Assembly (NCBI GenBank): GCA_030429765.1
Contig: JAUIER010000009.1
Coordinates: forward strand, 1-49,940
Length of the DNA stretch: 49,940 nt
DNA from: a bacterium
Lineage (GTDB): Bacteria; Omnitrophota; Gorgyraeia; Zapsychrales; Zapsychraceae
Reading direction: 5' to 3'
Shown: positions 1 to 49,940 of the stretch, piece after piece
Layout of the letters: the number at the start of each line of letters is the position of its first letter
Position numbering within the stretch: the first letter of the stretch is position 1
Made by a program: the position numbers and the translations under genes
The notes under the pieces: model-generated
Database searches by the model: none
Told to the model about the DNA's origin: nothing
Seen by the model: only the letters and a program-made list of their open reading frames with translations

Positions 1-657
1 TGGTCCCGAACTCAGGCCTATTATGATCGTGATCCATGGCGAGGGACATGGGCGCTCGACGGAGGGGCGCTCACCAATCAGACGATTCATCATATCGATT
101 TACTGCAGTGGCTGGCCGGCGATGTCGAATCCGTATCAACAATCGGAGCCACACAGCTGGTGGATGTGGAGGTCGAAGACAGTGCTGTGGCCTGGCTGCG
201 GTTTAAGAACGGGGCGCTGGGTACGATTGAAGCCACAACCGCGACGCGTCCGGCAAACAAGGATTTAGAGGCATCCATATCGCTGTTAGGAGATCGAGGG
301 ACAGTTATCGTTGAGGGGGCGGCCGTCAACAAACTCACCACATGGACGATCTCCGATGAGGATATTCGTGAATACAGTGAAGAGCCGCCGAACGTGTACG
401 GGTTTGGCCACAATGTAATCATTGATAATGTGGTCGATACGCTGAACGGTAAGGCGCAGCCATTGGTTCCTGGAGAGGAAGCCATGAAGTCGATCCGATT
501 GCTGAACGCGATTTACCGGTCCATGGAACTGAACGGACAAGAGGTAAGGTTGGACGATGGCCCGGAGTCGGAACGTTTCGGGGTGATCGATGCCGCGTCC
601 GAAAAGATCGCCGATCTGTATCGAACGGGTGTGGTCCTGGGGAGTTATCAACCATGA
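1..657 (+). CDS. Gfo/Idh/MocA family NAD(P)-dependent sugar oxidoreductase, 5'-truncated
   Basis: The gene is open from the first base, so the N-terminal Rossmann domain lies outside the window and only the last 218 residues are visible. The visible part begins with the Y-Y-x-x-x-P-W-R-G-T-W stretch and the GGALTNQTIHHID motif (residues about 21-33), which is typical of the C-terminal substrate-binding domain; the HHID histidines and aspartate belong to the family active site. The pattern is closest to WlbA/WbpB-type UDP-N-acetylglucosaminuronate 3-dehydrogenases, which oxidise a nucleotide sugar with NAD. Its stop overlaps the next gene by 4 bases, so it is the visible first member of the polysaccharide operon. 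The family is secure; the exact substrate is inferred from resemblance only. Confidence 0.88.
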   Translation, partial: WSRTQAYYDRDPWRGTWALDGGALTNQTIHHIDLLQWLAGDVESVSTIGATQLVDVEVEDSAVAWLRFKNGALGTIEATTATRPANKDLEASISLLGDRGTVIVEGAAVNKLTTWTISDEDIREYSEEPPNVYGFGHNVIIDNVVDTLNGKAQPLVPGEEAMKSIRLLNAIYRSMELNGQEVRLDDGPESERFGVIDAASEKIADLYRTGVVLGSYQP

Positions 658-1589
658 AACATTTTCTGGTCACCGGCGCGGCCGGGTTTATAGGGTCGGT
701 CCTTTCGGCCCGCTTGGTCCGTGATGGACATCAAGTCACCATCATCGATGATTTATCGACGGGAAAGACAGGCAATATTCCGGATAGATGCGAGTTTATT
801 CAGATGGAATTAGGGGCTGACGACTTGAAGGTATTACATGGACGGACCTTTGACGCGGTGTTTCATTTGGCCGGGCAATCGTCGGGGGAGGCTTCGTTTT
901 TAGATCCGGAGAAAGACTTCCGCAGTCATGTCACCAGCACGTTTGACTTATTAAAGTGGTGTAAGGAAAACTCGGTCGATCGATTTATCTATGCCAGTTC
1001 AATGTCGGTGTACGGTGATCCCGTGACACTGCCTGTATCCGAGAAGGCCGACATCCAACCCAAAACCTACTACGCTGCCGGCAAGGCAGCGGCGGAAAAT
1101 TACATTCGGCTGTTTCAGACCTTGGGATTGAATACAACGATCCTCAGATTCTTTAACGTGTATGGACCGGGACAAAATCTCGATAATATGCGTCAGGGAA
1201 TGGCGAGTATTTATCTGGCGTACATGCTGAAGGGAGACACGGTTCAGATCAAGGGCAGTAAGGATCGGTTCCGGGATTTTCTGTATATCGATGATTTAGT
1301 TGATGCGTGGCTGAAGGTCTACGAAAATCCGGTCACGTGGGGACAAACCTATAATTTATGCGCCGGAGAGAAGACCACCGTTGAGACATTGATCAATCAA
1401 TTACGCGACGCATTTGGCGAGGCCGCATATCCGATTGAATATCTAGAGGGAACGCCGGGTGATCAGTTTGGTTTATACGGTGACAATGCGAAAATTTGTA
1501 AGGACATCGGGTGGACACCGCAAGTAAATTTGCAGCAAGGACTGCGAAAAATGGTTGAACGGACCCGGCAAGGAGCGAACATTGGTTGA
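654..1589 (+). CDS. NAD-dependent nucleotide-sugar epimerase/dehydratase (extended SDR)
   Basis: This 311-residue extended short-chain dehydrogenase has the N-terminal GAAGFIG dinucleotide-binding motif (residues 8-14), a serine-rich YASSMSVYG strand, and the catalytic Tyr140-x-x-x-Lys144 pair. The later RFFNVYGPGQ and RFRDFLYIDD stretches are hallmarks of the UDP-glucose 4-epimerase/UDP-glucuronate epimerase branch. It is probably cytoplasmic and acts on a nucleotide-activated sugar. The ATG overlaps the stop of the upstream oxidoreductase (ATGA), implying translational coupling, and the 3' end overlaps the methyltransferase start. The substrate cannot be read from sequence; a UDP-hexose 4-epimerase is the default guess. 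Confidence 0.9.
   Translation: MKHFLVTGAAGFIGSVLSARLVRDGHQVTIIDDLSTGKTGNIPDRCEFIQMELGADDLKVLHGRTFDAVFHLAGQSSGEASFLDPEKDFRSHVTSTFDLLKWCKENSVDRFIYASSMSVYGDPVTLPVSEKADIQPKTYYAAGKAAAENYIRLFQTLGLNTTILRFFNVYGPGQNLDNMRQGMASIYLAYMLKGDTVQIKGSKDRFRDFLYIDDLVDAWLKVYENPVTWGQTYNLCAGEKTTVETLINQLRDAFGEAAYPIEYLEGTPGDQFGLYGDNAKICKDIGWTPQVNLQQGLRKMVERTRQGANIG
1570..1575 (+). promoter_or_regulatory. Ribosome binding site deciding a TTG start
   Basis: AAGGAG sits 6 bases before a TTG codon at 1582. This favours TTG 1582 over the more upstream in-frame TTG at 1555, and places the start inside the 3' end of the preceding epimerase gene. Confidence 0.6.
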
Positions 1590-2526
1590 GACCGCGCTAT
1601 GCGCCTTTTGTGAGTCGTCTAATCTTAAGCTGATCACCGACACCGTGCGTTTTGATCACAAGGCGGACGTGTATCAATGTGAAGACTGCGGATTAACTTT
1701 TCTGGATCAGAGTTCATTTAAGTTTCCGGAGGATTTTTATCAAAGTGATTATCATCAGACGTATCTGACACATATTGAACCGGACGCCGTTGATCCGCAA
1801 AAGTATTTTGACAAGATGCTGAAGGCAACACGGATCTGGGCTGATCGTCTGATCCCGACACTCAAAGGGGATGAAAAGGTTCTGGATGTCGGATGCTCGT
1901 CGGGACATTTTATGTCGTTGATCAAAGATCATGTCGGAGAGATACACGGCAGCGAGCTCAACCAGAAAGAGATCGCCTTTTGCCGGGAACATTTGGGTTT
2001 TGATGTGTCGGATCAGCCGTTGGAGCAGCGTTTCGGCGCCGGGCAGTTTGATGTGATCACGATGATTTTTGTGCTTGAGCACATCGCGCAACCAGTTGAA
2101 TTTCTGAACCATTTAAAAACCTTGCTCAAGCCAGATGGTCGACTGGTCATCCTGGTTCCGAATGTCAAAGACGCGCTGGTTAATTTTTATGACCTCCCGG
2201 AATTTAAGCGGTTTTACTACTGTATTGAACATCTGTATTACTACGATGATAAAACCTTGGGACGATTGCTCTCCGATTGCGGTCTTAGGGGAGACGTTCA
2301 GATCGTTCAGGAATATCCGATCACTAACCATATCAACTGGGCCTACACACGCGGACCCAGTGATGTGCTGGCATCCCGACGGGGTGTGCCGAATGTGCCG
2401 TTGGATGCGTCGGTGCCCTTGGACGCCTGGGAAAATTTATGGGCAGAATTTAATCGACTGTACAGCCGGTTTTTAAAGGAACACGGGTATGGCGATCGCG
2501 TGTGGTGCGACGTCAGAAAGGTGTAG
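1582..2526 (+). CDS. SAM-dependent methyltransferase with N-terminal zinc ribbon
   Basis: The product is 314 residues from the TTG start supported by AAGGAG. It opens with two Cys-x-x-Cys pairs (CAFC and CEDC) about 25 residues apart, which would bind zinc. A class I methyltransferase core follows, with the SAM-binding VLDVGCSSGHF motif and a later FDVITMIFVLEHI strand/acidic loop. This zinc-ribbon plus methyltransferase arrangement is known from sugar C-methyltransferases acting on 4-keto-deoxy sugars and from many O-antigen-cluster methyltransferases. Here it lacks the long C-terminal domain of the classical C-methyltransferases (about 400 residues). It is likely a tailoring enzyme of the surface glycan; acceptor atom and substrate are unknown. 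Confidence 0.85.
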   Translation: MVETALCAFCESSNLKLITDTVRFDHKADVYQCEDCGLTFLDQSSFKFPEDFYQSDYHQTYLTHIEPDAVDPQKYFDKMLKATRIWADRLIPTLKGDEKVLDVGCSSGHFMSLIKDHVGEIHGSELNQKEIAFCREHLGFDVSDQPLEQRFGAGQFDVITMIFVLEHIAQPVEFLNHLKTLLKPDGRLVILVPNVKDALVNFYDLPEFKRFYYCIEHLYYYDDKTLGRLLSDCGLRGDVQIVQEYPITNHINWAYTRGPSDVLASRRGVPNVPLDASVPLDAWENLWAEFNRLYSRFLKEHGYGDRVWCDVRKV

Positions 2527-3600
2527 ATGATAGAACCAAAAAAACAATTAGAGCAGTTGGTCCGAGTGCAGCCTGACAATGAAGCACGGCTGCAATGTCT
2601 GCGGCTTGATCTCAATGAAAATGTGTCGGGACTGCCGGACGAATTTGTCAAAGGAATTGCGGCGGAGATTGACGCGGAGTTTCTATGCACGTACCCGCAA
2701 TACCGAGAGCTTAAGCAAAAGATTGCTGATCGGTATCATCTGAAACCCGGTCAGATTTGTCTGGGGAATGGATCTGACGGGATTATCAAGTATTTCTTTG
2801 ATGCCTATATCTCACAAGGCGATCGGGTTTTATTAACCAATCCAACCTTCGCGATGTACAACGTGTATTGCCGGATGTTCGGTGCTCAAGAGGTCATCGT
2901 TGATTACAATGCGGATTTATCGTTTCCATTGGAGGAATTTAAACGGCAATTGGCTGACGATATCAGGCTGGCCGTGGTGGTGAATCCGAATAACCCCACC
3001 GGCACGATACTTTCGGCTGAGCAGCTGCATGAGTTGATGCAGACCGCGCTGGACCACAAAGTGTTGCTGATGGTCGACGAGGCTTATTTTCACTATTATC
3101 CTGAGACCGCGATCGCAGATGTGAATCGATTTCCCAACGTCATTGTCCTGCAGACCTTTTCCAAGTTGTGCGCGCTGGCCTCCTCGCGAATCGGTTACGC
3201 GGCTGCGGATGAAGCGATTATTCATAACCTCGAAAAGGTTAAACCGACTTACGATGTCAACGGGTTCGGAGTGATCTTTGCCAATCGACTGCTGGACCAG
3301 GCGCATCATATCGATAACATGATCCAGAAATTTGAAGAGGCACGCGATCATTTGTGTGAACGTCTTGAGTCGGCAGGGATACCGTTCCGCACAGGAGCGG
3401 CCAATTTTGTATTGATCGATGTGGGTGAACGAGTTGAAGCGGTGATGCAGGGTTTAAAAGATGAACAGATACTGGTCGGCGGTGGTTTCAGTCAGCCTAG
3501 TTTAAAAAATTATATCCGCGTGACTATCGCGAACAAGCAAACCATGGATTTCTTTCTCGAGAAATTCCTTAAAGTAAGTGAAGGTGTAGGGCATGAGTGA
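2527..3600 (+). CDS. HisC-like class I/II PLP-dependent aminotransferase
   Basis: This 357-residue fold-type I aminotransferase resembles histidinol-phosphate aminotransferase. It shows the LDLNENVSG N-terminal motif, VNPNNPTGT, VDEAYFHY, and the PLP-lysine region TFSKLCALASSRIGY with Lys213 as the expected Schiff-base residue. ATG follows directly after the upstream stop codon with an AAAGG-type ribosome site. Being embedded between two methyltransferases and a HAD phosphatase in a glycan locus, it is less likely to serve histidine synthesis and more likely to make an amino or phospho-amino substituent. That role is inference; no his genes are nearby. Confidence 0.85.
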   Translation: MIEPKKQLEQLVRVQPDNEARLQCLRLDLNENVSGLPDEFVKGIAAEIDAEFLCTYPQYRELKQKIADRYHLKPGQICLGNGSDGIIKYFFDAYISQGDRVLLTNPTFAMYNVYCRMFGAQEVIVDYNADLSFPLEEFKRQLADDIRLAVVVNPNNPTGTILSAEQLHELMQTALDHKVLLMVDEAYFHYYPETAIADVNRFPNVIVLQTFSKLCALASSRIGYAAADEAIIHNLEKVKPTYDVNGFGVIFANRLLDQAHHIDNMIQKFEEARDHLCERLESAGIPFRTGAANFVLIDVGERVEAVMQGLKDEQILVGGGFSQPSLKNYIRVTIANKQTMDFFLEKFLKVSEGVGHE

Positions 3601-4348
3601 AAATATCGTTTATCAATCAGAAGAAATCCTGGAATTCTACAGTGCGAACCGTCAGTCCTGGGACGAGTTTTACCCGTCGGAAAAGTGGGTCTTTGAAAAA
3701 ATAGCCGGCGAAGCGAAATCGCTGGGAACCGTGCTTGATGTCGGATGCGCGGGCGGCGGATTAGGCAAGGCTTTGTGCGAGCAATACAAGCTTAAGTCGT
3801 ATACAGGCAATGATATTCATTACGGCATTATTAACTGGGCCAAGAAGAATCAGCAGTTTCCCATGGAAGCCGACTTTATTGCCGGAGACATCGCGGACCT
3901 GAGCCTTCGTCAGAAGTTTGATCTGGTGGTTTCACTGGGTTGTGCCGACTGGAATATCAAGACCGATCACATCATCCAGTCATGCTGGAAAAAGGTCAAG
4001 CCCGGTGGATATTTTATGGTGTCGCTGCGGCTTACGGATCGGGAAGGAATTAATGATATCCAACAAAGTTTTCAGAATATTAATTTTACCGGTGACGATC
4101 AGGATCCCGAGGTTGCTAATTATGTGGTGATGAATTACCGCGAGGCGGTGCGCATGTTTGAGAATCTTTCACCGCAGCCGTCACGGATCGGAGCATATGG
4201 CTATTGGGGGGCGCCATCGCAGACCGCCCGCACCCCGTATGAGCAAATATTATTCAGTGTGTTTTACGTCCAGAAACGTGTGAAGCCTGTGGATGCGATC
4301 GTACGTGAATTCGAATGGCCGGATGATATATCAACGGAGGAAGTGTAA
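3593..4348 (+). CDS. SAM-dependent class I methyltransferase
   Basis: The product is 251 residues with a class I methyltransferase core. The SAM-binding VLDVGCAGGGLG motif lies around residues 47-58, followed by the acidic loop TGNDIHYG and FDLVVSLGCADW, and then WKKVKPGGYFMVSLR, the typical post-motif strand. It is shorter than the upstream methyltransferase, has no zinc ribbon and shows no close similarity to it. Its ATG overlaps the aminotransferase stop by 8 bases. Its position between the HisC-like aminotransferase and the HAD phosphatase suggests a small four-gene modification module. Substrate unknown. Confidence 0.85.
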   Translation: MSENIVYQSEEILEFYSANRQSWDEFYPSEKWVFEKIAGEAKSLGTVLDVGCAGGGLGKALCEQYKLKSYTGNDIHYGIINWAKKNQQFPMEADFIAGDIADLSLRQKFDLVVSLGCADWNIKTDHIIQSCWKKVKPGGYFMVSLRLTDREGINDIQQSFQNINFTGDDQDPEVANYVVMNYREAVRMFENLSPQPSRIGAYGYWGAPSQTARTPYEQILFSVFYVQKRVKPVDAIVREFEWPDDISTEEV

Positions 4349-5005
4349 ATGATCAAGGCTGTGATTTTTGATTTCGACGGGGTGATTTTGGAATCCACCC
4401 AGGTTAAGATCGACGCGTTTCGTGAAATGTTTAAGGGGTATCCGGATCAGGTCGATGCCATTGTCGATTATCATATCGATAACGGCGGGATCTCCCGGTT
4501 TGTAAAGTTCCGTCACATTTACAAGAACATGATCAACGAACCGTTGTCTGAGCTCAGGGAACAGGAGTTGGGCGACATGTTTACAGAATTATCCCTTCAG
4601 AAAGTGCTGACGGTTCCGTACGTTAAGGGCGCTCAGGAATTTCTAGAGTCCGCGCGCGGCAACTACCGTTGTTTTGTGGCCTCCGGGACCCCGCATGATG
4701 AACTGGATGAAGTCGTATCCCGACGGCAGATGGGGGGGTATTTTGATGGTGTCTACGGTTCGCCGGAAACCAAGTACAATATCATCCAGCAGATTCTTCA
4801 GCAATATGAGCTTAACAAAGAGGAAGTGGTCTTCGTCGGTGATGCCAATAGTGATCGGTTAGCGGCGCGAGAGGCCGATGTTGATTTTATTTTTCGGGTG
4901 TACGAAGGTGAACGGGACACCGGACATCAGTGGATCGTGGATGATATGCGACCGTTAAAGTCAGTGATTGAGAAAATCGAGCAAGCAAGGAGTATGCAAT
5001 CATGA
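4349..5005 (+). CDS. HAD-superfamily phosphatase (phosphoglycolate phosphatase/beta-phosphoglucomutase type)
   Basis: A 218-residue HAD hydrolase with a helical cap. Motif I is FDFDGVILES near the N-terminus, with the first aspartate as nucleophile. Motif II is VASGTPHDE. The motif III lysine is in SPETKYNII, and motif IV is VFVGDANSDRLAA. A strong GGAGGA ribosome site (4335-4340) precedes the ATG, which follows the upstream stop with no gap. HAD enzymes in such clusters remove phosphate from sugar phosphates or other activated precursors; the substrate here cannot be fixed. The stop overlaps the next start as ATGA. Confidence 0.88.
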   Translation: MIKAVIFDFDGVILESTQVKIDAFREMFKGYPDQVDAIVDYHIDNGGISRFVKFRHIYKNMINEPLSELREQELGDMFTELSLQKVLTVPYVKGAQEFLESARGNYRCFVASGTPHDELDEVVSRRQMGGYFDGVYGSPETKYNIIQQILQQYELNKEEVVFVGDANSDRLAAREADVDFIFRVYEGERDTGHQWIVDDMRPLKSVIEKIEQARSMQS

Positions 5006-5895
5006 AGGTGATCGTATTCGGAGGATCGGGTTTCATCGGCTCGCATGTGGCCGACGCGCTTAGTGAGGAAGGTTACCGGGTAACTATTTTTGACAAGTAC
5101 GCCAGTCCATATTTGCGGCCGGACCAGGAAATGGTCGTCGGAGATATCCTCGATCCGGACTCTGTCGCGCAGGCGCTGGAGGGATGTGATTACGTCTACA
5201 ACTTTGCCGGCATTGCCGATCTGGACACGGCGACCACTAAGCCGATGGATACGGTGATGCATAATATCCAGGGAACGGTCAATATCCTGGAGGGATGCCG
5301 GGTCAAGAATATCCGCCGCTTTATCTACGCGAGCACGGTCTACGTTTACAGTGAACGCGGAGGATTCTACCGCTGCAGTAAACAAGCCGCGGAACTATAC
5401 ATTGAGGAATATCAGCGTAAATATGATATCAACTACACCGTGTTACGTTACGGGACGGTCTATGGTCCGAGGGCGACCGAAAGCAACAGTGTATATCGTT
5501 ATCTCAAGCAAGGTCTGACAACCGGACGGATCAGCTGCGCCGCGACAGGTGATGAGATGCGTGAGTATATCTATGTCCGGGATGCCGCGCGGTTGAGTGT
5601 TGAGATCCTGTCGGATAAGAAGCATATCAATAACCATATCATCATCACGGGACATCATCCGATGCGGTTCCGCGATTTTCTCAACATGATCAAGGAAATC
5701 CTCGGCGATAATGTCGTTGTCGAACTTAACGCGGCGGATTCGGATTCGGCGCATTACAAGATGACCCCCTATTCGTTTACTCCTAAGATCGGTTATAAAC
5801 TGACATCCAATTGTTATCTGGATATGGGCCAGGGATTACTCGAATGTATTAACGGCATCAACGCGGACGCGCGGATTCAAACAGATAACGGATAG
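5002..5895 (+). CDS. NAD-dependent epimerase/dehydratase (extended SDR)
   Basis: A 297-residue extended SDR. The FGGSGFIGSH nucleotide-binding motif is at residues 7-16, YNFAGIADLDTA follows, then YASTVYVYSERGG, and the catalytic pair is Tyr-Arg-Cys-Ser-Lys in FYRCSKQAAE. VLRYGTVYGPRA and REYIYVRDAARL are the usual nucleotide-sugar epimerase signatures. It is 4-base coupled to the HAD gene. It probably epimerises or reduces a nucleotide sugar made in this locus; the substrate is not identifiable. Confidence 0.87.
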   Translation: MKVIVFGGSGFIGSHVADALSEEGYRVTIFDKYASPYLRPDQEMVVGDILDPDSVAQALEGCDYVYNFAGIADLDTATTKPMDTVMHNIQGTVNILEGCRVKNIRRFIYASTVYVYSERGGFYRCSKQAAELYIEEYQRKYDINYTVLRYGTVYGPRATESNSVYRYLKQGLTTGRISCAATGDEMREYIYVRDAARLSVEILSDKKHINNHIIITGHHPMRFRDFLNMIKEILGDNVVVELNAADSDSAHYKMTPYSFTPKIGYKLTSNCYLDMGQGLLECINGINADARIQTDNG

Positions 5896-5897
5896 TT

Positions 5898-7631
5898 ATG
5901 ATCAATGTGGTTCACATCAAAAATACACAGGCGCTGCAGAAGCATGCCAAATCAGCATGGGCCTGTTTGTCGTGCAGTTCATCGCTGGATCCGCTCGATG
6001 GTATCCTCTCCAAAGAACTCAAGGAAAGCGTCGCCACGCAGATTGAGGATGTAACGGCCGAGGTGCGGCAGAATTTTGTGGAATTTATCGGTCAGGTGGC
6101 CAATCAGCAAGAGGACAAGGTGTTGTGGTACGCGTCCAGGATGGCGTCCAAGTCCATGAGCCAGACAGATATCTTTCATCAATATGTTTACCTGAAGCTG
6201 GTTGAATCAGCCGGACGGAACCGGACGGAAGACTTTCTGTTTGTTACAGATGATCCGTATCTGCTGATGCATCTGTACCGGATCGAACTGGAGAATGTCC
6301 ATGTGTACGCTGACGGTTATGAGACAGTGGCGTATCCCGATGGATGGTTCAGGAAGTTCTGCAAATATGTCGCGCTCAAACTCAGACTATTGTTTGTTCC
6401 CAAGATTGATTTGCACACCGTCACTACGTTGCTGCATGCTTGGGTGGATGAACGGACGCTCAAAACATCACCGCGGACAGATGATCCGTATTTTGCCGAC
6501 CTGGAATATCAGCTTGAGGAAGCCGGCGAGACCGTAGCCCGGCTGGCGCCGGTCAGTGTTCCGTTTGGGATGATCGCTGGTTTACGACGCTCCGTGCCCA
6601 ACATCGTATTTCCGATGAGCTACATAAAGCTATCGCATCTGTTGAAATCATTTGCCACACGATTTCATATTGATGTCGAGGAGACGGCCTTCAGCGGGAT
6701 TGCCGACCTGGACGTGTTGTTGTATCTGCTCGACGCTGAGGTCCGCAAAGAGAACCGGACGTTTGGTTTTGTAGATTATCTGATCCACTATCACGCATAT
6801 CGCGATATGGCGTCGCGTATTCTGGATATGATCAACGTGGTGTATCTGTATGAGAACCAGCCGTGGGAAAAAATGCTGAACCTTGGATTGACCGGATGCC
6901 GACGGATAGGTTATCAGCATTCGACGATTCCGGAGAACTGGCTGGATTATTACACATCAGCGAATGAGCAGGGTGAGCCGCGGCCGGAACGGGTGCTGAC
7001 ATCCGGCGACTTCTGGACAGAATTTCTGCAGCGCTCGAATCCGAATTTAAAATCAGATACCGTCGGGACATTACGCTACCGATACCTGTTCAAAGAATCT
7101 CGATCAGAGGGGGCCAGTTCTTCACAAAATATTGTTGTGGCCCTGCCGCTGGGCGAAAATGTTGCGCTGCAACTGCAGGACCGTATCCTGGAAATACTCA
7201 GAGAAGATTTCGCGCTCAATTATCAGTTCAAGATCAAAGCCCATCCGCGGCTGGATGAATCGGCCTTAAGAAAGAAAAAGTTTGCAACACACTCTAATTG
7301 TACATGGACCGATGATTCCATTCATGCGCTAAGCGAGGATGCCGCGCTTTTTATTGCGGCTGATACCACGGCGGCCTTCGAAGTCTTTCTGGCGGGTCAA
7401 GATGTGCTGCTGTATGTGCCGGATTCATTAACATACGGATTCGAGTTTCTGATGCGCGACGCGGGTGTCTGCGTGTATGACAATGATATCGTCGGACGGA
7501 CGCGGGAGGTTTTACGCCGTGAATCGTCGGGAAACGAGCGGGCCGGGGAGTATTTTCAGGAATTTGATCATGATAAATTATTTGCCGCCCTGGGAATTCG
7601 TCAGGGCGTGAAGGAGGCTCAGCGTCTATGA
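5898..7631 (+). CDS. Putative surface-carbohydrate biosynthesis protein, GT-B-like
   Basis: A 577-residue soluble protein with no signal peptide or clear membrane segment. The middle contains YENQPWEKM followed by GYQHSTIPEN. The C-terminal third reads like a GT-B nucleotide-sugar half: IVVALPLGEN, KIKAHPRLDE, and an ADTTAAFEVFLAGQDVLLYV stretch that resembles the donor-site loop of capsule/teichoic-acid type transferases. The layout recalls the LIC13510-type surface carbohydrate proteins, but I assign this only loosely. It sits 2 bases after the epimerase gene and overlaps rfbF by 4 bases, so it belongs to the same glycan pathway. Glycosyltransferase or glycerol-phosphate-type transferase are both possible. 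Confidence 0.6.
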   Translation: MINVVHIKNTQALQKHAKSAWACLSCSSSLDPLDGILSKELKESVATQIEDVTAEVRQNFVEFIGQVANQQEDKVLWYASRMASKSMSQTDIFHQYVYLKLVESAGRNRTEDFLFVTDDPYLLMHLYRIELENVHVYADGYETVAYPDGWFRKFCKYVALKLRLLFVPKIDLHTVTTLLHAWVDERTLKTSPRTDDPYFADLEYQLEEAGETVARLAPVSVPFGMIAGLRRSVPNIVFPMSYIKLSHLLKSFATRFHIDVEETAFSGIADLDVLLYLLDAEVRKENRTFGFVDYLIHYHAYRDMASRILDMINVVYLYENQPWEKMLNLGLTGCRRIGYQHSTIPENWLDYYTSANEQGEPRPERVLTSGDFWTEFLQRSNPNLKSDTVGTLRYRYLFKESRSEGASSSQNIVVALPLGENVALQLQDRILEILREDFALNYQFKIKAHPRLDESALRKKKFATHSNCTWTDDSIHALSEDAALFIAADTTAAFEVFLAGQDVLLYVPDSLTYGFEFLMRDAGVCVYDNDIVGRTREVLRRESSGNERAGEYFQEFDHDKLFAALGIRQGVKEAQRL

Positions 7632-8401
7632 AGGTCGTGATACTGTGCGGAGGTCAGGGAACGCGCCTGCGTGAAGAAACCGAAGTCAAACCCAAACCGA
7701 TGGTTGAGATCGGGGGTTATCCGATCGTTTGGCATATTATGAAGACTTACGCGCAATACGGATTCAAGGAGTTTGTGTTGTGTTTGGGTTATAAGGGAAA
7801 CTACATCAAACAGTACTTTTGTAACTATGAGATCCTCGAGAATGATTTTACCCTGGACCTCGGGTCCAAAGATTTGACGTTTCACACCCGTCATGCCGAG
7901 GAAGGCTGGAAAGTCACGCTGGCCGATACGGGCGAGCATGCGATGACCGGGGCACGGGTCAAACGCATACAGTCGTATATCGACGAAGATTACTTCATGC
8001 TGACGTATGGCGATGGGGTCATTGATCTTGACATCAAGAAACTGGTTGATTTTCACAAGTCGCACGGCCGTATCGGAACAGTGACAGGGGTATTTCCGCA
8101 ATCACGTTATGGTGAGTTGCTCATTGAGGATGATCATGTGGTGTCGTTTAGCGAAAAACCGATGGATCATAAAAACTCGATCAGCGGCGGATATTTTGTG
8201 TTTCACAAAAAGATATTTGATTACTTAGAGAATGAAGACAGCTGTATTCTTGAAAGCGATGCCCTGCAGAAACTCGCGAAGGACGGCGAGCTCAAAGTTT
8301 TTGTGCACGACGGATTCTGGCAGTGTATGGACACCTATCGAGACTACATGTATTTACAAAACATTTGGAAAACGGGAGACGCTCCGTGGCGAAAGTGGTG
8401 A
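7628..8401 (+). CDS. rfbF: Glucose-1-phosphate cytidylyltransferase
   Basis: This 257-residue enzyme makes CDP-glucose from CTP and glucose 1-phosphate. The N-terminus carries the pyrophosphorylase motif CGGQGTRLREET with KPKPMVEIGG. The family-specific LGYKGNYIKQYFCNYE follows, then LTYGDGVIDLDI (metal-binding aspartates) and FWQCMDTYRD near the end. Length and motif order match RfbF/DdhA throughout, so this is one of the surest calls in the locus. A strong AAGGAGG ribosome site (7611-7617) precedes the ATG. Together with the downstream rfbG it commits glucose 1-phosphate to CDP-6-deoxysugars. Confidence 0.95.
   Translation: MKVVILCGGQGTRLREETEVKPKPMVEIGGYPIVWHIMKTYAQYGFKEFVLCLGYKGNYIKQYFCNYEILENDFTLDLGSKDLTFHTRHAEEGWKVTLADTGEHAMTGARVKRIQSYIDEDYFMLTYGDGVIDLDIKKLVDFHKSHGRIGTVTGVFPQSRYGELLIEDDHVVSFSEKPMDHKNSISGGYFVFHKKIFDYLENEDSCILESDALQKLAKDGELKVFVHDGFWQCMDTYRDYMYLQNIWKTGDAPWRKW
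8374..8378 (+). promoter_or_regulatory. Ribosome binding site deciding the rfbG start
   Basis: GGGAG is 7 bases upstream of a GTG at 8386. This supports GTG 8386, giving a 16-base overlap with rfbF, instead of the ATG at 8323 that would add 21 residues of rfbF-overlapping, unrelated sequence. Confidence 0.55.
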
Positions 8402-9519
8402 AGTTTACAGACGCATTTTTAAAGAACTATTTGGGTAAACGGGTATTGGTGACCGGACATACCGGTTTTAAGGGATCATGGCTGAGCTTATGGCTGGTGG
8501 AGCTCGAAGCCAAGGTCGCGGGATTTTCAAAGTATATTCCGAGTAAGCCGTCGGCGTTCGAGGCGCTTGAGCTCAAGGATCGCATGCAGGATTTTCGCGG
8601 GGATATCTGCAATCTCAAGGAGGTCCGAAATATTTTTCAGGAATTTAAGCCGCAGATCGTCTTTCACTTGGCGGCCCAGCCGATTGTGCGTGAATCATTT
8701 GATGATCCCAAGCTGACCTTTGACACCAATCTCGGCGGGACGATCAATGTGCTGGAATGTGTGCGGGAATCATCAATTGTCGAATCAGCGGTGATTATCA
8801 CCAGCGATAAGTGTTATGAGAATGTGAATTGGGAATGGGGTTATCGTGAAAATGACCGTCTGGGCGGCAAGGATCCGTACAGCGCGTCCAAGGCCTGCGC
8901 GGAGATTGCCTTCCGGGCGTACTTTGAATCATACTTCAAACAATCACGGATGGCGCGCATCGCGACCACGCGGGCCGGTAATGTCATCGGCGGCGGCGAT
9001 TGGGCCAAGGACCGGATTGTCCCGGATTGTATCCGCGCGTGGGAGGAAGGCAAGCGCGTCACGATCCGCAAACCCGAGGCGACACGTCCCTGGCAGCATG
9101 TGTTGGAACCGTTGAGCGGTTATTTGTGGCTAGGCGCGTTACTTGGTAAGAAGTTTGACGATATCAACGGAGAGGCATTTAATTTCGGTCCCGACAATGA
9201 AGTGGTTAAGTCCGTTGGAGAATTAGTCGACGAACTCAAGCGTCATTACGATAATGCCAAGTGGATCCATAAACCGCTGGCGGGCGACCAAAAAGAGGCG
9301 ACTTTACTCAAACTCAATTGTGATAAGGCCTTCAGCCGGCTGGAATGGAGTTCATTATTATCCTTTGATGATACGATCGAACTCACCGCACAGTGGTATA
9401 AACATTATTACAATCGTAAGCGCGATCTGTATGATTTTACCTTAGAACAGATCAAACAGTATCACAAAAAAGCGCAGGAACGTCATTTGCCCTGGGTGAT
9501 GGGGGTTAAGCATGCTTGA
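8386..9519 (+). CDS. rfbG: CDP-glucose 4,6-dehydratase
   Basis: From GTG 8386 the product is 377 residues, close to the usual RfbG/DdhB size. It converts CDP-glucose to CDP-4-dehydro-6-deoxyglucose using bound NAD. VTGHTGFKGSWLSLWL, HLAAQPIVRESF, ITSDKCYENVNWEWGYREND (catalytic region) and YSASKACAEI (Tyr-x-x-x-Lys) are diagnostic for this dehydratase and separate it from RmlB. The RAGNVIGGGDWAKDRIVPD stretch is also typical. It follows rfbF directly. The start further upstream at 8323 is rejected because the family begins around the Gly-Lys-Arg-Val-Leu-Val-Thr-Gly segment. Confidence 0.95.
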   Translation: MAKVVKFTDAFLKNYLGKRVLVTGHTGFKGSWLSLWLVELEAKVAGFSKYIPSKPSAFEALELKDRMQDFRGDICNLKEVRNIFQEFKPQIVFHLAAQPIVRESFDDPKLTFDTNLGGTINVLECVRESSIVESAVIITSDKCYENVNWEWGYRENDRLGGKDPYSASKACAEIAFRAYFESYFKQSRMARIATTRAGNVIGGGDWAKDRIVPDCIRAWEEGKRVTIRKPEATRPWQHVLEPLSGYLWLGALLGKKFDDINGEAFNFGPDNEVVKSVGELVDELKRHYDNAKWIHKPLAGDQKEATLLKLNCDKAFSRLEWSSLLSFDDTIELTAQWYKHYYNRKRDLYDFTLEQIKQYHKKAQERHLPWVMGVKHA

Positions 9520-9961
9520 GGGGGTTCACATCGAACCGCTTAAGTTGTTCGCGGATGAAAAAGGAGATGTGATGCATATGATCCGTAATGATGCGCCCTT
9601 TTTCAAGAAATTCGGGGAGGTTTATTTTTCGTACGTGAATCCGGGATTTGTCAAAGGATGGAAACAGCACCGGGAGATGACTCAGCACTTTGCCGTGCCG
9701 GTGGGCAATCTCAAGTTGGTGCTGTTTGATGGGCGACCGGATTCGTCGACATATCAGCAGGTTCAGGAGATCGTGTTCGGCCGGGATAATTATCAGCTGG
9801 TCCGCGTTCCGCCCATGATCATTTATTCGTTCGCGTCCGCCGGCGATCAGCCGGCCATGATTGTCAATTGTGCAGATATTCCGCATCGACCGGAGGAGTC
9901 GGTACGGTTGCCGCTTGATGATGATTCCATTCCTTATACGTGGAGCTTAACGGCATCATGA
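9512..9961 (+). CDS. RmlC-like cupin sugar 3,5-epimerase or isomerase
   Basis: A 149-residue cupin related to dTDP-4-dehydrorhamnose 3,5-epimerase. Visible family features are DEKGDVMHM, VYFSYVNPGFVKGWKQHREM (the lysine-histidine segment occupies the catalytic-His position of RmlC), and VPPMIIYSFAS. It overlaps rfbG by 8 bases and the next SDR by 4. Acting on the RfbG product, it would epimerise CDP-4-keto-6-deoxyglucose at C3 and/or C5 ahead of a 4-reductase. It is shorter than RmlC (about 180 residues), so single-site epimerase or isomerase chemistry (FdtA/WxcM-like) is an alternative. Confidence 0.78.
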   Translation: MLEGVHIEPLKLFADEKGDVMHMIRNDAPFFKKFGEVYFSYVNPGFVKGWKQHREMTQHFAVPVGNLKLVLFDGRPDSSTYQQVQEIVFGRDNYQLVRVPPMIIYSFASAGDQPAMIVNCADIPHRPEESVRLPLDDDSIPYTWSLTAS

Positions 9962-10911
9962 GAATTTTACTGATTGGTGGACTGGGTTATGTCGGAGGGC
10001 GGTTGGCCTCCCACTTACACCAACAGCAATTGGGTGAGGTTCATTTATCCAGCGTGCGGCGAAATTTTCCCGCGTGGTCAAACCAGTTTGTCATGCACCA
10101 TCTGGATTTATCTGACACGGCTTCAATTCAGCAATGTCTGAACCGTGCCCGACCGGACGTGATTATTCAATTAGGTGCGTTGCAACAGGCGGATTGCGCG
10201 GACAATCCCGAATTGGCGCACAAGATCAATGTCGAAGGTACGGCCCGATTGGTCGAGCAAGCCAAGGCCCAGGGAATCAAACGGCTGATCTACTTTTCGA
10301 CGTTTCAGATCTATGGCGATTTTGTCGGGCACATCACCGAGCAAACCCGACCCAATCCCAAATCCGTTTACGCCCAAACGAAATGGGAAGGCGAGCAAGT
10401 GGTGTCATCAGCCGCGTCCAGGGATTTTCAAACAATTGTTTTTCGGTTGTCGAACGCGTATGGGTGTCCGGTGGACGAACAGGTCGCCGATTCGGTATGG
10501 ACGTTGGCGGTTAATGCCTTTTGCCGACGGGCGGTCACGCAGGGGGCGCTGCTGATCAAGTCAAATCAGTACCGGGATTTTATCCCGATGACCGATGTCG
10601 TCGGGGCCACCGCGTATTTTTTAAAAGATTTGTGTGGTGCGTGGCGCGATGGCGTTTATAATTTGGGTGGAGAGAATTGCATGAGCATTCTTCAGTTGGC
10701 CGAGCGTGTCGCCGCTAACTATGAGAGGGTGATCGCCGACAGGCCGCTCCGGATTGAGGGGCCGACCCAGGATCTGGACCGTGTGTTTGAACCGTTCCAG
10801 TATGATATCCATCAGCTCAGACAGGCAGGATATCAACTCCGCGGATCGATGGATCTTGAACTTCAGGAAACTCTAAAATTCTGCCGCAAACTTCAGGAAA
10901 TGACGTCATGA
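9958..10911 (+). CDS. NAD(P)-dependent nucleotide-sugar reductase/epimerase (extended SDR)
   Basis: 317 residues from ATG 9958, which overlaps the upstream stop (ATGA); an in-frame GTG at 9940 would add six residues and is less likely. LIGGLGYVGGRLA is the nucleotide-binding motif. IYFSTFQIYG and the Tyr-Ala-Gln-Thr-Lys pair form the catalytic region, and YRDFIPMTDV follows. Placed after RfbF, RfbG and the RmlC-like cupin, it is a good candidate for the 4-ketoreductase that completes a CDP-6-deoxyhexose. That assignment rests on gene order. Confidence 0.85.
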   Translation: MRILLIGGLGYVGGRLASHLHQQQLGEVHLSSVRRNFPAWSNQFVMHHLDLSDTASIQQCLNRARPDVIIQLGALQQADCADNPELAHKINVEGTARLVEQAKAQGIKRLIYFSTFQIYGDFVGHITEQTRPNPKSVYAQTKWEGEQVVSSAASRDFQTIVFRLSNAYGCPVDEQVADSVWTLAVNAFCRRAVTQGALLIKSNQYRDFIPMTDVVGATAYFLKDLCGAWRDGVYNLGGENCMSILQLAERVAANYERVIADRPLRIEGPTQDLDRVFEPFQYDIHQLRQAGYQLRGSMDLELQETLKFCRKLQEMTS

Positions 10912-11873
10912 ACAAACCGCTCGTCTCCGTGGTCATGCCCACGTACAATCATGCCCGGTATATTAAGGAAGCGATCGATTCGGTTCTGAATCAAACCTAT
11001 AATAATCTCGAACTCATCATCGTGGATAATTTTTCTGAAGATGATACGGCGCAGATTATCGCTTCTTACAATTCAGACAAAATTATATATCGGCAGTTCC
11101 GCAACAACGGCATCATCGCGGCGTCGCGTAATCACGGTATTGAGCAGGCACGGGGAACGTATGTCGCGTTCTTGGATTCGGATGATGTGTGGACCGAGAC
11201 CAAGTTGCAACGTCAGGTGGAGGCGATCACGAAAGATCCGGCGAATGGATTGTCCTGCTGCCGCTTTCAGGTGATCAGTGATGATCCACGGGAGAACGGT
11301 AAAATTATGGGGCCCAAGGCCGATGAATTGCCGGCCCGGGTCTACGAACGTCTGATCAAGGCCAACTTCGTTATTTCTTCGTCGACACTGGTATCCAAGG
11401 CAGCCTTGGATGATGTCGGTGTCTTCGATGAGGATCCCAAATTACGCTGCAGTGAAGATTTTGATCTGTGGCTGCGTATCGCCCGAAAGTATAAATTGAC
11501 GTTCGTGAATATGGTCGGCGGGCAATACCGTGTGCATGCGTCCAATGAAAGCGGGGATGACCTGCGTTTGACACGGGCGCTGGCCGTTATTGACAAGCAT
11601 GAACATCATCAATGGATCTCGGCGGCATTGGCGAATCAGGCCCGGGCGAGTTTTTATTTTCAGGTTGGCTGGGTTATGGTTGCGCAGAACTCAGCACTGG
11701 CCCGCAAGTATTTTTCCAAGGCGCGTCAACTCGATCCGGCGAATAAGCGGTTGTTGATGGTCTGCATGTTGGGACGGGTGCTGAGTTTTATCCCGGGACT
11801 TTATACGTTTCTCATTGAACATCGGTTGGATAAAAAATTATCGAAGAGGACGATCAATCCGCAAAATTTATAG
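10908..11873 (+). CDS. Family 2 glycosyltransferase
   Basis: A 321-residue GT-A enzyme. SVVMPTYNHARYIKEAIDS opens the domain, LELIIVDNFSEDD supplies the nucleotide-binding aspartates, FLDSDDVW is the DxD metal site, and CSEDFDLWLRIARKY is the acceptor-site ED motif. There is one weakly hydrophobic C-terminal stretch and no signal peptide, so it likely works at the inner face of the membrane, adding a sugar to a lipid-linked oligosaccharide. It is 4-base coupled to the SDR upstream. Donor and linkage are unknown. Confidence 0.92.
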   Translation: MNKPLVSVVMPTYNHARYIKEAIDSVLNQTYNNLELIIVDNFSEDDTAQIIASYNSDKIIYRQFRNNGIIAASRNHGIEQARGTYVAFLDSDDVWTETKLQRQVEAITKDPANGLSCCRFQVISDDPRENGKIMGPKADELPARVYERLIKANFVISSSTLVSKAALDDVGVFDEDPKLRCSEDFDLWLRIARKYKLTFVNMVGGQYRVHASNESGDDLRLTRALAVIDKHEHHQWISAALANQARASFYFQVGWVMVAQNSALARKYFSKARQLDPANKRLLMVCMLGRVLSFIPGLYTFLIEHRLDKKLSKRTINPQNL

Positions 11874-11884
11874 GCAGGTGTTCG

Positions 11885-13351
11885 ATGAAAAAATTGTCAG
11901 CATGGATTGACGGATTGGGTCTGTCCGCCATCGCGGTGGTACTGCTCGGATATGTGCTGTTTCAGGCGCAGTTTGCTGAGTTGCATTTGAAGTTCAGCTT
12001 TCTGAATTTTCCAGTCTTCGTCGGTGAAATCCTGCTGATATTCTGTTCTTTGTTATTCGCCATCAGATGGCTGATCAATCCACCTCGGTGGAGAAATTGG
12101 TATTGGTTGATCGTAATCTACATCGGCTTTGTGCTGGCCAAGGCGTTTTATGGGTACTCAAAATGGGGGCCGCTAGCGTTTCGTCACGCGGCGCTTATGT
12201 ATTATCCGGTGTTCGCGATTTATACGGCCGCGTTTATCCAGCGATCCTATTTTAAGGAATGGCTTAAACTCGTCGGTGTCGGGGTTATCTTAAGTATATT
12301 TGTGCTGGATACGTTTAATCTGTATTTTGTCCTGACGCTGGCCGGGACGGCCGCGATCCTTATCGGGTCACTCAGGACGGCATGGTTGCGCTGGTCTTTG
12401 TTGGTTTTGCTGATGGTGCTGACGCCGTATCGATATTTTTTTCAGACGGCCCGCATGATGATTATGGGGCATTTTTTTTTCGCGGCATACGCGCTCATTG
12501 TGATTAGTGTTTTGATCAGATGGCCTTTGAAGTATAAGCTTGCCATCGCCGGAGTGCTGGTGGCCGGATTGATCGTGGGGATAACGCAGATATCGGGGAC
12601 GAATCGAATTGTGTCGATGTTCCATGTCGGGCGGTTTATCGATACGTTTAAGTATTACGAAGGCGTGGCGGCCGAGCGCGCCCACAAATATGTGCCCATG
12701 GAAAATAAGGCTGTCCAGATCTATAATCCCGATGACGGAGGTAATGGAACCGGTCGGGGCGCGTATGATCTGTCCGATGCGCAAAGGAACGAAGCCAGTC
12801 TCAATATTCAGCACATCATTGAACAAAAGAAGAACGAACGCGATTCCTCGGACATAGACGACCCGGAAATATTACAGGGGGATGTCAATAACTCGGTCTT
12901 TCGTCTGATGATCTGGCGCGATATGCTGCGCGAGTATGCCGCGCATAGGCCTTTATTCGGCTTTGATTTTGGTAAGCCTTTACGCGCCATTACGCTTGAA
13001 ATCATTGGGTGGGCCGGATCGGAATGGAAGCGGGACGGCTGGATTTCCGCTCACAATTCGTTCTTACATATACTCTATCGATCCGGCGTGGCGGGATTGG
13101 TTTTTATTGTCGGCATTTTGTCGTATTTGTTTAAGATGATGCGCGATTGTATTCGGCTGCGATCGGTTACCGGTTCGGTGTTATGCGGGATGGTGCTATG
13201 CTGGTTTGTCGCCGCCAATTTTCTGGTGGTGCTGGAGGTTCCGTATTCGGCCATTCCCATCTGGGTGATGTACGGAGCAGCCGCCAAATATTGTCATGTC
13301 AAAAAGCAACAAGGGATTCAGCCGGAGGAAGCGAATGAAGTGGACAAATAA
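11885..13351 (+). CDS. O-antigen ligase/polymerase-like multi-pass membrane protein
   Basis: A 488-residue protein with about ten hydrophobic segments and one large hydrophilic loop (roughly residues 240-345) before RPLFGFDFGKP and the AHNSFLHILYRSG motif. This is the arrangement of Wzy/WaaL (Wzy_C) proteins, in which the periplasmic loop holds the catalytic His/Arg. It would polymerise repeat units or join the glycan to its acceptor at the periplasmic face. The hydrophilic loop is rich in charged residues. It is one of three ligase-like proteins in the locus and shows little direct similarity to the other two. A run of nine T (12472-12480) lies inside the reading frame, which is intact. Confidence 0.8.
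   Translation: MKKLSAWIDGLGLSAIAVVLLGYVLFQAQFAELHLKFSFLNFPVFVGEILLIFCSLLFAIRWLINPPRWRNWYWLIVIYIGFVLAKAFYGYSKWGPLAFRHAALMYYPVFAIYTAAFIQRSYFKEWLKLVGVGVILSIFVLDTFNLYFVLTLAGTAAILIGSLRTAWLRWSLLVLLMVLTPYRYFFQTARMMIMGHFFFAAYALIVISVLIRWPLKYKLAIAGVLVAGLIVGITQISGTNRIVSMFHVGRFIDTFKYYEGVAAERAHKYVPMENKAVQIYNPDDGGNGTGRGAYDLSDAQRNEASLNIQHIIEQKKNERDSSDIDDPEILQGDVNNSVFRLMIWRDMLREYAAHRPLFGFDFGKPLRAITLEIIGWAGSEWKRDGWISAHNSFLHILYRSGVAGLVFIVGILSYLFKMMRDCIRLRSVTGSVLCGMVLCWFVAANFLVVLEVPYSAIPIWVMYGAAAKYCHVKKQQGIQPEEANEVDK
13324..13328 (+). promoter_or_regulatory. Ribosome binding site deciding a start
   Basis: GGAGG lies 6 bases before ATG 13335, favouring that codon over an in-frame ATG at 13296 that would add 13 residues inside the upstream gene. 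Confidence 0.55.
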
Positions 13352-14327
13352 AAAAGTTTTGGTGACCGGGGCGGATGGGTTTATCGGAAGTCATCTGGTG
13401 GAAGAATTAGTCCGGCAAGGGGCCCGGGTCCGGGCTTTTGCGTATTACAATTCATTCAACAGCTGGGGGTGGATGGACCAGTTTCCCAAATCAACACTTA
13501 GCCAGGTTGATGTCTTTACCGGCGACATCCGTGATCCCAATGGCGTGTTGACGGCGATGACGGGATGCGATTACGTATTTCACCTGGCGGCCCTGATCGG
13601 CATTCCATTCAGCTATCATTCGCCGGACAGCTATGTGGATACCAATATCAAAGGGACGCTGAATATTCTGCAGGCCGCGCGCCAGCTGAACGTCAAGCGA
13701 GTGGTGCATACCTCGACGAGTGAGGTGTACGGAACCGCGCAGTACGCGCCGATTGACGAGTTGCATCCGATCAATCCGCAATCTCCATACGCAGCGACAA
13801 AATCGGCGGCAGATACATTGGCGTTGTCATTCTATCGATCATTCAATCTGCCGGTTACGGTCCTTCGGCCGTTTAACACTTTCGGTCCGCGTCAGTCGGC
13901 CCGCGCGGTAATCCCGACAATTATTTCACAAATTTATGCTGGTAAAAAGATCATCAGACTGGGTAATCTTGATGTTACACGCGATTTTAACTATGTGGGG
14001 AACACCGTCGATTCTTTTTTAAAATCAGCGGAGTCGAAAAAGACGTTGGGCGAGGTTGTCAACTCGGGCAGCGGGCGGGAAATTTCACTGAGGGATCTCA
14101 TTGAAGTGATTCAGCAAGTCACCGGATCAAAGATCAAGGTTGAGACCGACAAAGCCCGGTTAAGGCCGGCCAAGAGCGAGGTCGAACGGTTGATCTGCAG
14201 TGCGGACAAGATTCAGCAGCTGACGAATTGGACGCCGGCCGTGACGCTCGAGCAGGGGCTCAAAAAAACAGCCAAATGGATCAAGGCCAATATCAACACG
14301 TTTAAAACGGATATCTATAATGTCTAA
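13335..14327 (+). CDS. LegB-like NAD-dependent nucleotide-sugar 4,6-dehydratase
   Basis: 330 residues from ATG 13335. VTGADGFIGSHL is the cofactor motif. AFAYYNSFNSWGWMD is a signature I associate with the LegB/EDH-type 4,6-dehydratases of legionaminic-acid pathways. HTSTSEVYGTAQ and the Tyr-Ala-Ala-Thr-Lys pair hold the catalytic Thr/Tyr/Lys, and VLRPFNTFGPRQSARAVIP completes the family pattern. LegB acts on UDP-GlcNAc to give a 4-keto-6-deoxy sugar. The usual partner aminotransferase and NeuB-type synthase are not next to it; a nucleotidyltransferase and an SDR are. The legionaminate route is therefore not demonstrated. Confidence 0.85.
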   Translation: MKWTNKKVLVTGADGFIGSHLVEELVRQGARVRAFAYYNSFNSWGWMDQFPKSTLSQVDVFTGDIRDPNGVLTAMTGCDYVFHLAALIGIPFSYHSPDSYVDTNIKGTLNILQAARQLNVKRVVHTSTSEVYGTAQYAPIDELHPINPQSPYAATKSAADTLALSFYRSFNLPVTVLRPFNTFGPRQSARAVIPTIISQIYAGKKIIRLGNLDVTRDFNYVGNTVDSFLKSAESKKTLGEVVNSGSGREISLRDLIEVIQQVTGSKIKVETDKARLRPAKSEVERLICSADKIQQLTNWTPAVTLEQGLKKTAKWIKANINTFKTDIYNV

Positions 14328-15033
14328 GGTTCAGGTGGTTATTCTCGCCGGAGGACAGGGTACCAGATTACGTCCCTACACAACCGTGATCCCCAAACCG
14401 TTGATGCCCGTCGGAGACTATCCGATCTGTGAGGTCATCATCCGGCAGTTGAAACAGGCGGGGTTGAAAAATATCGCCATCTCGACCGGCCATCTAGCCG
14501 GATTGATCGAGGCCTATTTCGGCGACGGTAAAAAATGGGGTGTTCATATCACGTATGTTCGTGAAAAGCAGCCGCTGGGAACCGCCGGCGCGCTGAAGCT
14601 GATCAAGAATATGGACCATCATTGTTTGGTGATCAACGGGGATGTGCTGACCGACCTGAACTTCAGGGAGTTGCTCCGGCATCATAAGAAACGCAAGGCC
14701 GCGGCCACGATAACGATCAAAGAGCGGGTGGTTAAGACGGATTTTGGTGTCATCGAAGTTAATGAAGAGGGAGATCTCGACCAATATTTGGAGAAGCCGG
14801 AACACAAATCATATGTGAGCATGGGCGTCTATATCCTCAACAAAGAGTGTCAGCGCTTGATCAAGAAAGATGAGTTCATCGGGATGCCGGATCTGCTGCT
14901 GAAGATGAAGGATCGCGGCGACCGCATCAGCTGTTTTCCCACCCGGGCAATGTGGCTTGACCTCGGCCGGCTTGACGATTTTGAGCTGTCGCAAGATGTC
15001 TTTCAAAAACACAAGAAGAAATTTCTAAAGTAG
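14320..15033 (+). CDS. Sugar-phosphate nucleotidyltransferase
   Basis: A 237-residue GT-A-like nucleotidyltransferase. LAGGQGTRLRPYT is the triphosphate-binding loop, PKPLMPVGDYP the sugar-phosphate lysine segment, EKQPLGTAGAL the base-contact region, and VINGDVLTDL and WLDLGRLDDF carry the metal-binding aspartates. It lacks the long C-terminal extension of mannose-1-phosphate guanylyltransferases or GlmU, placing it with short RfbA/HddC-like enzymes. It overlaps the LegB-like gene by 8 bases, so it may activate a sugar that enters the same branch. Nucleotide and sugar are unknown. Confidence 0.88.
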   Translation: MSKVQVVILAGGQGTRLRPYTTVIPKPLMPVGDYPICEVIIRQLKQAGLKNIAISTGHLAGLIEAYFGDGKKWGVHITYVREKQPLGTAGALKLIKNMDHHCLVINGDVLTDLNFRELLRHHKKRKAAATITIKERVVKTDFGVIEVNEEGDLDQYLEKPEHKSYVSMGVYILNKECQRLIKKDEFIGMPDLLLKMKDRGDRISCFPTRAMWLDLGRLDDFELSQDVFQKHKKKFLK

Positions 15034-15039
15034 GTCAGT

Positions 15040-15957
15040 ATGCCGCGACGGATTCTTATAACCGGGGTGAACGGATTTATCGGCCGCTCACTTTGGCAGC
15101 ATGTCAGAAAGTCTCACCGTTCGGTTGAGGTATTCGGGATAGATCAGCACGGCGAATCCGACGACCATATTCAGATCTTGAGTCTCACCGACAAGTCCCG
15201 ACTGAAAGTATATATCGCGGAAATCGCGCCGCAGATTATTTTTCATTGTGCCGGCGGGCGTATGAAAAACCGGACGCAATTACGGACATCCAATATCACC
15301 ACCACCAAAAATTTATTGGCCAGCATCCCATCACGGTGTGACATGACCACGCGTGTGATCATCCCCGGCTCAGCGGCTGAATATGGTGTGCTGCCCAAGA
15401 ATATCCGTCGTGTATCCGAAACATTTAAAGCGGATCCTCAATCTGATTACGGTCGGATCAAGCTCGAACAAAGTGCAACCGCGTTGGGTCAGTGTCGGGA
15501 GGGACTTGAGGTTTGCGTGGCCCGGATTTTCAATATTACTGGACGCAACACGCCGGAGCAATTAGCGGCCGGACGATTTGCCCGTCAGATCGTCGAGCTG
15601 GAGCGGCAGTCAAAGACCGGTGTGATCGACACATACAGCTTGAGCGGCCGGCGGGATTTTCTGGATATCGACGACGTCTGTCGCGCATTATGGTGTCTGG
15701 GAATCGATGGGCGTCCCGGCGAGATCTACAATGTCTGTTCGTCTCAGGCCAGGGGCATTGAGGAATTGCTCATGGGGCTGATTATGGAATCACGGTTGCA
15801 TGATATTGAAATCCGGGAACGGTCGGATGATCATTCCCGTACGTTTGATGTGGTTGGTTCAAATGCCAAACTCCGTCGGCATACCCGTTGGATGCCGCAA
15901 GTGACTTGGGAGCAAAGTCTCAAGCAAACGATCACCAGCTATCGAAAATTAAAATAA
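15040..15957 (+). CDS. NAD-dependent epimerase/reductase (extended SDR)
   Basis: 305 residues with the ITGVNGFIGRSLW cofactor motif, IIFHCAGGRMKN, IPGSAAEYGVLP, and the catalytic pair Tyr-Gly-Arg-Ile-Lys in SDYGRIKLEQ. VARIFNITGRNTPEQL and GRRDFLDIDDVCRAL resemble GDP-4-keto-6-deoxy-D-mannose reductase (RMD) more than epimerases, so a 4-ketoreductase is plausible. It would follow the LegB-like dehydratase and the nucleotidyltransferase in a second deoxysugar branch. Substrate assignment is inference. Confidence 0.83.
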   Translation: MPRRILITGVNGFIGRSLWQHVRKSHRSVEVFGIDQHGESDDHIQILSLTDKSRLKVYIAEIAPQIIFHCAGGRMKNRTQLRTSNITTTKNLLASIPSRCDMTTRVIIPGSAAEYGVLPKNIRRVSETFKADPQSDYGRIKLEQSATALGQCREGLEVCVARIFNITGRNTPEQLAAGRFARQIVELERQSKTGVIDTYSLSGRRDFLDIDDVCRALWCLGIDGRPGEIYNVCSSQARGIEELLMGLIMESRLHDIEIRERSDDHSRTFDVVGSNAKLRRHTRWMPQVTWEQSLKQTITSYRKLK

Positions 15958-15960
15958 GCC

Positions 15961-17145
15961 ATGAAGATTCTGGTCGCTCATAACAAATACCGGGCGCGGG
16001 GCGGAGAGGACGCCGTCGCTGAGGCGGAAGCGCAGCTGTTGCGCGACAACGGTCACGACGTGCATCTGTATGAACGCTCAAACCGTGAGCTTAATCAAAT
16101 GTCCATGACGGAGAAGACCCGTCACATGTGGTATCTGGCCTGGTCACAGCAGAGTTACCGGGACATGAAAGACACGCTCGAACGTATCCGTCCGGATGTC
16201 GTTCACTTCCATAATATTTATTTCATGATGAGTCCCGCGGTTTATTATGCCTGTCAGGAGGCTGGGGTTCCGGTGGTGCAGAGCCTGCATAACTTTCGGC
16301 CGCTGTGTGCCAACGGATTATTCTTCCGCGACAATCAGGTGTGTGAAAAATGCCTGCATGGATCACTCAATCACGGGATTCGGTACCGATGCTATCAGAA
16401 TTCATTGCTGATTTCCGCGCTGGTGGTGCGCATGCTCAAGAGTCATCGGAAGATGAAGACCTGGCAAACGCAGGTTAATGCCTATATTACGGCCACCGAG
16501 TTCACCCGGCAAAAATATATCCAGGCCGGCTTCAATGGTGGTAGAATATATGTAAAGCCAAACTTTATATATCCGGCGCCGGAACATACAGGCGAAGAAC
16601 GGGGGTACGCGCTGTACATCGGCCGGCTCAGTGATGAGAAGGGACTTGAGGTGCTGATCAAGTCCTGGGTCAATCAATCGGAGCTGCCGTTGAGGATCGC
16701 GGGCGAAGGTCCGCTGTTGGCCTACCTATCCGGTTTCAAGCACAACAAGGGCATCACAAACGTTTCCTTGCTGGGACGCGTAAATGATGAACAGTATCAT
16801 GAGCTGATGTCCGGTGCAACCTGTCTGATTGTCCCATCGGTGTGTTATGAAAATTTTCCGCGGATCGCCGCCGAGGCCATGGCCTATGGATTACCGGTGA
16901 TCGCCAGCCGGTTGGGCAGTCTCGAGGAAATCATTGACGACGGCGTAAACGGCGGTTTGTTTGAACCTGGAAATCCTGAAGCTCTCAAAGAGCGGATTGA
17001 CTGGCTGATGCAGGAGGCCGATCGACCGCGAATGCGTCAGGCCTCACGTCAGGCCTATGAGGAACGCTTCAATAGTCAACGGAATCTCGAGATGCTGCTG
17101 GATATCTATCAGCAAACCATCAACGGACACAAGTCAAAAAGCTAA
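15961..17145 (+). CDS. Family 4 glycosyltransferase
   Basis: A 394-residue GT-B retaining glycosyltransferase. KYRARGGEDAV is the N-terminal acceptor-side loop, VVHFHNIYFM and QSLHNFRPLC complete the first domain, and a CxxC segment (QVCEKCLHG) is present as in many GT4 members. The donor domain starts near YIGRLSDEKGLEVL, and PSVCYENFPRIAAEAMAYGL holds the E-x7-E motif. It begins 3 bases after the upstream stop. It would add a sugar to the lipid-linked glycan at the cytoplasmic face; donor unknown. Confidence 0.93.
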   Translation: MKILVAHNKYRARGGEDAVAEAEAQLLRDNGHDVHLYERSNRELNQMSMTEKTRHMWYLAWSQQSYRDMKDTLERIRPDVVHFHNIYFMMSPAVYYACQEAGVPVVQSLHNFRPLCANGLFFRDNQVCEKCLHGSLNHGIRYRCYQNSLLISALVVRMLKSHRKMKTWQTQVNAYITATEFTRQKYIQAGFNGGRIYVKPNFIYPAPEHTGEERGYALYIGRLSDEKGLEVLIKSWVNQSELPLRIAGEGPLLAYLSGFKHNKGITNVSLLGRVNDEQYHELMSGATCLIVPSVCYENFPRIAAEAMAYGLPVIASRLGSLEEIIDDGVNGGLFEPGNPEALKERIDWLMQEADRPRMRQASRQAYEERFNSQRNLEMLLDIYQQTINGHKSKS

Positions 17146-17148
17146 ACG

Positions 17149-17952
17149 ATGAAACCAGACTATTCGATCTTTATCTATTGCTTTAATCAGGAGAAGCGGA
17201 TGCCGCGGTTGGTCCGGCGCACACTGGATTATTTTGCCCGGCTGGGCGTTCCGTTTGAGCTGATCGTCGTGGATGACGGCAGCACCGATAATTCTTTGCT
17301 CGCCGTCAATGAAATTTCGGACCGACGGATGACACTTTTGTCCCAGGACCGGCGGCGAGGGCTTGGTGCCGCGGTTCGTAAGGCGATGGGATATGTGCGT
17401 GGTGAGGCCCTGATCTGTGTAGACAGTCACATTGATGTCCCCATGTCGGAATTCGAAAAGATGCTGGCCGTTTACAAACAGGGTTATGATATTGTCGTGG
17501 GTTCGAGATATCATCCCGACTCGATTGCCCAGGTGCCGCCGAGTCAGGTGAGGGTGTGGATGAACCGGATGCAGAATCGGTTGGCGCATTGGACCACCGG
17601 ATTACACGGATCGGATTTGAATAGCGGGCTCAGGATTTATTCGGTCAAGGCGGCCGAGCAGGTATTTGCGGCCTCAAAGTACACGAGCAAGCGGTTTGAT
17701 ATTGAGTGTCTGCTGATCGCCTCGGCCCTCAAGCTTCCCATCAATGAAATTCCCATTCAATGGGAATATGCGACATCCCGGGGCGTGACATCCATTTTTG
17801 GCGTTCCGATCACGGTCCTGGAATTGGCCCAAATTCGCCGCCATCACAATCGATTGACGGCCAAACATTCCATTCAACCTGCCAAGCCTGACCCGGAACC
17901 ATCGGCCGATGAGATCCCGGCGCAACGATCACGGGATAACAGCCATAATTAG
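17149..17952 (+). CDS. Family 2 glycosyltransferase (DPM1/polyprenyl-phosphate type)
   Basis: A 267-residue GT-A enzyme without C-terminal transmembrane segments. FELIVVDDGSTDNSL gives the UDP-binding aspartates, ICVDSHIDVP replaces the usual DxD, and GSRYHPDS plus LNSGLRIYSVKAAEQVF match the dolichyl/polyprenyl-phosphate mannosyltransferase-like group. It may make a polyprenyl-phosphate sugar or act as an ordinary chain glycosyltransferase. It is the last gene of the tightly packed first block; a 93-base gap with a possible promoter follows. Confidence 0.88.
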   Translation: MKPDYSIFIYCFNQEKRMPRLVRRTLDYFARLGVPFELIVVDDGSTDNSLLAVNEISDRRMTLLSQDRRRGLGAAVRKAMGYVRGEALICVDSHIDVPMSEFEKMLAVYKQGYDIVVGSRYHPDSIAQVPPSQVRVWMNRMQNRLAHWTTGLHGSDLNSGLRIYSVKAAEQVFAASKYTSKRFDIECLLIASALKLPINEIPIQWEYATSRGVTSIFGVPITVLELAQIRRHHNRLTAKHSIQPAKPDPEPSADEIPAQRSRDNSHN

Positions 17953-17994
17953 AGTAGGTTCGTTTAGAAATTGCTTTATGATCGGTTCGGCATG

Positions 17995-18003
17995 TGCTAT
18001 TCT
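17995..18003 (+). promoter_or_regulatory. Possible extended -10 promoter
   Basis: TG-C-TATTCT forms an extended -10 element in the 93-base gap before the WecG/TagA gene. No good -35 lies at the proper distance (TTGCTT at 17971 is 21 bases away). It is the first real intergenic space after 17 kb of packed genes. Confidence 0.35.
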
Positions 18004-18045
18004 AAGCCGTCTGTAGGTTCTTCAACTATTTTCTCATAATTTCAA

Positions 18046-18819
18046 ATGTCCACACACCAAATGCAAGATATCGCTACGGTTGATATTCTGGGGGTTAAGA
18101 TTGCCGTGACGACCCTGGAAAACACATTACAGCGGGCGAAACAATGGATTAGCGAAGGGGCGCGTGTTTATTTCTGCTTCGCGCCGGTCTCGACGCTGGT
18201 GGATTGTCAGAGCAGTGCGGATTACCGCCAGGTGATCAACAACGCCGCGATGGCCAATCCCGACGGGATGCCGCTGGTATGGGTCGGGCGGGCCAAAGGA
18301 CACAAGACCATGCGGCGGACAGGCGGGCCTGATTTCATGCTGGAGGCCTGTCAGGGCGGTCTGGAGGCCGGGCATCGACATTTTTTCTACGGTGGGACGG
18401 ACGAGAACAACGCCCGGATGATCGCGAATCTGCAGCAGAGGTTTCCGGGTTTAATAGTGGCCGGTGCCATCGCTCCGCCATTTCGTCAGGTCGGCGAGAT
18501 GGAGGATCAGGCGCTGATCGATCAAATCAATGCCGCGCGCCCCGATTATTTATGGATCGGTCTGGGATCGCCGAAACAGGATTACTGGATGGCCAACCAT
18601 CGCGACCGGCTGGATGTGCCGGTGATCTGCGGGGTGGGAGCGGCCTTTGATTTTCATGCCGGGGTCAAGCCTCTGGCACCGCGCTGGATGCAGCGCAGCG
18701 GCCTCGAATGGTTTTTCCGGCTCTGTTGCGAACCGCGACGCCTCTGGAAACGATATGTTATCGGTAATACCAAATTTATATACTACATGATTACCCGAGA
18801 GTTATTTAGTCATGGCTAG
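18046..18819 (+). CDS. WecG/TagA/CpsF family glycosyltransferase
   Basis: A 257-residue GT26 enzyme. NNAAMANPDGMPLVWVGRAKG contains the conserved Asp-Gly region, and FFYGGTDENNARMIANL, IGLGSPKQDYWM and GVGAAFDFHAG are the standard motifs. These peripheral-membrane enzymes transfer N-acetylmannosamine, ManNAcA or glucose to a lipid-linked first sugar. It overlaps the polyprenyl-phosphate sugar phosphotransferase by 8 bases; this pair typically lays down the first two sugars of a lipid-linked glycan. Confidence 0.93.
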   Translation: MSTHQMQDIATVDILGVKIAVTTLENTLQRAKQWISEGARVYFCFAPVSTLVDCQSSADYRQVINNAAMANPDGMPLVWVGRAKGHKTMRRTGGPDFMLEACQGGLEAGHRHFFYGGTDENNARMIANLQQRFPGLIVAGAIAPPFRQVGEMEDQALIDQINAARPDYLWIGLGSPKQDYWMANHRDRLDVPVICGVGAAFDFHAGVKPLAPRWMQRSGLEWFFRLCCEPRRLWKRYVIGNTKFIYYMITRELFSHG

Positions 18820-20239
18820 CACACTTGTCCATCGATATCTAATACGCACCATCTATATTGCCATAGATATTGTCATTGTGGCGCTGGCGTTTTATTGCTC
18901 CTGCCGATTCCTGCCGCACAAATTGAGTTTTGATATCACCTTCACGAACCTATTTTTCTCCAGTGTGAATCCATTTCGCAGTGTGTTCTATCTGTGGGGA
19001 CTGACACTTATCATTCAAAGCTATACCATCGGATTGTATGAGACCCGACGGGAGATCACCGAAATTGTTGAGGCCTGGCATGTATTTAAGGCCAATGCGC
19101 TGTCGGCCTTGATCGTTATCGTGGCGATCTACGTGGTGAAAATCGAGGGATTTCCCCGGACGATCTTTGCCACATCGTTTATGAGCCTGTTTGTTCTGTT
19201 GTCCTTGTGGCGGATTATTAAACGCTCCTTCGTCGATTACCTGGTTTCGCAGGGCTACAATAATTTTCACGTACTGATCATCGGCGCCGGACGGGTGGGG
19301 GCGACGCTGGCCACCGAGATTCGGAACCGGCCGGGATTGGGACTTAAGATCGTGGGATTTCTCGACGATTTCAAGTCCAGCAAGCAGTCGATCAACCGGA
19401 CCAAGATTATCGGGAAGATCGAAGATCTGCAGCGGATCAGCCGGCGGGAATTCGTGTCGGAGGTCTATATTACAATTCATCTGGATGAAAAAGTATTATC
19501 GTCGATACTCGAGTACTGCAAGGAGCAGGGGATCAGTGTTCATGTGGTTCCGCATGGTTACGAGTTGATCGGCGGACAATTCGCCAAATCGAATATCGGG
19601 ATTATTCCGTTGCTGGAATATTCGGATATGCAGAAGATGCACAAGCAGTTCGGAAAGCGGCTGTTTGATTTTGTGGGGGCGGCCTTGGCGATCATTGTGC
19701 TCGCGCCGCTGTTCTTGATGATCGCGATTCTAATCAAACTGGACAGTCCCGGTCCGGTCCTGTATTTTTCGCAACGTTACGGGCGTAAAGGCAACCGATT
19801 TCCCATGTTTAAGTTCCGCAGTATGGTGATGGACGCGGAAAAGGCGCTGGGTGATTTACGCGAAAAGAATGAAACAGACGGACCGATCTTTAAAATGAAG
19901 CGCGATCCGCGCATCACCAAGATCGGCCGTGTACTGCGGAAGTTCAGTCTCGATGAGTTGCCGCAGCTGTTTAATGTGGTGCGCGGGGAGATGAGCCTGG
20001 TTGGTCCGCGCCCGTTGCAGATTTCCGAGGTTCAGAAGGAAGATTTACGTCAATTACAGCGTCTGGAAGTCCGACCGGGCATGACCGGTTTGTGGCAGGT
20101 TCGCGGGCGCAGCGATGTTTCGTTCACCCGATTGGTGCGCTGGGATGTCTGGTATATCAACAACTGGTCATTCTGGCTGGATATCAATATTCTGTTCCAG
20201 ACGATTCCCGTCGTGATCAAAGGGAGAGGCGCCTACTAG
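18812..20239 (+). CDS. Undecaprenyl-phosphate sugar phosphotransferase (WbaP/WcaJ type)
   Basis: A 475-residue polyisoprenyl-phosphate hexose-1-phosphate transferase. It has four to five N-terminal membrane helices (about residues 10-125), a CoA-binding-like Rossmann segment (LIIGAGRVGATLATEI), and the C-terminal bacterial sugar transferase domain from about residue 280: KRLFDFVGAALAIIVLAPLF membrane segment, KFRSMVMDAE, FSLDELPQLFNVV, SLVGPRPL and PGMTGLWQVRGRSD. It transfers a sugar 1-phosphate to undecaprenyl phosphate and so initiates lipid-linked glycan synthesis at the inner membrane. Length and all domains are complete. Confidence 0.96.
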   Translation: MASTLVHRYLIRTIYIAIDIVIVALAFYCSCRFLPHKLSFDITFTNLFFSSVNPFRSVFYLWGLTLIIQSYTIGLYETRREITEIVEAWHVFKANALSALIVIVAIYVVKIEGFPRTIFATSFMSLFVLLSLWRIIKRSFVDYLVSQGYNNFHVLIIGAGRVGATLATEIRNRPGLGLKIVGFLDDFKSSKQSINRTKIIGKIEDLQRISRREFVSEVYITIHLDEKVLSSILEYCKEQGISVHVVPHGYELIGGQFAKSNIGIIPLLEYSDMQKMHKQFGKRLFDFVGAALAIIVLAPLFLMIAILIKLDSPGPVLYFSQRYGRKGNRFPMFKFRSMVMDAEKALGDLREKNETDGPIFKMKRDPRITKIGRVLRKFSLDELPQLFNVVRGEMSLVGPRPLQISEVQKEDLRQLQRLEVRPGMTGLWQVRGRSDVSFTRLVRWDVWYINNWSFWLDINILFQTIPVVIKGRGAY

Positions 20240-20241
20240 GA

Positions 20242-21550
20242 ATGATTGCCCGGCTGGACCAGATTATTCGCGGTTTGATGTATATCCTGATTTTTTGGCT
20301 GCCGTACAGCGCCGCCGTGGTTGAAGTCTGTGTGATTATGGCGCTGGTAGTTTGGCTGGTCAAGCGATCGCTCGTCTTTGGCCGATGTCAGAGCGCGCAG
20401 TCGGCAAATCCCATCATCCGATTCTTGAAGGCGTATCGACCGGTATCAAATTCATTGAACCGACCGATTGCTTTTTTTTTGCTGTTCTGTTTTGCGTCGA
20501 GTTTAATGAGCGACATGTCGGTTCATGCATTGAAAGGGTTGACCACCAAGACAGCGGAATGGTTTGTCATTTATTGGCTGGTGCTCGAGGCGTTCCGCGA
20601 CCGACGGCAGATATATACGGCGCTGGGTGTTTTGATCTTTACCAGCTTTAGTACCGCGATCGACAGTTTTGTTCAGTATTATTGGCTGAAGAAAGATATC
20701 TTTAACGGGCGGCCGTTGGCGATGGACGGACGGGCGACCGCGTCGTTTAAGGCCCCGTCGGGACTGGGAGGATTGTTTACGATTGTGCTGCCGCTGGTTA
20801 TTGGCCTCTGCGTTGAGCATATCAAAAGTGGTGCCCGACGGATCGGCTTGGTCGTTGTGGCCTTGACGATGGGATGGTCTCTGTTTTTGTCGGCGTCCCG
20901 CGGCGCAATGCTCGGAATTTTTATGGGCATCTTTTTCGCCGCGTTTATTCTGTTCTATTTTTGTCATCGGAACAAGGTCAAGGCGTATCTGGTCCTGACA
21001 TGCATTGCCCTGATGATCTGCGCGGTTTCCCAGGTGTCGTTGTCGAATAATCGGAACTTCGGGTTTTTAAGCCGCGGAACCTCCAATTTCCGGCTGATCG
21101 TCTGGGAGGGAACGGTCAAGATGATCAAGGCGCGTCCATGGCTGGGGCACGGGCTCAACACCTTTATGGAAAAGTTTCAGGACTACCGCCGCCCTAAAGT
21201 GGGATTGTATTATCATCACATCATGTACAGCCTGGACCATCCGACGTATGCCCATAATTGTTTTTTGCAGATGTGGGCGGAGGCGGGAATCTTTGCGCTG
21301 CTGGCCTTTCTGTGGATTATCCGTAATCTGTTCCGGGTGTCGGTAGGACGGATCCGATCGGCCTACGCGCGGGGCAGTCCGATCGTGCTGATATTACTGG
21401 CCTTGCTGTCGGGGCTTTTTGCATTCTTAACCCATAGTTTTTTTGATACAAATTTTTATTCACTTCAGTTATCATCGTACTTTTGGTATATGGCCGGATT
21501 GATGATGGCCATGAATCACATATTGATCAAACAAGAAGAAGGGACCACGT

Positions 21551-21564
<14 letters not shown>
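20242..21564 (+). CDS. O-antigen ligase-like membrane protein
   Basis: 440 residues from ATG 20242, two bases after the upstream stop; the frame is open much further back, but upstream starts would run through the sugar-transferase gene. Ten to eleven hydrophobic helices are visible. The SASRGAMLG motif, [14 protein letters not shown] and [15 protein letters not shown] form the Wzy_C/WaaL pattern, with the last two flanking the long periplasmic loop. It is probably a ligase or polymerase of the lipid-linked glycan at the periplasmic face. It shares the same motifs with the protein at 23513, suggesting the two are diverged relatives. The ribosome site is weak. Confidence 0.85.
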
Positions 21565-23511
<1,947 letters not shown>

Positions 23512-23512
23512 G

Positions 23513-24868
23513 ATGGCTCGATTTCAAACGGCGATTCAGCGGGCGGACCGTGCGATGTATCTGGCGATGTGCGGGTTGATCTATTTCATTCCGATCTCAT
23601 CAGCTCTTGTGGAATGGATGTTCGGTATCGGCCTGTTGAGCTACATCCTAAAACGCAGTTTCATGTACCGACAGACACTGGATGCCATGTCGGAGGAAGA
23701 GCGTGCCACGCTGAAATCCGAGCGGCTGCGGCTGTGGATCAGTCATTTCAAACCGGTGGAAAGCCGGATCTACAAGGCCATCATGGTCTACTGTGTCATC
23801 GTCTTGCTCTCGACGGTGTTTAGTATGTATCCCATCAATTCGCTGCAGGCGTTTGTGTTTAAGACGCTCCAGTCATTTCTGACGATCATGATCTTCACCG
23901 AGGCGGTTAGCTCTAAAAAACGGTTGAAGCGTTTTCTATTTGTATGGTTGTTTTCGATCGCGCTGATCAATATCAACGGCTTATATCAGTACTCTTCGGG
24001 GACGGGCTTTATCCGGATGAAGGACATGTATTGGGGGCGGGTCAAATCTTCATTCGCGCATCCGAATGATTTCGCGTCCTATCTTATCGGGTTGATTCCC
24101 ATTTTGTTCAGTTTATCTTTCCTTCAATTTTTTCAAAAACGTCAGAAGTCAACGGTGATCCTGAACCAGGCGGATGACACGGCTGAGTTGGGCGCCCCGT
24201 TGGGTATGCTGGCTGTGTTCCTGTTATTTTTGTACTCGATATTTTCATTGGGGGTGACGTATTCACGCGGCGGATGGCTGGCCTGTTTTTTTAGTTTGTT
24301 TCTGCTGTTGATGCGAAAGCCCAAGCTGCTGGCCATGTGCGTGGTGCCGGGCTTAATCTTTATCGGCTTGTTTACGTTCAAGATGCTGCATGAACGCACG
24401 ATGAATATCAGCGGTTCGCTTCACAATATCCTCTTCAACTATTCAGACCGGGAGGGCAACTGGCTGGCGGCCCTCCAGATCATCAAGGATCATCCGATCT
24501 TCGGGGTGGGTCTAAACAATTACACCTACGCCATTCACACCTATGAGGTCAAGCGGGCGGAGTATCCGCATAATTGCTTTCTACAGCTGACCGCCGAGTT
24601 GGGGATACCGGCGCTGATCTCATTTTGCTGGATATTTGTCACGCTGTTCAGGGAGGGATTGGGGCAACTGAAGCAGCTTCACGAGCGCTGGACCTATCAT
24701 TGCCTGGCCGGGGGCATGGCCGGACTGGTGGCTTTTCTGATCCAGGGCTTTTTCGATACCAGTTTCTACTCGACGCAGTTGAGCGCCTACATGTGGCTGC
24801 TGGTCGGATTTATTATCGCAGTTCCCCGTGTCGAACGGAAGGCCCGTGCCGAGGCGGCCCAGTCATAG
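23513..24868 (+). CDS. O-antigen ligase-like membrane protein
   Basis: About 451 residues with ten or more hydrophobic helices. TYSRGGWLACFF matches the SRG motif of Wzy_C proteins. HPIFGVGLNNYTYAIHTYEV and YPHNCFLQLTAELGI flank the periplasmic loop and closely parallel the protein at 20242. The start is uncertain: ATG 23513 follows the fcl stop by one base, and ATG 23501 would overlap fcl and add four residues; neither has a strong ribosome site. It is the last gene of the polysaccharide block. Ligase versus polymerase cannot be decided. Confidence 0.84.
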   Translation: MARFQTAIQRADRAMYLAMCGLIYFIPISSALVEWMFGIGLLSYILKRSFMYRQTLDAMSEEERATLKSERLRLWISHFKPVESRIYKAIMVYCVIVLLSTVFSMYPINSLQAFVFKTLQSFLTIMIFTEAVSSKKRLKRFLFVWLFSIALININGLYQYSSGTGFIRMKDMYWGRVKSSFAHPNDFASYLIGLIPILFSLSFLQFFQKRQKSTVILNQADDTAELGAPLGMLAVFLLFLYSIFSLGVTYSRGGWLACFFSLFLLLMRKPKLLAMCVVPGLIFIGLFTFKMLHERTMNISGSLHNILFNYSDREGNWLAALQIIKDHPIFGVGLNNYTYAIHTYEVKRAEYPHNCFLQLTAELGIPALISFCWIFVTLFREGLGQLKQLHERWTYHCLAGGMAGLVAFLIQGFFDTSFYSTQLSAYMWLLVGFIIAVPRVERKARAEAAQS

Positions 24869-25000
24869 AATTCTTGAGCGGAAATACGACTTTCTTGCAC
24901 GGGGCCGGCCGGACCGATTGGGCAGTCACCTTGCAATAAAATTGATGTAAATATATCGTGTGCATACACTTATAATAAAATGGCAACATGGGATTATAAT

Positions 25001-25028
25001 TTGACAAAAAAGGTTTGTCCGATATAAT
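25001..25028 (+). promoter_or_regulatory. Sigma70-type promoter of the pgk operon
   Basis: TTGACA (25001-25006) and TATAAT (25023-25028) are both perfect consensus hexamers with a 16-base spacer. Transcription would start near 25035, about 45 bases before pgk, and AAGGAAGA (25063-25070) is the ribosome site. The rest of the 210-base gap after the ligase gene is AT-rich on its right half and holds no clear terminator. Confidence 0.8.
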
Positions 25029-25078
25029 AAACAGATTAAATTAAGCGTAAATTACAGATATTAAGGAAGAACTGCGTC

Positions 25079-26275
25079 ATGAACAAACTCACAGTTAAAG
25101 AAATCGATCTCAAAGATAAGAAAGTCATTGTCCGTGCGGACTTTAATGTCCCGCTGGATGACCAACTCAACATCACGGATGATATCCGTATCCAAGCCGC
25201 ACTCCCTACCATTAAATATATTCTCGAACAATCTCCCAAAAAACTGATCTTGATGAGCCATTTAGGCCGCCCCAAAGGTGAAGCCATCGACAAGATGCGT
25301 CTGACACCAGTGGCCAAACGCCTGCAGGAACTACTGGGCGAAGGTGTGCTCAAATTGGATGATTGTATCGGATCGTCGGTTAGCGACGCGATCGACAGCA
25401 GTTCGGAACGGGTGATTTTGCTGGAAAACTTGAGATTTCATAAGGCGGAGACCGACAATGATCCGGAATTTTCAAAGTCATTGGCTTCGCTGGCTGATGT
25501 ATATGTCAACGATGCATTCGGAACCGCTCATCGCGCCCATGCCTCGACCGAAGGGATTACCAAATTCCTACCGGCGGCGGCAGGTTTTCTATTGGAGAAA
25601 GAATTAGAATATTTGGGGCAGGCCGTTGATAATCCCGCCCGTCCGTATGTGGTCATTATGGGAGGCGCCAAGGTTTCCGATAAGATCCTTCTGATCGAAA
25701 ATCTACTGGAAAAGGCCGACGCGATCCTTATCGGCGGTGGAATGGCCTACACATTTCTCAAAGCGCTTGGTCAGAAAATCGGTAATTCATTGCTGGAAGC
25801 CGACCGTGTTGACACAGCTCGAGAGCTGCTCGACAAAGCCAAGGCCAAAGGCGTAAACATAGTTCTGACAACAGATTTCGTTGTTGTTGATGATTTTGGT
25901 AAACAAGACACCGTACAGATCGTTGATGAAATCCCCGACGGGACGGAGAGTATCGACATCGGACCAAAAACCCGTCAGGCCTTCAAGGATGTATTGGCGA
26001 CGGCCAAGACAATTGTCTGGAACGGTCCGGTTGGCGTATTTGAGATTGATCCTTATGCTCAGGGAACCCGGGAGATCGCCGAGTTTCTAGCTACGCTAGA
26101 TGGCGCCACCACGATCGTTGGCGGGGGCGACTCAGCGGCCGCGGCCAAGAAATTCAACGTGGCTGACAAAATGACACACATATCTACAGGCGGCGGCGCG
26201 TCGCTGGAATTACTTGAAGGCAAGGAACTTCCTGGAATCGCTGCGCTTACAAACAAAGGTGAGGTTGCGATATGA
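25079..26275 (+). CDS. pgk: Phosphoglycerate kinase
   Basis: A 398-residue, full-length enzyme of lower glycolysis that interconverts 1,3-bisphosphoglycerate plus ADP and 3-phosphoglycerate plus [42 protein letters not shown] and [13 protein letters not shown] are N-domain substrate motifs. [19 protein letters not shown] and [12 protein letters not shown] are the C-domain nucleotide motifs. It is the first gene behind a strong promoter, as expected for an abundant protein, and overlaps tpiA by 4 bases. Confidence 0.98.
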
Positions 26276-27039
26276 GAAAGACAATCATAGCGGGAAACTG
26301 GAAGCTCAATAAAACATGTAAGGAAGCGGTGGAACTGGTCACGGAACTCAACCGTGAAGTCAGTCAGGTCACAGAAGTGGATATTGTTGTATGTCCAGTA
26401 TTTACCGCGCTACGGGATGTCAGCGATGTGCTGGTTGATTCCAATGTCAAACTCGGCGCGCAGAATCTTTACTGGGAAGATGCCGGGGCGTTTACCGGTG
26501 AAGTTTCAGCTCCGTTGATCAAAGACGCGGGCGCGCAATACGTGATCATCGGTCACTCGGAACGTCGTCAGTATTTCGGCGAAACCGATGCGACGATTAA
26601 TAAAAAGATAAAAGCCGCTTTGGCGCAGGGATTAACACCGATTGTCTGTGTTGGCGAATTGCTGGAAGAACGTGAGTCAGGCGATACGGAAAAAGTCATC
26701 ACCGAACAGTTCAAGGGATCATTGGCCGGATACTCAGCGGATGATGTCAAACGCATGGTGATCGCGTATGAACCGGTCTGGGCGATCGGAACCGGCAAGA
26801 CGGCAACACCGGATCAGGCCCAGGAAGTTCACAAATTGATCCGGCAATTATTGGCCGACGGCTTCGGGCAGGAAACGGCCGATGTGGTCCGTATTCAGTA
26901 CGGCGGCAGCGCTAAGCCGGAAAATATAACAGAGCTGATTCAGCAGCCGGATATCGACGGAGCACTTGTCGGCGGCGCGAGTCTGAAGAGCGATTCTTTT
27001 GCCCAGATGATCAAAAACTGTATCGCAGTGGCTAAGTAA
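26272..27039 (+). CDS. tpiA: Triosephosphate isomerase
   Basis: A 255-residue TIM-barrel enzyme interconverting dihydroxyacetone phosphate and glyceraldehyde 3-phosphate. AGNWKLNKT contains the active-site Asn and Lys, [14 protein letters not shown] the electrophilic His, [16 protein letters not shown] the catalytic Glu and flexible loop 6, and [11 protein letters not shown] the phosphate-binding loop. All catalytic residues are intact. It is translationally coupled to pgk. Confidence 0.98.
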
Positions 27040-27061
27040 GTTAACGAAGGAGAATAGTACA

Positions 27062-27421
27062 ATGATAGGTTTTTTAATGGTAATTCACGCGCTGGTATGC
27101 ATTTTACTGACGACGGTCATCTTGATGCAGGCAGGAAGGGGCGGGGGGTTGACGGAAAGTTTTTCGTCGGCTGAGTCCATGTTCGGCGCGCAAACCAACG
27201 AATTTATGACGCGAGCGACAACGGTCTTGACATGTGTCTTCATCGTCACATGTTTGAGTCTGGCGGTTCTTTCGGCACGGGAAGGTCAATCGATAATGCC
27301 AACACAAACAGCGGCGCCGGTCGCTCCGGAAGTTCCTAAGCTACCTCAAAGTGATGACGCAACCAAGGATTTATTAGAGAAGATTCCTGCTAAAGCGCCG
27401 GCTAATCAACGGCAACAGTAG
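27062..27421 (+). CDS. secG: Preprotein translocase subunit SecG
   Basis: A 119-residue protein with two hydrophobic segments: residues about 2-22, and about 55-75 after the conserved loop MQAGRGGGLTESFSSAESMFG. The glycine/serine loop between the helices is the SecG signature. The tail after the second helix is Pro/Ala/Gln-rich and extends about 40 residues beyond a minimal SecG. It assists SecYEG in protein export. The order pgk-tpiA-secG is common in bacteria, which supports the call. An AAGGAG site (27046-27051) precedes the ATG. Confidence 0.93.
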   Translation: MIGFLMVIHALVCILLTTVILMQAGRGGGLTESFSSAESMFGAQTNEFMTRATTVLTCVFIVTCLSLAVLSAREGQSIMPTQTAAPVAPEVPKLPQSDDATKDLLEKIPAKAPANQRQQ

Positions 27422-27451
27422 GGCGTTGTCACCAAAGGTTAGACCATTTCT

Positions 27452-29191
27452 ATGAGTTATACGGATCGATTTCTTCGATATATCCAAACAGTGCTGCTCA
27501 TCGCACTGATGACTCTCACTTTCCAATCTCAAGTTTCAGCTGAACCGCCGTCGTCCAAGTACGGCGGTCAGCTGGTCTTTGCCATCGTTTCAGATCCCAA
27601 ATCTTTTAATCAGATCATGGCCAAAGAGGCCTCCACCACAGCGGTGACCGGTTTTCTCTTTGAAGGATTAACTACAACCAACGCGCATACCACCCAGGTT
27701 GAGCCGCATCTGGCCGAATCGTGGGAAGTCAGCGAGGACGGACTGCAATGGACCTTCCATCTGCGGCGTGATGTCCGCTGGAATGACGGTCAGCCGTTTA
27801 CCGCTGACGATGTGGTCTTTACCTTCAACGATCTGATCTTTAACGAAAACATTCCTTCGTCCGCGCGGGATATCTACACGATTGATGGTCAGCAATTTCT
27901 TGTCGAGAAGGTCGACAAGTTTACCGTCCGGTTCACTTTGCCGATCCGTTTCGCGCCGTTTTTGCGCGGGATGGGGCAGGCGATCTTTCCCAGACACAAA
28001 CTCAAACAACTGGTTGATGACGGCAAGTTCAATTTTTCCTGGGGGATTGATGCGGACCCGCGCGAGATCGTCGGTACCGGTCCGTTCAAGCTCGTCCGTT
28101 ATGATCCCGGTCAGCGATTGCTCTACGAAAAGAATGAACATTACTGGAAGGTCAGCGATGACGGGGAACGGCTGCCGTACATCGATAAGATTGTCTACTT
28201 GATCGTGGGCAATGAAGACGTTCAGCTGTTGAAGTTTATGGAGGGATCAACGGATTCGTACAGTGTCCGCGGGCTGGATTATCCGCTGCTGAAGCCGCTT
28301 GAAAAAGAGCGTAATTTTACAGTTTACGATTTGGGGCCGGATACGGGCAGTCAGTTTTTGTTTTTTAATCAGAACACCGGGACCAATCCCGAAACAGGGC
28401 AGTCATACGTCCCCGCGCACAAACTTCGATGGTTCACGGACCTGAGTTTTCGGCGGGCGGTGGCGCATAGTATTGACAAACAGCGGATTATCGAGATCGT
28501 CAAGAACCGGTTGGGATATCCGCAGTGGTCACCCATCGGTCCGGCCTCGGCCTTTTTTCACAAACCTGATGTGACCAAGTATGAGTACAATTTGGAGACG
28601 GCCCGTCGGATATTGGCGGAAGCCGGCTACACCGATCGCAACGGGGACGGTTATCTTGAAGATTCACAGGGACAAAAGATTGAATTTAATCTGGCGACCA
28701 ACGCCGGCAACATCCAGCGTACGGATATTGCATCGATCATCCGTCACGATCTGGAAAAACTGGGGATGAAGGTTAATTTTCAGACACTGGAATTTAATAC
28801 GCTGGTCACGAATATCAATTCTACCTTTCAGTGGGATGCCATCATTTTGGGATTGACCGGCGGGATTGAACCTCATTTCGGAAAGAATGTCTGGAATTCA
28901 GCGGGGCAGTTGCACATGTGGTATCCGCGTCAGGAACAGCCGGCGACAGAATGGGAGGCCCGCATCGACGAGCTCTTCAATATGGGTGTTCAGGAATTGA
29001 ATGAGGAACAGCGTAAAGTTTATTACGATGAGTTTCAGCAGATTGTCTCTGATCAGCTGCCGCTCATTTATACCGTGTTGGGGGCCAATGTCTCTGCCGT
29101 ACGTAACAAATTCGGTAATCTTGATCCGACCAATTACGGCGGCGTTTTTCACAATATTGAAGAGCTTTATATCCTGGAGGAATACCGCTGA
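27452..29191 (+). CDS. Peptide-type ABC transporter substrate-binding protein (SBP family 5)
   Basis: A 579-residue exported protein. Residues about 14-31 are hydrophobic and end in QVSA before Glu-Pro-Pro, a Sec signal peptide without an obvious lipobox cysteine. The mature part has the family-5 pattern: GGQLVFAI, LAESWEVSEDGLQWTFHLRRDV, DGQPFTADDVVFTF, GTGPFKLV, FRRAVAHSID and ARRILAEAGYTDRNGDGYLE. It binds oligopeptides or similar ligands in the periplasm and passes them to the permeases encoded next. The stop overlaps the permease start. The ligand cannot be predicted. Confidence 0.93.
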   Translation: MSYTDRFLRYIQTVLLIALMTLTFQSQVSAEPPSSKYGGQLVFAIVSDPKSFNQIMAKEASTTAVTGFLFEGLTTTNAHTTQVEPHLAESWEVSEDGLQWTFHLRRDVRWNDGQPFTADDVVFTFNDLIFNENIPSSARDIYTIDGQQFLVEKVDKFTVRFTLPIRFAPFLRGMGQAIFPRHKLKQLVDDGKFNFSWGIDADPREIVGTGPFKLVRYDPGQRLLYEKNEHYWKVSDDGERLPYIDKIVYLIVGNEDVQLLKFMEGSTDSYSVRGLDYPLLKPLEKERNFTVYDLGPDTGSQFLFFNQNTGTNPETGQSYVPAHKLRWFTDLSFRRAVAHSIDKQRIIEIVKNRLGYPQWSPIGPASAFFHKPDVTKYEYNLETARRILAEAGYTDRNGDGYLEDSQGQKIEFNLATNAGNIQRTDIASIIRHDLEKLGMKVNFQTLEFNTLVTNINSTFQWDAIILGLTGGIEPHFGKNVWNSAGQLHMWYPRQEQPATEWEARIDELFNMGVQELNEEQRKVYYDEFQQIVSDQLPLIYTVLGANVSAVRNKFGNLDPTNYGGVFHNIEELYILEEYR

Positions 29192-30198
29192 TGGCGCTGG
29201 ACAAGACGCTTAAATTTGTGCGCAGCAACGGCATGTTCCTGTATGTCATGAAACGCCTGCTGATTTCAATCCCGATGCTCCTGGCGATCGCGTTATTGAC
29301 GTTTATCCTGATGCAGATGACACCCGGCGATTATCTGGACACGATGCGGATGAACCCGCAGATGTCCGAGGAGACCATCGAGTATTATCAGAAACTGTAT
29401 CAGCTGGACCAGCCGGTGTGGAAACAATTCGGCGCGTGGCTGATCAATATGTGCAAGCTCGAGTTCGGCTATTCGTTCCATTACAACGTTCCGGTCACCA
29501 AGATCATCGGCGGACGCCTGTTCAATACGTTTATCTTATCGCTGGCGAGTTTTCTGCTCACCTGGGCGGTGGCGATTCCGTTGGGGATTTGGGCGGCGCT
29601 GAACCGCAATAAATTTTCCGACCGTTTTATTCAGTTTATGTCGTATGTCGGATTGTCGATGCCGAGTTTCTTTTTGGCGATGATTTTTCTATACTTTGCC
29701 TCACAAACGGGAGTTCTCCCCTTGGGCGGCATGTACGGCCCGAATCACGAAGATCTGAATTGGTTTCAAAAGATTTGGGATGTGATGCGGCATATGGCCA
29801 TTCCGGCCGTGGCCTTGTCGGTGGGGTCCATCGCCGGTCTGCAGCGGATTATGCGGGGGAATATGCTGGAGGTTCTCGGTCAAAAGTACATTCTGACCGC
29901 CAAAGCCAAGGGGTTGCCGCAAAATCGAATTGTCTATCATCATGCGTTACGTAATGCCGTCAATCCAATGATTACATTACTTGGATATGAATTTTCCGGA
30001 CTGCTAAGCGGGGCGGCACTGATCGAGATCATCTGCAGTTGGCCGGGACTCGGCGCGTTGATGTTGACGGCGGTGCGGTCCAAAGATATTTATCTGGTGA
30101 TGGCCAGTATGATGATGGGTGGATTTTTGTTCTTGATTGGAAATCTATTAGCGGATATCGCACTGGCCAAGGTCGATCCGAGGATACGCTATGACTAA
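29191..30198 (+). CDS. Peptide-type ABC transporter permease (DppB/OppB-like)
   Basis: A 335-residue inner-membrane permease with one N-terminal helix, a periplasmic loop and five further helices. The coupling-helix motif is in HHALRNAVNPMITLLGYEF, and LSGAALIEIICSWPGLGALML is the typical C-terminal signature. GGAGG (29176-29180) precedes the ATG that overlaps the upstream stop as TGATG. An internal ATG at residue 20 gives a more usual N-terminus but lacks a comparable ribosome site. It pairs with the DppC-like permease. Confidence 0.93.
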   Translation: MALDKTLKFVRSNGMFLYVMKRLLISIPMLLAIALLTFILMQMTPGDYLDTMRMNPQMSEETIEYYQKLYQLDQPVWKQFGAWLINMCKLEFGYSFHYNVPVTKIIGGRLFNTFILSLASFLLTWAVAIPLGIWAALNRNKFSDRFIQFMSYVGLSMPSFFLAMIFLYFASQTGVLPLGGMYGPNHEDLNWFQKIWDVMRHMAIPAVALSVGSIAGLQRIMRGNMLEVLGQKYILTAKAKGLPQNRIVYHHALRNAVNPMITLLGYEFSGLLSGAALIEIICSWPGLGALMLTAVRSKDIYLVMASMMMGGFLFLIGNLLADIALAKVDPRIRYD

Positions 30199-31291
30199 TA
30201 AGCCATATGAATCAATGAGCGAATTTCAGATGGCGTTACGGACGTTCAGCCGTAACCGGGTCGCGCTGTTTTGTGTGCTCGTGTTGTTTCTCTTATACAT
30301 GGGCGCGATTTTTGCCGACTTTTTATCACCCTATCGGTATGACAATGAAGATCGACGCTATTCGTATTGCCCGCCGACACAGATCCACTTTTTTGACGAT
30401 GGTGCGCCGAGCTGGCCGTTTGTGTACGGGATTGATCTCGAATACAATGAATATCATAAGCGTATTTACACCGAAGATCGTTCCAAGAAGTATCCCGTGA
30501 AGTTGTTGATGAAAGGCGATGAGTACAGGTTGCTGGGATTTATCCCGATCAAGACGCACTTATGGGGTGTGGAGGCGCCGGGACGGGTGTATTTAATCGG
30601 TGCGGATTCGCGCGGGCGCGATCTATGGTCGAGGATTTTATACGGCAGCCGGGTTTCGTTGTCCATTGGATTGATCGGCGTCTTTATTTCGTTTACGATC
30701 GGATTACTCGTCGGAGGAATTTCCGGATACTACGGCGGACGGGTGGATAATATCCTGATGCGTATTGCCGAGATGGTGATGATGGTGCCGGGATTTTACT
30801 TGCTGCTGGCGCTTCGTGCCGCAGTTCCGCCGGACTTTAATTCGGTGCAGGTTTATTTCGCGATCATTATCATCCTGTCGTTTATCGGATGGGCGGGTTT
30901 GGCCCGGATCATCCGCGGTATGTGTTTGTCGCTGCGTGAACGTGAATTTGTTATGGCGGCCAAGAGTATTGGTTTGTCGGATTTTAAGATTATCGTCCGG
31001 CATATACTACCGCATACTTTATCCTACTCGATCTTTGCGGTGATGCTGTCGATTCCCGGCTACATTCTCGGTGAATCGGCCCTGAGCTTGATCGGGTTAG
31101 GTATTCAGGATCCGTTTGCCAGCTGGGGGAATATGCTGTCGGACGCGATGAGTATTGTGAAGATCAAGTTTTATCCATGGATATTGGTGCCGGGATTCTT
31201 TATTTTTATTACGGTGATCAGTTTCAATGTGGTCGGCGACGCGCTACGTGACGCCCTGGACCCAATGCTCAAGTCGGAAGGTCAGGGATAG
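30191..31291 (+). CDS. Peptide-type ABC transporter permease (DppC/OppC-like) with enlarged periplasmic loop
   Basis: A 366-residue permease. The N-terminal FSRNRVALFC segment and first helix are followed by an unusually long loop (about residues 50-145), then GADSRGRDLWSRILYGSRVSL, five helices, the coupling segment RHILPHTLSYSIFAVML, and LGLGIQDPFASWGNML. The loop is longer than in E. coli DppC and recalls YejE-like permeases, which suggests the importer takes larger or unusual ligands. It overlaps the DppB-like gene by 8 bases. Confidence 0.92.
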   Translation: MTNKPYESMSEFQMALRTFSRNRVALFCVLVLFLLYMGAIFADFLSPYRYDNEDRRYSYCPPTQIHFFDDGAPSWPFVYGIDLEYNEYHKRIYTEDRSKKYPVKLLMKGDEYRLLGFIPIKTHLWGVEAPGRVYLIGADSRGRDLWSRILYGSRVSLSIGLIGVFISFTIGLLVGGISGYYGGRVDNILMRIAEMVMMVPGFYLLLALRAAVPPDFNSVQVYFAIIIILSFIGWAGLARIIRGMCLSLREREFVMAAKSIGLSDFKIIVRHILPHTLSYSIFAVMLSIPGYILGESALSLIGLGIQDPFASWGNMLSDAMSIVKIKFYPWILVPGFFIFITVISFNVVGDALRDALDPMLKSEGQG

Positions 31292-32071
31292 ATGAAGAAC
31301 TTATTGAAAATACGCGATCTCACTGTCTGTGTCGAACATCAGGACAACAAGAAAATTGTCAATCAGGTGACGTTCGATGTGAAGGATGCCGGGATTGTGG
31401 GGCTTGTCGGCGGATCAGGTAGCGGCAAGACTACGACGGGATACGCGATCCTTGGATTACTGGATCCGGCCCTGTCCGTCACGTCGGGACAGATTGAGTA
31501 CAAAGGCCAGGATTTATTGAAGGCTTCGGATAGTGAAATCCGTAAGGTGCGCGGCGGGGAGATCGGCATGATTTTTCAGGAGCCGCTCAATGCGTTTAAT
31601 CCGGTTTTCAGTATCGGTTATCAAATTGATGAAATGCTGCAGTACCATACGGATCTAGGTAAGAACCAGCGCGAAGCGCGTATTTTGGAATTGCTGGACC
31701 TGGTCGGATTGCCGGATCCCAAACGGCTGATCAAAAATTATCCGCATCAGTTAAGCGGCGGGATGCGTCAGCGGGCCATGATCGCCCAAGCGATCGCGCC
31801 GAACCCGGATTTGATTATTGCCGATGAACCGACAAGTAATCTGGACGTGACGCATCAGGCCCGCATCATTGAGCTGTTCCAAAAGATCCGGACTGAGCTC
31901 AAGCTGTCGATCCTGTTGATCACGCATGATCTGGGTATGGTCGGTCATCTGTGTGATGAAGTCGCCGTTATGTGTAAAGGAAACATCGTGGAGTTTGGGA
32001 CAGCCGAGGAGATTGTCTCCGATCCGCAGCACCAATACACCAAAGATTTGATGGGAGCGCTGAAACTGTAA
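31292..32071 (+). CDS. Peptide-type ABC transporter ATPase (DppD/OppD-like)
   Basis: A 259-residue ATPase. Walker A is GGSGSGKTTTG, the Q-loop is MIFQEPLNAFNPVF, the signature is LSGGMRQRAMIAQAI, Walker B is LIIADEPTSNLDV, and the H-loop is LLITHDLGMV. It is shorter than the usual 320-residue DppD because the C-terminal oligopeptide-transporter extension is missing or much reduced. It powers import together with the next ATPase and starts directly after the permease stop. Confidence 0.94.
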   Translation: MKNLLKIRDLTVCVEHQDNKKIVNQVTFDVKDAGIVGLVGGSGSGKTTTGYAILGLLDPALSVTSGQIEYKGQDLLKASDSEIRKVRGGEIGMIFQEPLNAFNPVFSIGYQIDEMLQYHTDLGKNQREARILELLDLVGLPDPKRLIKNYPHQLSGGMRQRAMIAQAIAPNPDLIIADEPTSNLDVTHQARIIELFQKIRTELKLSILLITHDLGMVGHLCDEVAVMCKGNIVEFGTAEEIVSDPQHQYTKDLMGALKL

Positions 32072-32931
32072 TGCTACTTGAGCTTAAAAATATCACCAAG
32101 GAGTTTCCGGTCAAGACCGGTATAGCCGGCACAACAGGGCGGGTGGTTCGCGCGGTCGACCGGGTTTCTCTCGGGGTAGAGGAAGGCGAAAGTCTTAGTC
32201 TCGTCGGTGAATCAGGCTGCGGAAAGACCACGTTGGCCCGTATCGTGATGCAATTGATTCGCGGCTATGAAGGTCAGGTGATTTATGATTCCAAGCCGGT
32301 CGATAAAAATAACATCGCCAGTTACCGTAAGAATGTACAGATGGTATTCCAGGATCCGTACAGCAGTCTCGATCCGCGTTATACCATTCGTCGGGTGATT
32401 GGCGAAGGGATGGAGCTTGATCGCCTGCGTTTCAAGACGCAGCAGGAACGGGAACTACGGATTCAGCAGATGCTGAAGTCGGTGCATCTCAGTCATGACA
32501 TGCTGAACCGTTATCCGCATGAGTTCAGCGGGGGCGAGCGTCAGCGTATCGCGATCGCCCGGGCGCTGGTTCTCAATCCCAAGGTGTTGATCCTTGATGA
32601 GGCGGTATCATCGCTCGACGTGCTGGTTCAGGAAGAAATTCTCAAGCTGCTGGCACGTCTGCAGAAGCAGATGAATTTGACCTATATCTTTATTTCACAT
32701 AATCTGAAAGTGGTGAAACGGATTAGTGAGCGGGTGGCCGTTATGTATAAGGGAAGGATAGTTGAATTGGCCCGTACGGAAGATATTTTTAACAACCCGC
32801 AGCATCAGTATACCAAAGATCTGCTGATGGCTGCATTGAACTATAAATCCGTGGTCCGTGAGGATCAGATCAAGATCAATGACAATGCCAAGCTGTTTGA
32901 ATACGCGGACGGACACTACGTCCTAGGGTAG
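32071..32931 (+). CDS. Peptide-type ABC transporter ATPase (DppF/OppF-like)
   Basis: A 286-residue ATPase. Walker A is GESGCGKTTLAR, the Q-loop MVFQDPYSSLDPRYTI, the signature FSGGERQRIAIARAL, Walker B VLILDEAVSSLDV, and the H-loop FISHNLKVVK. Its start overlaps the previous stop by one base. With the substrate-binding protein and two permeases it completes a five-component importer. It lacks most of the usual C-terminal extension. Confidence 0.94.
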   Translation: MLLELKNITKEFPVKTGIAGTTGRVVRAVDRVSLGVEEGESLSLVGESGCGKTTLARIVMQLIRGYEGQVIYDSKPVDKNNIASYRKNVQMVFQDPYSSLDPRYTIRRVIGEGMELDRLRFKTQQERELRIQQMLKSVHLSHDMLNRYPHEFSGGERQRIAIARALVLNPKVLILDEAVSSLDVLVQEEILKLLARLQKQMNLTYIFISHNLKVVKRISERVAVMYKGRIVELARTEDIFNNPQHQYTKDLLMAALNYKSVVREDQIKINDNAKLFEYADGHYVLG

Positions 32932-32939
32932 ATGATATT

Positions 32940-35081
32940 ATGTTATCCGTAACCTTCTGGAAAAAACTCAGCACTTACGCCGGATGGATCGGGCTCGCGA
33001 TTCTCTTCGGGTTGATCCTTTTAATTGCCAATTTGGAGATTAAGGACATCGATCTGTGGCTGCATCTGGCCATGGGCCGTTACGTGGTGCAGAACCTGAC
33101 CGTCCCGACGGTGGATGTTTTGTCCTTCACGATCAATGACCATTCCTGGATCAATCATGAGTGGCTGTTTCAGGTGGTGATTCATTATGTCTATCAGTTT
33201 TTTGGTTCGAGCGGGCTGATCAATCTGCGGTTTATCGCCGTTGGGCTTACCTTTTTTATTCTGTTGTCGATCGGATTTAATAACCGGAATCAATTTGTGC
33301 CGTTGAGCCTTTTGTTGATTGTGCTGCTGTGCTATTCGATGCGTATGGTGTTGCGGCCGGATATGTTTAGTCTGCTGTACTTTATTTTGTTCGTTTATAT
33401 ACTGGCGTCGCAGATACAAAGCCGCGGCTCACTGATCACTCTGGCCATTCTGCAGATCCTGTGGACGAACACCCACGGGTTTTTTATTTTCGGGCCGGTG
33501 CTGGTGTTTTTAATGGTCCTCAGTGAATGGATCAAGCGCCATATCAAGCTTCCCTATGACTGGAATGCCGTCGGGCGATATACCAACGAAGAGTATCTCA
33601 ACCTCAAGCTCGGACTGGTCTTGGTGATCCTGGTTTGTTTAGTCAATCCATATCACATTCACGGTCTGATGTATCCGGTGGGGGTACTGACCTCGCTTAA
33701 GGGCGAGTCCAAGGTTTTCTTTGAACATATCACGGAGTTGGGTAAGCCGATTGAATGGCATAATCTTTTTGATTTCCAATTGTATTGGCCGTACCGGTTG
33801 ATGATCATTCTGTCGGCGATCAGTTTCTGGCTGAACCGCCGGCGGATGGATATCGGGATGTTCGGCCTCTGGGCATTGTTCCTGTTTTTGTCGCTCAACG
33901 CGTTGCGGAATATGATCTTCTTCGCGGCGATTGCCTATCTGGTGATTCTGATCAATCTTCAGCATGTGAAGTGGGGAGAGTTTTTCTCTACGGAGTTGCG
34001 CCGTCAGAAAAAATACAAGCATATGCTCGCGACCGGTGTAAAGGCTATTCTTATTGCGTGGATGATCAACTATGGACTGCAGATATCGACCCGCGGCTAT
34101 TTTGACTATGACAAAATGGAACGCAAAAGTGAATACGGCGGAATCACGTTGAAGAACTATCCCTATAAGGCCGCGGATTTTCTGGTTGCGAATAAGATTA
34201 AGGGAAATTTTTTCAACGATTTTAACTCCGGCGCATACTTGCTGGGACGGACGCATCCGGATATTAAGGTATTTATCGACGGCCGCACGGAGGTCTATGG
34301 TGTAGAATATTATTTACGGCATCTGGATGCGTGGCGCGGCGACAAAAAGACGTTTGACGAATTGGCCGAAGAGTATCCGATCACCGGCGTCTTTCTGAAT
34401 GCTATTCGACAACCGGTGCCGGCCCGACTGATATCGCATATCTATCAGAATCCGGAATGGATTCCGATCTACTTTGATTTTGACGCGATGATATTTCTAC
34501 GGGATATTCCCCAGAACCAAAAATGGATTGAGCAATTCGCGATCAATCTGGAAGAATATCAAACGCCGCAGGTGGATGTGATCGAGTTGGGGACGCGCTT
34601 TATCGATCCGTACCCGCATGTGGCCCGGGCGCATGCCTTGTATGATCTTGGATATTTTAATCAATCCAGCGACGAGGTGTTAACCGCGTTGCGATTGAAT
34701 CCTGATGACAAAAAAGCGTTAAAGTTGCTGGGCAAGATCGGGGTCAACAAAAAGCAGTATGAAAAGGCGTTTATGATCCTGCGCCGCTACATCATGACGA
34801 ATCCGACGGATACTGAGGCGCGTTATTATCTGGCTGTTACGTTATTCCAGATGGACAATTTGGATCAGGCCGAACAGCAGTGTCTAAAGGTCCTCGAGGC
34901 AAATCCAGGCAATTCCAAAGGGCTGGCCCTGGCTGCCTTGATTTATGCCAAGCAGGACAAGCTCGACGTGGCGGCCAAGATTTGGCCCAAGGACGGGGGA
35001 GAGCTATTTACCCTTCAGCAGATTATTGACGAGATCAATCCCGATCAGGAATTGCTCAATCGGATAACACAAAATATTTAA
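32940..35081 (+). CDS. GT-C-like multi-pass membrane protein with C-terminal TPR repeats (copy 1)
   Basis: A 713-residue protein. About ten to eleven hydrophobic helices occupy residues 15-390. Between the first two lies DIDLWLHLAMGRYVV and later WINHEWLFQVV, an acidic first-loop pattern seen in bacterial GT-C-type glycosyltransferases. A soluble segment follows with NFFNDFNSGAYLLGR and VFIDGRTEVYG (near residue 444). Residues about 565-690 form TPR helices (DLGYFNQSSDEVLTALRLNP and following). It probably works in the cell envelope, perhaps transferring a sugar from a polyprenyl carrier to protein or glycan. No catalytic role is proven. It has a close paralog immediately downstream. Confidence 0.7.
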   Translation: MLSVTFWKKLSTYAGWIGLAILFGLILLIANLEIKDIDLWLHLAMGRYVVQNLTVPTVDVLSFTINDHSWINHEWLFQVVIHYVYQFFGSSGLINLRFIAVGLTFFILLSIGFNNRNQFVPLSLLLIVLLCYSMRMVLRPDMFSLLYFILFVYILASQIQSRGSLITLAILQILWTNTHGFFIFGPVLVFLMVLSEWIKRHIKLPYDWNAVGRYTNEEYLNLKLGLVLVILVCLVNPYHIHGLMYPVGVLTSLKGESKVFFEHITELGKPIEWHNLFDFQLYWPYRLMIILSAISFWLNRRRMDIGMFGLWALFLFLSLNALRNMIFFAAIAYLVILINLQHVKWGEFFSTELRRQKKYKHMLATGVKAILIAWMINYGLQISTRGYFDYDKMERKSEYGGITLKNYPYKAADFLVANKIKGNFFNDFNSGAYLLGRTHPDIKVFIDGRTEVYGVEYYLRHLDAWRGDKKTFDELAEEYPITGVFLNAIRQPVPARLISHIYQNPEWIPIYFDFDAMIFLRDIPQNQKWIEQFAINLEEYQTPQVDVIELGTRFIDPYPHVARAHALYDLGYFNQSSDEVLTALRLNPDDKKALKLLGKIGVNKKQYEKAFMILRRYIMTNPTDTEARYYLAVTLFQMDNLDQAEQQCLKVLEANPGNSKGLALAALIYAKQDKLDVAAKIWPKDGGELFTLQQIIDEINPDQELLNRITQNI

Positions 35082-35085
35082 GGTT

Positions 35086-37416
35086 ATGGCTGAAAAACTT
35101 TTTCGGATCACCAATTATATTGCCGGGCTGCTGCCAATCGGCGCCTTATTCGGATTGATGGCGTTTGTGGCCAATGTCGAGATCCGCGATCTGGATCTCT
35201 GGCTGCATCTGGCCGTGGGACGATTCATCACGATCAGTCAGACGGTCCCCAGTGCTGATATCCTGTCGCATACCATGACCGGGCAGTTTTGGAACAATCA
35301 CGAATGGCTGTTTCAGGTGCTGCTTTACAATGTCTTTCATTTATACGGCATCCAGGGGATTGCCAATATGCAGATCGTCGTGGTGACGGTCACGCTGTTG
35401 GGGCTTCTCTTTATAGGGTACAACCGTAACCGGCAGTTTTTCGTGGCGCTGGTCCTGATCATGGTGTACATGGTCTATCAAACCAGATTTACGATTCGGC
35501 CCGACCTGTTTAGTTTGCTGTTCTTTACCATCTATATGTTTATTATGTCGCTGCATATCGACAAGCGCTGGTCGATCTTTGCCTTGTTTATCGTGCAGGT
35601 GCTGTGGACGAATATGCACGGCTTTTTCTTTTTTGGGCCGTTGTTTGCCTTAATAGGTATTGTTTCGGAGCTTATCAAGCGACATGTACCGCTGCCGATG
35701 GAGTGGAATGAGGCTGGACGTCTCAATGACGAAGAATTTGGGCGCTTTATCAAGTTGTTTGTTTTTACGTGTCTGGCCTGTTTTATCAATCCGCAGGGGA
35801 TTCACGGGGCTATCTATCCGATCAGTGTGTTTTTCTCGCTATCGGGTGAGGATCAGATCTTTTTCAAGTATATCCAGGAATTGCAGCCGACGGTGGCCCA
35901 TTGGCGGGATTTGTTTGATACCCGGAACTTTGCCTTCTACAAAATGCTGATCTTCGCCTCAGGGTTGACGTTTTACTTTAACCGTCGACGGATCGACATC
36001 AGCGCTTTGTTCTTGTGGATCATCTTTTTGATCTTTTCTCTTAAGGCCGTCCGCAATGTCTCATTTTTTGCCTTTGCCGCGTATCTCGTGATTATCACCA
36101 ATTGTTATTCGCTGACGATGAACGACATCTTTCCGATCAGTTTCAAAGACAAGAAGTTCATTTATATCACCGGTACTGTGGCCAAGTTGCTGCTGGTGTT
36201 GTGGATCATGGACGTGTGCGCGCAGATGGCGCCGCGGGCGTATTATGACTTTGACACCTACCAAAACAAGAGTGAGTTTGGCGGCGTCTCGCAACGGACA
36301 TATCCCAATAAGGCGGTTGATTTTATCGTCGAGAATAATATTAAAGGAAATTTTTTCAATGATTTCAACTCCGGCGCGTATTTGATCGGCCGGGCCTTTC
36401 CCAATGTGAAGGTATTTATCGACGGGCGTACCGAACTTTATGGCGGTAAATTCTTCAAGGAAAAGTATCTGGAAGTCTGGAAGCACGGCAACGGTGAGGT
36501 GTTTGAGGAGATTGTGGCCAAGTACAATGTAACTGGGGCGCTACTGAATTCTTCCAAGGAAGTGATTCCGCCGGATATTCTCAAGTATATTAGTAGTCGA
36601 CCGGAGTGGGTTCCGGTTTACTTTGACTACGACGGTCTGATTTTTTTAAAGGACGTTCCTGAAAATCAGTCCCACATCGAACGTTTCCGGATTGATCTGG
36701 CAAATTGGAAGCCGCCCCGGGCCGATTTATACCGCTATTCAACGGCCAGAATCGAGCCGTACCGCTACAACAATCGCGCGTTTACGCTGGAGACCATGGG
36801 ATTTGAAGAGCCGGCCTTGGCCGAGGCCTCGGAGGCATTGAAGATCACACCGGGATATTCAGACCCGCATGAACTGATCGGCAAGATTTATGCCCGCCGC
36901 AAGGAATTTCAGAAGGCGTACGAAGAGTTTCGTCACGCAGCCCTGATTGACCCGGGCGACAAAAAGAATCGGTACAATGTCGCGCTGTCATTGATGGATA
37001 TGAATGAATATGAACGCGCCATTCAAGAGTATGAAAATATCCGTAAACAATGGCCGGGCGATCCCAAGGCCATCTTTTTCCTGGCCAAGGCCTTTGCCTT
37101 TAATCGTCAATTTGAAAAATCCAAGGAATATTTTGATCAGGCTGTAAAGTCCAGTCCCAAGAATGTCATTGATGTATTGATCATCGGAGACGCGGTATTC
37201 GAAAAACAGAGATATCCGTTGGCCTTGGAGATGTATGAACAGGCGTTGGGAAAAGAGGAAGACCAGGATAAAGTGCATTACAAGCTTAGTCTGACCCACC
37301 ATGCTCAGGGTAATCTGGAGCTGGCGATTGAACATGCCACCAAGGCCCTGGAGCTGCAAACCGAGAATGAGGAGTACATCAAACACCTGCAGGAATTGAC
37401 TGCCCAAGAGATATAA
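35086..37416 (+). CDS. GT-C-like multi-pass membrane protein with C-terminal TPR repeats (copy 2)
   Basis: A 776-residue paralog of the preceding protein. The same blocks recur: DLDLWLHLAVGRFI, FWNNHEWLFQVLL, about ten membrane helices, NFFNDFNSGAYLIGR, VFIDGRTELYG (near residue 444) and EWVPVYFDYDGLIFLKDVPE. The TPR region is longer (about residues 565-770) and adds at least two extra repeats. The two genes are 4 bases apart, so this is a tandem duplication retained after divergence. Function is probably that of the first copy with a different partner or acceptor. Confidence 0.7.
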   Translation: MAEKLFRITNYIAGLLPIGALFGLMAFVANVEIRDLDLWLHLAVGRFITISQTVPSADILSHTMTGQFWNNHEWLFQVLLYNVFHLYGIQGIANMQIVVVTVTLLGLLFIGYNRNRQFFVALVLIMVYMVYQTRFTIRPDLFSLLFFTIYMFIMSLHIDKRWSIFALFIVQVLWTNMHGFFFFGPLFALIGIVSELIKRHVPLPMEWNEAGRLNDEEFGRFIKLFVFTCLACFINPQGIHGAIYPISVFFSLSGEDQIFFKYIQELQPTVAHWRDLFDTRNFAFYKMLIFASGLTFYFNRRRIDISALFLWIIFLIFSLKAVRNVSFFAFAAYLVIITNCYSLTMNDIFPISFKDKKFIYITGTVAKLLLVLWIMDVCAQMAPRAYYDFDTYQNKSEFGGVSQRTYPNKAVDFIVENNIKGNFFNDFNSGAYLIGRAFPNVKVFIDGRTELYGGKFFKEKYLEVWKHGNGEVFEEIVAKYNVTGALLNSSKEVIPPDILKYISSRPEWVPVYFDYDGLIFLKDVPENQSHIERFRIDLANWKPPRADLYRYSTARIEPYRYNNRAFTLETMGFEEPALAEASEALKITPGYSDPHELIGKIYARRKEFQKAYEEFRHAALIDPGDKKNRYNVALSLMDMNEYERAIQEYENIRKQWPGDPKAIFFLAKAFAFNRQFEKSKEYFDQAVKSSPKNVIDVLIIGDAVFEKQRYPLALEMYEQALGKEEDQDKVHYKLSLTHHAQGNLELAIEHATKALELQTENEEYIKHLQELTAQEI

Positions 37417-37422
37417 GACGGG

Positions 37423-37451
37423 TTGATAAATATCCATTTCAGACGTATAAT
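37423..37451 (+). promoter_or_regulatory. Sigma70-type promoter upstream of glgC
   Basis: TTGATA (37423-37428) and TATAAT (37446-37451) are separated by 17 bases. Transcription would begin near 37458, giving a leader of about 32 bases before the glgC ATG at 37490. Confidence 0.72.
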
Positions 37452-37489
37452 ACAGCGTTTATATCACACACTAAACCAACAGATATCCT

Positions 37490-38695
37490 ATGCGAGACAC
37501 ATTAACATTTATTCTGGCGGGAGGACGCGGTGAGCGTCTGGATCCGCTGACACGTGACCGGACCAAGCCGGCCGTACCTTTCGGCGGGATCTATCGGATC
37601 ATCGACTTTACCCTGAGTAATTGCATCAATTCCGGCCTGCGTCGAATCTATGTCCTCACGCAGTACAAGTCCTTTTCGCTGCAAAAACATCTATTATCCG
37701 GCTGGGATATTGTGTCAAACCAGCTAGGTGAATTTATCGATGTTATCCCGGCTCAGCAGCGGGTGAGCCATGACTGGTACCGCGGTACGGCTGACGCCAT
37801 TTATCAAAACGCCTATGCGATTAAGGATTGGAATCCGGAACTTGTCCTTATTTTGGCCGGCGATCACATTTACAAGATGAACTACAAGGACATGGTGGCC
37901 TATCACAACGAAAAAAATGCCGATGTGACGGTGGCCTGTATCTCGATGCCGAAGGAGACATCAACTGATTTTGGGGTGATCCAGGTGGACAAGAACAATC
38001 ATGTCCGGGGATTTCAGGAGAAACCGTCACAGCCCAAGACCATTCCGGGGCGTCCCAAAGAAATTTACGCGTCCATGGGGATTTACTTATTTAAAAAAGA
38101 CGCGCTGCTTAAGGAGTTGGAGATCGACGCGAAGGTCAAGGATTCGGATCATGATTTCGGCAAGAACGTGATTCCGCAGATGCTCAAGAACAAACGCAAG
38201 ATTTATGTCTATAATTTCGTCGACGAGAAGGGTAAGCCGAAGTACTGGCGTGACATCGGAACGCGGGACGCGTACTACCAGGCCAATATGGACCTGCTGA
38301 AGGCCAAGCCGTCGTTTAATCTGTACGACCGGAATTGGCCGGTCCGGACATTTCACGAACAGTTTCCGCCGGTAAAGACCACGAGTTCACCTGCCTCGGG
38401 CAGTTCGGTCCTGAATTCAATGCTATCGGGCGGATGCGTAATCAACGGCGCCAAGATCGAGAATTCGATTCTGTCGTCGAACGTCAAGATCGAAAGCGGG
38501 GCGCATATTCGCAACTCGGTACTGATGGAGAGTGTCACCGTCGGACGAAATGCAAAGATAAAAAATGCCATCATTGATAAGGAAGTGGTGATTCCGGCCA
38601 ACGCCAAGATCGGATTCAACAAGGCGCTGGACCGCGAACGTTTTACGCTGACCACTTCAGGGATAGTTATAACGTTAAAGCGGCAGCAACTTTAA
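37490..38695 (+). CDS. glgC: Glucose-1-phosphate adenylyltransferase
   Basis: A 401-residue ADP-glucose pyrophosphorylase, the committed enzyme of bacterial glycogen synthesis. FILAGGRGERLDPLTRDRTKPAVPFGGIYR is split over the nucleotide loop and substrate region, and YRGTADAIYQNAY, ILAGDHIYKMNY, FQEKPSQP and ASMGIYLFKKD follow. The C-terminal third is the left-handed beta-helix with hexapeptide-like repeats (INGAKIENSILSSNVKIESG). It has its own promoter, and the short gap to fabV suggests co-transcription. No other glg gene is in the window. Confidence 0.96.
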   Translation: MRDTLTFILAGGRGERLDPLTRDRTKPAVPFGGIYRIIDFTLSNCINSGLRRIYVLTQYKSFSLQKHLLSGWDIVSNQLGEFIDVIPAQQRVSHDWYRGTADAIYQNAYAIKDWNPELVLILAGDHIYKMNYKDMVAYHNEKNADVTVACISMPKETSTDFGVIQVDKNNHVRGFQEKPSQPKTIPGRPKEIYASMGIYLFKKDALLKELEIDAKVKDSDHDFGKNVIPQMLKNKRKIYVYNFVDEKGKPKYWRDIGTRDAYYQANMDLLKAKPSFNLYDRNWPVRTFHEQFPPVKTTSSPASGSSVLNSMLSGGCVINGAKIENSILSSNVKIESGAHIRNSVLMESVTVGRNAKIKNAIIDKEVVIPANAKIGFNKALDRERFTLTTSGIVITLKRQQL

Positions 38696-38717
38696 ACCAA
38701 GAAAGGTTGAGAGACTT

Positions 38718-39911
38718 ATGATTGTTCAGCCGAAAATTCGGGGTTTCATCTGTACAACTGCGCACCCAGTCGGTTGCGCCCAGCATGTGCAAAATCAGAT
38801 TGATCATGTCAAGAAATCCGGTCCGATCGAGAACGGGCCGAAAAAGGTTCTAGTGATCGGATCGTCAACCGGTTACGGATTGTCGTCGAGGATTACCGCG
38901 GCGTGGGGATCAGGCGCGTCTACGATCGGTGTGTTTTTCGAGAAGGCCTCGGATGGACGCCGTACGGCCACGGCCGGCTATTACAATTCCGCCGCGCTGG
39001 AGCTCAAGGCGCATGCCGACGGGCTGTATGCCAAGAGTTTTAACGGAGATGCCTTTTCGACCGAGATCAAAGAGCAGGTGATGAAGGCCATCAAAGAAGA
39101 TTTGGGGCAAGTCGATCAGGTGATTTACAGTCTGGCCGCTCCCCGACGGGTTCATCCGGATACCGGCAAGATTTCCAAGTCGGTGCTGCGACCGGTCGGT
39201 CAAGAATACACCAATAAATCAATTAACATGGAAGCGCAACAATTGGAAGAGGTGACCTTGCCGCCGGCCACGGACGAAGAGATTACGCAGACGGTTGATG
39301 TGATGGGCGGCGAGGACTGGCAGATCTGGACAGACATGCTCGAGAAGAATAATTTGATCGCCGACGGGGCGCTTAATGTCGCTTATTCTTATATCGGACC
39401 TGAAATCACCAAAGGGGTATACCGCAACGGAACCATCGGTAAAGCCAAAGATCATCTTGAAGCGACCGCCCGTCAACTCGACGAGCGGATGCGAAAGTTC
39501 AACGGCCGGGCGCTGATCTCTGTAAATAAGGCGTTGGTCACACAATCCTCGTCAGCGATTCCGTTTATTCCTTTGTACTTTGTGTTGCTGAGTCAGGTCA
39601 TGAAGGATAAAAATATCGATGAAGATACGATCATGCAGATTGACCGGCTGTACCGGAAATTTCTATATGCCGGCGATGTGATCCCGGTGGACGACAACGG
39701 ATTTATCCGGCTGGATGATCTTGAGTTACGGCCGGATGTGCAGGAGATTGTTAACGCCAATTGGGATCGCTTAACCCAGGAAAACCTGGCCGAGCTGGCG
39801 GATCTGGACGGATATCACAAAGACTTCCTGCAATTGTTCGGGTTTGGGCTCAAGGGTGTTGACTACGATGCCGATGTCGATATCGAGGTCAAGGTTCCCT
39901 CACTCGCCTGA
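38718..39911 (+). CDS. fabV: FabV-type enoyl-ACP/trans-2-enoyl-CoA reductase
   Basis: A 397-residue NADH-dependent reductase that completes each fatty-acid elongation cycle, or acts on crotonyl-CoA in the TER subgroup. GFICTTAHPVGCAQHVQNQI and VLVIGSSTGYGLSSRI open the protein. SLAAPRRVHPDTG follows, and YRNGTIGKAK contains the Tyr-x8-Lys catalytic pair that distinguishes FabV from FabI. Length is normal. FabV enzymes are known to be poorly inhibited by triclosan. It lies 22 bases after glgC with an AAGG-type ribosome site. Confidence 0.96.
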   Translation: MIVQPKIRGFICTTAHPVGCAQHVQNQIDHVKKSGPIENGPKKVLVIGSSTGYGLSSRITAAWGSGASTIGVFFEKASDGRRTATAGYYNSAALELKAHADGLYAKSFNGDAFSTEIKEQVMKAIKEDLGQVDQVIYSLAAPRRVHPDTGKISKSVLRPVGQEYTNKSINMEAQQLEEVTLPPATDEEITQTVDVMGGEDWQIWTDMLEKNNLIADGALNVAYSYIGPEITKGVYRNGTIGKAKDHLEATARQLDERMRKFNGRALISVNKALVTQSSSAIPFIPLYFVLLSQVMKDKNIDEDTIMQIDRLYRKFLYAGDVIPVDDNGFIRLDDLELRPDVQEIVNANWDRLTQENLAELADLDGYHKDFLQLFGFGLKGVDYDADVDIEVKVPSLA

Positions 39912-40024
39912 TTTTTATACGGCAAAAAAGTCTTAAATCTTTGTATTTCAATAATTTATGGGCTTAGCTAGGATTCTCTAAGGTTTCCCTATATATAGGC
40001 TCCGGTTGACGGCCTCAGAAGTAT

Positions 40025-40053
40025 TTGACAAAGCCGATTATAAGCGGTAAATT
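40025..40053 (+). promoter_or_regulatory. Candidate promoter of the giant gene
   Basis: TTGACA (40025-40030) is a perfect -35, and TAAATT (40048-40053) lies 17 bases on and matches four of six -10 bases. TATATT at 40054 is a better hexamer but is 23 bases from the -35. Confidence 0.5.
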
Positions 40054-40061
40054 TATATTAT

Positions 40062-40081
40062 GCATTGCTTTACGGCAATGC
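40062..40081 (+). other. Perfect 7-bp hairpin in the leader of the giant gene
   Basis: GCATTGC (40062-40068) and GCAATGC (40075-40081) are exact reverse complements around a 6-base loop TTTACG. The hairpin would sit at the very 5' end of the transcript from the promoter above, where it could protect the mRNA. No U-run follows, so it is not a typical terminator. Confidence 0.4.
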
Positions 40082-40214
40082 TGACTTTCCCCAATCTCTA
40101 ATTTTTCCAACAAAACTTTAGTTTCTACGCGTCTTTCTATGTTCATGCGTGCGTCAATTAGCACGGCATGTTTACCAGGCGATTCCATGGATCGTCATAC
40201 CTAAGGCGAGGAAT

Positions 40215-43200
40215 ATGAGAGTTTTGAGGAAAACACGTTTGCAGCGGGCATCGGCATGGATGACATTATTGCTATTCAGCCTAAGTCTGTGCGTACCGCC
40301 GTTGGCTCTCAGCCAAAACCTCAGCGATCTTCCCGTTCCCGGGACATTTATATCACCCACATCTAATTTTAATGCGCCTGTTCTGAGCGGCGTTCGAGTT
40401 GATGCCCAACATCCACTGCGCCTGGAGTTTTTAATCCAAAATGGTCAGGCTCCGATGACAGCCGAGGAAATTGAGCGTGAATCGCAGCAACTCATTAAAT
40501 ATTTTTTAGCCTCGCTCACGATTCCGGATAAGGATCTGTGGGTTAATCTTCATCCCGAACAATCCGGACAGACCATCTCTGAACCCCTGCAACAGACAGA
40601 CATGGGGCATGTCTTGCTGAAACAGGATTATCTGCTCAAGCAGTTAACGGCATCGATGCTTCATCCTGATCAAGAGCCGGGCCGACGCTTCTGGAAGAAT
40701 ATTCTCGATCAGTCTTCCACTCAACTTGAGTCCGCCATTACGGGTCAGCTGTTACACCGCATCTGGATCGTGCCCAAGGACGCGGTCGTCGTGGAGGATG
40801 CGCAAGGGGCTTATGTTGTCAGTCATCGTCTGCAGGTGCGGCTGGAGCGTGATGATCTGACGATCGAGGAAGACGGGGAAGATATCACGGAGATGGCTCA
40901 AGAACTCGAACGGGTGATCCTTCCGGCCATTGAAGAGGAAATCAACCATGGCCGTAATTTCGCGCCGCTCAGACAAGTCTATCAATCGATGATTCTGGCG
41001 GCCTGGTATAAACGTCGACTACGACAAAGTTTGTTGGGGCAAACATACGCGGACCGGGCCAAGGTTCGGGGTATTGATACGCCGGACAATTCAATTGGCG
41101 AACAAGTGTATCAACAATACCTTCGGTCGTTGCGCCGCGGGGTTTACAACTTTATCCGCGAAGAGCCGGCACAAGGTCAGGGGCATCCGGTCCCGCGTCA
41201 GTATTTTTCCGGGGGTATTCTATCGATCAGTCCGTCTGATTTGACGATTATCCGCGCGGACCAGGCTCAGTTATCCGAGGCCGAACGTCAGCAGCTGTCC
41301 GCGTTCCTGGAGCGTTCCGTGAATGGTTATCGGGTGACCGCGGATCTGTTTGATCTGGGATCTGAGGCCGATGCCGCCATTTTGTCGGATGATTCAGATG
41401 ATTCCCATCGACTCTCCCAATCACAAACTGAGAATATAGTCAACGCGCGGCCATCCGGTATTCTGCGGCCAATTGATTTATTTAGCGAGCTCAGGCGATT
41501 CGGGGCCGAGCTGCAGGCCGAGCGGATTGACCAATATGATCTAGTGCGTCGTCAATCGATGACGGTGTATGACTTTGTCGATCGGATTCCCGACGAGGGA
41601 TTTACCCAAGGGCATATTCTGGGTATGCATAAATGGCAGGATAATTACCAGACGCTTGCCGATCTGTCGGGGCTTAAGACCTGGAATATTTCTTATCAGG
41701 AAATGTTCGGCCGGGAACGTGAACATCGGCAGGAGTTTATGGAACGCATTCTACAACAAGCCTCTAAGGATCGGCCGATATACTTTCTGGTTCCACGTGG
41801 CGTTTTTTCGCATCCGCATCGCAATGATCTGGCCCGTGAGTTGCGTTGGTTGTTGACCAGCGCCGAGTCGCTGGATCATGTTTATTTTGTCTTTGGGGCC
41901 TATGACACCGTGTCGGCCAGCGATTGGAATCATTCGTCGCTGAGCGCTGGTCAGGGGTTGTCCGCTTCTCAGCGCCGTCAGGTATTTGCTTATCTTCTTA
42001 AAAACCATCCCGACTACATGAAGGCTCCGATGTTTCCGGCGGATCCGGACTCTCGAGAAGCCGTGCACAATGCGGCGGTGGTTGAGATTGAGCGGAGTTT
42101 TGAGGAGTATTTCATGCAGTTTCAGCGTGTGACAGCCAAGGCGCGTGAAAACTTTATGACCCGTAATTGGGCCAACGGACTTTCCTATTCGCAGATGCGA
42201 TTTCGGTTGTACAACACGATCGCCTCGCACACGGCACAGGCCATGGGGCAGTTGCTTGGGCGCTTCATCGATGATCCCGAGATGTGGTCTCAGGTTCGCC
42301 AGACGATTGAGGAAGATTATCGGACAGAGGATGACGTGTATAAGTTGAATCTTTTACTAAACTTTCATGACACGATTCGCAGTCAGTTGTCCACGCTGCC
42401 GATGCACGCGGCAGATGTGGATTTCGATCTGAACCGCGGTGCGAGTGTCATCGACATGGAGTCAACCTCTGCATATCCATTTGTGGAAGGTCAGACGTTG
42501 GAGCAGGCCGTCCAGGCGATCATCACACCCTTTGGATTGAACCAGTATTTTGAAGATTTTGATGTGGATGTTGAAGTGGCGACGGAATTGCTGTCCGAGC
42601 AGTTGGAGGCGATCAATCCCGCCCTGACCATTGAATCATTTGAGATGGTCAATTCGCTGTTCTACCGGAACAAGGGGGCCTACATCGTCGGACGCATGCA
42701 GACATCGGAGGGAATTGTCCCGTTGGTCTTTGCCTTGAATCATCGTCCGGCAGGGATCTCAATTGATGCGGTTGTCTCAGAACGGACGGCGGTACGGAAC
42801 TTGCTGCTATCCTCAACGCGGGTGGCATTTCATGTGCTGGCTGCGGATTATCGGGAGATCATTCAGTTTATTGCCGAGATGTACCCGGAGGTCAATCGCG
42901 CGCAGATCTACGACCTGTTGGGATTGGGACAGAGATCGCAATATGTTTACCTCGGTGAACTGTATGGACTACTAGAGGAAGGTCAGAAACTTGAGTTTAT
43001 CGGTCAGGGGCCGCAGTCGGTGACATTTTCAGCGCCGGAGGCCGGACTGGTCCTTAAGGTCGTCCGAGACGACGCGCCGGACCGTAACGAGGTTATCACA
43101 AACTATCAGGATATTCATAAATCTAATCGTTTGGGCCAGTTGCTGGATTCATGGCGGTATTCCAATCTTCGCCTGCCGCGGGATATGGTGTCCGATGAAT

Positions 43201-46200
43201 TGCTTGAAATTCTGCAACGGGAAACACAGTTGGATGTCATGATCTCCAACGACGACGTGGTATTCTTAAATGTCTACGCCCAGCGAAGGATTATGACGGT
43301 TCCGCAGTATCTGGAACAGACTCAGGATGACAACATCCGGCGTGAGACATTGCTGAAACTGGGTTGGAATATCAAACATTTGGCTGCGATGGGGATTCTG
43401 CCGACGGATGTGTCAATGCGTCATTTTGGGATCACGTCCTGGGGGCGGGTGGTTTATCTGAACAATGCGGGTTTGGCACGCATGGCGCAAAGTGAGTTTT
43501 ATTTTTCGCCGCAATATCAGTATCTTCCGGAACATAACATGATGCAGGATCCGATCCGGCGTATTTGGAATCTCGAACGGAAGGGGATACAGTACGATGT
43601 TTATCCGAGCGCGATGCGCCCGCAGATGAATATTCCCGCTGAGTTTGAAACGGAGTTTATGCAGGTTCACGCGGATCTGTTCACACCGGATTTTTGGAAC
43701 TCGATGAAATGGCGGCTTGATACCGACCAGCTGCCGGATATTTTTCCCTACGCGAGTCGTTTCCGGCTGAAAGCCAAACGGATGGCGCGGACGTTACGCG
43801 GGTTGGGACTGGGAAATGCGACGGACGAGATCACAGATTATTCAGAGGATGAATCGCTGGAGATATCTGAGATCAAGATTAAGGGGTTGAAGTTCCTCGA
43901 GCTCAAAGTCCCCAATCCTCGGGCCCGCATTCTCGTCGTAGAGCCAATCGGGCCGGATATCATCTCCATGCTGCATCAGAAATTAGGGAATGTGAATTTT
44001 GATATTATTCAGCCGGAATCCGAGGTTGTCGAGGATGCCAAAAACTGGACGCCCGGTGTGCGCGGTAAACTCGTCGAGCTGGTGAATGCCCGACACTATG
44101 ATTATGTTTTGGGCTACGTGAATGAAACATTTGATGTTAATTTTTTTAACGAAGCGGAGATCAAAGGCTTAATCCTCTTCTCAACGGGGATTCATAATAT
44201 TGACCTCGAAGCCGCCACGGCCAACGGGATTGTTGTCACCAATGCGCCTGGACCGACCACGGTGGCGGTGGCCGAACAGAATATCGGATTGATGCTCGAC
44301 AGTGTGTACGGAAATCGAGCCCATGATCAGCCCTTACCGGACCATGTCGCTCTGGTCGAGCAGGCTTCACTGAAGTCGGCGTCACCCGATACGGTTGCTC
44401 AGATCCTTTGGTATCAGTTGTTACGTCAATCACTCAAGCTGGACGAGATGTTTACGTTTGGCGGAGAGGGGCGGTACGTGAGGACGGGTGTCGGTTCGTT
44501 GGCGACTGTTTATCATGAGCAGCTTGGTCAAAGTCGAGAGGCCGGTATTCATCAGAGTATCGGTATTGTCGGGCTTGATGCCGTCGGAGAACGTTTGGTG
44601 GAAATGGCGATCCTGCATGAATTATCCACGATCTATGTGCTTCGGGAGGAGTTCGATGCCATGCCGGAAGACACATTAATTAGATGGCAGGCCCTGATTG
44701 ATCATATCAAGCGAGACAAGGCGGAATTCGGTGTGGATATCGTCATTAAGGCGGTGTCCCGTGAGGATATGATCGCACGGTCGAACTATCTGCTGGCGAC
44801 GCCGGAGGCGGTTATGCGTGAGGATGTGTCAGCGACGGATTTGATTGAAAAATTGGATGTAAACCCGGCCGATATTTTTGTGCGTGAATCGGATGATTTG
44901 TCGCAATCGATGGCCGGTTTGTCGGTTGGAATTCAGGGGTTGGGCCGGATCGGAAAGGCGGTCGCTCAGCGGCTGACCGCCATGGGAGCGGACATCCTGG
45001 TCAATCAGCGTCTTCATACACGTTTATCTTATCAACGCAAGCGGGCCTTTCTTGACGCACTCATCAGAACCCTAAATGCCACACGCGAACCTCTGATGGA
45101 ATTGATATCTTTTGTGGAACAGCAGGACCTGGTGGAATCCAGTAACATTCTCACCACACTAACCCCGCTAACGACGGATACACGGGTCTGGATTGACGCG
45201 GAACGCTTGAAGGATTTCGGCCGTGAGGCCAAGGGTTCAGTGAGGGCGATCGTGAGTCAGGTTAAAAATTTGATTGATGAGGAAGCATTGCTGGATTACC
45301 TAAAGGATCGCTCTGATGTCGAGGTCCGCTTAGATGTGGTAAACCAGGAAGAGCGCGGCGACGCCCATCTACGCTTCCGGGATGATAAGGGGCAGCCGCT
45401 AACGAATATCAAAATTGCCGGGCATACGGCGGCGGCTGTAGCGGAGGTTCGACGCCTCAAAGTCCGACGGGCCATGGACAATCTGGAGCATATGATGGAC
45501 GATAAACTCCCGCCGAATGTCCTGAATCCGCTGGTGCTGCGTCCCGATGAACAGGATATTGAACTCGCTGGTCTCAAGTTCAGACGGATGCGTGTGGTGC
45601 GGCCCAAGGCGAATGTACTCGTGGTTGAACCGTTAAACGAGGATATTCTTGAAGCGGTGTATCAGCAGTTTCCCGACGTGAATTTTGATGTTATTCAGAG
45701 TGAGTCTGAAATCATTGAGCGCGATGGGCGATTGATTTCCGGCATTGATCCGAGCATCGATCAGATTGTCCGGGAAAATGATTATGATTTTTGCGTGGGC
45801 TATTGTAATACTCGTTTTGATGAGGACTTCTTTGAAGGCGCTGATTTGAAGGGATTGGTGTTATTTGCTACGGCCGAACATCATATAGATCTGGACGCGG
45901 CAACCAATCATCAAACGCTGGTGACAACAGCGCCGGGGCCAACAACCACGGCGGTCGCCGAGCAGAATGTCGGCTTGGCGCTCGACGGTCTATTTGGTCA
46001 GGATATCGTCGATCAGTCTACCCCCGACGCAATTCGTCTGTCGGATATTCATGTGCGGGATCAACAGCAGCGCTCGTCGGTGGCCCAGATTATGTGGTAC
46101 AGTCTCCTGAAAAAAGTTTTAAAGCTGGATGAAATGTTTGAATTCGGCCGTTCGGGAAATTATGCCAAGACCGGTGTCGCCGTGGACGCCACGGTTTACC

Positions 46201-47534
46201 ACGATCAGCTGGGTCAGAATCTAGAGGCCGGTATTCAAACACGTGTAGGTGTGCTGGGTTTAAATGGAGTGGGGGTTGAGTTGATTGAATATGCCATTGC
46301 ACATGAAGTTTCCAAGATTCATGTCTACAAGGAGGAGTTTGACGGGTTAGACGTGGAATCGCAGATGCGGATTATTACCTTATTTGAAACGGTCGAGTCC
46401 ATGGCGGCCGATCGTGATGTGGAGATAGACTTGGTATTTGTTGAGGACTTGGATATGATGTACCAGGTGGACTATCTATTGAAGACCTCTGCGGCTCCGG
46501 AAAGGGTGATGGTTGAGGACGAATCGATGAAGTACGGTGAGGTTATCAGAGCGGCGGATATTTTTATCCGGGATGAGAATGTGCTTACACAATCTTTGGT
46601 CGGACGCAATGTCGGTGTACATGGCATCCGCCGCATCGGAACGGCAGTTGCTCAACGCCTCTTGGTCATGGGGATTAATCTTTTAGTCGACGAAGCAAGT
46701 CTCGACACGCGTGATATTAATCTAAAGCGCTCAGGATTTTTTAGGCTGTTTCGACATCGACGAGGCATTTATAAGGATTTAATGAACGAACCCACTTACT
46801 TGTCGAAATCGGATTTTCTGCGCCGAAGTGAGATGATCACACTGCTGGGAAATTCTTCCGCGGAGGAGAATTTTCATTGGATCGATCGTGACGCCCTGGA
46901 AATGTTTGGCGCGGATGCGCCGGGTGATACGCGTGTGCTGATCAATGTCAGCAAGTATCAAGCCGATGAAGATGCTATTAAGACATACGCCCGTTTAAAT
47001 CCGCAAGTGCAGATTCGCCTGGACGTATTGAGTGATGAGACGACAGGAGAAGACCAGAATATGTTTGTCGACGTCGACGGTGAAGCATTGGCCAATGTCA
47101 AGCTGTCCGGTCACACGGCGGCCGCGGTCTGGGCTGTGCGGCGTCTAAAGATTAACCGCGCATTGAATAATCTGCGTTCACTGATTGATGGGCAGATTCC
47201 CAGTCATATCCTAAATCCTGAAGTCTTAGGAAGCCAAAGCGCCGATGAAGGAGGCGAAGATGAGGCGATGACGGCTGAATCAGCGGATGACCGGAAAGTC
47301 GGGGGGATTAATCTTGATACCTCACTGCTGGATTTACAAATACAGCGCGATGACAATGGTATCCCTTTGCCGCTGCATCAACAGCATATTGAGCACATGC
47401 AAATTCAGGGATTTATACCGATTATCATCCACATCGAACCGATTATGCACGTCCCGTTCATTCTTGGATCACATCAATCGCCAGATGTCCAACCGTCAGA
47501 AGCCGAATGGGCCCTGTCTAAGTCCCGTCCCTAA
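40215..47534 (+). CDS. Giant secreted protein: Omnitrophota-type N-module, AceK-like domain, tandem 2-hydroxyacid-dehydrogenase-like domains, conserved tail
   Basis: 2439 residues from ATG 40215, which has an AAGGCGAGG ribosome site; an in-frame GTG at 40149 is less likely because only the ATG puts the signal peptide at the N-terminus. Residues 1-34: basic n-region, hydrophobic core, ALSQ cleavage region. Residues about 50-350: N-module with YFLASLTIPDKDLWVNL and QDYLLKQLTASMLHP. Residues 416-616: unassigned alpha/beta region. Residues 620-1192: AceK-like, with RNKGAYIVGR, Lys948, QRRIMTVPQYL, PTDVSMRHFG and VHADLF, but Asn and Ala where AceK has key Asp residues. Residues 1236-1776 and 1801-2336: two D-2-hydroxyacid-dehydrogenase-like domains with insertions. 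Residues 2363-2439: tail with GGINLDTSLLDLQI and NGIPLPL. Enzyme activity is doubtful; a structural or binding role outside the cytoplasm is inferred. Confidence 0.9.
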   Translation: MRVLRKTRLQRASAWMTLLLFSLSLCVPPLALSQNLSDLPVPGTFISPTSNFNAPVLSGVRVDAQHPLRLEFLIQNGQAPMTAEEIERESQQLIKYFLASLTIPDKDLWVNLHPEQSGQTISEPLQQTDMGHVLLKQDYLLKQLTASMLHPDQEPGRRFWKNILDQSSTQLESAITGQLLHRIWIVPKDAVVVEDAQGAYVVSHRLQVRLERDDLTIEEDGEDITEMAQELERVILPAIEEEINHGRNFAPLRQVYQSMILAAWYKRRLRQSLLGQTYADRAKVRGIDTPDNSIGEQVYQQYLRSLRRGVYNFIREEPAQGQGHPVPRQYFSGGILSISPSDLTIIRADQAQLSEAERQQLSAFLERSVNGYRVTADLFDLGSEADAAILSDDSDDSHRLSQSQTENIVNARPSGILRPIDLFSELRRFGAELQAERIDQYDLVRRQSMTVYDFVDRIPDEGFTQGHILGMHKWQDNYQTLADLSGLKTWNISYQEMFGREREHRQEFMERILQQASKDRPIYFLVPRGVFSHPHRNDLARELRWLLTSAESLDHVYFVFGAYDTVSASDWNHSSLSAGQGLSASQRRQVFAYLLKNHPDYMKAPMFPADPDSREAVHNAAVVEIERSFEEYFMQFQRVTAKARENFMTRNWANGLSYSQMRFRLYNTIASHTAQAMGQLLGRFIDDPEMWSQVRQTIEEDYRTEDDVYKLNLLLNFHDTIRSQLSTLPMHAADVDFDLNRGASVIDMESTSAYPFVEGQTLEQAVQAIITPFGLNQYFEDFDVDVEVATELLSEQLEAINPALTIESFEMVNSLFYRNKGAYIVGRMQTSEGIVPLVFALNHRPAGISIDAVVSERTAVRNLLLSSTRVAFHVLAADYREIIQFIAEMYPEVNRAQIYDLLGLGQRSQYVYLGELYGLLEEGQKLEFIGQGPQSVTFSAPEAGLVLKVVRDDAPDRNEVITNYQDIHKSNRLGQLLDSWRYSNLRLPRDMVSDELLEILQRETQLDVMISNDDVVFLNVYAQRRIMTVPQYLEQTQDDNIRRETLLKLGWNIKHLAAMGILPTDVSMRHFGITSWGRVVYLNNAGLARMAQSEFYFSPQYQYLPEHNMMQDPIRRIWNLERKGIQYDVYPSAMRPQMNIPAEFETEFMQVHADLFTPDFWNSMKWRLDTDQLPDIFPYASRFRLKAKRMARTLRGLGLGNATDEITDYSEDESLEISEIKIKGLKFLELKVPNPRARILVVEPIGPDIISMLHQKLGNVNFDIIQPESEVVEDAKNWTPGVRGKLVELVNARHYDYVLGYVNETFDVNFFNEAEIKGLILFSTGIHNIDLEAATANGIVVTNAPGPTTVAVAEQNIGLMLDSVYGNRAHDQPLPDHVALVEQASLKSASPDTVAQILWYQLLRQSLKLDEMFTFGGEGRYVRTGVGSLATVYHEQLGQSREAGIHQSIGIVGLDAVGERLVEMAILHELSTIYVLREEFDAMPEDTLIRWQALIDHIKRDKAEFGVDIVIKAVSREDMIARSNYLLATPEAVMREDVSATDLIEKLDVNPADIFVRESDDLSQSMAGLSVGIQGLGRIGKAVAQRLTAMGADILVNQRLHTRLSYQRKRAFLDALIRTLNATREPLMELISFVEQQDLVESSNILTTLTPLTTDTRVWIDAERLKDFGREAKGSVRAIVSQVKNLIDEEALLDYLKDRSDVEVRLDVVNQEERGDAHLRFRDDKGQPLTNIKIAGHTAAAVAEVRRLKVRRAMDNLEHMMDDKLPPNVLNPLVLRPDEQDIELAGLKFRRMRVVRPKANVLVVEPLNEDILEAVYQQFPDVNFDVIQSESEIIERDGRLISGIDPSIDQIVRENDYDFCVGYCNTRFDEDFFEGADLKGLVLFATAEHHIDLDAATNHQTLVTTAPGPTTTAVAEQNVGLALDGLFGQDIVDQSTPDAIRLSDIHVRDQQQRSSVAQIMWYSLLKKVLKLDEMFEFGRSGNYAKTGVAVDATVYHDQLGQNLEAGIQTRVGVLGLNGVGVELIEYAIAHEVSKIHVYKEEFDGLDVESQMRIITLFETVESMAADRDVEIDLVFVEDLDMMYQVDYLLKTSAAPERVMVEDESMKYGEVIRAADIFIRDENVLTQSLVGRNVGVHGIRRIGTAVAQRLLVMGINLLVDEASLDTRDINLKRSGFFRLFRHRRGIYKDLMNEPTYLSKSDFLRRSEMITLLGNSSAEENFHWIDRDALEMFGADAPGDTRVLINVSKYQADEDAIKTYARLNPQVQIRLDVLSDETTGEDQNMFVDVDGEALANVKLSGHTAAAVWAVRRLKINRALNNLRSLIDGQIPSHILNPEVLGSQSADEGGEDEAMTAESADDRKVGGINLDTSLLDLQIQRDDNGIPLPLHQQHIEHMQIQGFIPIIIHIEPIMHVPFILGSHQSPDVQPSEAEWALSKSRP

Positions 47535-47575
47535 TCATACAATTGATTCCGCCGATTATCCTGAGCCGTATGATT
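47533..47575 (+). other. Inverted repeat after the giant gene
   Basis: AATCATAC (47533-47540) and GTATGATT (47568-47575) are exact reverse complements with a 27-base loop. The stem begins at the stop codon. No T-run follows, so it is only a weak candidate for a 3' end structure. Confidence 0.25.
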
Positions 47576-47709
47576 GATGTCTCAAAATGATATAGAGTGA
47601 TACAAAAATGTCTATAATGCTAGTAAATAGAATATATTGATGCAAAAGTATATCCAAATGACATTTACCAACTGGTGATTTGGCCGACGTGAAATAATTG
47701 AATTGAGCG

Positions 47710-47738
47710 TTGACATTCAAGGCAGGACATAATACATT
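47710..47738 (+). promoter_or_regulatory. Candidate promoter before the helix-turn-helix gene
   Basis: TTGACA (47710-47715) and TACATT (47733-47738) are separated by 17 bases in the 252-base gap after the giant gene. The remainder of the gap is AT-rich with no reading frame seen. Confidence 0.5.
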
Positions 47739-47786
47739 GGGACATGTAGTGTCATACTAACTATCTAACAATAAATAATTTACGGC

Positions 47787-47954
47787 ATGGCTTACCAGGA
47801 AATCATGACAATTGATGAGGTCGCAGATTATTTGCGTGTCAAAAAACGCACGATTTATGAGTGGCTCAAAAAAGGCAAGATTCCGGCTGTTAAGACGGTT
47901 GGACAGTGGCGCTTCAAGAAATCCAAAATTGACGACTGGCTGGACAGTCAGTAA
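47787..47954 (+). CDS. Excisionase-type helix-turn-helix DNA-binding protein
   Basis: A 55-residue protein that is almost entirely one winged helix-turn-helix of the HTH_17/excisionase-family type. MTIDEVADYLRVKKRTIYEW forms the two helices. GKIPAVKTVGQWRFKKSKID forms the wing, and the C-terminal DDWLDSQ helix follows. ATG 47787 gives 55 residues; an in-frame ATG at 47805 would give 49. Proteins like this are named after phage excisionases but most chromosomal ones are small regulators. No integrase, att site or phage gene is nearby, so a regulator role is more likely. It lies 63 bases before smc. Confidence 0.85.
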   Translation: MAYQEIMTIDEVADYLRVKKRTIYEWLKKGKIPAVKTVGQWRFKKSKIDDWLDSQ

Positions 47955-48017
47955 GTTCATTCCTACGTTAATCTTAGGCTGATTAAAAGATAGATATCCA
48001 TAACAGGGAGATTGTTC

Positions 48018-49940
48018 ATGTACTTTAAGAAGTTAGAAATATTCGGTTTTAAATCATTCGCCGAAAAGACTGTTCTTAACTTCGAAGACGGAATCACCGC
48101 GGTCGTTGGACCGAACGGATGCGGGAAGAGTAATATATTCGACTCTATCCGCTGGGTCTTAGGTGAACAAAGTGTCAAACAATTGCGCGGGACGTCCAAG
48201 GAAGACATTATCTTTAACGGAACGCAAAGCAAAAAGGCCCTTAACATGGCCGAGGTTCATCTGACTTTTGACAACACCTCACGTATGCTCCCGATCGAAT
48301 ATGATGAAGTGACTGTGACCCGCCGATTGTATCGGTCAGGTGAAAGCCAGTATCTCCTTAATAAAACGGTTGTCCGCTTAAAAGATATTCAAGAGTTATT
48401 TATGGGGACCGGGGTTGGCGCCGCGGCGTATTCGCTGGTCCAGCAGGGTAAGGTTGATCTGGTGGTCAGCGCGAAGCCTGAAGACCGCCGGGCGATCTTT
48501 GATGAGGCGTCAGGGATTACCAAATACAAAGCCAAAAAACGCGAGGCGTTAAATAAGCTCAAGGGAACCGAGGATAATTTGCTGCGGGTGAATGATATCA
48601 CGACGGAAGTCAAACGTCAGATTGGCTCGATCGAACGTCAGGCCAACAAAGCCCGCAAATATCAAATTGAATATGAAAAACTCAAAGGACTAGAGATCCG
48701 GATGGCCCGATATCAAATGAGCCATTTCACGGACAAGAAGGATTTGATCACGCAAAAAGTCCAGGCGCTGCATGACCGTCAGAACGAGCTGAATCAGGAA
48801 CATGATGAGCTGGGGCAGATCTTGAGCAATGAAATTAATTTGCTGAATGATATCGAACAGCAGATCAATGATATCAATTCACAGCAGATCAAGCTCGACG
48901 GACAGATCGATGTGAATACCCGACAGATCGGATTTAATCAGGAGCGCATCGAGGCCTTTCAGCGTAACGAAGCTAAACTCAAGGAGCAGAAAGGGCAGTT
49001 GATCGAGCGGTGTCGGGTGCAGCAGGAAAAGATTGAAGAATTCAGGGTGGTTCTTACCAAACTCGAGGAAGATCGCGGCGTGAACCGATCACGTCTGGAG
49101 GAAGAACGCGAGCAGCTGACCCAATTGGAATCTGTAATTGAGGATTCCCGGGCGCGGATCAATGATGATGAAGACAAGATCCTGTCCTTCATGAAGAAGC
49201 AAGAGGAACTGCGTGACACGTTGACGGAGATTATGAAGCGGACACAGGGCGCGTTGGCCCGGAAGCGCCGCCTTGAGTTGGAGCTGGAAAAGGTCTCCAA
49301 TGAAAAACAGGAATCGGATCAAAAGCTGCAGAATATCGGATATCAGATCAACACCGTCGACGGATCGATTGAAGAATTGATTGCCGAAAAGCAGAAGAAA
49401 GAAGAAACGGTGACACGATTAGAGTTGCAGATCAAGTCCATCGAAGAATCCATCGGTGAAAAAGAAAATGAGCGGTTGTTCCTCAAATCACAGAATGAAT
49501 TTATCAGCCAGATGACGACGCAGTACGAGGGAATGCCCAATCCGATCATTGAAGGGCGGCTGATCGTTGAGGCCAAGCCTCAGCAGCATCAGTCGGGGAT
49601 CATCGGCAAGGTCAAAGAGGTTTTGCCGCTCGAACAAACGTTCCCGCCGTCATTCTTCCAGCGCTCCGGTAATGCGCCCAAGCAACGGTACGAAATCACG
49701 TGTGAGGCCAAGTTTATTGAGCTGGACCAGGAGAAGTTGCTGAACAATATCGAGATGATCTCCGAGGAGATCACGATGCTTGTCGCCAACAAAGAAAGTA
49801 TTCTTCAGACGTTAGCGGTCGAGCGCGGTATTTTTCAGGAATATGCTGATGAGATATTTGCCAAGGAAAAGACTCGATCCATTCTCGAAGCGCAGAAACA
49901 GGATGTCACCGAAAGCACCAAGAAGCTGATTGAAGAATTA
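48018..49940 (+). CDS. smc: Chromosome segregation ATPase SMC, N-terminal part (runs off the window)
   Basis: The first 641 residues are visible with no stop. [13 protein letters not shown] opens the head, Walker A is GPNGCGKSN (residues 31-39), and [15 protein letters not shown] with [16 protein letters not shown] and [17 protein letters not shown] complete the N-terminal head half. Residues about 165-500 are heptad-rich coiled coil. A non-helical, beta-like stretch follows (about residues 503-570, with [14 protein letters not shown]), then coiled coil again. SMC dimers organise and segregate the chromosome with ScpAB. The GGGAG ribosome site (48007-48010 region) supports this ATG. The hinge looks much shorter than the usual 150-200 residues. 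Confidence 0.95.

Follow-up and report, generated by a model that had tools for sequence, protein, structure and literature searches.

An exported multidomain protein with an AceK segment

The window (the whole stretch of DNA analysed here, 49,940 nucleotides) carries on its forward strand a gene at 40215..47534 whose product of 2439 amino acids starts at an ATG (40215) preceded by AAGGCGAGGAAT. The frame is open from a GTG at 40149, giving 2461 amino acids, and residues are numbered here from that GTG, 22 higher than in the preliminary description, which counted from the ATG. The protein begins with a predicted signal peptide (40215..40313) comprising a basic n-region, the hydrophobic stretch MTLLLFSLSLCVPPLALS and a putative cleavage site near the ALS/Q junction, followed by the N-terminal domain (NTD; 40320..41168) of an Omnitrophota family, which has no Pfam family and, by structure or profile, no relative in the PDB (AF2 model, pLDDT 81). 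An AceK regulatory domain (PF20423; 42087..42935) and a catalytically degenerate AceK kinase domain (PF06315; 43020..43754) come next. The remainder, encoded on the same strand, consists of a D-2-hydroxyacid dehydrogenase/glyoxylate-reductase-like repeat (43869..45638), a second 2-hydroxyacid dehydrogenase-like repeat that is its tandem duplicate (45639..47273), and the family C-terminal tag, GGIDLNP..LxL...GFxPVIIxIxPxxxLPxLLG (47298..47531). At the NAD motif, repeat 1 reads GLGRIG, its one Rossmann motif, and repeat 2 reads IRRIG; the His is kept (GHTAAA), while the catalytic Arg is not evident, its position seeming to be Lys in an alignment that is poor at that site.

AceK is the isocitrate dehydrogenase (ICDH) kinase/phosphatase, a cytosolic, single-purpose enzyme whose gene lies beside aceBA and which serves as a metabolic switch in Escherichia coli. 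The preliminary description had recognized a putatively secreted relative of AceK that lacks catalytic acidic residues, AceK-like from its N-terminal regulatory half onward, and had called for comparison with the Pfam profile and the E. coli structure; profile, alignment and fold all support that identification. Both Pfam domains are matched (AceK_regulatory, residues 647-929, 143.5 bits, E 1e-41; AceK_kinase, residues 958-1202, 145.6 bits, E 2.5e-42), and the motifs originally cited are present. Against the full-length NCBIfam model PRK02946 (582 positions), the match spans positions 14-577 and scores 290 bits, short of the 488 required for an equivalog. PDB matches of the domain are confined to E. 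coli AceK entries (E 4e-39), and an AlphaFold model of the segment (pLDDT 78.5, pTM 0.75) finds E. coli AceK 6k5l as its best structural match (TM 0.81, E 1.9e-29). The similarity is far above chance. An ordinary AceK elsewhere in the genome is ruled out, the window copy being the single match overall.

Residues of the catalytic centre

Alignment with E. coli AceK places the ATP-binding lysine K336 at K970 (43056..43058) and the catalytic base D457 at D1087 (43407..43409), both retained as had been read by eye. The replacements described at the same time, of the metal ligand D475 by Asn and of the phosphatase residues D477 and E478 by Ala and Gly, are borne out by a gap-free alignment at N1105 (43461..43463), A1107 (43467..43469) and G1108 (43470..43472), all on the plus strand. 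The loss was nevertheless understated, since the metal ligand N462 is also replaced, by H1092 (43422..43424), a change that had been missed; the neighbouring K461 corresponds to R1091. The stretch GILPTDVSMRHFGITSWGRVVYLNNAGLARM aligns with its E. coli counterpart without gaps and contains no acidic residue past D1087, which rules out an alignment shift restoring the Asp475/Asp477 columns. The kinase triad D457/N462/D475 reads D, H, N, with two of its three residues lost, and the phosphatase pair D477/E478 reads A, G, with both acidic residues lost, as called from an apparently metagenome-type assembly.

In the characterized enzyme, mutations of the triad D457/N462/D475 abolish kinase activity (PMC3747045), and D477A shows no detectable metal binding and a phosphatase kcat/Km about 240-fold lower (PMC6591243). 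The combined loss of two triad residues and both phosphatase acidic residues makes the metal-dependent AceK reaction unlikely, and the domain would be unable to phosphorylate or dephosphorylate ICDH in this way. Retention of K336 and D457 makes nucleotide binding possible, and the domain may act as a structural or a nucleotide- or protein-binding module, with the two altered glyoxylate-reductase-like repeats perhaps working alongside it.

The exported family and its glyoxylate shunt enzymes

The family to which the protein belongs is laid out as signal peptide, conserved NTD, variable cargo and conserved C-terminal tag, and the window protein has all three signatures. The NTD occurs in 25 copies in its own genome and at more than 460 loci in mostly Omnitrophota assemblies, in ORFs mostly of 1.5-13 kb. 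A signal peptide is found in 24/24 own-genome members with a complete N-terminus and in 63 of 64 complete ORFs elsewhere, consistent with the secretion first proposed for the AceK-like protein, whose Sec export is likewise predicted from its signal peptide. The tag is present in 24 family ORFs of the genome (including a 5'-truncated ORF on contig C12) and in 58/64 complete NTD ORFs elsewhere. NTD and tag constitute a candidate addressing system for hundreds of uncharacterised large proteins. In one family member the cargo includes domains for glycogen branching, glycogen synthase and 4-alpha-glucanotransferase. None of the 80 best NTD loci from named genomes carries AceK, isocitrate lyase (ICL) or malate synthase (MS), indicating that such cargo is rare.

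That aceA and aceB are not nearby, as noted initially, holds for the window, which contains neither; the genome nevertheless encodes both enzymes, each found only within giant exported family proteins on contigs C12 and C32. Contig C12 opens with the MS C-terminal domain, followed by aldolase, TIM, ICL and the C-terminal tag, and C32 contains an NTD and then stops inside MS, so that the two parts are probably one gene. In the giant proteins, 16-18 of 19 ICL active-site positions are kept against 39-67% of other invariant positions, and 6/6 or 7/7 MS active-site positions against 29-44%; judged from these residues, both active sites seem intact. Among 384 related genomes, AceK was found only in long proteins of the exported-family type. 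Co-occurrence was computed both with and without the 36-bit AceK match of G044; with it excluded, giant ICL is present in five of the nine genomes with full AceK (p about 1e-7, 384 genomes). AceK and ICL lie in adjacent genes in two relatives (G035, G291), and ICL and MS share one chain in three (G132, G309, G044). The presence here of ICL and MS with preserved active sites only in proteins bearing export signals raises a testable question about interactions between Omnitrophota and other cells.

Functional readings and known systems

The domain is a genuine homologue of AceK. The favoured reading, at a probability of roughly 0.6, is that it turned into a pseudoenzyme within a Sec-exported protein and serves an exported glyoxylate/gluconeogenesis module in a structural or regulatory role. 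The window protein would then belong to a set of exported proteins that carry the glyoxylate shunt together with steps of gluconeogenesis. These reactions need acetyl-CoA and sugar phosphates, which makes delivery to, or use at, a partner cell the most economical reading of the export; the module might thus represent metabolic effectors delivered to or used on the surface of such a cell, with the window protein possibly their non-catalytic partner. A wider extension, tentative and on balance doubtful, is that the phylum exports giant proteins that jointly encode a functional glyoxylate shunt, steps of gluconeogenesis and glycogen synthesis. NTD and tag would address these proteins, which would reshape the carbon metabolism in or on a partner cell, and the window protein would be their non-catalytic regulator or scaffold, derived from AceK.

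The inactivation had been suggested to mark a new branch of AceK, with the question whether its Asn/Ala changes recur in homologues from other genomes. Neither was borne out. No close homologue with these changes was found among the 32 genomes of the family, where AceK matches are limited to G309 and G132, at 27% and 24% identity, and the window's residue combination is not found in any relative. Seven of seven residues are intact in the exported Omnitrophota AceKs of G309 and G237, and nearly so in some others; G132 has lost K336, D457 and N462 and kept D475, and G078 has lost K336, D457, N462 and D477. With AceK intact in some relatives and degenerate at other residues elsewhere, the loss appears to be local. 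In the AceK tree, the window joins G132 without support (49/51); with few rows and long branches, the topology is compatible with one or several losses. Weak AceK matches in seven further giants (G311, G111, G282, G242, G294, G315, G044) are confined to the region of the catalytic loop and appear to reflect other kinase-like folds.

This pattern bears on neutral decay, in which a once useful AceK cargo, functionless by itself, would be eroding in a fast-evolving giant protein. The very long window branch (length 2.23) is compatible with plain decay and counts against the pseudoenzyme reading, and the different residues lost in the window, G132 and G078, as well as the lack of an AceK copy in G311, the single same-genus relative searched, point the same way. 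Decay is nonetheless unlikely, though the likeliest of the rivals, given that the 7.3-kb frame is unbroken and retains the family domains at its two termini and that the whole AceK length and fold, with about 30% of canonical-invariant positions, are kept. Loss of activity is not proven by missing canonical residues, as some kinase-fold proteins use other chemistry, and the domain could be an active kinase-fold transferase that employs K336 and D457 with other or no metal ligands; the two retained residues and the His and Asn at metal-ligand positions would suit such an enzyme, but the joint alteration of both metal-1 ligands, the metal-2 ligand and E478, in a combination absent from all relatives, renders it improbable. 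Least credible, and very improbable, is a decoy that inhibits host or own isocitrate dehydrogenase by binding it, so that isocitrate would flow to the exported ICL instead: AceK and giant ICL co-occur and the ICL active site is kept, but the ICDH recognition loop (about 485-530) retains only 6/25 invariant positions, which argues against such binding, and export parts the domain from its own ICDH, encoded only by ordinary stand-alone Iso_dh-family genes (340 and 394 amino acids).

Compared with known systems, the window domain resembles E. coli AceK (3eps, 6k5l) in Pfam domain order, fold (TM 0.81), K336 and D457, but differs in the replacement of N462, D475, D477 and E478, the unconserved recognition loop, export within a 2439-residue protein and the lack of aceBA in the window. 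A literature search turned up neither an inactive nor an exported AceK, no paper pairing AceK with pseudokinase, and no work on Omnitrophota AceK or isocitrate lyase. The role of the fold apart from catalysis could be probed with natural AceKs that lack metal ligands. Seymour et al. (2023, PMC10066038) proposed a host-associated lifestyle for Omnitrophota and counted ORFs above 20 kb, with few annotated domains, some adhesin-like, and no mention of AceK or isocitrate. The window family shares with these the phylum and long extracellular-type proteins, but its members have a defined domain at each terminus and carry central-metabolism domains as cargo, and the AceK-bearing ORF, at 7.3 kb, is below the 20-kb size. 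The secreted glycogen enzymes of Chlamydia trachomatis (PMC3722199, PMC4829429) are likewise bacterial metabolic enzymes exported to act outside; chlamydial GlgA is a separate protein located in the inclusion lumen and host cytosol, whereas the window family consists of giant fusions with Sec signal peptides. The nematode bifunctional ICL-MS glyoxylate enzyme (PMC1630690) is one chain, as are ICL and MS in G132, G309, G044 and presumably the own-genome siblings; the giant ICL-MS proteins differ in their extra domains and export signals, and the window protein carries neither enzyme.

AceK identity and catalytic residues of the window protein

The open reading frame of the window protein lies on the forward strand, with its stop ending at 47534 and a start at either GTG 40149 or ATG 40215, of which the latter, preceded by AAGGCGAGGAAT, is the more likely (residue numbers in the preliminary description count from the ATG; ours count from the GTG and are 22 higher). 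All on the same strand, the encoded protein comprises an N-terminal signal peptide, a conserved N-terminal domain (40320-41168), a linker, the AceK regulatory (42087-42935) and kinase (43020-43754) domains delimited by Pfam, two tandem 2-hydroxyacid dehydrogenase-like units (43869-47273), and a C-terminal tag (47298-47531). Directly upstream, at 37490-39911, are an ADP-glucose pyrophosphorylase-like gene and a FabV-type enoyl reductase gene, for neither of which was a link to AceK seen.

The preliminary description of an AceK-like domain lacking its catalytic acidic residues is upheld by profile, fold, and alignment alike. The regulatory and kinase domains match Pfam with E values of 1e-41 and 2.5e-42, respectively, the NCBIfam AceK model aligns over almost its full length, and E. 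coli AceK chains are the sole matches in a PDB sequence search. A structure predicted with AlphaFold for the window domain together with ten relatives (pLDDT 78.5) likewise retrieves E. coli AceK as its best structural match (TM 0.81, E 1.9e-29), other kinases appearing only at E above 0.002. The catalytic stretch aligns with E. coli AceK without gaps (E. coli numbering is used throughout): K336 and D457 are retained, and K461, N462, D475, D477, and E478 are replaced by Arg, His, Asn, Ala, and Gly, respectively. In the E. coli enzyme, the kinase triad consists of D457, N462, and D475, and its mutation abolishes kinase activity (PMC3747045); metal 1 is bound by N462 and D475 and metal 2 by D475 and D477, and the D477A variant showed no metal binding by calorimetry and an approximately 240-fold lower phosphatase efficiency (PMC6591243). 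Although D477A alone would leave kinase activity, the metal-1 ligands are also gone, so that, judging from sequence, canonical kinase or phosphatase activity is unlikely. We regard the domain as a previously unrecognized variant of AceK, whose membership rests on homology and fold and not on the catalytic residues.

Distribution and degeneration of AceK in the phylum

Clear AceK was detected in nine of 384 genomes of the phylum, always within a long open frame (1035-3637 aa, besides two contig-cut pieces of 942 and 1126 aa in G097); no stand-alone 580-aa AceK gene was found among these nine genomes. When K336, D457, K461, N462, D475, D477, and E478 were scored, the set was complete (7/7) in G309 and G237 and reduced to 5/7 in G291 and G034, 4/6 in a G097 fragment, 4/7 in G035, 2/7 in the window and G132, and 1/7 in G078. 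The lost residues of this set differ between the degenerate AceKs. The preliminary description had asked whether homologs in other genomes share the Asn/Ala changes; the window's pair was found in no other genome. Within the same taxonomic family, the window domain matches only those of G309 (27% identity) and G132 (24%), and the AceK tree is too weak to give the number of catalytic-residue losses.

In G291 (locus L046), a nearly intact AceK is part of a 2121-aa protein that also contains zinc alcohol dehydrogenase and acyl-CoA dehydrogenase and that adjoins an isocitrate lyase frame, and in G078 (L050) a frame cut by the contig end contains two tandem AceK regulatory domains, the first followed by the kinase domain with 1/7 catalytic residues. 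Giant proteins at six further loci (L055, L056, L058, L059, L061, and L062) show short AceK-like catalytic-loop matches, most of them with D..N..D motifs, which likely represent a separate kinase-like family.

Giant isocitrate lyases and malate synthases

The preliminary description had noted no aceA or aceB nearby; this holds for the window, both lying on other contigs, but the genome does encode both, in giant frames. Its single isocitrate lyase is located on contig C12 (L090, G000:C12:1-13000), in a frame of 3299 aa that runs from a malate synthase C-terminal domain at the contig edge through two copies each of class I aldolase and triosephosphate isomerase, and then isocitrate lyase, to the C-terminal tag. 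Its single malate synthase is in an N-terminal-domain protein truncated where contig C32 stops (L091, G000:C32). Since the former opens with the malate synthase C-terminus and the latter is cut within malate synthase, they are most likely one gene split by a contig gap, the joined order probably being signal peptide, N-terminal domain, malate synthase, two aldolase-isomerase pairs, isocitrate lyase, and tag. These two loci hold the genome's only class I aldolase, isocitrate lyase, and malate synthase matches. An ordinary stand-alone triosephosphate isomerase is encoded in the window at 26284-27018, so the giant copies are extra.

Malate synthase and isocitrate lyase share one frame in G309, G132, and G044, and a single contig of G035 encodes malate synthase, isocitrate lyase, and AceK in three long frames that directly follow one another. 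In G044 (L189), a gluconeogenic set is united in one 3587-aa polypeptide, which has GTP-type PEP carboxykinase and glutamate dehydrogenase-like domains in addition to isocitrate lyase and malate synthase. By contrast, nine genomes without AceK have malate synthase and isocitrate lyase as ordinary neighboring genes, of about 540 aa and about 440 aa, respectively. Giant isocitrate lyase occurs in 5/9 genomes with full AceK versus 3/375 without (p 1e-7; p 3e-6 when the window's own genome is omitted), both values being optimistic because related genomes are counted as independent.

At the positions that we take, from family knowledge, to form the active sites, giant isocitrate lyases nearly always retain KKCGH, W, D, R, and N-S-S (16-18 of 19 positions, one of which, V155, varies among ordinary enzymes); of the remaining positions that ordinary enzymes hold invariant, 39-67% are retained. 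Giant malate synthases keep R166, E250, GRWD, and D447 wherever aligned, with 29-44% retention at other invariant positions. Both giant aldolase copies preserve the ADES, TKWR, EPE, and VLKTSM motifs, and the second isomerase copy looks degenerate. Set against the losses in the window, this sequence pattern suggests that selection maintains catalysis in the giant lyase, synthase, and aldolase, but not in the window's AceK.

The exported family and a possible role of the window protein

The N-terminal domain occurs in 25 copies in the window's own genome (39-46% identity to the window copy), and a scan of genome contigs yielded at least 466 relatives, the best 80 of which bear titles nearly all naming Omnitrophota or Omnitrophica lineages (one Planctomycetales, two just bacterium), which points to Omnitrophota for the window's genome as well. 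A hydrophobic signal region is present in all 24 own-genome members with a complete N-terminus, including the window protein, and in 63 of 64 complete frames from other genomes; 58 of these 64 carry the same C-terminal tag at most 42 residues from the end. The domain was modeled with a pLDDT of 81, and structure and profile searches returned no PDB relatives. Other cargo in the genome includes pyruvate phosphate dikinase parts, a glutamate dehydrogenase-like domain, and a PLP enzyme, among others.

Its AceK part, together with the dehydrogenase-like repeats, in which the His is retained and the catalytic Arg is not evident, indicates that the window protein is likely a non-catalytic family member; we interpret it as partnering an exported glyoxylate module in a structural or ligand-binding capacity. 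The main rival to such a partner role is plain decay of the AceK domain. Poor retention of the recognition loop (6/25) makes a decoy function, with the dead domain engaging isocitrate dehydrogenase, less probable. A literature search of incomplete coverage found no report uniting AceK and pseudokinase, or Omnitrophota and isocitrate lyase; the publications it did find on Omnitrophota and glyoxylate concern, by title and abstract, community metabolism.

A further exported member from the window's genome (L066:254-12352; 4033 aa) contains glycogen branching enzyme, two glycogen/starch synthase regions, and a 4-alpha-glucanotransferase with the MalQ motifs RLDHF, EDLG, and TGTHD all present. The glyoxylate module, whose export is predicted, can be compared, by analogy only, with the secreted glycogen synthase of Chlamydia (PMC3722199; see also PMC4829429). 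In long proteins devoid of the N-terminal domain (L049, L050, and L053), an RSE(L/M/V)R motif recurs near the N-terminus, possibly as a processing or sorting site.
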